Source of the DNA: an uncultured SAR116 cluster alpha proteobacterium
Lineage (GTDB): Bacteria > Pseudomonadota > Alphaproteobacteria > Puniceispirillales > Marisalimonadaceae
DNA length: 64,000 bases
Direction of reading: 5' to 3'
Assembly (NCBI GenBank): GCA_902543145.1
Contig: CACBXG010000002.1
Coordinates: forward strand, 166,001 to 230,000
The position numbers and the translations under genes were made by a program. Shown piece by piece: positions 1-64,000 of the stretch; position 1 is the first letter of the stretch, and every line of letters starts with the position of its first letter. The notes below the pieces were generated by a model. The model did not search any database. It worked only from the letters and a program-made list of their open reading frames with translations, and had not been told where the DNA came from.

Positions 1-881
1 CCCCACAAACCGTCAACCTCATTAGGAACTGCTGAATACCTGACATCTGTTATTATATTTTCATCAATTCCTTTTCCTAGATAACCTTGAGAAAACCAAT
101 TAAATCTTTTTATATCTTTGTATTGTTGACTTTTTTTATCAAGCTCTGAAAAATCATTTAAAAGATCAAGTTTCTTAATTTTTGTTCCTTGACAGTATTC
201 TGAATTAGCAAATAATCTTACTGCATCTACATAATAAAAACCATTATCTTCATAGATTGTTTTCCATAAAAACAAATTTCCCAGACTTGGTTTTGCTGTT
301 AGGTTTTTGCCATTATGACCCCTGAGATTAGCAATAAATTTACCAACAAATTCAGCACGATTTTCTTGGATAGCACCAAAGGTTAAATAAATTAAAATAT
401 AAAGTATCCCGAATAAGGTTAAATATTTATTTTTCATTATAATTGCAAAAATTATAGCCAGAATGACCGGTATAGTTAAAAAAGGATCAACAACTGATAT
501 ATAATTCCACGAAATTCTTTCACTAGAAAATGGCCATAAAAGCTGTGTACCGTAACTTGTACAAGCATCTAATAATCCATGTGTGGCAAAACCAAAAAGA
601 CTAAAAAAATACGTTTCACCCCAACTTAAATACTTTTTGAAAAGTATTCTTGAAAAGAATGTTACAATCAAAGCACCTATTGGTATAAAAATTAAGGAAT
701 GAGTAAATTGTCTGTGATATTCTAATTTTAATAGAGGATCTGAAGTAGATCTAATGAAAATGTCTAGGTCAGGAGCCAGACCTGCACAACAACCAACTAT
801 TGATCCAAATAAAATTTTTTTCTTATTTGAGATTGTTTGAGCAAAAATTGCACCAAATGCGCCTTGAGTAACTGGATCCAT
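1..881 (-). CDS. Metal-dependent hydrolase, YdjM/DUF457-like membrane protein (C-terminus cut by window edge)
   Basis: Minus-strand reading from ATG at 881 gives MDPVTQGAFGAIFAQTISNKK...APDLDIF...HRQFTHS, open to the window edge; not in ORF track because it has no stop. Confidence 0.8.
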   Translation of the reverse strand, partial: MDPVTQGAFGAIFAQTISNKKKILFGSIVGCCAGLAPDLDIFIRSTSDPLLKLEYHRQFTHSLIFIPIGALIVTFFSRILFKKYLSWGETYFFSLFGFATHGLLDACTSYGTQLLWPFSSERISWNYISVVDPFLTIPVILAIIFAIIMKNKYLTLFGILYILIYLTFGAIQENRAEFVGKFIANLRGHNGKNLTAKPSLGNLFLWKTIYEDNGFYYVDAVRLFANSEYCQGTKIKKLDLLNDFSELDKKSQQYKDIKRFNWFSQGYLGKGIDENIITDVRYSAVPNEVDGLW

Positions 882-985
882 AATATAAACCAAAATTATT
901 AAATGAGCTATCTATACACTAAGTTTTCTTGACTGTTTATATTTTTTTCATTTAACATATTCAATGTATTATAAGGTACCATTTA

Positions 986-2602
986 ATGAACCAAATTAAC
1001 TTAAATAATAGAGAATATGATGTCATAATTGTAGGTGCTGGGTTTTCAGGATTATATCAATTGATATGTCTTAGAGATCAACTTGGTATGAATTGTCTTG
1101 TTATAGAAACAGGCGACGACGTTGGCGGTACATGGTATTGGAATCGTTATCCAGGAGCAAGATGTGATACTGAAAGCCACGCCTACTCTTATTATTTTTC
1201 AGACGAATTACTAAAAGAATGGACATGGTCAGAGCGATATCCTGGTCATGCTGAGATTAGAAGATATATGAATTTTGTTGCTGAAAAATTTGATCTTAAA
1301 AAAGATATTTTGTTCAACCATAAAGTAACAAGTGCTCAATATAATGAAGATAAAATTTGTTGGAAAATCACAACTAACAATAAAATAAATTTTAGGTCTA
1401 AATTTTTAATTACAGCAGTTGGATGTTTGTCAAATGCAAATATTCCCAATATTAAAGGATTAGAAAATTTTAAAGGTAAGTATTACCATACAGGCAATTG
1501 GCCAAAAAACGACGTATCATTTGTTGGTAAAAAAGTTGGTCAAATTGGCACTGGTTCTACTGGGATACAAGCAGTGCCAGTTATAGCTGAAGAGGCTAAG
1601 CATTTAACAGTTTTTCAAAGAACGGCAAATTATAGTGTACCAGCGAGGAATAAACCTTTAACTGAAAACTTCAAAATCCATGTAAAAGAGAGATTTAATT
1701 ATTACAGAGAATTACTTAAAAAGACACCAAATGGACACCCTTTTGAAATATCAGATCGTCTTGTTGCTGATGTCCAAGAACAAGAAATGCAAGATATTTA
1801 CGAAAAAGCTTGGGAAAAAGGAGGTTTACAGTTCAGGGGATCATTTAGTGATTTAGTAACTAACGTTGAAGCTAATAAAACAGCCTCAGATTTTATAAAA
1901 AATAAAATTAATGAAACTGTTTCTAATAAAAAATTTGCAGCAATATTATCAGACATTGATCACCCATATGCAGGTAAACGCCCACCAATAGATACTAATT
2001 ATTTTGAAACCTATAATAGAGACAATATTAATCTTGTTGATCTTCGAAGTAATCCTATAACACAAATAGATGAAAAAGGAATTCAAACTGAAAAAAAACA
2101 TTTTGATTTAGATATTATTGTTTTTGCTACAGGTTATGATGCGATGACCGGACCGCTTCAGAATATGAATATCATTGGAAAAAATAATTTAAAACTACAG
2201 GAAGCTTGGAAAGAAGGGCCAAAAACATTTTTAGGTCTTCAAGTACCAGGTTTCCCTAATATGTTTACAATAACAGGCCCAGGCAGTCCTTCAGTTCTAA
2301 CAAACATGCCTATAGCAATTGAGCAACATGTTGAATGGATTAGGGATTGTATAGATTTCATGAATAAAAAAGAGTATTCAGTAATTGAGACTGATGCTAA
2401 GTCAGCAGAACAATGGGGACATGAAGTTAACACAGTTGCAAATAAAACTTTATTACCCACCGTAAAACATTCATGGTATCTAGGTGCAAATATTCCTGGT
2501 AAACCACAAGTTTTTATGCCTTATGCTGGTGGTTTACCTAGATATAGAAAGATATGTGAAAACATTAAAAATAATAATTATAAAGAGTTTAGTTTAAATT
2601 AA
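986..2602 (+). CDS. Flavin-containing / Baeyer-Villiger monooxygenase
   Basis: GAGFSGLY Rossmann motif; FKGKYYHTGNWP matches BVMO fingerprint FxGxxxHxxxWP; GTGSTG second Rossmann motif. Confidence 0.9.
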   Translation: MNQINLNNREYDVIIVGAGFSGLYQLICLRDQLGMNCLVIETGDDVGGTWYWNRYPGARCDTESHAYSYYFSDELLKEWTWSERYPGHAEIRRYMNFVAEKFDLKKDILFNHKVTSAQYNEDKICWKITTNNKINFRSKFLITAVGCLSNANIPNIKGLENFKGKYYHTGNWPKNDVSFVGKKVGQIGTGSTGIQAVPVIAEEAKHLTVFQRTANYSVPARNKPLTENFKIHVKERFNYYRELLKKTPNGHPFEISDRLVADVQEQEMQDIYEKAWEKGGLQFRGSFSDLVTNVEANKTASDFIKNKINETVSNKKFAAILSDIDHPYAGKRPPIDTNYFETYNRDNINLVDLRSNPITQIDEKGIQTEKKHFDLDIIVFATGYDAMTGPLQNMNIIGKNNLKLQEAWKEGPKTFLGLQVPGFPNMFTITGPGSPSVLTNMPIAIEQHVEWIRDCIDFMNKKEYSVIETDAKSAEQWGHEVNTVANKTLLPTVKHSWYLGANIPGKPQVFMPYAGGLPRYRKICENIKNNNYKEFSLN

Positions 2603-2605
2603 AAT

Positions 2606-3085
2606 TTAAACATCTACTGAGTTTTTAATTACATTAATTTTAGTTCTGATATTTTTCATTCTTTCTTCAAGTTCATTTTTCTTAGGTGGGTTCTTTGAGT
2701 CTAACTGATCTAAAAGGTTAGAAATTTCATTGGCTAATTCGTTACTTTGTTTATTGGAATCTAGGAGTCTCAGCTGAGTCTTTCTTATTAAAGCTCCTAA
2801 AATGACGTTAGATTTAATGATTTCTTTAAAGTAAGATTTGGGTATTATTTTTGTAACTAATTTCTGAGTGCATACCTTAGCAGTTACAGTTCTTGGAACA
2901 TTGAGTAAAATTGAACTCTCTCCAAATATCTCTCCCATACCTAGTCTATTCAGTTTTAAACCATCTTTGGTTTCAATATTGACATATCCCTCTAAAATTA
3001 AATATGCTTCTTTTGGATCACTCCCCACTTCGTAAATTATTTCACCGGGCTCCCAAATTATTGATTTACCATTTTCTTGCATCAA
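2606..3085 (-). CDS. Cyclic nucleotide-binding domain protein
   Basis: EPGEIIYEVGSDPKEAYLILEGYVNIE...LGMGEIFGESSILLNVPRTVTAKV is cNMP-binding-like. Confidence 0.8.
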   Translation of the reverse strand: MMQENGKSIIWEPGEIIYEVGSDPKEAYLILEGYVNIETKDGLKLNRLGMGEIFGESSILLNVPRTVTAKVCTQKLVTKIIPKSYFKEIIKSNVILGALIRKTQLRLLDSNKQSNELANEISNLLDQLDSKNPPKKNELEERMKNIRTKINVIKNSVDV

Positions 3086-3110
3086 TATTCCTTTAAATAT
3101 AATGATTTAA

Positions 3111-3293
3111 TTATTGTACAGGAATAGCTAAAGGCTCCATCCAAAAGATATATCCATAAAAAATTAAATAACAATAGAATAACCCATAAGCCCACCACGG
3201 CTTTGGTTTAAATGATTTACTTCTTTCTTCAATCTCTTCTAATTCTTCTCTATAATTTTTGTAATAATTCATCATAAAATTAGATCTGCCCAA
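3111..3293 (-). CDS. Small single-TM hypothetical protein
   Basis: 60 aa ORF with hydrophobic segment in a minus-strand run. Confidence 0.45.
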   Translation of the reverse strand: MGRSNFMMNYYKNYREELEEIEERSKSFKPKPWWAYGLFYCYLIFYGYIFWMEPLAIPVQ

Positions 3294-3318
3294 TTATCTT
3301 CTCCACCTTAAATTAGAT

Positions 3319-3927
3319 TTATATATCAAAAAAAACTGTTTCTTTATTACCTTGTAAAAATACATTAAAAACATAAATATTTTTTTTAATCTTTTTTGCT
3401 ACAAGGCTGTCAATATTACCTTTACTATTTTTTATTATAGATAAAATAGGATCGTTTATCAAATCATCACCTTCAAAGTATATCCTAGTATTTAAAGTCA
3501 TATTAAGTCCTCTAGATGAAATTGATAAACAAATATGCGGACATTGATTTTTTCCATGTAGATTTTCGACTTGTCCTGGCTTTACTGTAAATAACTTAAA
3601 TTGTTTTGTTAATTTATTTGGAATAAATCGTGCAAACCCATTGTCTTCAAAAAATTGACCATTTTCATCACATTGCCAAGTTTCTAGCATCACGTCGTCT
3701 AATGCAATACCATTACCATCAAAGACTGAACCTTCGACAGTTATCATTTCTATTTCATTTTTATTTTTAAATGGCACCTCACCCAAATCATTTTTATATA
3801 TATTATTTATTTTTATTTTATTTGGCATGCATCCTATATGAAGAAATGGACCAGCTGTTTGAAAAGGAGTTTCATCAAGAATTTTATTAGAGTTTTTCAA
3901 GTTATAGCCCTTCTTGTCTATTTTCAA
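3319..3927 (-). CDS. pcaG: Protocatechuate 3,4-dioxygenase alpha subunit
   Basis: Intradiol dioxygenase-like sequence overlapping the beta subunit gene. Confidence 0.85.
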   Translation of the reverse strand: MKIDKKGYNLKNSNKILDETPFQTAGPFLHIGCMPNKIKINNIYKNDLGEVPFKNKNEIEMITVEGSVFDGNGIALDDVMLETWQCDENGQFFEDNGFARFIPNKLTKQFKLFTVKPGQVENLHGKNQCPHICLSISSRGLNMTLNTRIYFEGDDLINDPILSIIKNSKGNIDSLVAKKIKKNIYVFNVFLQGNKETVFFDI

Positions 3928-4624
3928 AGTATGTTTGTTTTACTCCTCTTAACACAATATCAAATTTGTAAGCTAGTATGTTTTGAATGTTTGATCGCGA
4001 AGTATCTAATTTTCCAACTAAACTCTTTTTTGCTTTCTCATCCGCAATAGAATTTACCATTGGACATAGGTTTATCAGTGGATCACCTTCAAAATACATT
4101 TGTGTAATTAACCTTTGTCCAAAGCTTTCCCCAAATATTGAAAAATGAATATGCATTGGTCTCCACTCAATCCCACGATTTGGATAAGGGTATGGTCCAG
4201 GTTGAATAGTTAAAAATTCGTAGGAGCCATCTGATGAAGTTAGAGAACGCCCACAACCTGAAAAATTAGGATCAATGGGTGCAGAATTTTTATCGTCCTG
4301 ATGTAAATATTTACCAGCAGCATTAGCTTGCCAAATTTCTATTAACGCACCTTTTATTGGATTGGAAAATTGATCAGAAACAGTTCCGTGGACAATAATT
4401 TTATGACCAAGAGGGGACATTTTGTTTTTGGAAAAATTTAATGTAAGGTCATTATCTAACTTACTTATAATGTTTTTATTAAATATTGGTCCAAAAATCT
4501 CTAAATTGGATGGTATTGAAATTTTTTTATTCTTAGGAGCTCTGAAAATACTAGATTTATAATCAGGAAAATCTATTTCTGGTTGTTTTTTATAATTTCT
4601 TTTTACTAATGATTTAACATTCAT
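3902..4624 (-). CDS. pcaH: Protocatechuate 3,4-dioxygenase beta subunit
   Basis: GALIEIWQANAAGKYLHQDD...DPNFSGCGR...PYPYPNRGIEWRPMHIHFSIFG motifs. Confidence 0.92.
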   Translation of the reverse strand: MNVKSLVKRNYKKQPEIDFPDYKSSIFRAPKNKKISIPSNLEIFGPIFNKNIISKLDNDLTLNFSKNKMSPLGHKIIVHGTVSDQFSNPIKGALIEIWQANAAGKYLHQDDKNSAPIDPNFSGCGRSLTSSDGSYEFLTIQPGPYPYPNRGIEWRPMHIHFSIFGESFGQRLITQMYFEGDPLINLCPMVNSIADEKAKKSLVGKLDTSRSNIQNILAYKFDIVLRGVKQTYFENRQEGL

Positions 4625-4662
4625 GCTTTTACCTAAGTTTTGAGAAATGTATTTTTTTAGTT

Positions 4663-5832
4663 TTAGTAAGGTAAACCAACGTAATTTTCTGCCAAAACTC
4701 TTTGGGATGCAACAGAATTTTCCAAATACTCTATTTCAGAATCTTGAATTCGTTGATCAAAAGAAGATTGATTGGGAAATTTATGAAAAGTTGTAGTCAT
4801 CCACCAACTAAACCTAATAGTTTTCCAAACTCTAGAAAGGGCGTTATTTGAATACATTTTCAAATCATCATTAGTATGAAATTTATAATATTTTTTCAGA
4901 GCGTTATGCAAATAGTATACATCTGAAACTGCTAAGTTTAACCCTTTCGCACCAGTAGGGGGCACGATATGCGCGGCATCTCCAACTAAAAATAATCTTT
5001 CCCAACTCATTGGCTCACAAACAAAAGATCGAAGTGGTGCTATAGATTTTTCAATGGAGTTTCCAGTTATAATTGTATCTGATGCTTCAGTTGGAAGTCT
5101 TTTTTTTAATTCATCCCAAAATTTTTTGTCTGACCAATTCTCTAATTTTTCGTCTAACGAAGTCTGTATATAATATCTACTTAAATTTTCATTTCTCATT
5201 GAGGCTAAAGCAAAACCATTACCATGATTTGCATATATTAATTCATCACTTACGGGCGGTGTTTCTGATAAAATCCCCAACCATCCAAAAGGATATGTTC
5301 TTTCATAAGTTTTAATTATTGATTTTGGAATTATGCTTCTACTTATTCCATGAAATCCATCACATCCTGCGACCAAATCACACATAATTTTTTTTTCTAC
5401 ACCATTTTTTTTATATGTTACAAATGGTTTATCAGTGTCAATGGCTTGAGGAAGAACATCATCTGCGTTGTTGATTATTATACCATTTTCTTTTTTAATC
5501 TTTCTATATAGATCTTTTGTTACTTCAGTTTGTCCATAAACTGTTACGTGTTTATTAGTTAATTGTTTTAAATTAATTCTAAATCCATGATTTTTGAATG
5601 AGAGTTGTATGCCATCGTGATTAAAGCCTTCCTTTTTAAGCCTATTTGAAACGCCTGCTTTCTCAAGCATTTCAATTGTACCATTTTCCAAAACACCAGC
5701 CCTGATTCTACCTATAACATGTTCTTCAGATTGTTTTTCAAGAACTATATTATCAATCCCATCAACTGACAAAAGTCTTGATAAAAGCAACCCTGAAGGA
5801 CCACCTCCAACTATAACAACATTTGTCCTCAT
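4663..5832 (-). CDS. pobA: 4-hydroxybenzoate 3-monooxygenase
   Basis: VVIVGGGPSGLLLSRLL, RAGVLENGTIEMLEKAGV, DLVAGCDGFHGISR, LVGDAAHIVPPTGAKGLNLA. Confidence 0.92.
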   Translation of the reverse strand: MRTNVVIVGGGPSGLLLSRLLSVDGIDNIVLEKQSEEHVIGRIRAGVLENGTIEMLEKAGVSNRLKKEGFNHDGIQLSFKNHGFRINLKQLTNKHVTVYGQTEVTKDLYRKIKKENGIIINNADDVLPQAIDTDKPFVTYKKNGVEKKIMCDLVAGCDGFHGISRSIIPKSIIKTYERTYPFGWLGILSETPPVSDELIYANHGNGFALASMRNENLSRYYIQTSLDEKLENWSDKKFWDELKKRLPTEASDTIITGNSIEKSIAPLRSFVCEPMSWERLFLVGDAAHIVPPTGAKGLNLAVSDVYYLHNALKKYYKFHTNDDLKMYSNNALSRVWKTIRFSWWMTTTFHKFPNQSSFDQRIQDSEIEYLENSVASQRVLAENYVGLPY

Positions 5833-5852
5833 TAAAATTAACCCTTAATTCA

Positions 5853-6239
5853 TTATTTCAGATAATTTACTAACAAAAATATACATCCTATTATCTGCAG
5901 AAAATTTATAAAAACTGAAAATTTATGTAATTTATTAAATTTGTTTTCATTATTTAAATCTTTAGCTTTATTTATCATTGGCATTAAAACTTGTCTTGAG
6001 AAAATAAATCCAATCATAACAAGTAAAAAAATTAATATTGATGATTTATTTACATAATAGATGGAAAGAATAAGGCCTATTAGGCTCAAAACAAAACCAA
6101 ACAGATAATATTTAGGAAAGAAAATTCTTAAAAATTTTGATGATTGTTTTTCGTCTAGGACTTTAAAAACTGAAGTTGCCACAACTATGGGAAAAAACAT
6201 CATGAAGCTTAATATGGCTGCAGCCATTAATATTAACAA
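5853..6239 (-). CDS. Membrane protein (DUF4149-like)
   Basis: Four hydrophobic segments, 128 aa. Confidence 0.5.
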   Translation of the reverse strand: MLILMAAAILSFMMFFPIVVATSVFKVLDEKQSSKFLRIFFPKYYLFGFVLSLIGLILSIYYVNKSSILIFLLVMIGFIFSRQVLMPMINKAKDLNNENKFNKLHKFSVFINFLQIIGCIFLLVNYLK

Positions 6240-6335
6240 TTTTTACTCCTTACCAAATAAATAATTTTATTTTTTTATACCAATTATTATTATAAAGTAT
6301 ATTGCGTTTTAATAAAGTTACCATGAGTAATTAGA

Positions 6336-6875
6336 ATGAATAAAAATATAAAACCTTATTCTGTAGATACATTAATTGCAGAAAAAGAAATAAAAAAAAG
6401 AATTATTGAATTAGGCAAAGAGGTTAACCTTTTTTATAAAAATACAGATAAATTATTGGTTGTTGGATTATTAAGAGGATCTTTTGTATTTATCGCAGAT
6501 TTAGTTCGAGAGCTAAAAATACCAGTTGAGGTTGATTTTATGACTGCCTCTAGCTATGGAAACTCAATGCAATCTTCAAATAATATCCGAATATTAACAG
6601 ATTTAAATACAGATATAAAAAACTTAGATGTGCTATTAGTAGAAGACATTATTGATACTGGTCACACACTAAACCAAGTTATAAAGTTATTGAAAAGTAG
6701 AAAGCCAAAAAGTTTAGAAGTTTGCTGCCTACTGAATAAGTTTTCACGCAGGGAAACTGATATTGAAAGTAAATGGGTTGGTTTTGACATTCCAGATGAG
6801 TTTGTAGTTGGTTATGGGATTGATTATGCTCAAGATAACAGGCATTTACCATTCATTGGTAAAGTAGTTCAGTAA
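6336..6875 (+). CDS. hpt: Hypoxanthine phosphoribosyltransferase
   Basis: VLLVEDIIDTGHTLNQV PRPP motif; GYGIDYAQDNRHLPFIG. Confidence 0.93.
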   Translation: MNKNIKPYSVDTLIAEKEIKKRIIELGKEVNLFYKNTDKLLVVGLLRGSFVFIADLVRELKIPVEVDFMTASSYGNSMQSSNNIRILTDLNTDIKNLDVLLVEDIIDTGHTLNQVIKLLKSRKPKSLEVCCLLNKFSRRETDIESKWVGFDIPDEFVVGYGIDYAQDNRHLPFIGKVVQ

Positions 6876-6984
6876 AATAGGGAATAGCTCTAATTATTTA
6901 CCTTATTTAGGATAATCGTGGAGATTTCAAAAGCTATTCCCTTCATAATGAGTTTTGCAAATTATATGCCAAAAAAATTTATAT

Positions 6985-7308
6985 TTATTCTATTTTACTA
7001 AAATCTTTTAAATCAATTCTGGGAGAATATTCAACCTCACATTCTCCTTCCGTAAATGAGACTGTTCCTCCCATTTCTCGAATATCTTGCCAAAATTGAT
7101 TAGTCCACCCAGCTCTTTGTTTATTTACGTAATCCTTATTTTTGAAAAGATGAAATATCTCTATTGAGTTTTCGGTAATATTTGTAAAAGCTCTAATTAT
7201 CATATCTCCATCTTGAAACATATCTTTACTCCTACTTTTTAGAGCATTTATTATAGCCTCTTTTGCCAATTTATTTTGAAACTTGATTGATCTAGTCACA
7301 GCCCACAT
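6985..7308 (-). CDS. Hypothetical small protein, paralogue of 48032-48352
   Basis: Shares ...KFQNKLAKEAIINALK...ENSIEIFHLF...FW..I.EMGG....EG.CEVE with the other copy. Confidence 0.7.
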   Translation of the reverse strand: MWAVTRSIKFQNKLAKEAIINALKSRSKDMFQDGDMIIRAFTNITENSIEIFHLFKNKDYVNKQRAGWTNQFWQDIREMGGTVSFTEGECEVEYSPRIDLKDFSKIE

Positions 7309-7343
7309 TATCTTCTCCTATTAATTCTAAAATTTAAAAATTA

Positions 7344-8483
7344 TTAACTCCATGGTTTGATCACTATTTTTATTGCATCATCTATTCTTTCTCTTGCATA
7401 CTTTAAAGCAGTAGGTATATCTGATAATTTAAAAGTATGAGTGTGTACTAGGCTTGCATTAAATCTTTTTTCTTTCATAAATTGCATAGCTCTGTGAGTA
7501 GCACTTTTACCTTCACCTCTTATTCCAAACATGTAAATATTATTAATAACCATATGTGGAATATTAACTTCAACTGGTTCATGAGGAAAGGCAGCGAGAC
7601 ATATTTTACCGCCTCTGTTTGTCATCATAATTGCATCGTTTAAGGCTTTTTTTGTTCCTGCACACTCAATTACATAGTCGGCACCTTTTTCTCCAACAAT
7701 GTTTTTTACACTTTGAACTATATCTTTTTCATTTTTTACATTCAAAGTATAATCTGCACCAAGCTTTTTTCCTATTTCTAGCCTACTATCTCTTGTACCA
7801 ATTAAGATTACTGGTCCCGCACCCAAAGCTTTAGCTACAGCAACTCCTAATAAGCCAATGGGACCAGGGCCTATTACAACTAAACTTTCTCCAGCGATTA
7901 ACCCCCCTAATTCGGTGAGACCGTACATTGTTGTTCCTGCTGTAACCACTAAAGTTGCTTCTTCATCAGTCATACTATCTGGAACTTTAATAAGTGTGTT
8001 TATATTATTTACAGCATATTGTTTGAAGCCACCATCTGTTGTAAAGCCGTTTGCTCTGTGACCTTTATTTACATTTCCATAGTTCAGACCATAGTTATGG
8101 CATGAAGTATACATTCCCATCCTACATCTTTTGCATTGACCACAACCAGAGTGAATTTCTACCGTCACCCTATCGCCAATATCAAATTCATCAACTGAAG
8201 GACCTAATGCCACAACTGTGCCCATGTACTCGTGTCCAGGAGTAAAATTTTTGTTAAATGGCAATCCACCTTCTATCAGGGCTGGCGGTCCATGACTTAT
8301 CACATCAAGATCTGTTGCACAAATAGCTACAGCGTCAATTCTGACTAAAACTTCTGCTTTACCTGGCATAACGATAGGCTTATCAATTAACATCAACTGA
8401 TCTGGATCTCCTAAGACCCATGCTTTCATTGTTTTTGGTATTGGATGTTTAACTGAAGTCTTACCGTAAAATTCAATTGACAT
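7344..8483 (-). CDS. Zinc-dependent medium-chain alcohol dehydrogenase
   Basis: GHEYMGTVVALG, C-x2-C-x2-C zinc motif, GPGPIGLLGVAVAKALGA; start chosen at internal MSIEFYGK (ORF track extends to 8516). Confidence 0.88.
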   Translation of the reverse strand: MSIEFYGKTSVKHPIPKTMKAWVLGDPDQLMLIDKPIVMPGKAEVLVRIDAVAICATDLDVISHGPPALIEGGLPFNKNFTPGHEYMGTVVALGPSVDEFDIGDRVTVEIHSGCGQCKRCRMGMYTSCHNYGLNYGNVNKGHRANGFTTDGGFKQYAVNNINTLIKVPDSMTDEEATLVVTAGTTMYGLTELGGLIAGESLVVIGPGPIGLLGVAVAKALGAGPVILIGTRDSRLEIGKKLGADYTLNVKNEKDIVQSVKNIVGEKGADYVIECAGTKKALNDAIMMTNRGGKICLAAFPHEPVEVNIPHMVINNIYMFGIRGEGKSATHRAMQFMKEKRFNASLVHTHTFKLSDIPTALKYARERIDDAIKIVIKPWS

Positions 8484-8547
8484 GATCAAACCTTTTGTAG
8501 AATTTAATGAATCCATTAATTAAAAGATTTGTCAAAAAGTTTATATG

Positions 8548-9420
8548 TTAAATGTTGTGTTTAATTTTATATTCACGCCATGTTGTAAAAAGTCCTGATC
8601 CGATAACTATCAATGCACCCATAATAATCATTAGATCTATGCTTTCAGAAAAAATTGTTACACCGATAATTGATCCAAAAACTAATTGAAGATAAGAAAA
8701 AGGTTGTACAACCGAAGCTTCTGCCACTTGTAATGTTTTGACCATCATAAAATGAGAACCTGCACTTAATACACACATTAAAAGAAGCCATAAATAATCT
8801 TCTTTTAATATATCATCCCATATAAAAAGGCTTATTATACTCATTGTAACAGTGCCACCAATACCCGTCCAAAAAAAACTTGTTATTGCTGTATCAGATC
8901 TGGAGACATATCTAGTTAAAATAAGATAAACAGCAAACATTATAGCTCCAACTATTGCAAAGATAGATCCTTCTGTAATTACATTTGTATTTGGTCTTAA
9001 AATTATGATTACGCCAATGAAACCTGTAAAAATTGCCATCCACCTCCTCCAGCCAAATCTTTCCCCAAGAAAAGGAACTGATAAACCAGCGACTATCAAT
9101 GGGTAACATGCTATAATTGCATGTGTCTCAACCAACCCTAACAACGTGAATGTATAAACAACTAAGCAATTATTTAGAGAAAGAATTACACCTCTAGAAA
9201 ATTGAATATAAGGTTGCTTTGTATTTAAAATATCTGAAACACGATTTTTTATGAACAAACATGTGACTATCATTACAAAAGCTATAAACCAGTAACGCAT
9301 TGTAACAAGTGTAAAAACATTATTGTTTTCAGCTAAATATCTAGACAGTCCATCCATGCTTGAAAACATAAATGTTGTAATAACCATAAGGGTAATCCCA
9401 AATAGAACATTATTTTGCAT
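8548..9420 (-). CDS. DMT/EamA family transporter
   Basis: Ten-TM EamA-like sequence; start placed at MQNNVLFG because the longer ORF (to 9495) runs into a terminator hairpin. Confidence 0.82.
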   Translation of the reverse strand: MQNNVLFGITLMVITTFMFSSMDGLSRYLAENNNVFTLVTMRYWFIAFVMIVTCLFIKNRVSDILNTKQPYIQFSRGVILSLNNCLVVYTFTLLGLVETHAIIACYPLIVAGLSVPFLGERFGWRRWMAIFTGFIGVIIILRPNTNVITEGSIFAIVGAIMFAVYLILTRYVSRSDTAITSFFWTGIGGTVTMSIISLFIWDDILKEDYLWLLLMCVLSAGSHFMMVKTLQVAEASVVQPFSYLQLVFGSIIGVTIFSESIDLMIIMGALIVIGSGLFTTWREYKIKHNI

Positions 9421-9484
9421 AAACAACTCGATATAAAAAAATGAATCACTGTATATTGTTAATAAAGACTTATAACAAGAAAAA

Positions 9485-9508
9485 AATAGAGACACTTAGG
9501 TCTCTATT
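9485..9508 (-). terminator. Rho-independent terminator of the upstream DapA-family gene
   Basis: Perfect 9-bp stem AATAGAGAC/GTCTCTATT, 6-nt loop, followed by T-run on minus strand. Confidence 0.75.
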
Positions 9509-9571
9509 TAAATAAGGAGGAATATATAATAATTACTTTATAACCTATTAAACGACTTAATGAAAAAAAGT

Positions 9572-10495
9572 TTAGTTATTTGTTACATGGTTTTGCAATT
9601 TCAATACTTTTTTTATATGTAAACTAGCTTCTTCTAACTGAAATTGGTCGAAATTCTTAATTGGTTTTCGACAGATACTTGTGCTAAAAATTCCTTCTTC
9701 AACTCTTAACATTTTTGAAAATTTAATTGATATGTCTATATGTTGGTGAGTAAAAGATAAAATTGGTAAAATTTGAGAGAATAATCTTCTAGAGGCTTCT
9801 ATTTTATTTTCTAAATATAAATTATAGATTTTGTTGTAAATAACCTCCATAGTTGAAGGAATTAGAGCATGTACCCCTCTATTCAGAGCTTCAATCATAC
9901 CCATAATTGCCCATCCACCACTCAGATGCAACTGGTTGTTAGTAATATTGAAAACTCTTGTATATTTTGGACCAGAATTAAGAACTTCAATTTTCAAACT
10001 TTTAAATTTTTTAACGTATTTATTTAATAAAATTATATCTTCATCACTCATTCCATAACCTGTCCATGATAAATCTTGTATCATAAGATTGTCAGGCCCA
10101 ACTTCAGCAATTTCATAAAAGCATTGCACTAATTCATCACCAAAAATATTTTCAGGTGCTTGACATAATATCCAATCAGCCCCTAATTCTTTTGCATTTT
10201 TGGATAACTCAATTCTTTCAATTTGATTTTTTGCAGTGCAACTTATAATGATTGGAATTCTATTATTATTATAAGTTACACATTCATTTAATAGAATTTT
10301 TTTCTCATCAAAGGATAGACTTCCATTTTCCCCTGCAACAGCACCCACAAGCATACCAGCACATCCAGTTATTACAGTTTGATCAATCAGTTTCCTTAAG
10401 CTAGCTATATCAATTTTATTATTTTCATTAAAGGGTGTGTGCAAACTAGGAACAATTCCTAGCATTTTAGAAATATCTTTTTTTTCTCTAGCCAA
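9572..10495 (-). CDS. Dihydrodipicolinate synthase/N-acetylneuraminate lyase family protein
   Basis: GIVPSLHTPFNENNKIDIASLRKLIDQTVITGCAGMLVGAVAGE. Confidence 0.85.
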   Translation of the reverse strand: MAREKKDISKMLGIVPSLHTPFNENNKIDIASLRKLIDQTVITGCAGMLVGAVAGENGSLSFDEKKILLNECVTYNNNRIPIIISCTAKNQIERIELSKNAKELGADWILCQAPENIFGDELVQCFYEIAEVGPDNLMIQDLSWTGYGMSDEDIILLNKYVKKFKSLKIEVLNSGPKYTRVFNITNNQLHLSGGWAIMGMIEALNRGVHALIPSTMEVIYNKIYNLYLENKIEASRRLFSQILPILSFTHQHIDISIKFSKMLRVEEGIFSTSICRKPIKNFDQFQLEEASLHIKKVLKLQNHVTNN

Positions 10496-10835
10496 TTAAT
10501 GTACCATTTTCGAGTTTAATATCTGCCCGAAGCAAGTGAACATCTTCACCTGAGATTGCGCCAAGTATGAGTACTTCAGAAGTAAAACCAGCAATTTTTT
10601 TGGAAGGCAAGTTGCAAACAGCCACAACTTGTCTATTTATTAATTCTTGTAATGAATAATTAGTAACCTGAGCTGAAGTTTGTTTTACACCAATAGTTTT
10701 CCCAAAATCAATTTTTAAAATATATGCAGGTTTTTTTGCTTTTACATTCTGAGATGCTTCTAAAATTGTCCCTAAAACAAGATTTAACTTTGTAAAGTCA
10801 TTGATAGATATTTGATCTTTATTTATTTTATCCAT
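10488..10835 (-). CDS. csaA: tRNA-binding domain protein (CsaA-like)
   Basis: LVLGTILEA...AYILKIDFGKTIGVKQTSAQVT...VVAVCNLPSKKIAGFTSEVLILG. Confidence 0.85.
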   Translation of the reverse strand: MDKINKDQISINDFTKLNLVLGTILEASQNVKAKKPAYILKIDFGKTIGVKQTSAQVTNYSLQELINRQVVAVCNLPSKKIAGFTSEVLILGAISGEDVHLLRADIKLENGTLIG

Positions 10836-10867
10836 AATTTTTATTTTACTAAACTTTTCTTTTCAAT

Positions 10868-11236
10868 TTAATTTTTTTGGTCATTATTCCCAATACATTT
10901 TAAAATTTTATTTTTTGTAAATATTTCATTATAATTGTCATTTATGGATCTTAAATTAGCATTGAATGCCAATGATTTATCTTTAATTATAAATAAGTAA
11001 TTAAGTATTGGATTTTCTTCTGCTGAAACCTTACTAATAGCCATTAATGCAATTTCAGAATTCTCTACTATTTTATATTCTAACGGTTCACCCTTTTGAT
11101 CTTCATATTTTACAGATTCACCATCTATAGTCATTTTAGACAAATTACCATGTTTTTTGTCTATGCATGAGTATTCAAGAGCATAGCTACTATGTGAGAC
11201 GAACAGTAAAAAAAGTGTATAATAAAAAATTTTCAT
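10868..11236 (-). CDS. Secreted hypothetical protein
   Basis: N-terminal signal peptide-like segment MKIFYYTLFLLFVSHSSYAL. Confidence 0.5.
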   Translation of the reverse strand: MKIFYYTLFLLFVSHSSYALEYSCIDKKHGNLSKMTIDGESVKYEDQKGEPLEYKIVENSEIALMAISKVSAEENPILNYLFIIKDKSLAFNANLRSINDNYNEIFTKNKILKCIGNNDQKN

Positions 11237-11335
11237 TAGACTTCCATATTAAAACTGTATTAGTACAAAATATTTTAAAATATTAAAAAATATCCTATTA
11301 TAATTTTTATGTAAATTTACAAAAAATAAAAAAAA

Positions 11336-11473
11336 ATGAATAGAAAAAATTTATTATTATTTGTCTTTTGGGGATTGGCTTTTATAGTAATTACCTGGTC
11401 ATTACCTTTTCTAGCTAGAGAAAATCAGATTTTCAATAATATCTTATCTTACTGTATATCAATTATAAAATGA
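11336..11473 (+). CDS. Short single-TM protein upstream of the SCO gene
   Basis: ATG..TGA encodes MNRKNLLLFVFWGLAFIVITWSLPFLARENQIFNNILSYCISIIK (45 aa), below the ORF-track cutoff. Confidence 0.4.
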   Translation: MNRKNLLLFVFWGLAFIVITWSLPFLARENQIFNNILSYCISIIK

Positions 11474-11529
11474 CAAACTTCTATAAAAATGTAAAAACAT
11501 TTGTTTTAAAATTATAAAACTGATTTCTA

Positions 11530-12138
11530 ATGAATTTAGCCAAAAAAAAATTAATTTTACTTTCATCAATAATTATTTCTTTCGTTATTATTTTAATCAC
11601 GACCTTTCTTTTTGCAGAATATCTATCACGTAAAAATGCTCCAGAAAAATTTTCAGAAATAATAAATAAAGTTAATTTAATTGATCATAATGGACAAGCT
11701 TTTAAAAGTACTACACTTAAAAATAAACCTTCTTTATTATTTTTTGGGTTCACTAATTGCCCAGAGATTTGCCCTACAACACTTGCCGATTTATCACAAA
11801 TTACAAAAAAAGTTACATTGAACGATGATTTAATAAACATAATTTTTGTAACTTTAGATCCAAAAAGAGATAATAAGGAACATCTTAAAGATTATATTCA
11901 ATATTTTGATGGTAATATTATTGGTGTAACGGGTAATAAAATTGAAATAAAAAAATTTGCAGATAATTGGGGAGTATTTTATGAAACTGTCAAAACTACA
12001 AATAGTAATTATACTCTTAACCATACGGCAACCGTATTCATGATTGATGCCTTAGGCAATTTTGGAGGGACTATAGCCTGGGGTGAAAATGAATCTTCTA
12101 TAATTCAAAAAATTAATAATTTAAGAAAAATTAATTAA
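11530..12138 (+). CDS. SCO1/SenC family copper chaperone/thioredoxin-like protein
   Basis: FFGFTNCPEICPTTLADLSQI CxxxC motif and conserved distal His (YTLNHTATVFMID). Confidence 0.9.
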   Translation: MNLAKKKLILLSSIIISFVIILITTFLFAEYLSRKNAPEKFSEIINKVNLIDHNGQAFKSTTLKNKPSLLFFGFTNCPEICPTTLADLSQITKKVTLNDDLINIIFVTLDPKRDNKEHLKDYIQYFDGNIIGVTGNKIEIKKFADNWGVFYETVKTTNSNYTLNHTATVFMIDALGNFGGTIAWGENESSIIQKINNLRKIN

Positions 12139-12910
12139 TAGTATACCCTAAACTGACCAATTTATCCCTTACCTTATTTGAAGATAAAAATTTTAAGAAA
12201 AGTTTTGCCTCTGGTTTTTTTTCTCCATATTTTAGTAAAACTGCATCTTGATTTATAGGTGAATACAAATCCTGAGGTATATCCCACACTTTCCCTTTTT
12301 TATTTTTAATAATAAAATCCGATTTCGCAATGAAGCCTATATCTAAATTACCATAATAATTCATCAGAAAAACTTGATTGACATTTTTACTTAAAATAAT
12401 TTTTTTTTCTAATCTATTAAATACTTTGAGCGATTTTAAAACTTCTTTAGCAGCCACGCCATAAGGTACATATTTTGGATTTCCTATCCCAACATATTTA
12501 ATTTTTTCTGATAAAATTATATTTGGAAATGTTAAATCAAAAAGATCTTTGTTTGTGCTATACAATAGAAGCTTTCCCGTTGCGTAAGTAAATCTTGTTC
12601 CTTTTACTCCTTTAGCTGTATTTTCGAGTTTTTTTGGAAGGTCTTGATTGGCTGAAAGAAAAATATCTAAAGGTGCCCCATTTATAATCTGAGAGTATAA
12701 ACTTCCACTTGGACCAGTTGAAAGATAAATTTTAGTTTTATTTTCATTCTCAAAATTTTGTTTTATAACATTCATAGGCATTAAAAAGTTTGAAGCTACA
12801 CCTATACGAATCTCTGTTGCATTCGAATATTTATGAAGAAAAAGTATTAAAAAAATCAAAATATATAAAACATTAGTGAATGTCTTTATTGTTTTAAGTA
12901 CTAAACACAT
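12131..12910 (-). CDS. modA: Molybdate-type ABC transporter substrate-binding protein
   Basis: ASNFLMPMNVIKQNFE...STGPSGSLYSQIINGAPLDIFLSANQDLPKKL. Confidence 0.85.
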   Translation of the reverse strand: MCLVLKTIKTFTNVLYILIFLILFLHKYSNATEIRIGVASNFLMPMNVIKQNFENENKTKIYLSTGPSGSLYSQIINGAPLDIFLSANQDLPKKLENTAKGVKGTRFTYATGKLLLYSTNKDLFDLTFPNIILSEKIKYVGIGNPKYVPYGVAAKEVLKSLKVFNRLEKKIILSKNVNQVFLMNYYGNLDIGFIAKSDFIIKNKKGKVWDIPQDLYSPINQDAVLLKYGEKKPEAKLFLKFLSSNKVRDKLVSLGYTIN

Positions 12911-12914
12911 TAAT

Positions 12915-13130
12915 TTAATTAAAAAGTGAGATAATAGAGTAAATGATAAATGCTAGTATTGATAATGACAAAATAAAAATTATTAAAATTGTTTGAACAT
13001 AATCTTTAATTATTGCCGTAATAAATTGTTTTGTTTTATTAAACCCAAAAAATAGTAAACAAAACAAAAGAGAAATTGGAAATGTTACAAAAAATAGAGT
13101 TGAATAAAACCAAAACTTAATAAACCCCAT
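12915..13130 (-). CDS. Small membrane protein
   Basis: 71 aa with two hydrophobic segments. Confidence 0.4.
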   Translation of the reverse strand: MGFIKFWFYSTLFFVTFPISLLFCLLFFGFNKTKQFITAIIKDYVQTILIIFILSLSILAFIIYSIISLFN

Positions 13131-13190
13131 TTCTCTAAATTTATTTTTTTGTTGCTTTGAACTGATTTAATACCTCATTAAAAATAAAAA

Positions 13191-13970
13191 TTAATTTAAA
13201 GATAACTTGTCATTAACTGAGATAACTCCAGTTTTTTTAACCTTTGCATAAACTCCCAAATCCAAGTGACCAAAATGAGAGTTAATTTCATTCGGTATAT
13301 TAATGTCTCTGAGAGCATTTTCAGGGTTTACATTAGTTGCGGCACATCTTTGGGTTCTTTTAAAAACTTCTAAAATACTATCTCCAATTACAATTTTCTT
13401 GCCAACCCAATCAAATTCCTTCCAAGGGTCAATATTGTCAATCAACAAATTCGCTCTAAATCTAGAAGGATCAATATTTTTCCCAATTTTTTTTTCAAAA
13501 TCAGAAATCGTGTTTAAGTTAATAATAGAAATAGCCTTTTCTGGAAGGTCTGAAAATGAATGTTTAAGATTTTTATCATTTTCATATTTTGTTCCTTGAA
13601 CTAATTTTGGCTTGTTATTGTTACCTAAATTTAAATATTTCTGAAAAAAAACTTCAACTTTATTTATATTTATCTCATTAATTATAATTTCTTCTAACAC
13701 TGTTTTTTTATCAATTTTTATAATTAGTCTATTTGATTTACTATTAAACTCTGTACTTAATTTTGCTAACTTTTCTTCTTTAACTAAAGCTAGAAAGTTT
13801 GTTTTTCTTAAATACAGTGGATTTTTTTCATCAAATGAAACATGTGATCTAGCAAATGCGTATTCACGGTCACCAGACAGAACTTGATCTTTTTCTAATA
13901 AAATTTCATTTAAACTTTCACCAGAAAGACCTTTTATAGGATATCTGAAAATTTTTTTTAGTATGGCCAT
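13191..13970 (-). CDS. MOSC domain-containing protein
   Basis: FRYPIKGLSGESL...GDREYAF; DPSRFRANLLID; RTQRCAATNVNP. Confidence 0.87.
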   Translation of the reverse strand: MAILKKIFRYPIKGLSGESLNEILLEKDQVLSGDREYAFARSHVSFDEKNPLYLRKTNFLALVKEEKLAKLSTEFNSKSNRLIIKIDKKTVLEEIIINEININKVEVFFQKYLNLGNNNKPKLVQGTKYENDKNLKHSFSDLPEKAISIINLNTISDFEKKIGKNIDPSRFRANLLIDNIDPWKEFDWVGKKIVIGDSILEVFKRTQRCAATNVNPENALRDINIPNEINSHFGHLDLGVYAKVKKTGVISVNDKLSLN

Positions 13971-14075
13971 ATTTTATGTTTTTAAACTAATCTATCGAAT
14001 AATTAAATCATAGATTATATTTAATAATTAATAAAATGTAGATTTTAAATTGAACAAAAAATATTATTCATACTA

Positions 14076-14498
14076 TTAAGAGGCAGTTTCAAACAAAACC
14101 TCAGGGTTTGACATTGTTTTAATTTCGAGAACATTCCCATTAGGATCTTCAACAAAAAATGTCTCTTGTTCAAACTTGGAACCTATAAACCTTCTATAAG
14201 GTTTATCAAAATAATCTATATCACTTGCTTCAATTCTTCTTTTTACTTCTTCAAAATCATTTTCTTCCAGATGAACTCCAAAATGAGGCACACAAACGTC
14301 ACCCATGTCAACATCATGTCTTTCTCTAAATTGTTTAGATTTGGTTTCATGCAACGTTAGTTCATTTCCCCAAAAATTAATATCGATCCAACGACCTTCT
14401 TCCTGATTTCCAGTTTTACATCCTAATATATCACAATAAAATTTTAGAGCAGTTTTAATATTACCAGCTGGTATTGCTAAATGAAAACAATTAGTCAT
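14076..14498 (-). CDS. VOC/glyoxalase family protein
   Basis: FHLAIPAGNIKTALKFYCDILGCKTG...FVEDPNGNVLEIK. Confidence 0.88.
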   Translation of the reverse strand: MTNCFHLAIPAGNIKTALKFYCDILGCKTGNQEEGRWIDINFWGNELTLHETKSKQFRERHDVDMGDVCVPHFGVHLEENDFEEVKRRIEASDIDYFDKPYRRFIGSKFEQETFFVEDPNGNVLEIKTMSNPEVLFETAS

Positions 14499-14614
14499 AA
14501 ATGTATCTCCTAATATACTAGTTTTGAAGTTTTACCATATATCAGTTTCATGGTTTTAAAAGTGTTAATTAAATTTATGAATTATCTTATTTAATATGTA
14601 TTAATAAGTCAAAA

Positions 14615-15052
14615 TTAACTAATGGATTTTAAAAGACCTTTTAGTAGTTTTTTTGATTTCCCGTAAACCTTAACTTTTTTAATTTTATCTAGATTGCTTT
14701 TATCATTACCAACAACAACTAGACCTATCATACCCATAGCTTTGTGCGGTGTGCATTGATACAAATAAATACCTGGCTTTGTAAATTTGAATTTAGCATC
14801 TTTACTGATTTTGGATTTATATTTAGAAACGCCAGCTGGCATTCCTATAAATTCAACATTATGACCTTTATCTACAGACTTCCATGTAATTTCATCATTA
14901 ACTTTAACTGAAATAACTTTCTCAGAATAGACCATTCTCTCTTTTCCAAGTTTATTTAACATATCAATAGTAAAATTTTCTGCATTAGCAAAATTTGAGA
15001 TTAATAGAAATGAAAGGGCTGTTGAAACAGAAACTAATTTAGCTATGAACAT
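14615..15052 (-). CDS. Pseudoazurin (blue copper protein)
   Basis: Signal peptide MFIAKLVSVSTALSFLLISNFANA; copper ligands GHNVEF and YQCTPHKAMGM; start trimmed from 15112. Confidence 0.87.
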   Translation of the reverse strand: MFIAKLVSVSTALSFLLISNFANAENFTIDMLNKLGKERMVYSEKVISVKVNDEITWKSVDKGHNVEFIGMPAGVSKYKSKISKDAKFKFTKPGIYLYQCTPHKAMGMIGLVVVGNDKSNLDKIKKVKVYGKSKKLLKGLLKSIS

Positions 15053-15173
15053 ATAATTTTTCCTCTTAAGTTTATAATGACATAAGTATTGAGATCTAAA
15101 ATTTAAACCCATATTATGACAAATATTGAATTAAATAGTTCATAGTATTTAACATAAAATTATTGAGTGAAAC

Positions 15174-15989
15174 ATGGAAGAAATCCAATTCATAGAAAAA
15201 GGTGAATCTAAAGACTGTTTACTACTTATTCATGGTTTTTGCAGTGGTCCTGAAGATTGGGATGATCAAATAAAATTTTTTTGTGCTGACTTTACCATCT
15301 TAGCACCTACCCTAAGAGGACACGATGGAAACAACTACAAAAACAGACCAATGAGTATTGAACAATTATCCAATGATTGCGTACAAATTTTAAATACAAA
15401 GTCATTCAATAGAGTAGTAATTGCTGATCATAGTATGGGAACCAGATTAGCTATAGATATTGCAAGTAAAATAAAAAATGCTTCCGGATTAATATTAGTT
15501 GATGGTAGTAGATTTTGTGATTATGAAACATACTTTGAAGTACTTAGTAATTTTGAAAACTCATTGAAACAGAATAATTATCAATCACTATTGAAGATTA
15601 TGTTTTCATCTATGTTTTTTTCTGAAAGCTACAAAAAAGAAAGAGATAGAATTGTAAAAAGAGCAATAAATATCCCAAAGAGATACTCCTTACCACTTAG
15701 AAGAAATACAATTTGGTACGACAGTCATTGTGTTGAAAATAACTTAAAAAGTTTAAAATTACCTATACTTGTTATACAAAGTACTAAAATTGACTCTGAA
15801 AACGCACGATGTATGATTAATAAAAATGATGATATTTATTATGTAAATTTTATAAATAACTTTAATAAAAATAATGACATAGTTTTGTTAGAAAATACTG
15901 GTCATTATGTAACAATCGAAAAACCTCAATGGATAAATGAAATAATTTTAAGTTGGCTGATTAAATTAAAACTTCATTTCAGAAAGTAG
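15174..15989 (+). CDS. Alpha/beta hydrolase
   Basis: LLLIHGFCSGPEDWDDQ, ADHSMGTRLA, GHYVTIEKPQ. Confidence 0.85.
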   Translation: MEEIQFIEKGESKDCLLLIHGFCSGPEDWDDQIKFFCADFTILAPTLRGHDGNNYKNRPMSIEQLSNDCVQILNTKSFNRVVIADHSMGTRLAIDIASKIKNASGLILVDGSRFCDYETYFEVLSNFENSLKQNNYQSLLKIMFSSMFFSESYKKERDRIVKRAINIPKRYSLPLRRNTIWYDSHCVENNLKSLKLPILVIQSTKIDSENARCMINKNDDIYYVNFINNFNKNNDIVLLENTGHYVTIEKPQWINEIILSWLIKLKLHFRK

Positions 15990-16298
15990 AACGGCCAGTT
16001 GGGCCCCATGCATATCTCTATCAAAAATATCTCCTTGTATTATCTTCCTTGGAAAAGAAAATTTAATTACATTTAAATCATCAATCTCAAATCTCTTTAG
16101 CTGTTGTTCACTTATCATAAGTAAATTTACAATTGCAGAGTTAGTTAATTTAATACAAACTTCTTTATATATTTTTTTATTGCCACAAAAAATATCAATA
16201 GTAACCCAAAAAGGTCCTGCATTCTTAGATCTGATTTTTCTAACTTTTTCACCTAGAGTTGACAAATTATACCTCTGATATTTTAATTTGAAATGCAT
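15966..16298 (-). CDS. DUF4387-like protein
   Basis: LGEKVRKIRSKNAGPFWVTIDIFC; overlaps the AtuA-family gene. Confidence 0.65.
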   Translation of the reverse strand: MHFKLKYQRYNLSTLGEKVRKIRSKNAGPFWVTIDIFCGNKKIYKEVCIKLTNSAIVNLLMISEQQLKRFEIDDLNVIKFSFPRKIIQGDIFDRDMHGAQLAVLLSEMKF

Positions 16299-17622
16299 CC
16301 ATTGGATTATCCAATTCTAAAATATGATTTAATGCAAACTCATAAACGCACCCTCTATCTGAATGCACTGGAGAAAATGGAAACGCAAATGTTGGGAGTT
16401 CTTCATTATAGGAAAGTGGAAAATGTAATAAAAATGGATTTATTAATTTTGCTATTTCGGTAGATATTTTGTTTTTTGATGTTATCAAACATAAAACACC
16501 AACTTCAACAGGACTTCTTATATTTTTTTCTAACTCTCCCAAAGTTGAGTTGAGACCTATGTGTCTAAATTCCAGTGAATACTCAGAGGTGTCTATATCC
16601 ATTCTTTCATTAATTTCTTTTTTTAAGAATTTTGATAACTTATCTGTCCATTTTTTTACATTTTCCACATAATTTTTGTCTCTTAATAAAACTAATAAAG
16701 AAGATTGATATCCTGCAATCTTAGCTCCTTCTAACTTAACACTATATTGTTTTGACGGATACCATTTTGCACCCTCTACTCGAACTTTTTTTTTGTCAAT
16801 ATTATAATAGTTTGAGTAAGTTACATCCATATATCCTCCTGGTTCATGTAAAATATAAGGATCAGCATTTTCATAAAGCATATGAGCAGCAACTGTTTCA
16901 GAAGTACAAAACGCATTTTTAGACATTGGCTCGACAGTAAATCCAGTTTTATCAAACTCTACCATCACAACACCAGATGTGGGATTTGTTGAACATAGCG
17001 CACCACACTCAACAACTTTAGCTCCATGCCAGGAAGAACCAGGATTAGCTCCTTTCATTAATGGCAAAGCTGAAATAATTGCAGTATCAGTCGTTCTGCC
17101 AGCTAGAATAATTTCAGCCTCTGTGTTTATACATTCTTGTATTTGTTCAGCACCTGCAAGCGCAACGATATTTGTCATTTCTTCTATTAATTGATCATTA
17201 AGCATAGGGGCAGGGGTTAAAGGAAAAATCCTACGTAATTGAAAATTTTTTTTAATAAAGTTTTTTTCTTGTTGGCAATATAATTTGGCAATTTTTATGT
17301 TTTGATTTAATTCTTCAGCTAATTCAATGGTAATATTTTCCATCCAATCAACCATCCCATTAGTTCCACAGGTGCCACAAGAACCAATTACAAGTGGTAC
17401 ATTAGCTTTTTTTCTTGCTATCATGAGACTTTTCCACTCTGCTTTTATGGCAGCGCGTGAATATTTCGATGTTCCTGAACCTAAAGAATATGGACCGCTA
17501 TCTGTAGAGCCCCCATCAATACTAATAATATGTGGGTTATTTTTAACACCATTGTTAAGAGCTTCTAAATCAAAACCAAGACCAAGAACTCCTGAAGGAA
17601 CTAATACTCTAATAGGTATCAT
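16267..17622 (-). CDS. Acyclic terpene utilization AtuA family (DUF1446) protein
   Basis: IRVLVPSGVLGLGFD, IDGGSTDSGPYSLGSG, GRTTDTAI...HGAKVVECGALCSTNP. Confidence 0.8.
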   Translation of the reverse strand: MIPIRVLVPSGVLGLGFDLEALNNGVKNNPHIISIDGGSTDSGPYSLGSGTSKYSRAAIKAEWKSLMIARKKANVPLVIGSCGTCGTNGMVDWMENITIELAEELNQNIKIAKLYCQQEKNFIKKNFQLRRIFPLTPAPMLNDQLIEEMTNIVALAGAEQIQECINTEAEIILAGRTTDTAIISALPLMKGANPGSSWHGAKVVECGALCSTNPTSGVVMVEFDKTGFTVEPMSKNAFCTSETVAAHMLYENADPYILHEPGGYMDVTYSNYYNIDKKKVRVEGAKWYPSKQYSVKLEGAKIAGYQSSLLVLLRDKNYVENVKKWTDKLSKFLKKEINERMDIDTSEYSLEFRHIGLNSTLGELEKNIRSPVEVGVLCLITSKNKISTEIAKLINPFLLHFPLSYNEELPTFAFPFSPVHSDRGCVYEFALNHILELDNPMDAFQIKISEV

Positions 17623-17679
17623 TTTAAAACTTTAGTAAGAGTTAACTTTTCATAGAACTTAAGTTTATTTATTATTAAT

Positions 17680-18615
17680 CTAATTGATACAGTACATCCA
17701 ATTTTTTTCATTAACAACTTCGCCTATAAATAAAAAGGGGCTGTTTCCTGTCTTTTTAGCATAATATATTAAATCAGTGCTCTGATCTGATTTTATTGTT
17801 AATCTGTTATTCTTTGAAAATCCTTTTGATCCAACAACTAATACAAATTTAGATGACAAATCGACAAGACCGTTTTTTGGCTGTTTGGGAGCCATTATCT
17901 TATTGTATTTATATCCCCATGAATTCAAGCAATTAATAGAGGTATCAATATGTTTAGCCTTAACTTTAATTAGGCATTGTTGGAAAATATTTTTATCTAA
18001 ACCTTCTAAATTACGAATTGGATAATCAAAATTTATATCTTTTGTAGAGGAAAAATTTTTCCATTTATCAATCTGATTATCTGATGGAATGATTATAATA
18101 GTGTTAAAGTGTAATTTTGATTTAACTAAAATGCTTAGTTTTATTTCTGAATTAAATTTTTGATTGTCAAACACTTTGGTAGAAACATTTTGAGAATTCA
18201 GTTTTTGTTTATGTAATTTTAAAATTTTCTTTATGTCATTCCTTTGAGATAAAGGAGTAACAACTTTATTTTTAAAAAGTTTAACAAACTTTTCTCCTCC
18301 CTTTTCTTTTCCATAATATTTGTAATACTGATTGTCTAAAACACTTAATTGATATAATGAATCAAAAGATGGGGGGGCTAATTCTCTGATTCCCATTATA
18401 TTATTGTTGGAACCAATTGAATGCCATTTTGAAAGAGTACCTTTTGACATGCCAAGCTTTTGAGCTAACTCAGTTTGTCTATTTTCTAACTGATTCAAAG
18501 CATTTGTTATTGCATCAGCCATCTCAAATATACTATTTTTGACTTTATTCTTGGCTAAGTTAATTTTTATTACATGATCATCAAGTGACATTATGTTTGA
18601 AATTTGTGTTTTCAT
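17680..18615 (-). CDS. HTH-containing hypothetical protein
   Basis: NRQTELAQKLGMSKGTLSKWHSIG helix-turn-helix; remainder unrecognised. Confidence 0.5.
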   Translation of the reverse strand: MKTQISNIMSLDDHVIKINLAKNKVKNSIFEMADAITNALNQLENRQTELAQKLGMSKGTLSKWHSIGSNNNIMGIRELAPPSFDSLYQLSVLDNQYYKYYGKEKGGEKFVKLFKNKVVTPLSQRNDIKKILKLHKQKLNSQNVSTKVFDNQKFNSEIKLSILVKSKLHFNTIIIIPSDNQIDKWKNFSSTKDINFDYPIRNLEGLDKNIFQQCLIKVKAKHIDTSINCLNSWGYKYNKIMAPKQPKNGLVDLSSKFVLVVGSKGFSKNNRLTIKSDQSTDLIYYAKKTGNSPFLFIGEVVNEKNWMYCIN

Positions 18616-18658
18616 TTTTTAGATTTAATTTTACTTTTATAGTTAAATAAATATTTTA

Positions 18659-19027
18659 CTAAAATTTTTTTCCACCTTCTTGAAGGCGGTTTGTAAGTTT
18701 ATGATCTGCTCTAGACTTATTATACTCTAATTTTTCATAAATTGTTTCACCTAAATTAAAACTCCTAGATTCAGCTAGATCAAATATCCGAATGACAGCA
18801 TCAGCCAGTTCAACTTCCATCATTGATTTGTGTTTTAAATGGTTGTCCATTAATCCTTTTCTTGCACCTTCCATAGCTTCACTTATTTCTGAATGTATTA
18901 GGCACAATAATTCTCCAACATTTCTATCTTTTTTTTTCCCTTCAGTATCATGCCACCAACCACCCTTTACGGCTGCTTCATGACAATCTTTTACACAACC
19001 ATTAATACCTATAATATTTTTATTCAT
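18659..19027 (-). CDS. MazG-like nucleotide pyrophosphohydrolase
   Basis: LLCLIHSEISEAMEGAR...MEVELADAVIRIFDLAE. Confidence 0.82.
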   Translation of the reverse strand: MNKNIIGINGCVKDCHEAAVKGGWWHDTEGKKKDRNVGELLCLIHSEISEAMEGARKGLMDNHLKHKSMMEVELADAVIRIFDLAESRSFNLGETIYEKLEYNKSRADHKLTNRLQEGGKKF

Positions 19028-19053
19028 TAATTAATTCCTCAAGTAATTAAACG

Positions 19054-19362
19054 TTAAATATTAGACAATATTAAAAAACTTGCCATACCTATTGATATTG
19101 TAGCAAGAACATTATTCCAAATTATTGAAACAATTATTGCTATTAAAGCAGCATATAATTTGAAATTTTCGATTAAGAAAAAATTGTTATTATCAATAAT
19201 TGATAAGTCATTAACAATAATGGGAGTTAAAACTGCTAAAGGAATATATTTAAATGTATGTTTCACGGATAACGGTAAATCACTCGAAATTATACCTGAA
19301 AGAGGAATAAATCTAATCAAAAAAGTAATGACGCCACATAAAATAATTAACGACCAAATCAT
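19054..19362 (-). CDS. azlD: AzlD branched-chain amino acid exporter subunit
   Basis: TFLIRFIPL...KHTFKYIPLAVLTPII; overlaps azlC. Confidence 0.82.
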   Translation of the reverse strand: MIWSLIILCGVITFLIRFIPLSGIISSDLPLSVKHTFKYIPLAVLTPIIVNDLSIIDNNNFFLIENFKLYAALIAIIVSIIWNNVLATISIGMASFLILSNI

Positions 19363-20048
19363 GATTTTTTATCCAATCTACTTGATATCATTCCTGCTAA
19401 GATACCAGTAAGGCCTGACAAAATTATCCAGAAATTTATATCTAAGTTTTTAAAAATAAGTGCTGAAATTCCTGACGAAATAACTGTGATAAGAGTTGAT
19501 TTTGATTTAATCATTGGAATAATTATAGCTATAAAAGTAAGTGGTATGATAAATTGCAAATCCAAAAATTCCGGCAAATCATTCCCTAACCAGACACCAA
19601 GTAATGTAGAAATTTGCCAAGATAAAAATAATGTTATGCCAGAACCTAAAAGGTGATAATGAAGTATAGAATTATCTGAATGGTTTATGAATTTTCTAAT
19701 TGATACAGCATAAGCTTCATCAGTTAGTAAATAAGCCAGTGTCACTCGCCAACTTAAAGATAACTTATTTAAATATTCAACCATTGAAATACTATATAAT
19801 AGATGCCGTGAATTTATTGCACCTACAGTTGTGACTATCACTCCATATGGAGTAGAATTTGATAACAGTTGAACAAATGCTATCTGACTAGCCCCACCAA
19901 AAATAATTGAAGACATTAGAAGGGCTTGCAAGAAAGTTAAACCACTTTCAATAGCCATAACTCCATAAATAATTCCAAAGGGAAAAACACCTAATTGTAA
20001 AGGTAACTCTTGAAGAACACCTTGTTTAAATATTTGCCACTTTTTCAT
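19359..20048 (-). CDS. azlC: AzlC family branched-chain amino acid permease
   Basis: PLQLGVFPFGIIYGVMAI...SSIIFGGASQIAFVQLL...NSRHLLYSIS. Confidence 0.88.
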   Translation of the reverse strand: MKKWQIFKQGVLQELPLQLGVFPFGIIYGVMAIESGLTFLQALLMSSIIFGGASQIAFVQLLSNSTPYGVIVTTVGAINSRHLLYSISMVEYLNKLSLSWRVTLAYLLTDEAYAVSIRKFINHSDNSILHYHLLGSGITLFLSWQISTLLGVWLGNDLPEFLDLQFIIPLTFIAIIIPMIKSKSTLITVISSGISALIFKNLDINFWIILSGLTGILAGMISSRLDKKS

Positions 20049-20140
20049 AATATTTATTATAAACTTTTTAAGATTAATAAAACTGATATATATAAATTAT
20101 AATACTAAAAATTATAAACCCAAAATTTTGAGATTAAAAT

Positions 20141-20794
20141 TTGTTAAAATCTGAACGAACTAAATTTATAATGGATTTTTTGGAACAGACTTATCCAAAC
20201 ACGCCAGTTCCACTTAATAACAAAAATGTTTTTGAACTATTGGTCGCTGTATTGCTTAGTGCACAGTGTACAGATGAACGTGTAAATAAAGTAACACCGT
20301 CATTATTCAAAATTGCCGATAATCCTTTTGATATGGAAAAAATCCCTGTTGAAAAAATTTATGAAATTATTAGACCCTGTGGGCTTGCACCTCAAAAATC
20401 TAAAGCAATTTCTAATCTTTCTAAAATTCTAGTTAATAAATTTGATGGGATGGTTCCCAAGGATATAAATGAATTAGAAAAATTACCTGGTGTTGGGCAC
20501 AAAACAGCAAGTGTTGTAGTTTCTCAAGGATTTGGTATACCTGCTTTTCCAGTAGACACACATATTCACAGGCTTGCTCAAAGATGGGGTTTAACTAATG
20601 GTAAAAATGTTAAAACAACTGAGAATGATTTAAAACGTTTATTTCCTAAAGAAAAATGGAACAAACTTCATCTACAAATAATATTTTATGGTCGTGAATT
20701 TTGTTCTGCTTGGGCTTGTGACGGTACTGTTTGTAAAATATGCACGACTTGTTACCCAAAAAGAAAAAAAGCTGTCAAAACTAAAAAAAGTTAA
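20141..20794 (+). CDS. nth: Endonuclease III
   Basis: LLSAQCTDERVNKVTP, LPGVGHKTASVVVSQGFGIPAFPVDTHIHRLAQRWGL, Cys cluster C-x6-C-x2-C-x5-C. Confidence 0.95.
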   Translation: MLKSERTKFIMDFLEQTYPNTPVPLNNKNVFELLVAVLLSAQCTDERVNKVTPSLFKIADNPFDMEKIPVEKIYEIIRPCGLAPQKSKAISNLSKILVNKFDGMVPKDINELEKLPGVGHKTASVVVSQGFGIPAFPVDTHIHRLAQRWGLTNGKNVKTTENDLKRLFPKEKWNKLHLQIIFYGREFCSAWACDGTVCKICTTCYPKRKKAVKTKKS

Positions 20795-20797
20795 AAA

Positions 20798-22321
20798 CTA
20801 TATAAGTTGAAGTTGAGTGTTTCTTTTTTTTGATGATTTTGTTCTTTTCCTGCTTCCTAATTTTTCAAATACTATGTTTGATTTTTTTCTATAACCTTCT
20901 TTTTGAAAAATAGATGATATTTTTGCTTTTGCATTTCTTATTGCTGTGGTGTGATCAACAATTGGTTTAGGATAATGCTTTCCAATTAAACAATTAACAT
21001 TTTCTTGTGTCTTCAGATCCATTTTCCAAGGCTCATGTATCCATATTTCTGGTATGTTTCTGAGCTCATGAACCCATTTTTTTATAAATTTACCATTAAT
21101 ATCATGATCCATTGATTGTTTGATTGGATTATAAATTCTTAATGTGTTGATACCAGTTACTCCAGATTGCATTTGTAATTGACTATAATGAATACCTGGT
21201 TCGTAGTCTGTAAAAGTCTGGGCTAAATGATGTCCTGTTTTTCTCCAATCAAGCCAAAGATCATAACTTGCAAAACTAACTAACATTGCCCTCATTCTAA
21301 ATGTGATCCATCCGTTATGATTTAGACTTCTCATGCATGCATCTATAAATGGATAGCCTGTCAATCCTTCTTTCCAAGCTTTATAATATTCTAAATTCAT
21401 ATTATCCTTTCTCAATTTATCATAAAAAGGATGCATACATGAAGTTTCTATGGAGGGTTGAGATTCTAATTTCTGAATGAAATGGCATCTCCATGAAAGC
21501 CTAGATTTGATTGCATTTAGGTTTCTACTATTAATTGTACTTCTATTTTTTTGAGAATTGATTTTATTTGAATTCAATAGTTTTATTATTTCTTTTGATG
21601 AGATAGTTCCCCAAGTCAAATGAGGAGAAATTCGAGAGCATGTTTTTTCAGATATTCCTGGTTTGGAAATATTAAATAAATAATTTTGACCTCTATCGTT
21701 GATAAAACTTTGTATTATTTTTAGAGCCTCACTTCTTCCCCCTTTTTGAACTTCACCATTAAAATCGTTTTTAAAAATAGGACTATTTTTTTTAGGGATA
21801 GATCCTTCTAAAATTTCATCAATAGACATTAGAGATATAGGTTTAGGAATTAAACTTTCTTTCATTCTTAAATTTCTAATTTTTGACCAATCATCACGAT
21901 TTTTTAAATTTCTTACTATACCATTAGTGGGATACTCTATAAGAGGAATATTTTTTCGATTAGACCATTTTTTAACATTTAAATCTCTGTCATAAGTCCA
22001 TTGATTTCCTGTTTCTTCATGGGCGTATATTGAAATAATTTTAAATTGTGTTGATAACTCATTAAAAATTTCAGTCACAGACCCTATACGTACTATCAGC
22101 GATTGTCCAAGTTTTTTTAATTCTTTTCTTAACTCAATTAAACTGTCATAAATAAAACACCAATGTCTTTTGTTCGAAAAAGGCTGTTTCCAATATTCAT
22201 TTTCTACGACATATATTGGTAAAATTGGTTTTAGAGTTTTTGAAGCTTCAAATAAAGGTTTGTGGTCTATAGTTCTTAAGTCTCTTTTAAACCACACTAT
22301 TTGTATTTCAGATTTTTGCAT
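20798..22321 (-). CDS. Cryptochrome/deoxyribodipyrimidine photolyase family protein
   Basis: VWFKRDLRTIDHKPLFEA; LTGYPFIDACMRSLNHNGWITFRMRAMLVSFA. Confidence 0.92.
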   Translation of the reverse strand: MQKSEIQIVWFKRDLRTIDHKPLFEASKTLKPILPIYVVENEYWKQPFSNKRHWCFIYDSLIELRKELKKLGQSLIVRIGSVTEIFNELSTQFKIISIYAHEETGNQWTYDRDLNVKKWSNRKNIPLIEYPTNGIVRNLKNRDDWSKIRNLRMKESLIPKPISLMSIDEILEGSIPKKNSPIFKNDFNGEVQKGGRSEALKIIQSFINDRGQNYLFNISKPGISEKTCSRISPHLTWGTISSKEIIKLLNSNKINSQKNRSTINSRNLNAIKSRLSWRCHFIQKLESQPSIETSCMHPFYDKLRKDNMNLEYYKAWKEGLTGYPFIDACMRSLNHNGWITFRMRAMLVSFASYDLWLDWRKTGHHLAQTFTDYEPGIHYSQLQMQSGVTGINTLRIYNPIKQSMDHDINGKFIKKWVHELRNIPEIWIHEPWKMDLKTQENVNCLIGKHYPKPIVDHTTAIRNAKAKISSIFQKEGYRKKSNIVFEKLGSRKRTKSSKKRNTQLQLI

Positions 22322-22514
22322 GTTTAGCTTTACGGCCGTAGACCCTCTCTCTCCATATTTGGAAACTACTTTTTTTTAAGTTTGATCTCATTATTTTTAT
22401 AACTTCTTTTTCACTTAGGTTTGTTTGAAATTTTATAGAGTCAAAACTTGTTTTGTCACACCAAGCCATTTCTATAATATTGTTGATATCATAATCTTTG
22501 TTATTTATTTTCAT
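22308..22514 (-). CDS. TIGR03643/DUF2805 family protein
   Basis: IIEMAWCDKTSFDSIKFQTNLSEKEVIKIMRSNLKKSSFQIWRERVYGRKAKH. Confidence 0.8.
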   Translation of the reverse strand: MKINNKDYDINNIIEMAWCDKTSFDSIKFQTNLSEKEVIKIMRSNLKKSSFQIWRERVYGRKAKHAKI

Positions 22515-22654
22515 TTTGTTTTGATCCTATTTCTTCTACATTTTTCGCTACAATACTTAACTTCATCCCAAACCTTTTGCCATTTTTTTCTCCATGTAAA
22601 CGGTCTTTCGCAAATGAGACAAATTTTTGAAGGTAAATTCTCTTTTTTTATCAT
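22511..22654 (-). CDS. DUF2256 family zinc-ribbon-like protein (missed by ORF track, 47 aa)
   Basis: MIKKENLPSKICLICERPFTWRKKWQKVWDEVKYCSEKCRRNRIKTK; CxxC...CxxxC; ATGA overlap with next gene. Confidence 0.85.
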   Translation of the reverse strand: MIKKENLPSKICLICERPFTWRKKWQKVWDEVKYCSEKCRRNRIKTK

Positions 22655-22663
22655 GTTAGGTGA

Positions 22664-23095
22664 CTATTTAGATTGGTCTATTTGTGACGTTTTTACTAAA
22701 ATTGCCGTATGCAAACCTGAGGCAGCAACATTGCCAGAAGGAGAAAACAACCTTCCTTCTATTGAGACTATTTGCTTTCCTAATTTAATTATTTTAGCAG
22801 TGCCAAGTACTTTGCCTTCAGATAGTGGTCTATGAAATGTAGTATGAATATCAGTTGAACTTGGTAAATATTCATCTTTTGTAAAAATATTTACACTTAT
22901 TGAAGTTATTTCGTCTATAGCACTTGTAATCATACCGCCTTGAACCGTATTAAAAGGGTTTAAGCATTGTTTTGAAAATTCAAGTTCAAAGTTATATATG
23001 TCATTTTCTAAATTTAAAAATTTTGTTTTTAGTAACTTATGTGTACCACCTGAATTAGCTCTTTTTAGAGATTTTTCTAAACTTTTATCTTCCAC
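22664..23095 (-). CDS. PaaI-type hotdog thioesterase
   Basis: NPFNTVQGGMITSAIDEITSI; GRLFSPSGNVAASGLHTAIL. Confidence 0.83.
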   Translation of the reverse strand: MEDKSLEKSLKRANSGGTHKLLKTKFLNLENDIYNFELEFSKQCLNPFNTVQGGMITSAIDEITSISVNIFTKDEYLPSSTDIHTTFHRPLSEGKVLGTAKIIKLGKQIVSIEGRLFSPSGNVAASGLHTAILVKTSQIDQSK

Positions 23096-23183
23096 GTCAA
23101 TTTCCTTTGGTATATTATTTATATAAGTATTGAAAATTATAAAAAAAGAAGATGTCCTAAATATGTAATGTAGAGGAGTTTTT

Positions 23184-23474
23184 ATGCCTAAAGGTTATTT
23201 TTTAAGCGCCCACCGTTCACCTGCGAATCCTGAAAAAAGACAGGCATATCTTGATCTTGCAGGACCTGCCATTTTGAAAGGTAATGGTAAAATATTAGCT
23301 AGCACCAATGAAGTAGATGCTCATGAAAATGGTGTTTCTGAACAAACTGTTCTAGTTGAATTTGAAAGCTTAGAAAAAGCAAAAGATTTTTATTATGGTT
23401 CTGATTATCAACTAGCTTTAAAAGCCCTGGATGGTGGCGCAGACAGAGATATTAGAATTTTTGAAGGCAAATAA
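23184..23474 (+). CDS. DUF1330 / YciI-like small protein
   Basis: PEKRQAYLDLAGPAILKGNGKILA...ESLEKAKDFYYGSDYQLALK. Confidence 0.8.
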   Translation: MPKGYFLSAHRSPANPEKRQAYLDLAGPAILKGNGKILASTNEVDAHENGVSEQTVLVEFESLEKAKDFYYGSDYQLALKALDGGADRDIRIFEGK

Positions 23475-23495
23475 TTAATAGAAAATTTAAAGTAA

Positions 23496-24392
23496 CTATT
23501 TTTGGTTTGTCATTCTATCATAAGTTTTAAATAAAGACTGGTTTCCATTTTTTCCTTCATTGTGAGCCCTTGACTCCAAATAAAGTGTTTGTACAAGAGA
23601 CAAACCTGGTAACGGAACTCCACTCTCGAAAGCTGCCTCACTAGCTAACCTTAAATCTTTTAATTGCAAATCTATTCTGAATCCAGCTTGATCATTTTTA
23701 TCTATCACATGATTTCCTAAATTCTCTAACATCCAGGAATTAGCTGACCCTCCCATTAAGGTTTCTCTTAAAAGGTTTAAATTACCACCTTTTGATTTAC
23801 AAAGGGCAAAAGCTTCACACATAGCTTGTATGTGAGAACCAACCATTATTTGATTACACATTTTGAAAATTTGACCCATACCAGATTTTCCAGCATAAAT
23901 TACATTTTTCCCAAAACAATTAAGAATATTTATTGATTTTTTAAAGATGTCTTTTTTCCCACCTACCATTATTGATAATTTTGCATTCTGAGCACCTTTG
24001 ACGCCGCCACTTACTGGCGCATCAAGAAAATCAACCTGTATTTTTTGTAGAGTTTTACCAATTTCAATTGCTGATTTTGATGAAATTGTACTCATATCAA
24101 TTACAACTGTACCAGGTTTAAGATACGAGTTTATACCAGTACGATCATTGAAAACATTTTCAACATCATTTGTATCTGGCAAAATTGAAATTATAAAATT
24201 GCTATTTGCAATACCTCTTAAGTTATTGGCGGACTTTATTTTGTCTTTTTCTAACTTTTTTGTAATTTTAGGATTAATGTCATATACTTTAACTTCATAT
24301 CCTTGCTTTATTAAGTTTTTTAACATTGGCAAACCCATATTACCTGCGCCAATAAAGCCAATTGATTTAGAAGTTTTGTTATTAATCTTCAT
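23496..24392 (-). CDS. NAD(P)-dependent oxidoreductase, 3-hydroxyisobutyrate dehydrogenase family
   Basis: IGFIGAGNMGLPMLKNLIKQGYEVKVYD; DAPVSGGVKGAQNAKLSIMVGG. Confidence 0.9.
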   Translation of the reverse strand: MKINNKTSKSIGFIGAGNMGLPMLKNLIKQGYEVKVYDINPKITKKLEKDKIKSANNLRGIANSNFIISILPDTNDVENVFNDRTGINSYLKPGTVVIDMSTISSKSAIEIGKTLQKIQVDFLDAPVSGGVKGAQNAKLSIMVGGKKDIFKKSINILNCFGKNVIYAGKSGMGQIFKMCNQIMVGSHIQAMCEAFALCKSKGGNLNLLRETLMGGSANSWMLENLGNHVIDKNDQAGFRIDLQLKDLRLASEAAFESGVPLPGLSLVQTLYLESRAHNEGKNGNQSLFKTYDRMTNQK

Positions 24393-24625
24393 TTATTTTC
24401 TTTCAGAATTTCAAATAGAAATATTCGAATGTTGATCATTTAATATTTTTAAAGTTATAATGAATATAAAATTTATTTCCAACTTAATTTACTAAATCTT
24501 AATCATTTCTAAGTACTAATGTAAATTAAAAATAACTCTATAATTAAAATCCTAATTAGATAATTAGCTAAAAAGTTGAAATTATCATCTGAAACAATAT
24601 CATATATATTTATGGGGGATATTGT

Positions 24626-24922
24626 ATGCACAAAAATGCTCTGTCCTTAGCACAATTGTGGTCTCTATTAAGAGACCAAGAAAAAAAATTAGGACTAGAC
24701 AAATTGTCTTTAACTGAGCGTGACATATTTTTATGTATTTTATTTCTTCAAGAAAAAAATAAATTAATTAGCCTCGAAAATATTATTAAAAATTGTAGAC
24801 ATCCAAGAGCAACATTATTCAGATGTTTAAAAAAACTACGTTCAGAGAATATAATTCAAGTTAAAAAAGATACCACCGATACAAGAAAATCATTCATTTC
24901 TATTTCATCTAAATATCTATAA
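24626..24922 (+). CDS. Small winged-helix transcriptional regulator (MarR-like)
   Basis: 98 aa; RATLFRCLKKLRSENIIQVKKDTTDTRKSFISIS. Confidence 0.6.
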   Translation: MHKNALSLAQLWSLLRDQEKKLGLDKLSLTERDIFLCILFLQEKNKLISLENIIKNCRHPRATLFRCLKKLRSENIIQVKKDTTDTRKSFISISSKYL

Positions 24923-24953
24923 ATATTCTATTGAAGATTAATTAACTTATTTA

Positions 24954-25436
24954 TTAAATCTTTAGGTCAAGTCTAGGTTTCCAAAATGGACGGAACAATT
25001 CAATTTTTGGACAACGGTTCATAACAACTTTTAAACCTGCATTTTCAGCAAGACGAGCAGCTTCATAATTGATAACGCCAATTTGTCCCCAAAGAACTTT
25101 GGCACCAATTTCAATTGCTTCTTCAGCTATACTAAATAAGTCTTCTGATTTTCTAAATACTTCAACCATATCAACTGGCTTATTAATATTTTTTAAATTT
25201 GGGAATACTTCCAAGCCTCTGATTTCTTTTAATCCAGGTTTTGGGTTCACTGGTATCATATCATAGCCAGTTTCATGTAATACTCTTAAAACACCATAGC
25301 TAAACTTTGTTTTATCAGGACTTGCTCCAACCATTGCAATAGTCTTTACAGAATTTAAAATATCTTGAAGGTATTTATCTTCATACGGTTCATCATGGTT
25401 AATGTTAGTCATCTTTAAGTTCCCTGATAGTTGCAA
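24954..25436 (-). CDS. CoA-binding domain protein
   Basis: VKTIAMVGASPDKTKFSYGVLRVLHETGYDMIPVNPK; VMNRCPKIE. Confidence 0.9.
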   Translation of the reverse strand: MQLSGNLKMTNINHDEPYEDKYLQDILNSVKTIAMVGASPDKTKFSYGVLRVLHETGYDMIPVNPKPGLKEIRGLEVFPNLKNINKPVDMVEVFRKSEDLFSIAEEAIEIGAKVLWGQIGVINYEAARLAENAGLKVVMNRCPKIELFRPFWKPRLDLKI

Positions 25437-25779
25437 TATCAGCTTTTAATTCATGTGGAGCTAACGGATCAATAAATGGATTACGGTATAATTTATCATG
25501 ACTTTCTACACCTATGTCAAAAGTACAATCTGTTTTAGCTCTTGCCACACATAATATTACATAACCATCGTTAATTTGCCTATTGTTAAGTGCTACTTGA
25601 GATTTTTGATCAACTTTACCCTTAATTAATTTTGCAGCACACGTAATACATCCTCCATATTGACAACCATAAGGTAAATCAACACCAAGTGAACGTAATT
25701 CTAATAATAACGGTTTATTACCTTTAACCTCATATGTTGCATTATTACGATTTGCTATTATAATTTTTTTCATAACCAA
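25405..25779 (-). CDS. 2Fe-2S ferredoxin
   Basis: PYGCQYGGCITCAAKLIKG...GYVILCVARA. Confidence 0.9.
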   Translation of the reverse strand: MVMKKIIIANRNNATYEVKGNKPLLLELRSLGVDLPYGCQYGGCITCAAKLIKGKVDQKSQVALNNRQINDGYVILCVARAKTDCTFDIGVESHDKLYRNPFIDPLAPHELKADIATIRELKDD

Positions 25780-27125
25780 ATATCACTTGTGCAATCACCT
25801 CCAGGGTAACGGCTTTCGTGACAACGACTTGGGCCATTAGGTTCATTGCCAAAGTTTACAACAAAATCTTCATTAATTTTCATACCACCATTTTTCACAT
25901 CGCAGTTGATCATTAGCATTACGCCACCATTGGTTCTAATTTCTGGATAAAATTGATTATCCCAAGTTGAAAAAAGTGATGTAGTTACATACATACGTTT
26001 CCCATCTAAAGATAATTGGTACATCTGTGGACCTCCAGCAATTTTGACACCATTTACTATTGGAGCTTTGCCAAGAAGACCACCCATCCAAACTTGACCT
26101 GTTAAAACTGGATTGTGTGGGTCAGTAATATCATATTGTCGCATATCACCGTGAAGCCAATTATTTATGTAAAGGTATTTATCATCCATAGAAACTAAAA
26201 GAGCTGACATAACTCCTGGAATAGGAATAGGCCAATCTGGTTGAGGTTCATTATCAATATCTATTATCTTTTCCCATTCCCAGCTACCATTTTTGGTTTT
26301 CCAAAAATGTATTACGTTTGCACTTAAGGCTGCACCACAAAACCCGTGGCAACTATTTGGATTGTGTAAAAACTTTACTTCTAAAGGAATGAGTCCATCT
26401 TCTCCTAAATACATCGTTTGAATTGGCTTTTTCTTCTCAAAATCCCAAATATGTAAACGTCTTCCATATTTAAGATGGCCAACTTCTTCAAGATCAAAGC
26501 CTGGCATAAAAGTGTTTGGTGCAGCCCATTCTGAGCTAACCATTACATTGTGACGTGGTTGATACCAAAAATCATAACTAAAAGGAATATCACCCATCGA
26601 GTTTTCCCAACGCCCTAAAATTTCAAAGTCTTTGTTAAGATGTAAGTAACCTCCTGGAGCTTCACCTTTAGCGTCTCCAAGGAAAGAAATAATTATCTCT
26701 GATCCTAAGCAATGAACGGTGTGTGGTCCTGATAAATTAGTTTTAGTTTTAATTTCGGTCCCTTGGATAATTTTGTGTATTCTAGGTGCTTTTGGATTTG
26801 TTGCTGTATCAACAACATAAATATTATTTGATCTAACACCTGGAACAAGAAGATATCTTCTACTCATACTTTTATCACCATGACAAGATGAACATGCATT
26901 CCAACCCATATGATGTAGTTCATCTCCTATTCCTGGCATTTCCAGTCTATGTATTACTTTTGAATAACTTTCACTTTTTGGGTCAACATCAATTGTTGCT
27001 AAGTAATCAGGTTTTTGAATGCCAGTGCCAGTATAAATAGCTATAGTGTAAAGTAATTGTTCACTTGGTGCTCTAATGGCTTCAGAAGGACTTGCATACC
27101 CTGGACCGCAACATAATCCTTCCAT
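25770..27125 (-). CDS. Selenium-binding protein / methanethiol oxidase family
   Basis: CCGPGYASPSEAIRAPSEQLLYTIAIYTGTG; HHMGWNACSSCHGD; SCHGFCGAALSANVIHFWK. Confidence 0.92.
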   Translation of the reverse strand: MEGLCCGPGYASPSEAIRAPSEQLLYTIAIYTGTGIQKPDYLATIDVDPKSESYSKVIHRLEMPGIGDELHHMGWNACSSCHGDKSMSRRYLLVPGVRSNNIYVVDTATNPKAPRIHKIIQGTEIKTKTNLSGPHTVHCLGSEIIISFLGDAKGEAPGGYLHLNKDFEILGRWENSMGDIPFSYDFWYQPRHNVMVSSEWAAPNTFMPGFDLEEVGHLKYGRRLHIWDFEKKKPIQTMYLGEDGLIPLEVKFLHNPNSCHGFCGAALSANVIHFWKTKNGSWEWEKIIDIDNEPQPDWPIPIPGVMSALLVSMDDKYLYINNWLHGDMRQYDITDPHNPVLTGQVWMGGLLGKAPIVNGVKIAGGPQMYQLSLDGKRMYVTTSLFSTWDNQFYPEIRTNGGVMLMINCDVKNGGMKINEDFVVNFGNEPNGPSRCHESRYPGGDCTSDIWL

Positions 27126-27196
27126 AAAAATCTCCTAATAATATTAAATGATATAAGAAAACTACAATAAATTCACCCTAAGGTAAAAGGTAATTT

Positions 27197-28102
27197 TTAA
27201 GCCAAATTATCAATATAATCTTTAATCCCTCTTTCTATTGAATATTTAGGTTCCCACTGAATATCATTCTTAATTTTTTTCAAACTAAAAAGTTTCCTTT
27301 CACTCACAGAGTTATGATTTGAAAAGTTCACTTGCAAATTGTCTATGTGTTTACTGACTTCATTAACTATCTTGTCATATGAGGGAAAATCTGGCCCAGA
27401 AACATTGTAATCATAAAAATGTTCTTTTTTATGAAATAAACATTTTTCTATACATGAGACTACATCATCTACATAAACATACGGCCAACAAAAATTGCTT
27501 TTAAATGGTAATGTAATTTCTTTATTTTTAATTCCTGAATTTATAATGTCATTGATAAAACAGCTGGTTGATCTTCTATGACCATAGATAGTTGATAACC
27601 TTAAAGATATTATATCCATATTATAGTTTTCATAATACTTCTTTAATAATAAATCACATGAAGCCTTTGTTGCCCCATATAGATTTTCTGGAGCAAATCT
27701 ATAATCTTCTGTAGTGTCACTTTCTGCAAGCTCCCCATATGCTGAAATAGAAGAGCAGAAAATAAATCTATTAATTTTTTTACAAATTCTAGTGGCTTCA
27801 ATTAAATACATAGTAAAAAAAATATTATTTTCGATGATTATATTTGGATTTTCATTTGCCAACATTGGACCAGAAATTCCACCTGTATGAATAATTTTTG
27901 TTATATCGTACTTTTCTAATAAATTTGTAACATCCTCAACACTATTTAAAGGAATTGAAATATGCTTATAGTTTTCGTTACATTCTGAGTTAATAACTGG
28001 GTCAATACCAACAATTAGATTACTCTTGTTTAAAAGTTTTGTAACTAAGGGAGTACCAACTAAACCAGATGAACCTGTAATAAGGATGTTTTCTAAATTC
28101 AT
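27197..28102 (-). CDS. NAD-dependent epimerase/dehydratase
   Basis: ILITGSSGLVGTPLVTKLL; YGATKASCDLLLKKY. Confidence 0.88.
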   Translation of the reverse strand: MNLENILITGSSGLVGTPLVTKLLNKSNLIVGIDPVINSECNENYKHISIPLNSVEDVTNLLEKYDITKIIHTGGISGPMLANENPNIIIENNIFFTMYLIEATRICKKINRFIFCSSISAYGELAESDTTEDYRFAPENLYGATKASCDLLLKKYYENYNMDIISLRLSTIYGHRRSTSCFINDIINSGIKNKEITLPFKSNFCWPYVYVDDVVSCIEKCLFHKKEHFYDYNVSGPDFPSYDKIVNEVSKHIDNLQVNFSNHNSVSERKLFSLKKIKNDIQWEPKYSIERGIKDYIDNLA

Positions 28103-28208
28103 ATTTTCTCTCTACATTTTTTGAATAATTTCTTATAATTTAATTATTGAAAATTTAACAAGCTTATTGATAAAATTAAATGATTAATCTTTTTTGAAGG
28201 AGGTTTAA

Positions 28209-28814
28209 ATGAAATTGTATTTTGCCCCTAACTCACGCGCGGTTAGAATAGCCTGGCTTCTTGAAGAATTAGGTATGGACTATGAAATAGAAAAATATTC
28301 AGTAGGCGATAAAGCTCTTAGAACTCCAGAATATTATAAATTACATCCAATGGGTAGAGTTCCTGTACTGGAGGATGATAGTATCAAAATTTATGAGTCT
28401 GGTGCAATTGTGGAATACCTACTATCCAAATATGATAAAGGAAAATTCTGTCCTGACAAAACAGACCCAACCTTTCCTTATTATCTACAATGGCTTCATT
28501 ATGCTGAAGGCTCAATCATGCCACAAGTTAATACAATTGTTGTAGAGACTATCTTACTACCTCCAGAACGAAAGAACGAAGTTAACGTCGCAAGAGCTTT
28601 TAAACTTTTAAATGTGGCACTATTAAACGTAAATAATAACTTAGAAAGTAAAGACTTTTTAACTGGTACATTTTCTGGAGCTGATATAATGACAGGACAC
28701 GCATGTATAGGAGCAAAAAGAGTAGGTGCAGACATTTCAGATTTGACTAATGTAGAAAAGTATATTGATCGTTTATTGTCTAGACCTGCATTGCAAGAAG
28801 CTATAAAAATTTAA
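28209..28814 (+). CDS. Glutathione S-transferase family protein
   Basis: KLYFAPNSRAVRIAWLLEELGMDYEI; GRVPVLEDDSIKIYESGAIVEYL. Confidence 0.9.
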   Translation: MKLYFAPNSRAVRIAWLLEELGMDYEIEKYSVGDKALRTPEYYKLHPMGRVPVLEDDSIKIYESGAIVEYLLSKYDKGKFCPDKTDPTFPYYLQWLHYAEGSIMPQVNTIVVETILLPPERKNEVNVARAFKLLNVALLNVNNNLESKDFLTGTFSGADIMTGHACIGAKRVGADISDLTNVEKYIDRLLSRPALQEAIKI

Positions 28815-28819
28815 TTTAT

Positions 28820-30487
28820 TTAAATTAAATTATTTATGAGATCATAATCGATATCATCTCTTGTGATAGGACTATTTTTATCAATTTTATATTTAATAAT
28901 TAACTCACTAATTTTAGATCTATAAGCTAAATCTTCACAATAGTTTCCCTCTTCAATAAGGAAAATAGCTGAGCTTAGGTAATATAAAGATGTAGTTATT
29001 TGCCTTGATGAAGAAGTAAAATCTTCTTTTACTTCATTTTCAACAAAATAAAAAACGTCATCTATGACAGATAATAAATGTTTTTCGTGTTCTTTTTCAG
29101 AATTAATTTTGACGGAATTTACGAGAAAATTTTTAAATATTTGTAAATTATTGTCTTTTTTAAGAGCTCTAATTGTATCTAAAGATATTATATTACTAGT
29201 GCCTTCCCAAATAGAACCAAGATGGGAGTCTCTCAAAATTTTTGGATCAAGCCAATCTTCTATGTAGCCTAAACCACCTCTAATCTCCATTGCATCTCCA
29301 GCAACTTTTCTAACATCTCTACATGCTCTAAATTTAATAAGAGGTGTTATTATCCTAAAAATTTTCTGCGAAACAATATCTCCTTTATCTGCTTTTTTTA
29401 AGAGATCTGCTGCTTTAAATACGATAGATCTAGAAGCTTCTGTAACTATCAGAATCTTTAAAAGTTGTTTTTGCATTAAAGGAAGATCAATTAATTTTTT
29501 ATTAAATGCATGACGATTATTTGAAATAAACAAGCTTTCTTGAAGACACCTTTGCATCATACCAGATGCTCTAACACCATTAGATAGCCTAGACATATTT
29601 ATCATGTCGGTCATTTGTTTAAAACCCTCATCAGGATTACCTACAAGATAAGCAAATGCTCTATTTAATTTAATCTCACCACTCGCAAAAGATCTTCCTC
29701 CTAATTTATCTTTTAATCTTATAATTTCATAATTATTTTGAATTCCATTTTCTAGTTTTTTTGGCAAAAGAAATAATGCAAGTCCTTTTGTTCCACTGAT
29801 GGTTTTATTATGTCTAGCAAGAACCATAGCCAGATCTGCATCTGGATTAGAGCAAAACCACTTATCTCCTGTTAAAAACCAATTTCCATCCTCATATTCA
29901 GCATATGTATCAATAGACCCCACGTCTGATCCTGCATGTTGTTCTGTCATAAACATGGCACCTTGAAATAGATGATCAAGATCTTGAGAAGTTAATTGAT
30001 CAAAGAATTTGTCAATTAATGTTTTGTCTCCAAATTTTTTAAGAGTTCGTGTTAAAGAATCTGTCATACTTAATGGACAACAAAGACCAAATTCACTTTG
30101 AACAAATAAAAATGTAAGTCCATATTTTACTATGGGCGGAAGCGGTTGTTGCATTCCAAAAACACCATGCCTATGCGACATTGCTGCTAAACCAAATTTT
30201 TCAAAAGCAAACTTTTCAATTTTTATAAAGTCAGGGTGTTTTTCAATATCATTTGATAATTCACCAACTCTTGATCTTATTTTCAATTTTGGAGGGTTTT
30301 TATCAGCTGACAAGGCTAATTCTTCTAATTCAGAACCTACTATCTCTCCTAACTCAATAAACTTGTTTTCAACTTGTTCAAATAATTCCTTTCCACAGTA
30401 ATATTCTAATAATTTTGAAAACGACTTATCCCTTAAATAAGCGTTTATTCCTTTACTATCTGGAATATTATTTGAAGAAAGAACCAC
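28820..30487 (-). CDS. Acyl-CoA dehydrogenase, AidB-like
   Basis: MFMTEQHAGSDVGSIDTYA, GDKWFCSNPDADLAMVLAR, GGLGYIEDW, WEGTSNIISLD. Confidence 0.9.
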   Translation of the reverse strand: MVLSSNNIPDSKGINAYLRDKSFSKLLEYYCGKELFEQVENKFIELGEIVGSELEELALSADKNPPKLKIRSRVGELSNDIEKHPDFIKIEKFAFEKFGLAAMSHRHGVFGMQQPLPPIVKYGLTFLFVQSEFGLCCPLSMTDSLTRTLKKFGDKTLIDKFFDQLTSQDLDHLFQGAMFMTEQHAGSDVGSIDTYAEYEDGNWFLTGDKWFCSNPDADLAMVLARHNKTISGTKGLALFLLPKKLENGIQNNYEIIRLKDKLGGRSFASGEIKLNRAFAYLVGNPDEGFKQMTDMINMSRLSNGVRASGMMQRCLQESLFISNNRHAFNKKLIDLPLMQKQLLKILIVTEASRSIVFKAADLLKKADKGDIVSQKIFRIITPLIKFRACRDVRKVAGDAMEIRGGLGYIEDWLDPKILRDSHLGSIWEGTSNIISLDTIRALKKDNNLQIFKNFLVNSVKINSEKEHEKHLLSVIDDVFYFVENEVKEDFTSSSRQITTSLYYLSSAIFLIEEGNYCEDLAYRSKISELIIKYKIDKNSPITRDDIDYDLINNLI

Positions 30488-30591
30488 TTTTAAACCTAAT
30501 TATAATAGCTATGATAAAATTCTAAGTTTGAATTATATAATTATGAAAGCTAGTAATCATATAACTAACAAGACTTAAATTACAGAGTAAT

Positions 30592-30849
30592 TCAATTTTT
30601 AGATAATTGATATACTTCGTGTGATAAGCCAAGTTCTTTTTCCATTTGTTTAAATTCATCTGACGACATAAACTGTCCAACCATATCAGGGTTAAAGACT
30701 TCTGTACTAATCATTGCTGTTTCATCATCTACCTTACCAACAATCGTGTTTCTCATCATTTGAGACTGAACTTCTGCATCTGCGTCAAATTTTTTCTTCC
30801 ATTCATCGTAAGTAGTATTTTTAATCTTCACAATTATAAGAGTGTTCAT
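30592..30849 (-). CDS. Small hypothetical alpha/beta protein
   Basis: 85 aa ORF on the same strand as 30874-31155. Confidence 0.55.
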   Translation of the reverse strand: MNTLIIVKIKNTTYDEWKKKFDADAEVQSQMMRNTIVGKVDDETAMISTEVFNPDMVGQFMSSDEFKQMEKELGLSHEVYQLSKN

Positions 30850-30873
30850 GTATCAATCCTTTGATTTTATAAT

Positions 30874-31155
30874 CTAATCGGTTACGTCCATTACATTTGA
30901 CATCTCTTTTATGTCATTATGAAACATGCCCGCCATATCACCTAAAGTGTCTAAAATAGCTTGAGGAGAGTTTGCTTTCCACCAACAATACATAACCATA
31001 TCGTTCTTTTCATTATTCCAATTCATTTGAAAATTTGCATTTTCATTTTTCATATTTTTACGCACATCGTCTGGCGTCATATCTTTCATTGCTTCAAAAT
31101 ACTGATCTCTCATTTCTTCAGACTTAAATTTATGTTCTATCATGTAATCTTTCAT
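30874..31155 (-). CDS. Small hypothetical protein
   Basis: 93 aa ORF adjacent to the preceding small ORF. Confidence 0.55.
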   Translation of the reverse strand: MKDYMIEHKFKSEEMRDQYFEAMKDMTPDDVRKNMKNENANFQMNWNNEKNDMVMYCWWKANSPQAILDTLGDMAGMFHNDIKEMSNVMDVTD

Positions 31156-31321
31156 TTATTATCTCCTAAAATTTATATATTATTATGATTAATTTTTTTA
31201 TAACTTCAAAATCTTATTTTAATAAAATTAATTAACTATTCTATTTTAATAGTATTTAAATTATTTAATTAAATAATTAACAGTTAAATGTTGCATTATA
31301 ATTAAAATTTTAATTTTTTTC

Positions 31322-31352
31322 TTTACCTTCCTCTTAGGGAAGGGTTTAAAGA
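31322..31352 (+). promoter_or_regulatory. CueR/MerR-type promoter-operator upstream of copper module
   Basis: TTTACC (-35-like), 19-bp spacer containing dyad CCTTCC-TCTTAG-GGAAGG, TAAAGA (-10-like). Confidence 0.6.
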
Positions 31353-31368
31353 TTATTTTGGAGTTAAA

Positions 31369-31812
31369 ATGATTATTCAAGATGTCATACAGATAAACTG
31401 GTTCTGCCAACATACTTGGTTACAGTCGTCTAAAAATACTTTGTGGTGTTTGCTTGGATGTTGTATTGGAGATTTTGGTACAATTGCATATTTTCAATTC
31501 ATGCAGATTGACTGGCCCGTTATATTAATTATGTCACTGGCCATTGTTAATGGAATATTGACATCTATTGCACTTGAAACTTTTATACTGTCAAAGCAAA
31601 TGTCTATGAAATTAGCCTTTAAAACAGCAATTGGGATGTCTTTAGTTTCTATGGTCTCTATGGAATTAGCTATGAATTTAACTGATGTTGTACTAACTGG
31701 TGGTGCTATTTTAACATGGTGGGTTATTCCTTTTATGCTTATCGCAGGATTTGTAACACCCCTTCCATACAATTACTGGCGATTAAAAGCATTAGGCAAA
31801 GCATGTCATTAA
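31369..31812 (+). CDS. DUF4396 family membrane protein
   Basis: NTLWCLLGCCIGDFGTIAYFQ; membrane segments; first gene of copper module. Confidence 0.75.
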   Translation: MIIQDVIQINWFCQHTWLQSSKNTLWCLLGCCIGDFGTIAYFQFMQIDWPVILIMSLAIVNGILTSIALETFILSKQMSMKLAFKTAIGMSLVSMVSMELAMNLTDVVLTGGAILTWWVIPFMLIAGFVTPLPYNYWRLKALGKACH

Positions 31813-32303
31813 ATTTTAAAGGTTTTACTAAAAATAAATTTTTGTTTTTAATATTAATTCCTTCAATAATTTTAATGTTTGGGATGATTGTATATTTGGC
31901 TGATGAAAAAGTCGCTCAAGCAGCTATCACTTTAAATCCTGATAATAAAGAAACTATTTCACTAGGAAAATCTGTATACGTTCAAAATTGTGCATCATGC
32001 CATGGTGCAAAATTAGAAGGTCAAAATGATTGGATGTCCAGACTGCCAAATGGATTAATGCCTGCTCCACCACATGACGAAACAGGTCACACTTGGCATC
32101 ATAGTGATAAATATTTATTCATGATAACAAAATACGGTATTGAAGATATTATAGGTCAAAAATATCCTAACAATATGCCCGCTTATAAAGATATTCTCTC
32201 GGATAAAGAAATTATTTCAGTATTATCTTATATAAAAAGTACATGGCCAAACAAAGTAAAAAAAATCCATGACCAAATCAATAATCGTGAGAAATCAAAG
32301 TAA
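31803..32303 (+). CDS. Membrane-anchored c-type cytochrome
   Basis: CASCH heme motif after N-terminal TM; start MSLNFKGF overlaps preceding stop. Confidence 0.85.
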   Translation: MSLNFKGFTKNKFLFLILIPSIILMFGMIVYLADEKVAQAAITLNPDNKETISLGKSVYVQNCASCHGAKLEGQNDWMSRLPNGLMPAPPHDETGHTWHHSDKYLFMITKYGIEDIIGQKYPNNMPAYKDILSDKEIISVLSYIKSTWPNKVKKIHDQINNREKSK

Positions 32304-32320
32304 CATCAATTGAAATATTA

Positions 32321-33718
32321 ATGGAAATAAATATGCTATCTCGACGTGAATTTTTAAATTTTTCAGCAGCGACAATTGCTTTAACATCTTTACCTAATCA
32401 AATTCAATCTAACCAATTAATTCGCAATTATAAGTTAACAGCTGAGATCACTCCACATTTATTTGATAAGAAAGGTGTCTCAGATAGCTTATGGTTGTAT
32501 AACAAACAATCACCTGGGCCAGTCATTGAGGCAAAAGAAAATGATATCATAAGAGTTGAGTTTGTTAACAATTTAGATGAAGCCAGCACAATCCACTGGC
32601 ATGGTATAAAAAATATTAATAAGATGGATGGTGTTCCATATTTAACTCAAGACCCAGTTCAACCTGGAGAAACTTTTATATATGAATTTCCAGTTAATGA
32701 TGCAGGAACATTTTGGTACCATGCACATTTTGAAACTTGGAAACAAATTTCAAAAGGTTTATATGGGCCTTTGGTAGTCAAAAATAATTTAGATAAACAA
32801 TTTGATAATGATATAATTATATTAGCTGATGATTGGAGATTGAATAAAAATTATCAATTAGATAGAAAATCATTTGGCTCACTTCATGATTGGTCACATG
32901 CAGGGAGAATTGGAAATTGGCTTACTATTAATGGAAAAAAATTTCCTGAATACTCTGTAAATAAAAATGGCTATGCAAGATTAAGATTTATCAATGCCTC
33001 TAATGCAAGAATACTCTCATTTGGCTCTAGTTTAAATAGAATGAAGATCATCTCAATAGATGGGATGTCGGTTGAACCATTTATTCAAGATAAATTTGAT
33101 TTGGGGCCAGGTCAAAGAGTTGATTTGTTAATAAAAACTTATGATATGTCAACAATTGATTTCTTTGAAGTCAGTGGTAAAAAACCGTTAAATGCTTTCA
33201 AGCTAAATGTTAATCAAGGTAGTAAAAAAAATATTGTAAAAAAAGAAATAAAACTACAATCTTTAAAAAAAATACCACCCTATAAAAATGCAAAAATATT
33301 AAAAATTCACATGCAAGGCGGTGCAATGGGAAATCTTGCTAAAGCCTATTTTGAAGGTGTAGAAAAAAATTTTCGTTCATTAGCAATGGAAGATAAAAAA
33401 TTTTGGGCATTTAACAAAAAGGTAGGTAAGTATGAACATTCACTCGCATGTGTAAAAAAAGGCGAGATAATAATTTTAGATGTTTGGAATGACACAAGAT
33501 GGCCACATAGTATGCATTTGCATGGTAATCATTTCTATGTTGAATCAAAAGAATTTTCAGACAATGACAAATTAATTCTCAGAGACACATATCTCATGCA
33601 ACCAGGTGAAAAATCAAAATTTATATATTTAGCAGATAATCCTGGTAAATGGCTTTTTCATTGTCACATGTTGGAACATGCAGCTTCGGGTATGATAGGT
33701 TACATAGAAGTAGCATAA
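32321..33718 (+). CDS. Multicopper oxidase
   Basis: IHWHGI, FWYHAH, WPHSMHLHGNHFYV, WLFHCHMLEHAASGM copper-binding motifs. Confidence 0.93.
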   Translation: MEINMLSRREFLNFSAATIALTSLPNQIQSNQLIRNYKLTAEITPHLFDKKGVSDSLWLYNKQSPGPVIEAKENDIIRVEFVNNLDEASTIHWHGIKNINKMDGVPYLTQDPVQPGETFIYEFPVNDAGTFWYHAHFETWKQISKGLYGPLVVKNNLDKQFDNDIIILADDWRLNKNYQLDRKSFGSLHDWSHAGRIGNWLTINGKKFPEYSVNKNGYARLRFINASNARILSFGSSLNRMKIISIDGMSVEPFIQDKFDLGPGQRVDLLIKTYDMSTIDFFEVSGKKPLNAFKLNVNQGSKKNIVKKEIKLQSLKKIPPYKNAKILKIHMQGGAMGNLAKAYFEGVEKNFRSLAMEDKKFWAFNKKVGKYEHSLACVKKGEIIILDVWNDTRWPHSMHLHGNHFYVESKEFSDNDKLILRDTYLMQPGEKSKFIYLADNPGKWLFHCHMLEHAASGMIGYIEVA

Positions 33719-33745
33719 TTTTAAAATTAAGTTTTAATTTTTTAA

Positions 33746-34591
33746 CTAACCCCTTGGTTTTGATGATAATGAGCATCCACCGTCGACTACCATGAGATGT
33801 CCAGTAATGTATCTTGCCCAACTTGAAGACAGATAAACCACAGCTTTTCCAATATCCCAACCTTTTCCCTCTATCTGAATTAGAGAAGCATTTTGTCTTT
33901 GAGAACGATGTTGTTTGGTCATCCCATTTGAATAAACCATAGGTGTATAGACTGGACCTGGAAGAATACAATTCACTCTTATTCCGTCTGACCCATGATC
34001 CACTGCCATAGCTTGACTAAGCGATAAAACGGCCCCCTTAGAAGCAGAATATGTAGTAAAGCCTCTGGGTCTAGTAGCAGAAATAGAAGATATATTTACA
34101 ATTGATCCCCCATTTCCTGACTTTATCATTTCCGGAATAGCATATTTTGACATCAGAAACATTGGTTTAAGATTAATATCCATAACATGGTCCCAATTTT
34201 CTTCTGGTTCATCAACTACAGATAGCTTACTAGCAATACCTATATTGTTATCCAATATATCTAATCTTCCCCACTTACTTATAGCAAAATCTACAACTTT
34301 TTTGCATTGTTCAGATTTTGTTAAATCTCCACTAATACTTGTTGCTTCCCCGCCTCTATCTTTAATCATTTGAACAGTATTTTTTGCTAATGCATCATCC
34401 TTATCAGCAACGAGTACTTTTGCACCAGCCTCGGCTAATAATATAGATTCTGCTCTCCCATTTCCTATGTCTTTTCCAACTGCTCCGCCTCCAGCAACAA
34501 TGGCGACTTTATCTTTAAGACCAAAATCAAGGGATTCAATCATTGTTCTTACTCCGAAAATAACTGTCAAATTTATATTAATTTTACACAA
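33746..34591 (-). CDS. SDR family oxidoreductase
   Basis: AIVAGGGAVGKDIGNGRAESILLAEAGAKVLVAD; YSASKGAVLSLSQAMAVD. Confidence 0.88.
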   Translation of the reverse strand: MCKININLTVIFGVRTMIESLDFGLKDKVAIVAGGGAVGKDIGNGRAESILLAEAGAKVLVADKDDALAKNTVQMIKDRGGEATSISGDLTKSEQCKKVVDFAISKWGRLDILDNNIGIASKLSVVDEPEENWDHVMDINLKPMFLMSKYAIPEMIKSGNGGSIVNISSISATRPRGFTTYSASKGAVLSLSQAMAVDHGSDGIRVNCILPGPVYTPMVYSNGMTKQHRSQRQNASLIQIEGKGWDIGKAVVYLSSSWARYITGHLMVVDGGCSLSSKPRG

Positions 34592-34651
34592 TAATAGTAT
34601 GAAATAAAAAAAATTATTTATTTAAATTTTATTTAAACCTAATGTTAATTT

Positions 34652-35668
34652 ATGATGAAAAATAATAAAAAGATTTGTGTAGTAGGCGCAAGTGGATTAG
34701 TCGGATCTAGTATCGTCAGATATGCTCTAGAAAGAGGCTATTTTGTAAATGGAACTCTCACAGATAAGTCAGATATGACTAAGGTCAAGTATTTAAAAAA
34801 ACTCAAGAATTCTAGTAACTTAGAATTGTTTAGCGCCAAAATGGAAAACGAAAAAGATTTTATAAATCCGATAGAAAATGCAGATGCTGTTTTTATAGCA
34901 TGTCTAATTCCCACATATAAGGGTAAAGACGGGACCCCAGCCAAAGAAATGGATGATAAAAGAGGCTATAAAGAAATAATTAATCCGACAGTTAATGGAT
35001 GTTTGAACATAATCAAAGCAGCTAAAAATACAGGTATAAAAAATATTATCATATGTTCTTCTACGTCTAGTACGAACCCTGTTCCACCTATAGAATTTAA
35101 AAATGAAACAGAACATTGGTCCGATGAAAAAGAACAATGTAAAGCCAAAAAATATACATCTGCTACTAAAACAGTTATGGAGAAAATGGCTATTAAATAT
35201 TGTGAAGAAAATGATATTAGACTTTCAATTATTTTACCTACAGGGTTATATGGTGATCCCGTTTTACCTATGCATCTAAAACATAACCCCTTTATCTGGC
35301 TTAAAAGAGTGATTGATGGTGGCAGTCCTAGACATGAGAAAATACCTAATGATTCTGCTTCAATGATACATTTAAGAGATCTAGCAAAAATATTTTTAGC
35401 AGTATACGAAAACCCTAGTGCGTCTGGTAGATATTTTGGAGTTTATAAAAGTCTTCATTGGGAAGATATTTATAATGAATGTAAAAAATTAATACCAAAC
35501 ATGAAGATGCCTCAAGGTTTTTCTGAGGTACCTGTAAAACCAACTACGTTTGATTTTACTAGAAGAGATTCACTTAACGTAAAAATAAAAGATTTTTCTA
35601 CAACTTTAAAAGAAACAGTTGATTGGCTAAAAACAAACCCTTTTTCAGAAGAAATTGGTAATGAATAG
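34652..35668 (+). CDS. NAD-dependent epimerase / dihydroflavonol-reductase-like protein
   Basis: CVVGASGLVGSSIVRYALERGYFVNGTL; YTSATKTVMEK. Confidence 0.82.
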   Translation: MMKNNKKICVVGASGLVGSSIVRYALERGYFVNGTLTDKSDMTKVKYLKKLKNSSNLELFSAKMENEKDFINPIENADAVFIACLIPTYKGKDGTPAKEMDDKRGYKEIINPTVNGCLNIIKAAKNTGIKNIIICSSTSSTNPVPPIEFKNETEHWSDEKEQCKAKKYTSATKTVMEKMAIKYCEENDIRLSIILPTGLYGDPVLPMHLKHNPFIWLKRVIDGGSPRHEKIPNDSASMIHLRDLAKIFLAVYENPSASGRYFGVYKSLHWEDIYNECKKLIPNMKMPQGFSEVPVKPTTFDFTRRDSLNVKIKDFSTTLKETVDWLKTNPFSEEIGNE

Positions 35669-35778
35669 GTTAGAACTTGTTTTATTTTCATTATTCATAC
35701 TCTTTTTACCAACGATATTGTATTGGGTTGATATTTAATTTTTTTATTTTTTTCTAATGACATAAATAGGATCTTATT

Positions 35779-36393
35779 ATGAACAATTTCAAAAAAAGAG
35801 ATTTTTTCCATGAAGGTATGAGAGAATTCCAAGATCTTTTTGATGGCCGAAGAACAGCTGAAGCTATAGAAAAAAATAGAAAACATTATGAATTTTGGGA
35901 TGATGAAAAAGAATTAATAAAAAATTCTAAGTTTTTCTTCATTGCTAGTTCATGGAATGGATATATTGATTGTAACATAAAATCAGGAGACCCAGGTTTT
36001 GTGAAAATAGTTGAAAAAGGAATTATTGAGTATCCTGAATATGACGGAAATTCAATGTATCGCACCGCTGGCAACATTACTAAAAATCCAAATGTAGCTT
36101 TACTTTTTCTGAACTTTGATGGGAAAAGTCGAAGAATTAGGATAAATGGTCATGCAACTATCCATCATGACAAAAAATCTCTAGAAGATCATTTTGGTGC
36201 CAAGTTTGTTGTGAGAATTTATTGCGAAATATATCCAAACTGCCCAAGGTATATTCCGAATCTGGAAAAAGATAAATCGTCAGCTTATGTGCCAAGAAAA
36301 GGCAAAAGTGTTCCACCTGCACCTGAATGGAAAGAAAGAGATTACATAAAAAATATTTTACCAAAGGATGATCCTCACAAAAGTCGAAATTAA
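35779..36393 (+). CDS. Pyridoxamine 5'-phosphate oxidase family protein
   Basis: FFIASSWNGYIDCNIKSGDPGFVKIV...GKSRRIRINGHATI. Confidence 0.82.
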   Translation: MNNFKKRDFFHEGMREFQDLFDGRRTAEAIEKNRKHYEFWDDEKELIKNSKFFFIASSWNGYIDCNIKSGDPGFVKIVEKGIIEYPEYDGNSMYRTAGNITKNPNVALLFLNFDGKSRRIRINGHATIHHDKKSLEDHFGAKFVVRIYCEIYPNCPRYIPNLEKDKSSAYVPRKGKSVPPAPEWKERDYIKNILPKDDPHKSRN

Positions 36394-36703
36394 TTGTAGT
36401 TTCAAAGTGCATAAGATTGATTCGTGTAAAATTTAAATTTTTTTTAATACTTTGAATAAATCGATAAAAATATATGCAATATTTTTAATCAATAGTAATT
36501 TTTAAATAGAGTTTTCTTTTGTAAACAAACAAAATTGTGATTTGGCTAAAAGGTTAAAAAATATATGATTGCCCATTTATTAAGCAAAAATTTTTCTTGC
36601 TAACTTTTAATTGACTCATGATTTTATTTTTTCGATCCTAAAGTGCTTTGGGAAGTTATTGGGGAATAACATTCTAAAAATAATATAAATTGGAGGAGAA
36701 ATA

Positions 36704-38047
36704 ATGAATAAGTTTATTAATTATATTTTTTATAGTCTATTTTTTTTATTATTTTCAAACTTAGCTAATGCTGACACAATAAAATTTTGGACTACAGAGG
36801 AGCAACCTGCGCGTCTTGCAAAACAAAATGCAATGGCTGCGGATTTCTGGCAAAAGACTGGTCACGAAGTAGAAGTTATACCTGTATCGGAAAAAGATCT
36901 AGGTAAGAGAGCAACAGCGGCATTTGCTGCAGGTGATTTGCCTGATGTTATTTATCATACATTACAATATGTTCTTCCATGGTCAGAGGCTGGTATATTA
37001 GATGTAGAAACTAATGATGACATAGTTAATTCTTTAATGAAAAGGACCTTTGCACCAGGCGCTATCAAGATGGCTCAATTTGATGGAAAAACTGCAGCAG
37101 TACCAGTTGACGGTTGGACACAAATGGTAGTTTATCGTAAGGACATTTTTGATTCAGCTGGATTAGCTCCACCTAATAGCTATGCAAACATTGAAAAAGC
37201 AATAGATAAATTACATAACCCGCCAAATATGTACGGTTTTGTTGCAGCAACTAAGGTTGATGAAAATTTTATGAGTCAAGTTTTAGAACATGTTTTTTTA
37301 GCTAATGGGGTATCGCCTGTTAATAAAAATGGTTTCAGCCCACTAGACGAAAAAGCAACTTCTGAAGTTTTAAATTTTTATAAAAAGATTGCTAAAGCTT
37401 CCCCAGCTGGCGAGTTATACTGGAAACAGTCTCGAGCTATATATTTTGCTGGTAAAGCTGCTATGATTATATGGTCACCTTTTATTTTAGATGAGTTAGC
37501 TGGTCTAAGAAACTCTGCACCACCAACAATCAATGATGACCCAACTTCAAAGGCTTTAGCACAAAAGACTGGAATTGTAACAACGTTTGGAGGTCCATCT
37601 AATCCTGCAGGCGCTGCTTGGGCAGATATACGTTATTTCGGAGTAACCTCAGACGCAAATACTGATGTTGCTGCAGAGTTTGTTAAATATTCAATGAAAG
37701 ATGGATATACTGCTACACTTTCAATAGCACCAGAGGGCAAATTCCCAGTTCGGAGGGGCGAGCCTTTTGATACAGCAAAATATGTAAATGCATGGTCAAA
37801 GTTACCAGTTGGTGTTGACAGAAAGGCTCCATTATCAGAATTATATTCAGATCTTACAATTAATAAAATTGTTTCTGGACTTCAAACTGCTGATAGATGG
37901 GGCGTAAAAGAAGGTCAACTATCTTTAGCATCAAAAATTATAAATTCTCAAATTATTAATCGAGTTGTTCGTGAATTTATTGATGATCAAATTGATGTTA
38001 AAACTGCTGTAAGCAAGTTAAATAAAGAGCTTTCAAAAATAAATTAA
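36704..38047 (+). CDS. Sugar ABC transporter substrate-binding protein
   Basis: Signal peptide; extracellular solute-binding family 1-like; directly upstream of two permeases. Confidence 0.88.
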   Translation: MNKFINYIFYSLFFLLFSNLANADTIKFWTTEEQPARLAKQNAMAADFWQKTGHEVEVIPVSEKDLGKRATAAFAAGDLPDVIYHTLQYVLPWSEAGILDVETNDDIVNSLMKRTFAPGAIKMAQFDGKTAAVPVDGWTQMVVYRKDIFDSAGLAPPNSYANIEKAIDKLHNPPNMYGFVAATKVDENFMSQVLEHVFLANGVSPVNKNGFSPLDEKATSEVLNFYKKIAKASPAGELYWKQSRAIYFAGKAAMIIWSPFILDELAGLRNSAPPTINDDPTSKALAQKTGIVTTFGGPSNPAGAAWADIRYFGVTSDANTDVAAEFVKYSMKDGYTATLSIAPEGKFPVRRGEPFDTAKYVNAWSKLPVGVDRKAPLSELYSDLTINKIVSGLQTADRWGVKEGQLSLASKIINSQIINRVVREFIDDQIDVKTAVSKLNKELSKIN

Positions 38048-38055
38048 ATTATTTG

Positions 38056-38082
38056 TTAGACGATCTTTATAAGGTCGTCTAA
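38056..38082 (+). terminator. Intercistronic hairpin between binding-protein and permease genes
   Basis: TTAGACGATC-TTTATAA-GGTCGTCTAA, 10-bp stem with one G-T wobble, followed by CTTGATTTT. Confidence 0.65.
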
Positions 38083-38111
38083 CTTGATTTTATAATTTTA
38101 AGTATTTTTGA

Positions 38112-39395
38112 ATGACTAATATCATAAAAAAAAGTAAGAATACTTTATTAGAAAAAGAAAAAAAACTTGGTCTAATACTCTTGCTACCAACTATTTTAAT
38201 AGTATTATCTGTAGTTATTTTTCCACTCTTAGCTAATTTTTGGATTTCTTTTAAACCAGTATCCTTGGGGGATCTACGTCCACCAAAACTCATAGTAAAA
38301 GAACGCATCAAAGGAAAATTATCTGATAAAAATCAGATTGCAGAAATTCAATATAGATATAGAAATTCATCAATTAAATATGATCTTGAAAATGTAATAA
38401 TTAAAGACATAATACCGAATGGTTTCACTGTTAAAGATTTGCAACCAACCCAATTTTGTAGGTTAAAATTAAAAGAGTTGATATGTAATTTAAATAATGT
38501 TTCCTCTAGATCGTCTGGAAAAATAATTCTTAAAGTGCACAAGAATGATCAATGGCAAGAAGAATTAGATAACCCAAAAAAAACTAAACCGTTTGTTACT
38601 TTTTCAAGTAAAAATGTACTAACCTCTTTTGAATTTAATACTGAAAATTTTAAAAAAGTTTTTTCTGCCTCTGAATTTTTTGAAGTATTAAAAGTTTCTT
38701 TTTACTACACTATATTTGGTACCGCTGGAGCATTGTTGGTTGGACTGATAGCAGCACAAATTTTACAAAAATCTTTTAGGGGGAGGTCTATTGTTCGTGG
38801 TTTACTTCTTTTTCCTTATGTCTCACCAGTAATAGCGGTAGCTTTTGCGTGGGTAATATTATTTGATCCTTATTCAGGTATTGTAAATTCAATGTTAGTT
38901 CAAATGAATGTAATTGATAAACCAATTAATTTTTTTGGACAAAAATATACTGACATAATTATTTTTGGTTATGTCTTTAAATTTCCTTTAGCTTTATCAA
39001 TGGTTATAGCTTTTGAAATTTGGAGATATTTTCCTCTTTCTTTTTTATTTATTCTTGCACGCATGCAGTCATTTCCTGAGGAAGTGTATGACGCAGCCAA
39101 AATAGATGGGGCGTCACCATTACAACAATTCTATTATATTTCACTTCCATTTTTGATTGGTATTATGTCTATTTTATTCTTACTAAGATTCATATGGACC
39201 TTTAATAAATTTGATGACATTTTCTTACTAACTGGCGGTAATGCAGGAACAAGAACCTTTACTGTAAATGTTTATGAACAAGCATTTGCAATTTCAAATC
39301 TCGGAGCAGGAGCAGCTGTGGCAGTAGTAATTTTTATATTTCTACTTACATTCTCTTTACTTTTTATGAGATATTCAAAAAAGGAAACATTTTAA
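38112..39395 (+). CDS. Sugar ABC transporter permease with inserted periplasmic domain
   Basis: C-terminal permease motif EEVYDAAKIDGASPLQQFYYISLP; insert at about residues 60-145. Confidence 0.87.
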   Translation: MTNIIKKSKNTLLEKEKKLGLILLLPTILIVLSVVIFPLLANFWISFKPVSLGDLRPPKLIVKERIKGKLSDKNQIAEIQYRYRNSSIKYDLENVIIKDIIPNGFTVKDLQPTQFCRLKLKELICNLNNVSSRSSGKIILKVHKNDQWQEELDNPKKTKPFVTFSSKNVLTSFEFNTENFKKVFSASEFFEVLKVSFYYTIFGTAGALLVGLIAAQILQKSFRGRSIVRGLLLFPYVSPVIAVAFAWVILFDPYSGIVNSMLVQMNVIDKPINFFGQKYTDIIIFGYVFKFPLALSMVIAFEIWRYFPLSFLFILARMQSFPEEVYDAAKIDGASPLQQFYYISLPFLIGIMSILFLLRFIWTFNKFDDIFLLTGGNAGTRTFTVNVYEQAFAISNLGAGAAVAVVIFIFLLTFSLLFMRYSKKETF

Positions 39396-39396
39396 A

Positions 39397-40620
39397 ATGT
39401 TTTGGAAATATGGCTTATTTTTTTCGATTTTGTCTGGAGGTATATGGGGTATTTTTTGGCAAATCTTTTTTACCGTAATTGGCATTTTAACCCTTGGAAT
39501 TCCTTTAAGTTTAGAATTAAGTCAAATTATGATTATTGGACCATTAGCAGGAATTTTGTACATCAAAAGTCAAAAATTTTTATCCATAAAATTCCATCTT
39601 ACAGCAATAATTATAATTACTTTTCTTATTTTTATTTCTCACTTAGGAAACCCATACCAAGTAGAGGATGAAAATCGACTAATAATATTTATGCTAATTT
39701 TATTAACTTCATTTTTTATATGGGGAAGTTTGAACCATTCTTTATATAATTTAAGTCCTGGGGAATTGTCAAAATATGATGTTGAAAGTTTTTTTATAAA
39801 ATTTACGTGGGGATTGGGTTTAATTATATTAATTTTGATTACCTTAATTCCCTTTTATATAATGATTATTACTAGTTTAAAAAATCAACAAAGCTTGATT
39901 TTAAACCCTCTAGATATATCTGTTAATTTAAATACCGATTTTAAAACTCTTTTTAATTCTTACATCGAATTATTTACTAATTTCAATTTTCATTTGTTTT
40001 TGATTAATTCTTTCATTGTATCCTGCACAACAGTTATTATAACTTTATTTTTTTCAATTCCTGGAGCTTATGCACTAGCTAGATTAAGGGTACCCAACAA
40101 AAAAATTTTTTCAGGAACTGTAATTTTAATTTATTTAATTCCTTCTATAGTATTAATTATCCCACTGTATGTAATTTTTTCTTCTATAGGTTTAAGAAAT
40201 TCTTTATTTGGTTTAATACTTGTTTACCCAGCAACTACAATTCCTGTTGCTCTATATATGCTAAGAGGTTACTTCAGCGCATTATCAAGCGAAATTGATG
40301 ATGCCGCGTTAATGGATGGTCTTTCTCGCATTCAGATAATTTTAAAAATAGCTATACCTCTATCTAAACCAGCTATTGTTAGTGTTGGGTTATATGTTTT
40401 CATGATTGCATGGAATGAATTCTTAATTGCATTCATGTTTTTGGATGATCCCAGTATATTTACATTGTCTAGAGGTATCATGTCTTTAAACTCTTCAGAA
40501 ATACCACAACAGCACCTAATGGCAGGTGCAGTAATAGCAACAATTCCTATTATGATAATTTTTCTGTATTTAGAAAAATTTTTGATATCTGGTCTTTCAG
40601 CAGGTGGAGTTAAAGGATAA
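39397..40620 (+). CDS. Carbohydrate ABC transporter permease with hydrophobic N-terminal extension
   Basis: SSEIDDAALMDGLSRIQIILKIAIPLSKPAIVSV EAA-type motif. Confidence 0.87.
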   Translation: MFWKYGLFFSILSGGIWGIFWQIFFTVIGILTLGIPLSLELSQIMIIGPLAGILYIKSQKFLSIKFHLTAIIIITFLIFISHLGNPYQVEDENRLIIFMLILLTSFFIWGSLNHSLYNLSPGELSKYDVESFFIKFTWGLGLIILILITLIPFYIMIITSLKNQQSLILNPLDISVNLNTDFKTLFNSYIELFTNFNFHLFLINSFIVSCTTVIITLFFSIPGAYALARLRVPNKKIFSGTVILIYLIPSIVLIIPLYVIFSSIGLRNSLFGLILVYPATTIPVALYMLRGYFSALSSEIDDAALMDGLSRIQIILKIAIPLSKPAIVSVGLYVFMIAWNEFLIAFMFLDDPSIFTLSRGIMSLNSSEIPQQHLMAGAVIATIPIMIIFLYLEKFLISGLSAGGVKG

Positions 40621-41909
40621 TGATTGAAGAAAGATTTCACAATGCAGTTGAAATAATAACCAAAAATGACCGTGGTGGATATACTGTTCCAACTTCTAAA
40701 CTTTATCCACACCAATGGAATTGGGACTCTGCTTTTACAGCTTTAGGTATTTCTACTTATAACAAAACTAGAGCATGGCAAGAATTAATTTTGTTGATTA
40801 AAGCACAATGAAAAAATGGAATGATACCTCATATAATTTTTCATAAAAATGATCCAAATTATTTTCCTGGTCCAAATCATTGGCAAATCAAATCAAATGC
40901 TAATACTAGTTGTCACTCTCAACCACCAGTGTTGGCAAGCATAATTTGGGATATGGTAAAAAATGGAAATAATTATGATTTAAAGAAAGGTCAAAGTCTT
41001 TTTAACTCTTTAATGGCTTATCACGAATGGTTTTTTTCAGCAAGAGATCCAAATAATGAAGGTTTTATGAGCATAATTCACCCTTGGGAGTCTGGAAGGG
41101 ATAATTGTCCAGATTGGGACTTAGGTTTACATAATGTCAATGTTCCTGATAATTTTAGAGATTATGTTAGGTGCGATACGTCACATGTAGAAATATCTCA
41201 GAGACCTACAAATAAAGATTATGATAAATTTATGTCTATAGTCGAATATGGAAGAAACTGTAATTGGGACCCAAAAAAAATGTACCATGAGGGTCCTTTC
41301 TTGGCAATTGATCCAGGAATAAATTTTATTTTTTTAAAGGCAAATAAAGATCTTTTATCATTAGCAAAATTATTTAATTATAAAAACAGAGTAAATAAGA
41401 TTGAGAGTTGGATAAATAAACTTGAGGACGGTTGCCAAAATTTTTGGAATGATAAAGTAAAAGCATTCACTGCATTTGACATGAGAAGCAATCAATTCTG
41501 CGATGCTATAACTACCGCATCAATGCTTTGCTTATATGCTGGCACAGGTTCAGATAAACAAAAAAATTATACAATTAAGCATTGTGAGCGAATTTTAAAT
41601 AGTTGTGTTTATGGAATGCCAAGTGTCGATCCAAAACATAAAAAATTTGAAAGTGAAAGATATTGGAGAGGTCCTGTTTGGTCAATCATGAATTATATGA
41701 TCTCACATGGTTTAGAGCATGAAGGTGAATACTCACTAGCCAAAAGAATTAAGGATGATACTATTAAACTTATAGAGGTTGGTGGTATGTATGAATATTT
41801 TAACCCACATACAGGGAAAGGCCTTGGTGGACTTGATTTCTCATGGACTGCTGCAATTTTATTAGCACTTGGAAGAGATAGTTCTAATTTAAAGTTTACG
41901 ACCAATTAG
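40620..41909 (+). pseudogene. GH63-like (mannosylglycerate/glucosylglycerate hydrolase-like) gene interrupted by one in-frame TGA at 40809-40811
   Basis: Two ORFs in the same frame: ...RAWQELILLIKAQ*KNGMIPHIIFHKNDPNYFPGPNHWQ...; NWDSAFTALG; GPVWSIMNYM. Confidence 0.75.
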
Positions 41910-41919
41910 TGAGCACATA

Positions 41920-42975
41920 ATGGCTTCTATTATTTTACAAAATATCTCAAAATGGTTTTCCAGTAATCAAGTAATTAAAAATGTTGACCTAAACATTAAA
42001 GATGGAGAATTCATTGTTTTTGTAGGTCCCTCAGGATGTGGAAAATCAACACTTTTAAGAATCATCTCTGGTCTTGAAGATTTAAATGATGGAACTGTTT
42101 TAATTGACGATTTGGATGTGACAGACAAAATTCCATATGATCGCGGACTATCAATGGTTTTTCAATCTTATGCACTGTATCCCCATATGAATGTTTTTGA
42201 TAACATAGGTTTTTCTTTGAAAACCTCAGGCGTAAAGAGTGATGTATTAAAAACAAAAGTTGGAGAAGTTGCAAAAATTCTTCAACTAGAAGATTTGCTA
42301 CATAGACTACCTAAACAACTATCTGGAGGACAAAAACAAAGAGTTGCAATTGGAAGAGCAATTATTAGGAAACCCAAAGCTTTCTTGTTTGATGAACCAC
42401 TTTCTAATTTAGATGCAGCACTGAGAGTTGAAATGCGTTTGGAAATCTCAAAATTGCATAAAGAACTTGGAGTTACCACAATTTATGTTACTCATGACCA
42501 GGTTGAAGCCATGACACTCGCAGATAAGATAGTTGTTCTTAACGAAGGAAAAATTATTCAAATTGGTTCTCCACACAAACTTTACAATTATCCAAAAAAT
42601 TTATTTGTTGCAGAATTTATTGGCACACCAAAAATGAATATTTTAAACTGCATTAAAAAAGAAGAATATATTTATTTAGACGAAAATAAAAAAACTAATA
42701 TTAAAACTAAAAAAGAAAAAATATTCAAACTGGGAATAAGACCGGATAATATAGAAATTTGCAAATCTGAAAAAAATATATTGAGTGGGCAAATAAAATT
42801 TTGTGAATACTTAGGTTCTGAACAATACGTTTATGTTGATTGTGAAATTAATAATAAGCTAATTATAGTAAAAATAGATCCAAATATTAAAGTTGTTCTT
42901 AATGAGAAGATAGGCTTGAAATTTATTTCTAAATATGTGCACTTTTTTTCTAAGGATGGTCTGAGATTAATTTAA
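41920..42975 (+). CDS. ABC transporter ATP-binding protein (UgpC/MsmX-like)
   Basis: GPSGCGKSTLLRIISGLE; LSGGQKQRVAIGRAI; LFDEPLSNLD. Confidence 0.93.
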   Translation: MASIILQNISKWFSSNQVIKNVDLNIKDGEFIVFVGPSGCGKSTLLRIISGLEDLNDGTVLIDDLDVTDKIPYDRGLSMVFQSYALYPHMNVFDNIGFSLKTSGVKSDVLKTKVGEVAKILQLEDLLHRLPKQLSGGQKQRVAIGRAIIRKPKAFLFDEPLSNLDAALRVEMRLEISKLHKELGVTTIYVTHDQVEAMTLADKIVVLNEGKIIQIGSPHKLYNYPKNLFVAEFIGTPKMNILNCIKKEEYIYLDENKKTNIKTKKEKIFKLGIRPDNIEICKSEKNILSGQIKFCEYLGSEQYVYVDCEINNKLIIVKIDPNIKVVLNEKIGLKFISKYVHFFSKDGLRLI

Positions 42976-43190
42976 AATATTTATTCTTAAATTGCGGTTC
43001 TTCAACTTGTATTGTTTTATAAAGTTAGAAGTAAGCTAGTGGTCAAAAGTAATAAATTATCATCCAGGTTCAAACAAGTATTTTTTAATACTGGAGTTGG
43101 TATGATAATAGTAGATAAAAATCGTACATTATTTGAAGTAAACCTTAGTGTACTGAATTAAATTTCAATTTTTGTAGTGTAAAAGAAAAA

Positions 43191-44042
43191 ATGAAAATAA
43201 AAAAAACTAAGAAAATAATGACAGTTTCTGGAGAATATAGTGAAAGAAATTTTACTGTTGCAGACCTTCAGTCATTCAAAGGTAAACGTCAACTTACAAA
43301 AACTATCCCTTTTTCAGAAGAAGAAGCTGAAGCTGCTGAAACTGCAGGCATTGAAACACTTAATATAAGGCATAATCCTAAAAGACCCGAGATTTCAAAA
43401 GCTCTTAGAGCTGCTGCTCCAAATACATTTATGAGTTTTGCACTTCCAATGCAGTCTGCTAAATCTGAATATGATGCTTTAAGATTAGCTTTTGATGCGA
43501 TGGAACTTGGAGCCGATTCTGTAATATGCGGAACATGGGGTATAAAATTCATTGAAGCTGTCGCTCATGCAGGCATACCGACTGAAGGTCATATAGGACT
43601 AGTGCCTAGGAGAAGCACTTGGACAGGGGGATTTAAGGCAGTAGGAAAAACAGTAGAACAAGCTAAAAAACTCTATGATGATATTAAAATTCTTGAAAAT
43701 ATAGGTGCATGGGCTGTTGAAGTCGAAGTTATACCAGAAAATATCATGGCCATTCTATCTCCACAAACTTCATTAATTACATCATCTCTAGGAAGTGGTG
43801 TTGGAGATATACAATTTTTATTTGCAGAAGATATATTAGGTAACACTAAAGGACCATATCCACGTCATTCAAAGCAGTATGCTGATCTTTATGAGTTGAA
43901 ACAAAAGTTACAACAAACCAGAATAAATGCTTTTAAAAATTATATTAAAGATATAAAGGATAATAAATTTCCATATAAGGACGTTACTGTAAGCGCTAAT
44001 GATGACGTTGTAAATGCACTTGAAAAATATATAAAAAAATAA
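43191..44042 (+). CDS. 3-methyl-2-oxobutanoate hydroxymethyltransferase (PanB)-like protein
   Basis: ADSVICGTWGIKFIEAVAHAGIPTEGHIGLVPRRSTWTGGFKAVGKT. Confidence 0.7.
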   Translation: MKIKKTKKIMTVSGEYSERNFTVADLQSFKGKRQLTKTIPFSEEEAEAAETAGIETLNIRHNPKRPEISKALRAAAPNTFMSFALPMQSAKSEYDALRLAFDAMELGADSVICGTWGIKFIEAVAHAGIPTEGHIGLVPRRSTWTGGFKAVGKTVEQAKKLYDDIKILENIGAWAVEVEVIPENIMAILSPQTSLITSSLGSGVGDIQFLFAEDILGNTKGPYPRHSKQYADLYELKQKLQQTRINAFKNYIKDIKDNKFPYKDVTVSANDDVVNALEKYIKK

Positions 44043-44165
44043 AAATCGTATTTGAATTATTTAAAATAATGCACCAAAATAAGTGTCATTATTGGATAGT
44101 CACATAAACTTTAATACTATTATTTAATAAAAATTAATTTTGTAATTATAAAAGGAAGAGTACTT

Positions 44166-44648
44166 ATGAATATGATATCTAAGAGTTTTGATCCGAAACT
44201 AGTAGAATGGCGAAATGTTAAAGATCCAGAAAATAAGGAGTTTAAAGTTGACTTTGATTATAGTCTTTTAGGATATGACATTAAATCAGGGCGCCTTGAT
44301 ATGCTATTAAGGTATGCTAATTTAAGTCACTGTAGACGACATAGACATGTAGCTTCAACATTAACGATGGTTTTAGAAGGTGAACAACACTTAACTGAAT
44401 GGCAATCAGACGGATCCAAAAAATCTATCGTAAGAAAAAAAGGAGATTATGCTATAGCAGGTGCTGATGCACTTCCACATGATGAGCGTGGAGGCGAACA
44501 TGGGGGAACAGTCCTATTGTCAATGAATGCTCCTAATGGAATATTATTTGAATATTTTGATGAAAATATGGAAAATGGATGGACATTATCGATAGAAGAA
44601 TATGTAGACAATTGGAAAAAAGGAGTAATATACGGGCAGAGAAAATAA
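44166..44648 (+). CDS. Cupin domain protein
   Basis: CRRHRHVASTLTMVLEGEQHLTEW...KKGDYAIAGADALPHDE. Confidence 0.75.
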   Translation: MNMISKSFDPKLVEWRNVKDPENKEFKVDFDYSLLGYDIKSGRLDMLLRYANLSHCRRHRHVASTLTMVLEGEQHLTEWQSDGSKKSIVRKKGDYAIAGADALPHDERGGEHGGTVLLSMNAPNGILFEYFDENMENGWTLSIEEYVDNWKKGVIYGQRK

Positions 44649-44661
44649 GAAGAATGTTTTA

Positions 44662-45231
44662 ATGATAAAAATCTTATTATTGATGACAATTTTTGTAATT
44701 TCTAATAATTCTTTTGCTCAAAATAATACTGTTGATATTGACGAACTTTGTTTAGGTAAGACTTGTACTAAACCTATAAAAGAATTTAAAATTTCAAATT
44801 TTTTTTTTAAAACAAGAAACTGTGAAACTAAAGACTATAGAAAATGTCTGCTATGGTTTGGAAATAAAGGAAACAAAGTTAAAATTAGTTGGGTCAAATA
44901 TTACAGAATAATTAATGGCCCAATTCCAACCAAGTCAACTTGTATAAAAGGAAAACCAGTTTGGTTTCAAGATATACCTTTTCCGAATAATAAAGATCTA
45001 AATATCAATATTTTAAAATTTTTTCGAAAATTTAATTATCAAAACAAAGAAAAAATGTACTTTAATGAACCAATCATTAAAACATTTAACTATTTTTCTC
45101 AATCCGACAAATCCTTGGGAGTTTTAGTTCAAAGTAAGAACTTTAAAGGTATTAGAAAAAAACAAATCTATGTATTTGACACCGAAGGAGATAATTTTGA
45201 AATTGTTAAACCACTTTGTAAAAATGATTAA
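44662..45231 (+). CDS. Secreted hypothetical protein
   Basis: Signal peptide-like MIKILLLMTIFVISNNSFAQ. Confidence 0.5.
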   Translation: MIKILLLMTIFVISNNSFAQNNTVDIDELCLGKTCTKPIKEFKISNFFFKTRNCETKDYRKCLLWFGNKGNKVKISWVKYYRIINGPIPTKSTCIKGKPVWFQDIPFPNNKDLNINILKFFRKFNYQNKEKMYFNEPIIKTFNYFSQSDKSLGVLVQSKNFKGIRKKQIYVFDTEGDNFEIVKPLCKND

Positions 45232-45355
45232 AATGATAATTTTAACGAGCGTAATTTAAATTTGTAATTTACAAACGCTATCTATGAAAATTATGCAATC
45301 AAATTACAAATATACTTTTGAATTAGCAGTGTAATCAATTTATAGCTACTTGAGG

Positions 45356-46861
45356 TTAAGACTTTGATTTTAAATCCTTCAAAACTTCAGAAACGACCTT
45401 AATTGCAATTTTATTATCTTCAATCTCTGACTTATCAATAGATAAAGACAAACCCGGAATATTTCTTTCAATCAAATTATCATTTTCCTGCGAAAATTTT
45501 ACAACTTCATATGTTTGAACCGGATAAGAAATACCCTTCACATTAATAGCCTCTTTTTTTTCACAGATAATTTTATTTCGAATTAATAAATATGTGTCTT
45601 CTGATAATAAAATTTTGTTAATATCAGCTTTTGCCTCAAGCCTAGATGCTAAGTTTACACCTTTGCCAATAATCGTGTAGTCTAGTCTATCTTCAGAACC
45701 AAAATTACCAACTGTGCATACTCCAGTATGGATTCCCATTCGCGCATTTAAAGGTTTCGCTAATCCTTTTTTTCTCCACGAAATTCTAAGCTTGTTGAGT
45801 TCTTCTAACATGTCCAATGCCATCGAAACACACGCTATTGCATCTTCTTCGTCTCCCCTTGAATTAGGGTCTCCAAAAAAAACTAAAATCGCATCACCAA
45901 TAAATTTGTCTATTGTACCACCCCATTTAATAGCAACATTAGACATTTTTGTTAGATATTGGGTTAGAAGTTCTGTTAAAACCTCAGGTTCTAATCTTTC
46001 AGTTAATTCTGTAAAACCTTGCAAATCTGAGAAAAAGACTGTCAAAGGCTTTCTCTTTGTTTGGACCTTTACGTCTAGTTTGCCTGAAAATATTGACTCA
46101 TAAACTTGAGGTGAAAAGTATTTTGACAACTTTTCTGAAAGTGTTTTCAATTCAGAAGTTCTTTCCTCAACCTTTTTTTCGAGATTTATGTTTAAACTCT
46201 CTAGTTCTTGATGAGCTTTATTTAATTCTTTTAATCTTTTTTGCTCAAGTTGATATAGCCTTGCATTTTCTAAAGCACTAGCAGTTTGATTTGCTAATAT
46301 TCCAATCAATATTTCATCAGATTTATCGAAAATGTTCATTTTTTCACTTTCAACAGAAAATACACCAACGAGCTCATTATCTATAAGCATTGGTATTGCG
46401 ACCTGACTTTCCGCGTTTTTGAGACCTGGCAATTCAACTTTGTCCTGTAATTTATTTTTATTAGTAATTTGAACTTGTTCACGAATTGCTTGCATGTAAC
46501 TTCTCTGCATTCCTAAATTTGCCATTCTCATGAGTTTTTTCTTTTCAGCAACTATGCCAATTACTCCAACACCAAATTCAACTTTTGCACCAATCCCTCT
46601 TTTTTCATATCCATAAGTTTCTAAAACGTTGAGATGTTTTTTATTTTCAGAAACTAGTAAAATCATAGAGTGTTTAAATCCAAAAAATTCATTCATTAAT
46701 GATAGCATTGAAGAAGCAATTAAGTTTAAATCGAGAGATTTATTTATTTGATTAGAAATTTGTTTGATTATTTCGATTTCTTTTGATTTTCTATCAAGAA
46801 GAATTTTAATATTTTCTAATTCATTTTTAGATTGTGAAATTTTATCCATACAAACTGACAT
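45356..46861 (-). CDS. GAF domain-containing adenylate/guanylate cyclase
   Basis: VFFSDLQGFTELTERLEPEVLTELL...GTIDKFIGDAILVFFG...HTGVCTVGNFGSEDRLDYTIIGKGVNLASRLE. Confidence 0.92.
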   Translation of the reverse strand: MSVCMDKISQSKNELENIKILLDRKSKEIEIIKQISNQINKSLDLNLIASSMLSLMNEFFGFKHSMILLVSENKKHLNVLETYGYEKRGIGAKVEFGVGVIGIVAEKKKLMRMANLGMQRSYMQAIREQVQITNKNKLQDKVELPGLKNAESQVAIPMLIDNELVGVFSVESEKMNIFDKSDEILIGILANQTASALENARLYQLEQKRLKELNKAHQELESLNINLEKKVEERTSELKTLSEKLSKYFSPQVYESIFSGKLDVKVQTKRKPLTVFFSDLQGFTELTERLEPEVLTELLTQYLTKMSNVAIKWGGTIDKFIGDAILVFFGDPNSRGDEEDAIACVSMALDMLEELNKLRISWRKKGLAKPLNARMGIHTGVCTVGNFGSEDRLDYTIIGKGVNLASRLEAKADINKILLSEDTYLLIRNKIICEKKEAINVKGISYPVQTYEVVKFSQENDNLIERNIPGLSLSIDKSEIEDNKIAIKVVSEVLKDLKSKS

Positions 46862-46895
46862 ACTTCATAATTTAAAAAAAATTTAATTAAAACTA

Positions 46896-47276
46896 TTAAC
46901 TTATTGATATAACTTTATACACATCAGCTGCTCTTAATTTAAAGATACCTGTCATACCCGTCATAGACGCTATAGCTTGTAATTTCATATCCATTTCATC
47001 AAATAATTCACCTTCGGTCTCTTCATGATCAAATTTCAATTCTAAGTTGTATTGTTTTAATGTGCTAGGATCTGAAATTGTTGCATAGGCATATGGATTT
47101 TCAGAAATATTTTTCTTTGTCTTATTAAAAAACTGAAATGAGAGAGCTACATGGTTTTCATCTACATACCATATCTGGGATATCACAGTGGTATTTGGCT
47201 CACCATCAGATGAACAACTTGTAATCCAACTTGGAAACATTCCTTGTAATGCTGGCATGTGCTTATCTTTAATCAT
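46896..47276 (-). CDS. Pyridoxamine 5'-phosphate oxidase-like FMN-binding protein
   Basis: MPALQGMFPSWITSCSSDGEPNTTVISQIWYVDENHVALSFQFFNKTKKNI. Confidence 0.75.
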   Translation of the reverse strand: MIKDKHMPALQGMFPSWITSCSSDGEPNTTVISQIWYVDENHVALSFQFFNKTKKNISENPYAYATISDPSTLKQYNLELKFDHEETEGELFDEMDMKLQAIASMTGMTGIFKLRAADVYKVISIS

Positions 47277-47743
47277 TTAGTTTCACTATTAGTTATTTCT
47301 TTACCAGCATCTGGGCCTGGTGTTTGAATATATACTTTGTCAACTTTAAAAGTTATGCCAAGGTCTGGCACTTTCCCAAATTTATCTAAAGCAGCATCTT
47401 TTGACAAACCCACACTAGTAATGACATCAATAACATTATTTCTATAATTTTCTGATATTTTTAGATCTTCATTATTTAATTTTTTTGAGTAGACAAATTG
47501 GCCTTTAAAATTATAAGCTTCATGACTTATCATGCCAACAAAAAAACTCACCCTTCCAGACTCACTTAAATATTGCAAAACATTTTTACACTCAGAATTT
47601 ATTACAAAACAAGTAAGTGTGGATTGTATATTATCAATTTTTACACCTAAAGTGTCTACATGCACTGTTTTATTGTTTTTGGACGAAACACCAAAGTGAC
47701 CCAATCCCTCTTGTAATGCATTTATTGTTAAATCAGGTATCAA
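47273..47743 (-). CDS. Hypothetical protein
   Basis: 156 aa ORF with ATGA-type overlap to preceding gene. Confidence 0.55.
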   Translation of the reverse strand: MIPDLTINALQEGLGHFGVSSKNNKTVHVDTLGVKIDNIQSTLTCFVINSECKNVLQYLSESGRVSFFVGMISHEAYNFKGQFVYSKKLNNEDLKISENYRNNVIDVITSVGLSKDAALDKFGKVPDLGITFKVDKVYIQTPGPDAGKEITNSETK

Positions 47744-48031
47744 GATTGTTCCTAAAATTTAATTAATAAATAAACTAATTTAAATTTAATTTAAAATATT
47801 TTAAAAGTAAATTAATTGGATATATAAATTATGAAAAGTTTAATATGTATCTCTATTTTCTACTAACATTTTCAGAATTTTGGAAAAACTAAATTTTTCT
47901 CAACTTAATTTTAAATAATATCAACCAAAAAAAATTTATATTAATTTTATTAAACATAATTTCTTGTATTATTTACAAATTTATAAATCTTAATTAATCT
48001 TGCAAAGAGTTTCTATATTTAAGAGGTCAAG

Positions 48032-48352
48032 ATGTTCGCAGTCAATGTAACAATAAAAGTGCAAAATGAGTTAGCAAAAAAAGCAATTATTCTTGCACTA
48101 AAAGACTGGAGCCATGATCTTTTTCAAAATAACGGTTTAATGTTTAGGTGTTTTGTGGATAGAACAGAAAACCAGGTTGAAATCTTTCATGTTTTTCGAA
48201 CAAAAGAAGAAATGGAGGAGGTTCGAAAAAATAAATCTAATGAATTTTGGAATCAAATAAAGGATATGGGCGGTCAAGTAACAAGATACGAGGGAAATTG
48301 TGAAGTTGAAGTATCAAAAGGATTACAAGATTTAGATCTAAAATTTAAATAA
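48032..48352 (+). CDS. Hypothetical small protein, paralogue of 6985-7308
   Basis: MFAVNVTIKVQNELAKKAIILALK...ENQVEIFHVFRTKE...FWNQIKDMGG...EGNCEVEV. Confidence 0.7.
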   Translation: MFAVNVTIKVQNELAKKAIILALKDWSHDLFQNNGLMFRCFVDRTENQVEIFHVFRTKEEMEEVRKNKSNEFWNQIKDMGGQVTRYEGNCEVEVSKGLQDLDLKFK

Positions 48353-48651
48353 ACTTTCTTCAAAATTATTTACTTAATATAAATTTATAATAAAACCATA
48401 AATAAAAAACATTATAAAATTTTTGAATTTTAAGACACAAAGTGTTTACCTCATTTGCCGCAGTCGATTTAACACTAACTTGGGTTTATTGAAGTTTTTT
48501 AGAGGTTTTGTAATATTACATTTTTTGTCAGTCGTAAAAAATAGCGTTAGAAAATACCCAATTGTGTCCTATGAAACTAATCGATGAAAAATGATCAGAG
48601 CTAAGAAATTGTTTTGCTTGTATATAGTATAAATTTTAATAAAATTACTAG

Positions 48652-49206
48652 CTAAGGTGAGAGCCACTCACCTTGCCAATTTTTTGTCTTTTTATAATGA
48701 GCACGAATATGTTTTACACCCAAAAGCAGTAGTTGAATTGATTGTATATCACATAATAATACGGCAAAACGTTTCTGATCTGGTGCATGGTCATAGTCAA
48801 AGGGACCTTCAATGACACTACCAGGGTTAGGAATAGTTCCATAAGCGACCCTAGAGTAAGTTGGAACATTTCTCCAGTTTTTAATGGTAATGTCTCCAAC
48901 CTTCACTTCAACAATAACGTCCATCTGAATTTGTAATTGCACTTTTGGCAACCAAATGTGAATTCCAGCGCGTGGGTTCTCCTTGAGTGCAAACATTTTT
49001 GAAGAAGCGGTGTCAGTATGGAATTCTATCTGGTTATTTTTTTTATCACACCGTCTCATCACTAAAGTACGAGCATTCGGGAAACCATCAGAACTTGATG
49101 TCACAAAGGTAGGATGTCTTGCGGGTGATTTTTTATCAGCCTTTCCACGATAAATTTGTGCCCAGCCAAAGTCTAAAAAATCATCTAATTTTTGAAAATC
49201 TTTCAT
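48652..49206 (-). CDS. Pyridoxamine 5'-phosphate oxidase family protein
   Basis: ARHPTFVTSSSDGFPNARTLVMRRCDKKNNQIEFHTDTASSK. Confidence 0.83.
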   Translation of the reverse strand: MKDFQKLDDFLDFGWAQIYRGKADKKSPARHPTFVTSSSDGFPNARTLVMRRCDKKNNQIEFHTDTASSKMFALKENPRAGIHIWLPKVQLQIQMDVIVEVKVGDITIKNWRNVPTYSRVAYGTIPNPGSVIEGPFDYDHAPDQKRFAVLLCDIQSIQLLLLGVKHIRAHYKKTKNWQGEWLSP

Positions 49207-49541
49207 TTGTATAATACTTAAAATTGAATAGTTGTGTTATAAACTATAATTATTTAATAAAAAAATATGTATAAAAAGAGAAAATACTCAATTTCCTACT
49301 AGGGGTATAATATATTAAGCGAAGTAAAGATGTAGTTGAAAAATTCTAATCGCCAATGCCTATAATAAGAATAAAACAATTTTTTAATTGCTCTACATAC
49401 AAAGATATTTTGTATCGTTGTAGATACGATGAAATTAAATATTGGGTGTTTCTATATGGGAACTGTCTTATGAAGATAAAATTTGAATTTAACAATACCT
49501 ATCAATATGGTGGTACTTGGAAGGGTAAGAAGAAATAGCTA

Positions 49542-50270
49542 TTATCTTGCTAACTTTATAAACACATCCCCCATACCAGATTTTAATTCATCAATGGGAG
49601 TACTATTTCTATATGGACAAAATCTTCCTGTTATCTTATTAGCGTATATCTTTCTTAAATCAGAAGGCTCACAATATTTTGCTTCATGTAACATTCCAAT
49701 TATTAATTTACCATCTTGTATTTCCACTTGTTCATCGTCTAGTTTATTTCCTCTACAAAAATAATTCTTGTTAACTTTTTTAGGAAAATCACTCTTTATA
49801 CATGGATTATCTATAACCAATGCGTATACAATCTTGTTACCTTCTTTAAATTCTCTTGTTATCTTTTTAACTTTAGCATATTTCATTAAGTCACATACAC
49901 AAGGCCAACAGCATTTGTAGTAGTAACCACAAACTTCTTTTTCAGTTATATCCTCTTTTATATTTATAAATTGTGGTGTTGAATTTTCTGCAATTAAAGA
50001 TCCTGAAACAGCACAGTAATGTTTATTATATTCTTTAAAATCTGAAAAATTCTTATATTTATCTGAAATATGTTTATAAAATTTTGGTCCAGCTGCATTT
50101 CTGTTTCCATCTGGGAAAATTGATCGCCAGTCTTTAGATAGACTTTGATAATATTTACCTTTGTTATCATTTGCTTCAGAAACAACTACATTTGTAAGAA
50201 CAAATAGTAAAGATAATATAAAATAATGGGTGAGTCTTAGAACCAATCTAAATACCTTTTCGAAAAACAT
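49542..50270 (-). CDS. Secreted cysteine-rich protein of unknown family
   Basis: N-terminal hydrophobic segment; CGYYYKCCWPCVCDLMKYA; overlaps 3' end of FG-GAP gene. Confidence 0.6.
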   Translation of the reverse strand: MFFEKVFRLVLRLTHYFILSLLFVLTNVVVSEANDNKGKYYQSLSKDWRSIFPDGNRNAAGPKFYKHISDKYKNFSDFKEYNKHYCAVSGSLIAENSTPQFINIKEDITEKEVCGYYYKCCWPCVCDLMKYAKVKKITREFKEGNKIVYALVIDNPCIKSDFPKKVNKNYFCRGNKLDDEQVEIQDGKLIIGMLHEAKYCEPSDLRKIYANKITGRFCPYRNSTPIDELKSGMGDVFIKLAR

Positions 50271-51666
50271 AAGTTTTATTAAGTTGATTTATATTAAAAT
50301 TATCTGACGATCCGTCGGTCCATCTAATTGTAATACTATTAACTTTTTCTCCATTTCTTAGTCCGTAATGAGCAACGGGCTCCATCTGGCATAAATAACC
50401 AGATCCAGCATCAATCGTTTTTGCATGATTTCTCATATTAGTATTGAGTATTACAGTAGCTCCTCTAGCTGGTGCATTGAAGGGTGTTTTTGGTAAAATT
50501 CTTAAAAAGTTGAAAGATTTTTTAATATTTGCTTTAAATAAAGAAAGTGGTTGCAACCCTGATTCACCATGTGAAACTAGTAATTCAAGAATGCCATCGT
50601 TATCTATATCTGCTACAGCTGCACCTGTACCTAATCCTAAAGGTTCTAGTCCATTACCTAGTTGAATTTGTTTTAATTCTCCATCACTTAAGATTTTAAA
50701 AAGTTTATTGGGCTCTCCAATGTTATTTATAAAAATTTCATCAAAACCATCATTATCAAAATCGGCTGAAATTATAGTTCTTACTCTTGATGGAATTTTG
50801 AATTCAGAATTAGCTATGTCATTAAACTTGTTGCTGTTATTTAAAAAAATTCTGTGTTCACCATTCCAATTACCACTAACAATATCTAATTTACCTCTAT
50901 ATAAAAAATCAGTAAGCGTCGTGCCGCGACCATTTTCAAATGTATCCTCAACACCCAGGCTTTCTGCAACATCTTTAAATGTGCCATTTTCATTTATATA
51001 AAGAAAATTTGATCCTCTCTCATTTGCTGCAAAAATATCCATATAATTACTTAAGATATGGCCTGCAACAACTGCTCTTCCACCAGTAATTCTGTTGATG
51101 TTTAGTAACGGTGCTTGGTCTACGATGCTACCTTTTTTTAGTTCATAAAAACGCGTTGGGCCACCATAATTAGCCACATAAATTCCATACTTACCATCAC
51201 CATTTCTATCTACACAAACAACTGACCTTCCTGCTGTTAAATTTAACGATCTTAAGTTTTTATCAAGTTGAAATAAATCTATTATATCTTTGTTATTATC
51301 AAGTAATCGATCAGAAAACTGCTTTTGACCACTATATGTATCTGTATTAAGAAAATATAATTCTTCAAAACCATCATTATCTATATCGCATGCAGCTACC
51401 CCAATCGTAGATCTAGCTTGGTCTGCAAACAAATTGTTTGTATTAATATTTTCTAAAAAACCATTCTTGTGGGATAAGATTAAATTAGGAAATTTAAATC
51501 CTGTAACAATGAACTCAAACTTTCCATCTTTGTTAAAATCAGTTACAGAAACTCCATAACTTAATCTTTTTTGATTATTTTTTATTGATGCAGATATGTC
51601 TTGGAAAAAATCACCAAAAGAAGGATTAAACATTAATATGAAGATTAGCGTAATTATTGTTTTCAT
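50248..51666 (-). CDS. FG-GAP repeat / ASPIC-UnbV (CRTAC1-like) secreted protein
   Basis: Repeated DFNxDGxxE / DIDNDGxxE motifs; C-terminal GYLCQMEPVAHYGLRNGEKVNSITIRWTDGS. Confidence 0.88.
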   Translation of the reverse strand: MKTIITLIFILMFNPSFGDFFQDISASIKNNQKRLSYGVSVTDFNKDGKFEFIVTGFKFPNLILSHKNGFLENINTNNLFADQARSTIGVAACDIDNDGFEELYFLNTDTYSGQKQFSDRLLDNNKDIIDLFQLDKNLRSLNLTAGRSVVCVDRNGDGKYGIYVANYGGPTRFYELKKGSIVDQAPLLNINRITGGRAVVAGHILSNYMDIFAANERGSNFLYINENGTFKDVAESLGVEDTFENGRGTTLTDFLYRGKLDIVSGNWNGEHRIFLNNSNKFNDIANSEFKIPSRVRTIISADFDNDGFDEIFINNIGEPNKLFKILSDGELKQIQLGNGLEPLGLGTGAAVADIDNDGILELLVSHGESGLQPLSLFKANIKKSFNFLRILPKTPFNAPARGATVILNTNMRNHAKTIDAGSGYLCQMEPVAHYGLRNGEKVNSITIRWTDGSSDNFNINQLNKTYVFRKGI

Positions 51667-51813
51667 TTGGATTTATATATTATTTCTATAAAAATTTTCA
51701 ATAGATTAATTTTTATAATGATGAGTTGTAATTTATAAGGTTAGTATTATATCAATTTCATTAATATTATCTACACACCATTTCCAAGTAATTTTAGTTC
51801 AGTTGTTTGTAAA

Positions 51814-52551
51814 ATGAAAAATGTCCAAAAAATTCCTGCTTGTTTAGTGCATATCTTTACTGGTTCTGGAATAATTTTTAGTTTTATAGCATTAGTATCC
51901 GTCATTGAAGGTTACAAATTATTAACTTTTATGTTTTTGGGTATTGCATTACTAGTTGACATTATTGATGGAACCTTGGCTCGAAAATACAAAACTGAAA
52001 TATTTTTTCCAAATATTGACGGAAAGACTTTAGATACAATAATTGATTACATAAATTACATTTTTATACCTTGTATAATGATATATAAGTTTGGTTATTT
52101 ACCTCCTGACTTCACAATAATCATACCAATTTTCATCATATGTGTTTCTCTTTATTCTTACGTAAATACTAAGTTAATTGACACATCATTTTCGTACATA
52201 GGATTTCCTTCTATATGGAATATAATTTTATTGTACTTAGAAATTTTGAATTTTAATCAATGGATAAACTTATTTATAATCTTATTATTTACATTACTTA
52301 AGTTTGTTCCATTTAGAGTTATTCATCCAATGCGAAATGTTTCCTTTAAAAAAACTAACATCATTTTTTTATTTGGAACACTTCTTACAAGTTCAATTTT
52401 GTTAATGAGTAAGTTAGAAATAAAATTGATAAATGATTTTTATTTTTATTTTTTTATTTTATGGTTAATATTTAATAGTTATTTTATTTTATTCGTAGTT
52501 TTTTCTAATTTATTATCATCTAGACTTTATCAAAAATTTAAAAAAACCTAA
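51814..52551 (+). CDS. pcs: Phosphatidylcholine synthase-like CDP-alcohol phosphatidyltransferase
   Basis: LVDIIDGTLARKYKTEIFFPNIDGKTLDTIIDYINY fits DG..AR...DG...D...D. Confidence 0.87.
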   Translation: MKNVQKIPACLVHIFTGSGIIFSFIALVSVIEGYKLLTFMFLGIALLVDIIDGTLARKYKTEIFFPNIDGKTLDTIIDYINYIFIPCIMIYKFGYLPPDFTIIIPIFIICVSLYSYVNTKLIDTSFSYIGFPSIWNIILLYLEILNFNQWINLFIILLFTLLKFVPFRVIHPMRNVSFKKTNIIFLFGTLLTSSILLMSKLEIKLINDFYFYFFILWLIFNSYFILFVVFSNLLSSRLYQKFKKT

Positions 52552-52845
52552 TGACTGGTTAGTACGATTGTTGGTATAACCAAACCCTTATCAGGCTTAA
52601 GACGCAAAAAAACCTCAAAAACCTAAGTTCTTGAGGATGATCTAAGTCATTGATTTAGTTGGTTGCGGGGGTAGGATTTGAACCTACGACCTTCAGGTTA
52701 TGAGCCTAAAGATTTTCAGGGATTTCAAGGGTTTTTTGTTGTGTTTAGCTATAAAAATTGATTTACATTTAATCTATAGCCAAACCGTTACAATTATGAA
52801 CTTTAGTTTAAAAATATAATGACTGACGAACCAATAATTTATTTT
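52552..52845. repeat. Downstream-of-tRNA repeat unit with tRNA-fMet 3' fragment (copy 1)
   Basis: Shares AAACCCTTATCAGGCTTAA, terminator-like segment, tRNA fragment and TTTAGCTATA flank with 60897-61190 and the intact tRNA locus. Confidence 0.8.
52660..52707 (-). pseudogene. tRNA-fMet 3'-end fragment (48 nt)
   Basis: Matches intact tRNA (63665-63741) from CCA to anticodon-loop/stem; D arm and 5' acceptor strand absent. Confidence 0.9.
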
Positions 52846-52914
52846 AAATACCTATCAATATGGTGGTGATTAGAAGAGTAAGAAAAAATAAGAAGCATTA
52901 AAAATTTACAATAA

Positions 52915-54882
52915 CTATTCATGCCATCCTAAAGTATCCATTACTTCGATAATTTTCTTAAATTGTTTAGACCATATAAAGTTAGCTGGGTTTGTCCTAC
53001 CTGTAAACATAGCTTTTGTATATTTATTTTCCAATTGATTGTATTCTTGTAAATATTTTTTTTGATTTTCAGAGTCTTTTTCTTGTTCATAAACATATAA
53101 AAGAAATAGATTTGCGTATCCTGCATTTCCACAAAAAGGACTTTTGCAGTTGTCAATTTCATCAGAATTCTTTCTATCTAATATAATTTTTTTTGCTAGT
53201 TGTTTTACTTTCTTTAGATCATTATTTAAAAAACTTGCCTGCATATAAAATGAAGTGAATGTATCTGAGGGATTATCATCTAACTCAAATAATTTTTTAA
53301 AAGAAGCAGTTGCTTTTTCAAACTTGTTACAAAGTGTAAACACTTCTCCCGCAAGTCCATATTGATAAGAATTATTGTTTATCAAGCTATAACCTTTTTC
53401 AGCAAATTCTCCAGCTTTTTTAAGTCCGCCCCATTCATTGGCTCTTTCTCCATCACGATTCAAGATATGCGCCGAAGCTAAAAAATAACCTTGTGCTAAA
53501 TATGCATCAGCTTTATCAGGATTTATTTCAATTGCTTTAGTTGCAAATTCCATAGCTTTTATGAAGCATGCAGTTGACGCTGCTCTTCGTTCTTTTTTTG
53601 ACGCTTTATTACTTTTTGGTTTACAAAAACCGAGTCTAAATTTGTAATGATGTTTCCATGCCTGACTCAAATTATGCGCATATCCATTTGGATTAATTTT
53701 ATATAGCTTATCTAATGCTTTTTCATAATCAAAATAACCTTCTTTGGACCACTTTTCTCTTTCTTTTGCTGCAAATTGGAGAAGTCTTAATTCTTCTATT
53801 GTTTCAATATCGTCATTTGACATACGAATTTTATCCTCTTCAAGATTGAATTTAGAAAGAACTGAGAGCACCAATTCATCTTGAACTTTAAATAAGTCAT
53901 CAGTTTTAGAATTCTTTAATTGTGAAAGAAGTATTTGATTGTTTTTTATATCACGAATTTCAATATTCGTTCTCATATTTTTCCTAAAAACCGTTACAGA
54001 ACCACTCAGTAGATATCTTACATTATAACTATTAATTAATTCTTTTTTTTGTAGATTTTTTTTTGCTGCTAACAGACTGGTATTCTTGGAAAGCACTTTT
54101 AAATTTTCATAACCTGACAAACCACCTACAAATAGATCAAGCATACTCTCTGATATAAAATTATATTCAGATGAATTTGCTAAATTTTGAAATGGAAGAA
54201 CAAGAACAACTTGTTTGTCTTCTAAGCTGGGATCTTTCAAGTATTCATTTTTTTTGTAGAATTGAAATGAGATAAACCCTATAAGCAACATTGCTACTAA
54301 CCCAATAGAACTTAAAGCGACAGCGTTTATCTTTGATTTAGTAATGCTAGATCTTCTTTGCGAAGGATCTAAGAGCACATCAAACGCATGAAATTCATTT
54401 TGTTTGACTTTTTGAACGCCAAGATCATTAAATGTGATTTTTGTTTTAGGAACCACAAAATCATATACACTCTTGGATATAGTTATTCCGTTTGGTTGTG
54501 CAAGAGCCTCCAAACGTGCTGCAATATTAACTCCATCTCCAATAAGATTACCATCTTTATTAACTACATCTCCCATATTTATACCAATGCGAAACTCTAA
54601 ATTCATTTCAGTTTTATTAGACTGATTTCTTTTTTTTATTTCATTCTGGAATTCCACACCACATTCAACTGCATTTACCGCACTTTGAAATTCAGCTAAC
54701 ACTGAGTCTCCAGCTGTATTAAATATTGATCCATTATATTTTTTTAAAAGTTTATTAAGTATTATTTCGCATGCATTATAGCTTTGTAGAGTTCCATTTT
54801 CATCTACTTCCATATGTTTTGAGTAGCCCACAACATCGGCTACAAATATTACAGCTATTTTACGATTTATCTCGGCGGGCAT
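52915..54882 (-). CDS. Class III adenylate/guanylate cyclase with C-terminal TPR-like region
   Basis: VIFVADVVGYSKHMEVDENGTLQSY...FNTAGDSVLAEFQSAVNAVECGVEFQ...GDGVNIAARLEALAQPNGI; TM segment; TPR-like repeats. Confidence 0.9.
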   Translation of the reverse strand: MPAEINRKIAVIFVADVVGYSKHMEVDENGTLQSYNACEIILNKLLKKYNGSIFNTAGDSVLAEFQSAVNAVECGVEFQNEIKKRNQSNKTEMNLEFRIGINMGDVVNKDGNLIGDGVNIAARLEALAQPNGITISKSVYDFVVPKTKITFNDLGVQKVKQNEFHAFDVLLDPSQRRSSITKSKINAVALSSIGLVAMLLIGFISFQFYKKNEYLKDPSLEDKQVVLVLPFQNLANSSEYNFISESMLDLFVGGLSGYENLKVLSKNTSLLAAKKNLQKKELINSYNVRYLLSGSVTVFRKNMRTNIEIRDIKNNQILLSQLKNSKTDDLFKVQDELVLSVLSKFNLEEDKIRMSNDDIETIEELRLLQFAAKEREKWSKEGYFDYEKALDKLYKINPNGYAHNLSQAWKHHYKFRLGFCKPKSNKASKKERRAASTACFIKAMEFATKAIEINPDKADAYLAQGYFLASAHILNRDGERANEWGGLKKAGEFAEKGYSLINNNSYQYGLAGEVFTLCNKFEKATASFKKLFELDDNPSDTFTSFYMQASFLNNDLKKVKQLAKKIILDRKNSDEIDNCKSPFCGNAGYANLFLLYVYEQEKDSENQKKYLQEYNQLENKYTKAMFTGRTNPANFIWSKQFKKIIEVMDTLGWHE

Positions 54883-55033
54883 AGTTTTAGATTAAGTAGA
54901 TTTAAATTTTTTACAAGATCGAAATAAATGAAATAGCAATTTTATAATAAAAAAGAATAGTTAATTCATTTTTAATATTTATAATCATAATTCAGAAAAA
55001 TTTTTTATTACATTAATTAGTTATGACCATTTT

Positions 55034-55494
55034 ATGTTTGAGACTTTAACAAAAAATTTCACCAAATATATATGCCAAAACGATGGAGAAAGTTTGGCTA
55101 ATTTGTTTTTAAAAGATGACTGTTATCATGATTATATCTATGGAAATTTTAGAGGCAGAAAAAATATATCAATAATGCTATCTGATTATTTTCATCGAGA
55201 TGGTGAAGTTTTTTTTGGGAAATGTATGATCATGCGTTGGAAAATAACTTAGGTTATGTAAAATATAGGTTTAGTTTTATATCTAAAATACCTGATTACA
55301 AAGGCCGCAAAGTTGTTATTCCAGGAATCAGTCGTTTTGAGTTTGAGAATGAATTCATTAAAAATTATAGCGAAGCAGTTAATGGTGGACTTGCAATGGT
55401 TCAGTTAGGTGTAAATCCATTAAAAATGGAAAAATTTTTAAAATGGTTAAAAAGATCATTTAACGATGATCCTAATTTGTCAAAGATAAAATGA
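55034..55494 (+). pseudogene. SnoaL/NTF2-like gene split by a frameshift at a T8 run
   Basis: ORFs 55034-55252 and 55222-55494; adding one T at 55209-55216 yields continuous ...DGEVFFWEMYDHALENNLGYVKYRFSF... Confidence 0.7.
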
Positions 55495-55772
55495 AGAAAA
55501 ATGATTTACCAGAATGGCTTTCAAAAGCTTCTTATAGAATAATTGAACATATGAATGATGATCATTCTAACTCAATAGTTTCAACTTTAAATGCACAACA
55601 CGGGATTAAGGATAAAAACGCTAAAATGGAGAAACTTGAAGTTAATGGGTACTTCGCATCATCAAATGAAAAATTTTATTTCTTAGAGTTTGAAAATGAT
55701 TGTAACTCTGCTGAGGAATATAAAACAGAGCTTATAAAGCATGCCAAAAAATATAGAAACTATGAAATATGA
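55491..55772 (+). CDS. DUF2470-like protein
   Basis: RIIEHMNDDHSNSIVSTLNAQHG...AKMEKLEVNGYFA resembles C-terminal DUF2470 of heme-related FMN proteins. Confidence 0.75.
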   Translation: MKKNDLPEWLSKASYRIIEHMNDDHSNSIVSTLNAQHGIKDKNAKMEKLEVNGYFASSNEKFYFLEFENDCNSAEEYKTELIKHAKKYRNYEI

Positions 55773-55790
55773 TTAAGCAAAATAAAAAGG

Positions 55791-55830
55791 CCTGACGACC
55801 GGTTGGCATAGTGGTTGGCACAAATTGACA
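55791..55830. repeat. CCTGACGACCGGTTGGCA repeat, short copy
   Basis: CCTGACGACCGGTTGGCATAGTGGTTGGCA, same family as 60897 and 63543. Confidence 0.75.
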
Positions 55831-55953
55831 TTTTTTTAGTTTTTTTAAGTTTTTGAATTTACTAAAAAAGAGATAGAAGTGGCAAGTTTTATTAAAAGCA
55901 ATAACATGTTGGATGCATAAGTAAGAAACAAATATGTTGGATCAATATCTAAA

Positions 55954-56688
55954 TTATTTAAAATCAAATGGTGGTAACTCTTTTATACTTTTTTTTAAAG
56001 CCTCTCCCCAACTATTTGATATTTTTTCAAAATAAGGATCATTTTTTTCAAATCTTATTTGATTATTCAATTCAAGATCATCTTTTTTTAAGGTACAGAC
56101 ATCTATTGGCATGCCTACTGAAACATTAGCCTTCATAGTACTATCAAATGAAACTAAAAGTAGTTTTATTGCATCACCGAAGTTTGAGTCTTTTTCTAAT
56201 GCTCTAACAATAATTGGTTTGCCATATTTTGTTTCTCCAATTTGAAAAAAAGATTGATCTTCAGATGCTTCTATAAAGTTACCCTCAGGATATATTAAAA
56301 ATAACCTATGTTCTTGACCTGCAATTTGACCACCTAAAATTAATGTGGAAGAATATGGATTTTCACCTACTTGACCATCAGAAGAGTATTCATTAGATAT
56401 ATTTCTTAAAATTTTTCCAACAATTCTTGCGACTTGAAACATTGATTTAGTTTTAAGGATATTATCGTTATCATTATTGGGATTATCAATAGCTTCATTT
56501 ATGAGATTGATAGTAGCCTGAGATGTGGCTAAATTTCCAGAAGTTAATAAAACTACACTTCTTTCGTTTTTATTCGACCAAAAAAACATTTTTTTATTTG
56601 TATTAACATTATCTATTCCCGCGTTAGTTAAAGTATCTGACATGAATACTAGACCTTGATTTAATTTTAATCCTACACAATAAGTCAT
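55954..56688 (-). CDS. Proteasome-type protease (Anbu family)
   Basis: TYCVGLKLNQGLVFMSDTLTNAGIDN; operon context with transglutaminase, alpha-E and circularly permuted ATP-grasp genes. Confidence 0.88.
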   Translation of the reverse strand: MTYCVGLKLNQGLVFMSDTLTNAGIDNVNTNKKMFFWSNKNERSVVLLTSGNLATSQATINLINEAIDNPNNDNDNILKTKSMFQVARIVGKILRNISNEYSSDGQVGENPYSSTLILGGQIAGQEHRLFLIYPEGNFIEASEDQSFFQIGETKYGKPIIVRALEKDSNFGDAIKLLLVSFDSTMKANVSVGMPIDVCTLKKDDLELNNQIRFEKNDPYFEKISNSWGEALKKSIKELPPFDFK

Positions 56689-56700
56689 TAAGCACCTTGA

Positions 56701-57510
56701 TTATTGATTTAAAATATCAATTGATAATTCTAAATTTTGATTTTCAATAAAATATCCATTTATAAGACCTTTTACAGGTACTACATCATTATAATCGAAA
56801 CCTTTTGCTATTTCTACATATCTGTCATCTGGAGAAATACCATTAGATATATCAAAACCTATCCAACCAAGATTTTCTATAAATACTTCAGCCCAGGCAT
56901 GCATGGAAAGATTATGAGTATCTTGTATGGGTTTAAATAATCCACTAACATATCTACAAGGCAGATTATTCATTCGAACTAAAGATAAAAATATATGGGT
57001 GTGATCCTGACAAACACCAAACCCTTTTTTAAATGCATCTTCAGCTTTCGTTTTATAATCTGTTTTTCCTTTTTTATATTTAATTTTAGATCTTATTTTA
57101 AATGAGAGTTCATGAAGACTTCCTATCAAATCCTCGAAATTCAACATGTTTTCTTTGTAAAACTTTGATAGATATTCACCAGGTTTCGTAAGGTAAGTTT
57201 TATCAATGTAACACCAAAGTGGAAGATCTTTTTTTGAGATTTCTTTTAATCCAAAGTTAGACTTTGTTTCAACCTTACCAAAAATATTATATTCAATTTT
57301 TTTAGAGTTATTTTGTATACTGACCAAATCTATTAGATTACCAAATTGATCTATAGAATTAAGTTCCTTACATCCACCCTCAATATTAATTTTCCAATCT
57401 AAAATTTTTTGACTTTCATTACTTTGAGGAGTTAAAAGTAGCTTATTAAACCCAAAATTAATCGTTCCATCAATTTCATATATAATTTTTTGTGTTATTT
57501 TTAAAATCAT
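56701..57510 (-). CDS. Transglutaminase-like family protein
   Basis: AFKKGFGVCQDHTHIFLSLVRMNNLPCRYVSGLF...HAWAEVFIENLGWIGFDISNGI. Confidence 0.92.
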   Translation of the reverse strand: MILKITQKIIYEIDGTINFGFNKLLLTPQSNESQKILDWKINIEGGCKELNSIDQFGNLIDLVSIQNNSKKIEYNIFGKVETKSNFGLKEISKKDLPLWCYIDKTYLTKPGEYLSKFYKENMLNFEDLIGSLHELSFKIRSKIKYKKGKTDYKTKAEDAFKKGFGVCQDHTHIFLSLVRMNNLPCRYVSGLFKPIQDTHNLSMHAWAEVFIENLGWIGFDISNGISPDDRYVEIAKGFDYNDVVPVKGLINGYFIENQNLELSIDILNQ

Positions 57511-57514
57511 ACCT

Positions 57515-58459
57515 TTACTGGAAATTAAATTCCTCCTCTATATTTGCAGCTAATGTCATATTTAATTTAAATAGACTATTTAAAAATAAATAATTATTAA
57601 AATTTCTACTTTTTTGTTTAATTTTTTTTTGAATACTTAGAGCGTTTTGGTAACTTTTATTTTTTGGAAAGTTTTTTTTATGAATTGACCTTAAATTTTT
57701 AATAGTTTCGTTAACACAAAACATTAGTGATTTAGGCATATCTTTATCTGATATTAAAAAATAAGAGACTTTATTAGCTTTAATTTCATTTTGATTTTTC
57801 CACATAAATGATCTGTATGAAGAAATACTTCTCAAAATCATTTCTAATTGAAAATTATTGTAACCTTCAAATCTTATTTTTTTTTCGTCTAATAGAAGAT
57901 AATATCTTGTATTCAAAATTCTTACAGTGTTATCAAATCTCTCAATAAATGTTCCTAAATAGCAGAAATTTAAAATTTCATTTTTCAACATGCTTCTTTC
58001 TAAAAAGCCAAAAATCAGAGCAATTTTTTCTCTTGTATTTTTTATGATTGTTTGAATTTTACTTTCATTTATTTTTTTATTGAGTTCTTCATTTAAATAT
58101 AACCAACAAGTGTTTATGGCCTCCCAAACCTCCGATGTAATTGATACTCTTGATCTTCTTGCATTTTCTCTAGCTTTCTCAAAAAGTATTAAAATATTAT
58201 TAAAATTCTTGGGATCTTTTAACATGAAGTTAATTATATTAAGACTATCTAAAGAGTTATTTTTCTTTAAAAAATGATGTCTTATAGAATTAGTCCTTAA
58301 AATTGCATCCCATTCATTATTCAAATTACTAGACGATAAAAGATACAATTGGAAACCACTCTCAATCATACACAATGTATTTTCAACTCTTTCAATATAT
58401 CTAAACATCCAAAATAAAGAGTCGGCTGTACTTCCTAGCATTATGAACTCAATATCCAA
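57515..58459 (-). CDS. Alpha-E domain protein
   Basis: ADSLFWMFRYIERVENTLCMIE...ARENARRSRVSITSEVWEAINTCW. Confidence 0.92.
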   Translation of the reverse strand: MDIEFIMLGSTADSLFWMFRYIERVENTLCMIESGFQLYLLSSSNLNNEWDAILRTNSIRHHFLKKNNSLDSLNIINFMLKDPKNFNNILILFEKARENARRSRVSITSEVWEAINTCWLYLNEELNKKINESKIQTIIKNTREKIALIFGFLERSMLKNEILNFCYLGTFIERFDNTVRILNTRYYLLLDEKKIRFEGYNNFQLEMILRSISSYRSFMWKNQNEIKANKVSYFLISDKDMPKSLMFCVNETIKNLRSIHKKNFPKNKSYQNALSIQKKIKQKSRNFNNYLFLNSLFKLNMTLAANIEEEFNFQ

Positions 58460-59865
58460 GTATCTTTAGTACCGCCACCTTGACTAGAGTTAACAATAAG
58501 AGAACCCTTCTTTAAAGCAACTCTGGTAAGGCCACCATCTATAACTGTAACTTTTTCTTGTGCTAATAATGCAAAACACCTTAGGTCAACATGTCTTGGA
58601 GTTAGACCTTTTTTAGTATAAACAGGACATGTAGATAAAGATAAAGTTGGTTGAGCAATATAACTGTAAGGATTTTTTTTAATTTTATTTTTAAATTTTG
58701 ATATTTCAGTTTTGCTTGCTAGTGGCCCTACTAGCATCCCATAACCACCTGAGCCATGAACTTCTTTAACGACTAATTTATTCAAATTGTCTAATACATA
58801 TTTCAATTCATCTTTTATACGGCACTTGAATGTTTTTACATTTTTTAAAATTGGTTTTTGACCCAAATAAAATTTAATTATGTCAGGAATATAAGAATAA
58901 ATTGATTTATCATCTGAAATTCCTGTACCAGGAGCATTTGCAATTGTAACGTTTTTATTTCTGTATACCTCCATTAAACCTGGAACACCTAAAAAACTAT
59001 CTTCTTTAAATGATAATGGATCTAAAAAGATATCATCTATTCTTCTATAAATTACATCTACTCTTTTCCAACCATTTATGGTTTTCATGTTTAAATATTT
59101 ATTAATTACACGAAGATCCTTTCCTTCTACTAATTCAACACCAAGCTTATCTGCTAAAAAAGCATGTTCAAAAAACGCAGAATTATATATTCCAGGAGTT
59201 AACAAAACTATGTTTGGGTTTATTTTTGATTTTTTTGGTGAGGACTTCTTTAAAATTTCAGATAAGTATTTGGCATAGTTTCTATTATCAGATACTTTAT
59301 ATCTTGAAATTGGCTCAGGAAATAATTTTATCATGGTATCTCTATTCTCTATCATATAAGAAGCTCCAGACGGGACTCTAACATTATCCTCTAATACATA
59401 ATAATTATCTGAATTTGTTTTAATTAAATCTATGCCAGAGATATGATTGTATGTTTTGTTTGGAGGAGTTAATCCTATCATCTGCTTCAAAAACGCAGTA
59501 TTATTTTGAATTAGATCAACAGGTATCACACCATGTTTTATTATCTCTTGTTGGCCATAAATATCAGTGAGAAAAAAATTAATAGCTAAAACTCTTTGTG
59601 TTATCCCTTTAACTAATTTATCCCATTCCTTGGAATTGATTATTCTTGGGATTATATCAAACGGTATTAGATTTTCTTTTTTGTCACTAGAATAAACTTT
59701 AAACGATACACCTGTATTTTCAAAAAATTTCATTGCATCAGAATTTATTTTTGTTAATTCATCATTATCCTGATTTTTATACCAACTGATAAACTTTTTG
59801 TAATTGGTCCTTACAGAGTTTTCATTTATAAAAGCCTCGTCATAAGTTTTTGTAAAATAAGTCAT
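58441..59865 (-). CDS. Circularly permuted type 2 ATP-grasp protein
   Basis: LVEGKDLRV...DVIYRRIDDIFLDPL...VKEVHGSGGYGMLVGP...YIAQPTLSLSTCP. Confidence 0.92.
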   Translation of the reverse strand: MTYFTKTYDEAFINENSVRTNYKKFISWYKNQDNDELTKINSDAMKFFENTGVSFKVYSSDKKENLIPFDIIPRIINSKEWDKLVKGITQRVLAINFFLTDIYGQQEIIKHGVIPVDLIQNNTAFLKQMIGLTPPNKTYNHISGIDLIKTNSDNYYVLEDNVRVPSGASYMIENRDTMIKLFPEPISRYKVSDNRNYAKYLSEILKKSSPKKSKINPNIVLLTPGIYNSAFFEHAFLADKLGVELVEGKDLRVINKYLNMKTINGWKRVDVIYRRIDDIFLDPLSFKEDSFLGVPGLMEVYRNKNVTIANAPGTGISDDKSIYSYIPDIIKFYLGQKPILKNVKTFKCRIKDELKYVLDNLNKLVVKEVHGSGGYGMLVGPLASKTEISKFKNKIKKNPYSYIAQPTLSLSTCPVYTKKGLTPRHVDLRCFALLAQEKVTVIDGGLTRVALKKGSLIVNSSQGGGTKDTWILSS

Positions 59866-60056
59866 ACTTAGTTTCCTAATAATACAATTTAAATAGAATA
59901 ATCTTTAAAAAACCTACATCAAGATTATTTACGGAGTATTTATAAATTATTAAATTAAAGACCTAAAATGCCTAAAAAGTTGTCTTTTAAAATTAAAAAT
60001 TAAAATTTTAAATTTTAAAATCACCGAAGGTTAGCATAGTTTTTTCACTTTCTTCT

Positions 60057-60160
60057 GGTTGGTACGATGGTTGGTATAACCAAACCCTTATCAGGCTTAA
60101 AACACAAAAAAAACCCAAAAACTGAAGTCTTTGAGTGTAATCTTAGTCATTGATTTTTAT
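60057..60160. repeat. Partial copy of downstream-of-tRNA repeat lacking tRNA fragment
   Basis: GGTTGGTACGATGGTTGGTATAACCAAACCCTTATCAGGCTTAAAACAC...GAAGTCTTTGAG..TAATCTTAGTCATTGATTTT. Confidence 0.8.
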
Positions 60161-60262
60161 AAAGAGACTATTACAAATCTGAATATAGATATTAAAATCT
60201 TATTTTAAAAAAGTTAATTAAATTTTGGCTATAGTTCAATAAATATTAATAATATAGATTAT

Positions 60263-60670
60263 TTACTTAAGCTTTTTCATGTATGTTAATAACTTATCAA
60301 CATATATTTTTGGACCGTCTACTGGTGTAGCCATAGTAATAAAAAACTTTTCCCCGCTTGTTACACTTAGCCTATCTAAAATTGTTTGCTCATCAATCGC
60401 ATACCAATGGCAAAAAAAGAATTCACCACGGCCAATAAATAACTGTAAGAGCAACGCATAATCGTCACTATCTTTTCCTTGAATATTATCATCAATCACC
60501 AAACCTCTATCTTTTAATAATTTAAAAAATTTTTGTTTCATTTCTATTGTTTCATTTTTAAACCAATCAGAATTAATTTTTCTATGTTTGACGAGTGAAA
60601 AAAAATCTTTTTTTGATTTTGTAGAATGAAATGTATGAGTGGCGACGAAATGTTTTAATTTATGTCTCAT
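60263..60670 (-). CDS. Hypothetical protein
   Basis: 135 aa ORF; LSVTSGEKFFITMATPVDGPKIYVDKL. Confidence 0.55.
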   Translation of the reverse strand: MRHKLKHFVATHTFHSTKSKKDFFSLVKHRKINSDWFKNETIEMKQKFFKLLKDRGLVIDDNIQGKDSDDYALLLQLFIGRGEFFFCHWYAIDEQTILDRLSVTSGEKFFITMATPVDGPKIYVDKLLTYMKKLK

Positions 60671-60896
60671 CTGTTTTCCTGTTTTGTAATAAATAATATA
60701 ACTTTAAGTGAACACAAAATTAAATCAATCTTTGAAAACGTTATCTAATTTAAATAATTTTATTCAAATTACATAACATTTTTATACGTTAAATTCAAAA
60801 AATGAACCCTAATAGATCATGAGAAAAAAATTTTATAACCTAATTCAATGCAATAAGCGAATTTATAAAAGAGTGAGCCTGTAAATATAGATAAAA

Positions 60897-61190
60897 CCTG
60901 ACGACCGGTTGGCATGGTGAAACCCTTATCAGGCTTAAAACGCAAAAAAACCCCAAAAAGCGAAGTCTTTGAGGGTAATCTAAGTCATTCATTTTATTGA
61001 TATAGTTGGTTGCGGGGGTAGGATTTGAACCTACGACCTTCAGGTTATGAGCCTGACGTTTTTTACGGATTTTAAGGGTTTTTTGTTATATTTAGCTATA
61101 AGTTTAGCTATAAAATCTACTTCGCTGAAGATCTATAGCGAAACATTTTTACCTGACGAACTTTAGTTAGGATTATGTTGCCTGACGACC
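60897..61190. repeat. Downstream-of-tRNA repeat unit with tRNA-fMet 3' fragment (copy 2)
   Basis: CCTGACGACCGGTTGGCATGGTGAAACCCTTATCAGGCTTAAAACGC... plus tRNA fragment and TTTAGCTATA repeats. Confidence 0.85.
61007..61058 (-). pseudogene. tRNA-fMet 3'-end fragment (52 nt)
   Basis: Identical by eye to intact tRNA from CCA to ...AGGTTATGAGCCTGACG, then diverges (GTTTTTTACGG). Confidence 0.92.
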
Positions 61191-61253
61191 TCACTAATAT
61201 TAAACTTTATTGTATAAGTTGAATTTAATATTATTAGTTAAAAGGAAATTAAT

Positions 61254-61493
61254 TTGAAAAAACCTTTAGTTAAGAATCTTTCTGTTATCACTGTAAATGT
61301 ACCTTTAAAAAGACCTATCGTGGCCTCATTAGGAACATTTGAATATTGGCCGTATATGCTAATTGAAATATCTTTAAGCGACGGAACAATTGGTAAAGGT
61401 TATATTGGTCCATACCTTGTAAATTATACGCAAACCATTGCATTAGCGATGAAAGAGCTTTTTAAAGATTTCAAAAATATGAGGAATTTATGA
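61254..61493 (+). pseudogene. Truncated enolase-superfamily (mandelate racemase-like) N-terminal fragment
   Basis: VITVNVPLKRPIVASLGTFEYWPYMLIEISLSDGTIGKGYIGPYL...LFKDFKN then ends. Confidence 0.7.
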
Positions 61494-62104
61494 ATTTTGA
61501 AAAAGATTGTTCATTAATAATTATTGATCTTCAAAATGATTTCTGTCCAGGAGGGTCTTTGGCGGTTAATGAAGGAAATAAAATTGTAAAAAAAATAAAT
61601 TTTATGCAAACTATGTTCTTCTCGATTGTTTTAACTCAAGACTGGCATCCATTAGACCACTTGTCTTTTGCTTCTAATCAAAATAATAAGACACCTTATG
61701 AAACAGTCGAAATGTCTTATGGAGTTCAAGTTTTGTGGCCTAATCATTGTGTACAAGGAACTTTTGGTGCTGAATTTCACAAAGACCTTGATACTAGTAA
61801 AGCAAATATAATTATTAGAAAAGGATATAGAAAACAAATCGATAGTTATTCAGCTTTTTACGAAAACGACAAAAAGACACTGACTGGATTAGATGGCTTC
61901 TTAAAACAAAATAACATTAAAAAAGTGTATTTATGTGGTTTAGCACTTGATTTTTGTGTTTATTATTCAGCTATTGATGCTAAAAACTTAGGTTACGAAA
62001 CTTATGTAATTCTCAATGCAACAAAAGCGATTGACTTAGATGGTTCTAAAAATAAATCTTTAAAAGATATGGAAAGTAAAAACATAAATTTAGTTGATTT
62101 ATAA
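61490..62104 (+). CDS. pncA: Nicotinamidase
   Basis: LIIIDLQNDFCPGGSLAVNEG; TQDWHPLDHLSFAS; WPNHCVQGTFGAEFH; LCGLALDFCVYYSAIDAKNLGY. Confidence 0.95.
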   Translation: MNFEKDCSLIIIDLQNDFCPGGSLAVNEGNKIVKKINFMQTMFFSIVLTQDWHPLDHLSFASNQNNKTPYETVEMSYGVQVLWPNHCVQGTFGAEFHKDLDTSKANIIIRKGYRKQIDSYSAFYENDKKTLTGLDGFLKQNNIKKVYLCGLALDFCVYYSAIDAKNLGYETYVILNATKAIDLDGSKNKSLKDMESKNINLVDL

Positions 62105-62108
62105 TTGA

Positions 62109-63122
62109 TTATTGATTTTTGGGCAAAGCATAAGTCCATATTTGGTCGATTAACTTAACTACGTCTTCACCTCCAGATAAAAGCATTTTTGAGATTATGC
62201 TGGTTTTACTAAATGACCAAAAAAGACCTGCCTCAAGGAAAATTATCTCATTTGTGCGATTATCTATTCTAAAATCAAATAGTGAATAATCTCTTGCGCC
62301 TATTGCCTTATGAGCAATAATAGCCAAAGTAGTAATTTTTTCTTTTAATTCATCATTTAAATCGGCTGGGCATATAGTTTTTAAAGGAGTATTAGTAGAC
62401 TGTTGATAAGGATCGCCAGCTCGATTTAAATCTAACTTATCTTCAGTAGTTCTTATGGGATTTTTGTCACTAACTAGATATTCAATTATTGCTGGCACAT
62501 AAAAATAATTAGATTTTTTTATGACTGCAATTCTTATTTCACGTCCTGGAATAAATTGTTCTGCTAAAATCGGATTATAAAATTTGTTTAACTCAGAAAT
62601 ATTTGTTTCAAACTGTTTTTCATTATAGATTAATCTTAAACCAGTTGAGTTGTCTTGATCATTGGGTTTCAATATAATTGGAAATTTTAATTTAGGTTTG
62701 TTACTTCCGTAAATTAATTCTCCCTGTGCTATCTTTAAGCCTTGTTTATTAACTATATCCTTAGTTAGGTATTTATTCATAGTTAATGACATTGTTTTAC
62801 CTGAAGAACCAAAAATAGAAAAACCAAGTTCATTTTCAAAATAATCCCTATATTCAGTCATTCCTGACTTACAAAATAAGTGTGGTATTACTAAAGTATT
62901 TAATGAAATTATTGATTTTAAATCTTTTATGTTTATTTTTTTTCTAGTTTGGCCAAGATTTTTTGTTAAATAATAGTTCTTTTTTGGATCAATTATTAGA
63001 AAACTTTGCTCCCAATTTGGAGGCAAAAAAATATCTTTTGCATAAATTAAAGAAAGATTATAGAAAAATTCATTGGTTGGTGATCCACATAAGTGAAGCA
63101 CTTGTTTTTTATTTTTACTCAT
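62109..63122 (-). CDS. D-alanine-D-alanine ligase-like ATP-grasp protein
   Basis: FPIILKPNDQDNSTGLRLIYNEKQ; ILAEQFIPGREIRIAVI; AHKAIGARDYSLFDFRID. Confidence 0.82.
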   Translation of the reverse strand: MSKNKKQVLHLCGSPTNEFFYNLSLIYAKDIFLPPNWEQSFLIIDPKKNYYLTKNLGQTRKKINIKDLKSIISLNTLVIPHLFCKSGMTEYRDYFENELGFSIFGSSGKTMSLTMNKYLTKDIVNKQGLKIAQGELIYGSNKPKLKFPIILKPNDQDNSTGLRLIYNEKQFETNISELNKFYNPILAEQFIPGREIRIAVIKKSNYFYVPAIIEYLVSDKNPIRTTEDKLDLNRAGDPYQQSTNTPLKTICPADLNDELKEKITTLAIIAHKAIGARDYSLFDFRIDNRTNEIIFLEAGLFWSFSKTSIISKMLLSGGEDVVKLIDQIWTYALPKNQ

Positions 63123-63299
63123 TTAATAAAAACGCTGATCTAGGTCTTTAGATTTGTTGATAAAGTTATCGTTGTGATAATAATACAAGTGGTAATTATT
63201 TTTCTAACTTCAACCTATAATTATGTTTTTTTCATTATAAATAAGTGTCAGGTAAATATTTAAAATTTTGAATAATTAATTGGGAATTATAGTCAGGCT

Positions 63300-63524
63300 A
63301 TTTTTAATGACGACCATTCTGATCCAATTGTATCTACTTTAACTAAACAAAATGAGATTCAGTATAGAGATGATTAAATGGAAAAACTTGAGGTCAAAGG
63401 TTAATATGCGTCATCTAAATGAAACTTTTATTATTTATAATTTGAAAAAAATTGCAGTTCATCAGAAGAATATAAAATAGAGCTTTAAAAGCAAGCTAAG
63501 AAATATAGAAATTATGAGTTATAA
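63300..63524 (+). pseudogene. Decayed duplicate of the DUF2470-like gene at 55491-55772
   Basis: AATGACGACCATTCTGATCCAATTGTATCTACTTTAA...ATGGAAAAACTTGAGGTCAAAGG...GAATATAAAATAGAGCTT...AAGAAATATAGAAATTATGAG matches the intact gene with internal stops. Confidence 0.85.
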
Positions 63525-63542
63525 TCATTAATATAAAAAAAA

Positions 63543-63664
63543 CCTGACGACTAGTTGGCACGATGGTTGGCATGGTGAAACCCTTATCAGGCTTAAAACG
63601 CAAAAAAACCCCGAAAACCTAAGTTCTTGAGGTGCGTGTAAGTCATTAATTTTATTGATATAGT
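63543..63664 (-). repeat. tRNA-fMet downstream flank with terminator-like sequence (parent copy of the repeat)
   Basis: CCTGACGACTAGTTGGCACGATGGTTGGCATGGTGAAACCCTTATCAGGCTTAAAACGCAAAAAAACCCCGAAAACC...; on minus strand a G-rich/T-run end follows the tRNA. Confidence 0.75.
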
Positions 63665-63741
<77 letters not shown>

Positions 63742-63773
63742 TCATGCTTTTAAAATTATTGTAAGGCTAGAAG

Positions 63774-63890
63774 GCCTGGCAACGACTTACTCTCCCACAC
63801 CTTAAGATGCAGTACCATCAGCGCAACAGAGCTTCACGTTCGAGTTCGGAATGGGATCGGGTGGGACATCTGCACTATAATCACCAGGCC
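63774..63890 (-). rRNA. rrf: 5S ribosomal RNA
   Basis: Minus strand GCCTGGTGATTATAGTGCAGATGTCCCACCCGATCCCATTCCGAACTCG...GGTGTGGGAGAGTAAGTCGTTGCCAGG. Confidence 0.95.
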
Positions 63891-63985
63891 ATCAAGCCTT
63901 ACAATATTAAAGAAAATAATCCAAATAAAACTTACATATCATCACAATAAAGCAGATATACCGATTTCTACTTTCATGACGGTCA

Positions 63986-64000
63986 CGATCAAGCCGATCG
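63986..64000 (-). rRNA. rrl: 3' end of 23S rRNA (edge of window)
   Basis: Minus strand CGATCGGCTTGATCG resembles alphaproteobacterial 23S 3' terminus; position upstream of 5S fits. Confidence 0.45.

Follow-up and report, generated by a model that had tools for sequence, protein, structure and literature searches.

The closest described counterparts of the promoter considered here are those of copA and cueO in Escherichia coli and Salmonella, which hold an ACCTTCC...GGAAGG operator inside a 19-bp spacer and belong to a regulator, CueR, with cysteines at positions 112 and 120. The HmrR/actP systems of Proteobacteria fall into the same regulator branch and use a nearly identical motif, and PMC1526738 describes 19-bp spacers as a requirement of CueR and HmrR promoters alike. 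The same source already records multicopper oxidases under CueR control and cytochromes predicted to be so. In Vibrio, too, the predicted CueR regulon includes a c-type cytochrome, and CueR sites precede cytochrome c genes; the accessible text of that work (Permina et al. 2006) mentions neither DUF4396 nor a DUF4396-multicopper oxidase operon. Finally, Celeribacter, Thalassovita, and their relatives carry a multicopper oxidase (38-40% identical) adjoining a cytochrome c, with cueR about 4 kb off. In the loci that we fetched from these genera, however, DUF4396 was unmatched and cueR lies downstream rather than divergent.

Our analysis concerns a window of 64,000 nucleotides from a genome assigned to SAR116 through its relatives (1.9 Mb, 76% complete, 69 contigs), in which positions 31322-31352 are, judging from sequence comparison, very probably a CueR-controlled promoter of a small copper-handling operon. 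The site shares with its counterparts in E. coli and Salmonella the overlong spacer, the operator within it, and the two CueR cysteines. It differs in its -35 element (TTTACC), in operator arms that are 6 rather than 7 bp apart, in a leader that is very short or missing, in a first gene that encodes a DUF4396 protein, and in the CopA ATPase, which was not found in the genome. In HmrR systems the regulator gene hmrR usually comes after actP, the ATPase gene; in SAR116, cueR is either solitary or divergent from DUF4396, and a P1B ATPase was not found in the genomes searched. As far as the open literature shows, in which we found one passing mention of DUF4396, the new elements are a regulon headed by this family, a recurrent cueR divergon, and the occurrence of this regulon without CopA.

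The predicted promoter and its probable regulator

The interval reads TTTACC TTCCTCTTAGGGAAGGGTT TAAAGA on the forward strand. Its -35-like hexamer, TTTACC (31322-31327), and its -10-like hexamer, TAAAGA (31347-31352), are separated by exactly 19 bp (31328-31346), just as the sequence-only reading had placed them. The predicted CueR operator, a 21-bp frame of the form ACC-N15-GGT (31325-31345), is centered on position 31335, 7 bp from the -35 element, which is the spacing published for CueR (PMC5045206). Within this frame lies a visible perfect dyad, CCTTCC-N6-GGAAGG (31326-31343). A scan of the whole 1.9-Mb genome for CCTTCC-N4..9-GGAAGG returned one match, a single palindromic place at the operon, against 0.04 expected from a simple base-composition estimate, and the reversed control pattern returned none. 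With up to three mismatches allowed, TTTACCTTCC-N5-GGGAAGG was expected 0.05 times in the window from dinucleotide shuffles and was observed twice; one of the two matches is exactly the 31322-31352 site.

The parallel with E. coli copA, also drawn from the letters alone, holds for the architecture (spacer and 21-bp frame) and falters at the right half-site, which is one base off. The gap between half-sites is 6 and not 7 bp because the right arm reads GGGAAGGGT, and in a frame with a 7-bp gap the arms of the window match at 5 of 7 positions. The canonical outer ACC...GGT and the 19-bp spacer are retained despite this N6 dyad.

The cueR gene sits on another contig (C9) of the same genome, in agreement, as far as cueR is concerned, with the earlier remark that the window holds no MerR gene. 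Its product, a member of the MerR family, passes the TIGR02044 equivalog model for CueR (149.9 bits versus a cut-off of 147.4) and aligns with E. coli CueR without gaps, keeping C112, C120, and S77. C112 and C120 belong to the Cu(I) metal loop of CueR. The homologue that the sequence-only reading proposed to seek elsewhere in the genome is thus present, and it is an equivalog that retains this loop. At 76% completeness, the genome may have further CueR targets outside our view.

We propose that the CueR of this genome would bind as a dimer to the 21-bp operator that the overlong 19-bp spacer contains. As long as Cu(I) is absent, the -35 and -10 elements would be out of phase and transcription low; once loaded with Cu(I), CueR would distort the DNA and thereby allow sigma-70 RNA polymerase to open the promoter. 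The DUF4396, cytochrome c, and multicopper oxidase genes would then be transcribed together from about position 31359.

Conservation of the site and its linkage to cueR

Of the 58 family genomes, 18 carry the dyad, each at a single place, and 17 of these 18 places lie directly upstream of DUF4396 (G050 is the exception). The arrangement TTTAC-19 bp-TA is kept by 30 distinct SAR116 sites: all 30 share TTTAC and the spacer length in a 19-bp frame that was fixed beforehand, and all 30 have TA as the first two positions of the -10-like hexamer even though these were left free. Conservation by alignment column peaks over the SAR116 sites and drops to background on either side. This comparison was built on a pattern in which TTTAC, TA, and some of the left arm were fixed; the columns A14, G17, and A19, which it left free, are conserved at 93-100%. 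Paired changes in the two arms occur at L015 (ACCTTAC/GTAAGGT) and L033 (ACTTTCC/GGAAAGT). The N6 form of the dyad is common to the window's close relatives. In sister species the half-sites are 7 bp apart, and several of these species have perfect arms that match at 7 of 7 positions.

Linkage to the regulator is direct in many relatives. At 18 SAR116 loci, cueR is divergent from DUF4396 across this same site, and the same divergon occurs at eight DUF4396 loci fetched from other Alphaproteobacteria, for which the class sample comprised 289 genomes. Most of these eight read TTGACC-TTCC...GGAA in a 19-bp spacer. No such site was found at five DUF4396 loci without a neighboring cueR in genomes of 1.2-1.4 Mb. 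As a separate observation, DUF4396 copies adjoin cueR in five SAR116 genomes (G007, G008, G010, G019, and G022), several of which carry a second, intact DUF4396 elsewhere. The cueR-adjacent copy has stop codons or is truncated in G007, G010, and G022, while a dyad of the CueR type is still present in the divergent promoter region.

The same comparisons bear on whether the dyad instead serves as operator for some other dimeric regulator of metal response, such as a CsoR-type repressor or a different MerR protein, that has replaced CueR, at least where cueR is undetectable. A CueR gene was not detected in seven relatives that bear the dyad, of which five (G011-G014 and G041) are 60-81% complete, G036 is 75% complete, and G039 is 99% complete. 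Draft gaps may lie behind some of these cases but hardly all; the gene may have been lost, missed in assembly, or superseded by a different regulator. A purN gene of the type that neighbors cueR is likewise missing from G039 and others without cueR, so it is no guide to whether the absence of cueR is real. Yet cueR adjoins the same site in many relatives, and both the 19-bp spacer and the ACCTTCC motif match published CueR features. The sole other clear MerR-type gene of the genome (L001) was set aside as the regulator; it adjoins an IHF/HU-type gene, and its scores with the closest models, CarH and HspR, fall short of the cut-off. For these reasons, we regard control by another regulator as very unlikely.

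There is a similarly slim chance that the site is a relic of a CueR promoter, with regulation lost in the window's clade and the operon now constitutive. The right arm has shifted by one base, cueR has been relocated away from the operon, and the cueR-adjacent DUF4396 genes of G007, G010, and G022 are damaged, all of which could fit decay. Against this, the 31-bp unit is nearly unchanged throughout the window's clade amid variable flanking DNA, none of the operon has been lost, and close relatives share 93-99% identity in cueR.

The operon and the search for P-type ATPases

The three genes named by the sequence-only reading were borne out by domain matches, and all lie on the forward strand. 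The first encodes a DUF4396 membrane protein of 147 aa (31369-31812; PF14342, 122 bits). Its end is overlapped by the start of a gene for a monohaem cytochrome c with a CASCH motif and an N-terminal anchor (31803-32303; PF00034, 49 bits), which is followed by a CopA/CueO-like multicopper oxidase gene (32321-33718; PF07732, PF00394, and PF07731). The oxidase has a Tat-like SRREFL leader and four copper motifs (HWHG, HAH, HMHLHGN, and HCHMLEH). Its nearest NCBIfam models are CueO and copper_res_A, and it scores below the cut-offs of both (133.6 versus 525 bits and 177.8 versus 478.95 bits, respectively), which together with its domains and motifs places it in another subfamily of multicopper oxidases. 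Upstream of the operon are two small divergent ORFs (30592-31155, reverse strand; 93 and 85 aa), the larger of which is weakly SCO4226-like, below cut-off; the pair is retained beside DUF4396 in L025 and L026.

Sister operons tie this gene set to copper independently of the promoter, because they include copC and copD. At L056 the order is cueR, then divergently DUF4396, cytochrome c, copC, copD, and the multicopper oxidase, and at L025 and L026 a DUF4396-copC-copD operon lies downstream of a CueR-type site. Combined with the 30 conserved SAR116 sites and the cueR divergon, this linkage puts a CueR promoter well ahead of every other reading, and, with CueR encoded in the same genome, the comparisons support the CueR-like promoter first suggested from the sequence. 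Within such an operon, the multicopper oxidase may oxidize periplasmic Cu(I), the cytochrome c may carry electrons, and DUF4396 may act in the membrane by transporting or binding Cu(I).

Homologues of DUF4396 were found in 39 of the 58 family genomes, and C27, C31, M98, E99, M102, C146, and H147 are invariant across 29 sequences. The predicted structure is all-helical (pLDDT 86). Sequence search found no solved relative, and neither did a fold search, whose best E value was 0.24 and which gave weak NqrD-like matches with a TM score of about 0.43. With no solved relative, no mechanism can be read from the structure.

A P1B copper ATPase in the regulon, the mark of a CopA-based Cue system, was not found in the window's genome (76% complete), and none of the 58 family genomes gave a score above cut-off. 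One fragment resembling a P-type ATPase, in G044, was discarded; it matches over 102 positions and sits at the edge of a contig. Among 12 genomes from the order, one of them a single contig of 2.8 Mb rated 100% complete, no P-type ATPase of any kind exceeded its cut-off, while 14 of 14 control genomes were positive. SAR116 bacteria thus appear to be without the copper-pumping ATPase that is normally under CueR control. Considering G258, G160, and the SAR116 family genomes, it is apparently all P-type ATPases that are absent from the order and not the copper types alone. In the wider class, P1B ATPases above cut-off occur in 3 of 19 genomes with a SAR116-like DUF4396 versus 9 of 15 sampled without DUF4396, a difference that is only suggestive because genome size and kinship both confound it.

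Since no P1B or other P-type ATPase exceeds its cut-off in the genomes searched, DUF4396 heads a CueR regulon apparently without CopA, which makes it a candidate copper transporter. It may plausibly take part in Cu(I) transport. We put forward more tentatively, as a possibility that we would sooner doubt than assert, that DUF4396 carries Cu(I) across the membrane (or hands it over to the periplasm) in place of CopA in a CueR regulon of ATPase-free marine Alphaproteobacteria, with its invariant residues (Cys, Met, Glu, and the Cys-His at the C-terminus) as the copper path. An uncharacterized family thereby gains a testable role in copper homeostasis. Our results also suggest a route by which the abundant marine SAR116 could handle copper without any P-type ATPase, and they suggest that CueR control can outlast the absence of its usual main target. 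SAR11 has been reported to be without copA (PMC4771312), so the copper question extends past SAR116.

Predicted leader length and transcription start

Transcription typically starts 6-8 nt after the -10 element. In the window, the ATG of DUF4396 follows that element by 16 nt, which would leave a leader of about 9 nt with GGAG, a possible Shine-Dalgarno sequence (31360-31363, forward strand), at its extreme 5' end. The very short leader, noticed in the sequence-only reading as a feature in need of explanation, is a trait of the clade, although the start itself is predicted. In the sister species with the 7-bp dyad, the ATG comes 6-12 nt after the -10 element (at L022 and L023, an in-frame ATG comes after 7 nt), so that their mRNAs would be leaderless or nearly so. 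At cueR-adjacent loci, the distance from -10 to ATG is mostly 19-27 nt in SAR116 and 30-40 nt in other families. Leaderless transcripts make up 7% of mRNAs in Methylorubrum (PMC9320726) and account for 119 pairs of transcription start site and gene in Zymomonas (PMC7566282), both alphaproteobacteria.

That the inverted repeat acts as RNA, whether as a terminator, an attenuator, or a leader hairpin, is barely credible and was rejected: RNA of the dyad could form a short stem and the compensatory arm changes are also compatible with one, but fold stability is not clearly above that of shuffles (z of -1.16), a search for a terminator-like site found none, the upstream gene is divergent so that read-through RNA is not expected, and the ATG positions in sister species put the dyad upstream of any transcript from the promoter.

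Elsewhere in the window, at 25770-27125 on the reverse strand, lies a gene for an SBP56-family protein (675 bits to that family), with ferredoxin-like and CoA-binding-like ORFs as its neighbors; its score with the NCBIfam MtoX model is far under the cut-off. The SBP56 family includes methanethiol oxidase, which is a copper enzyme.
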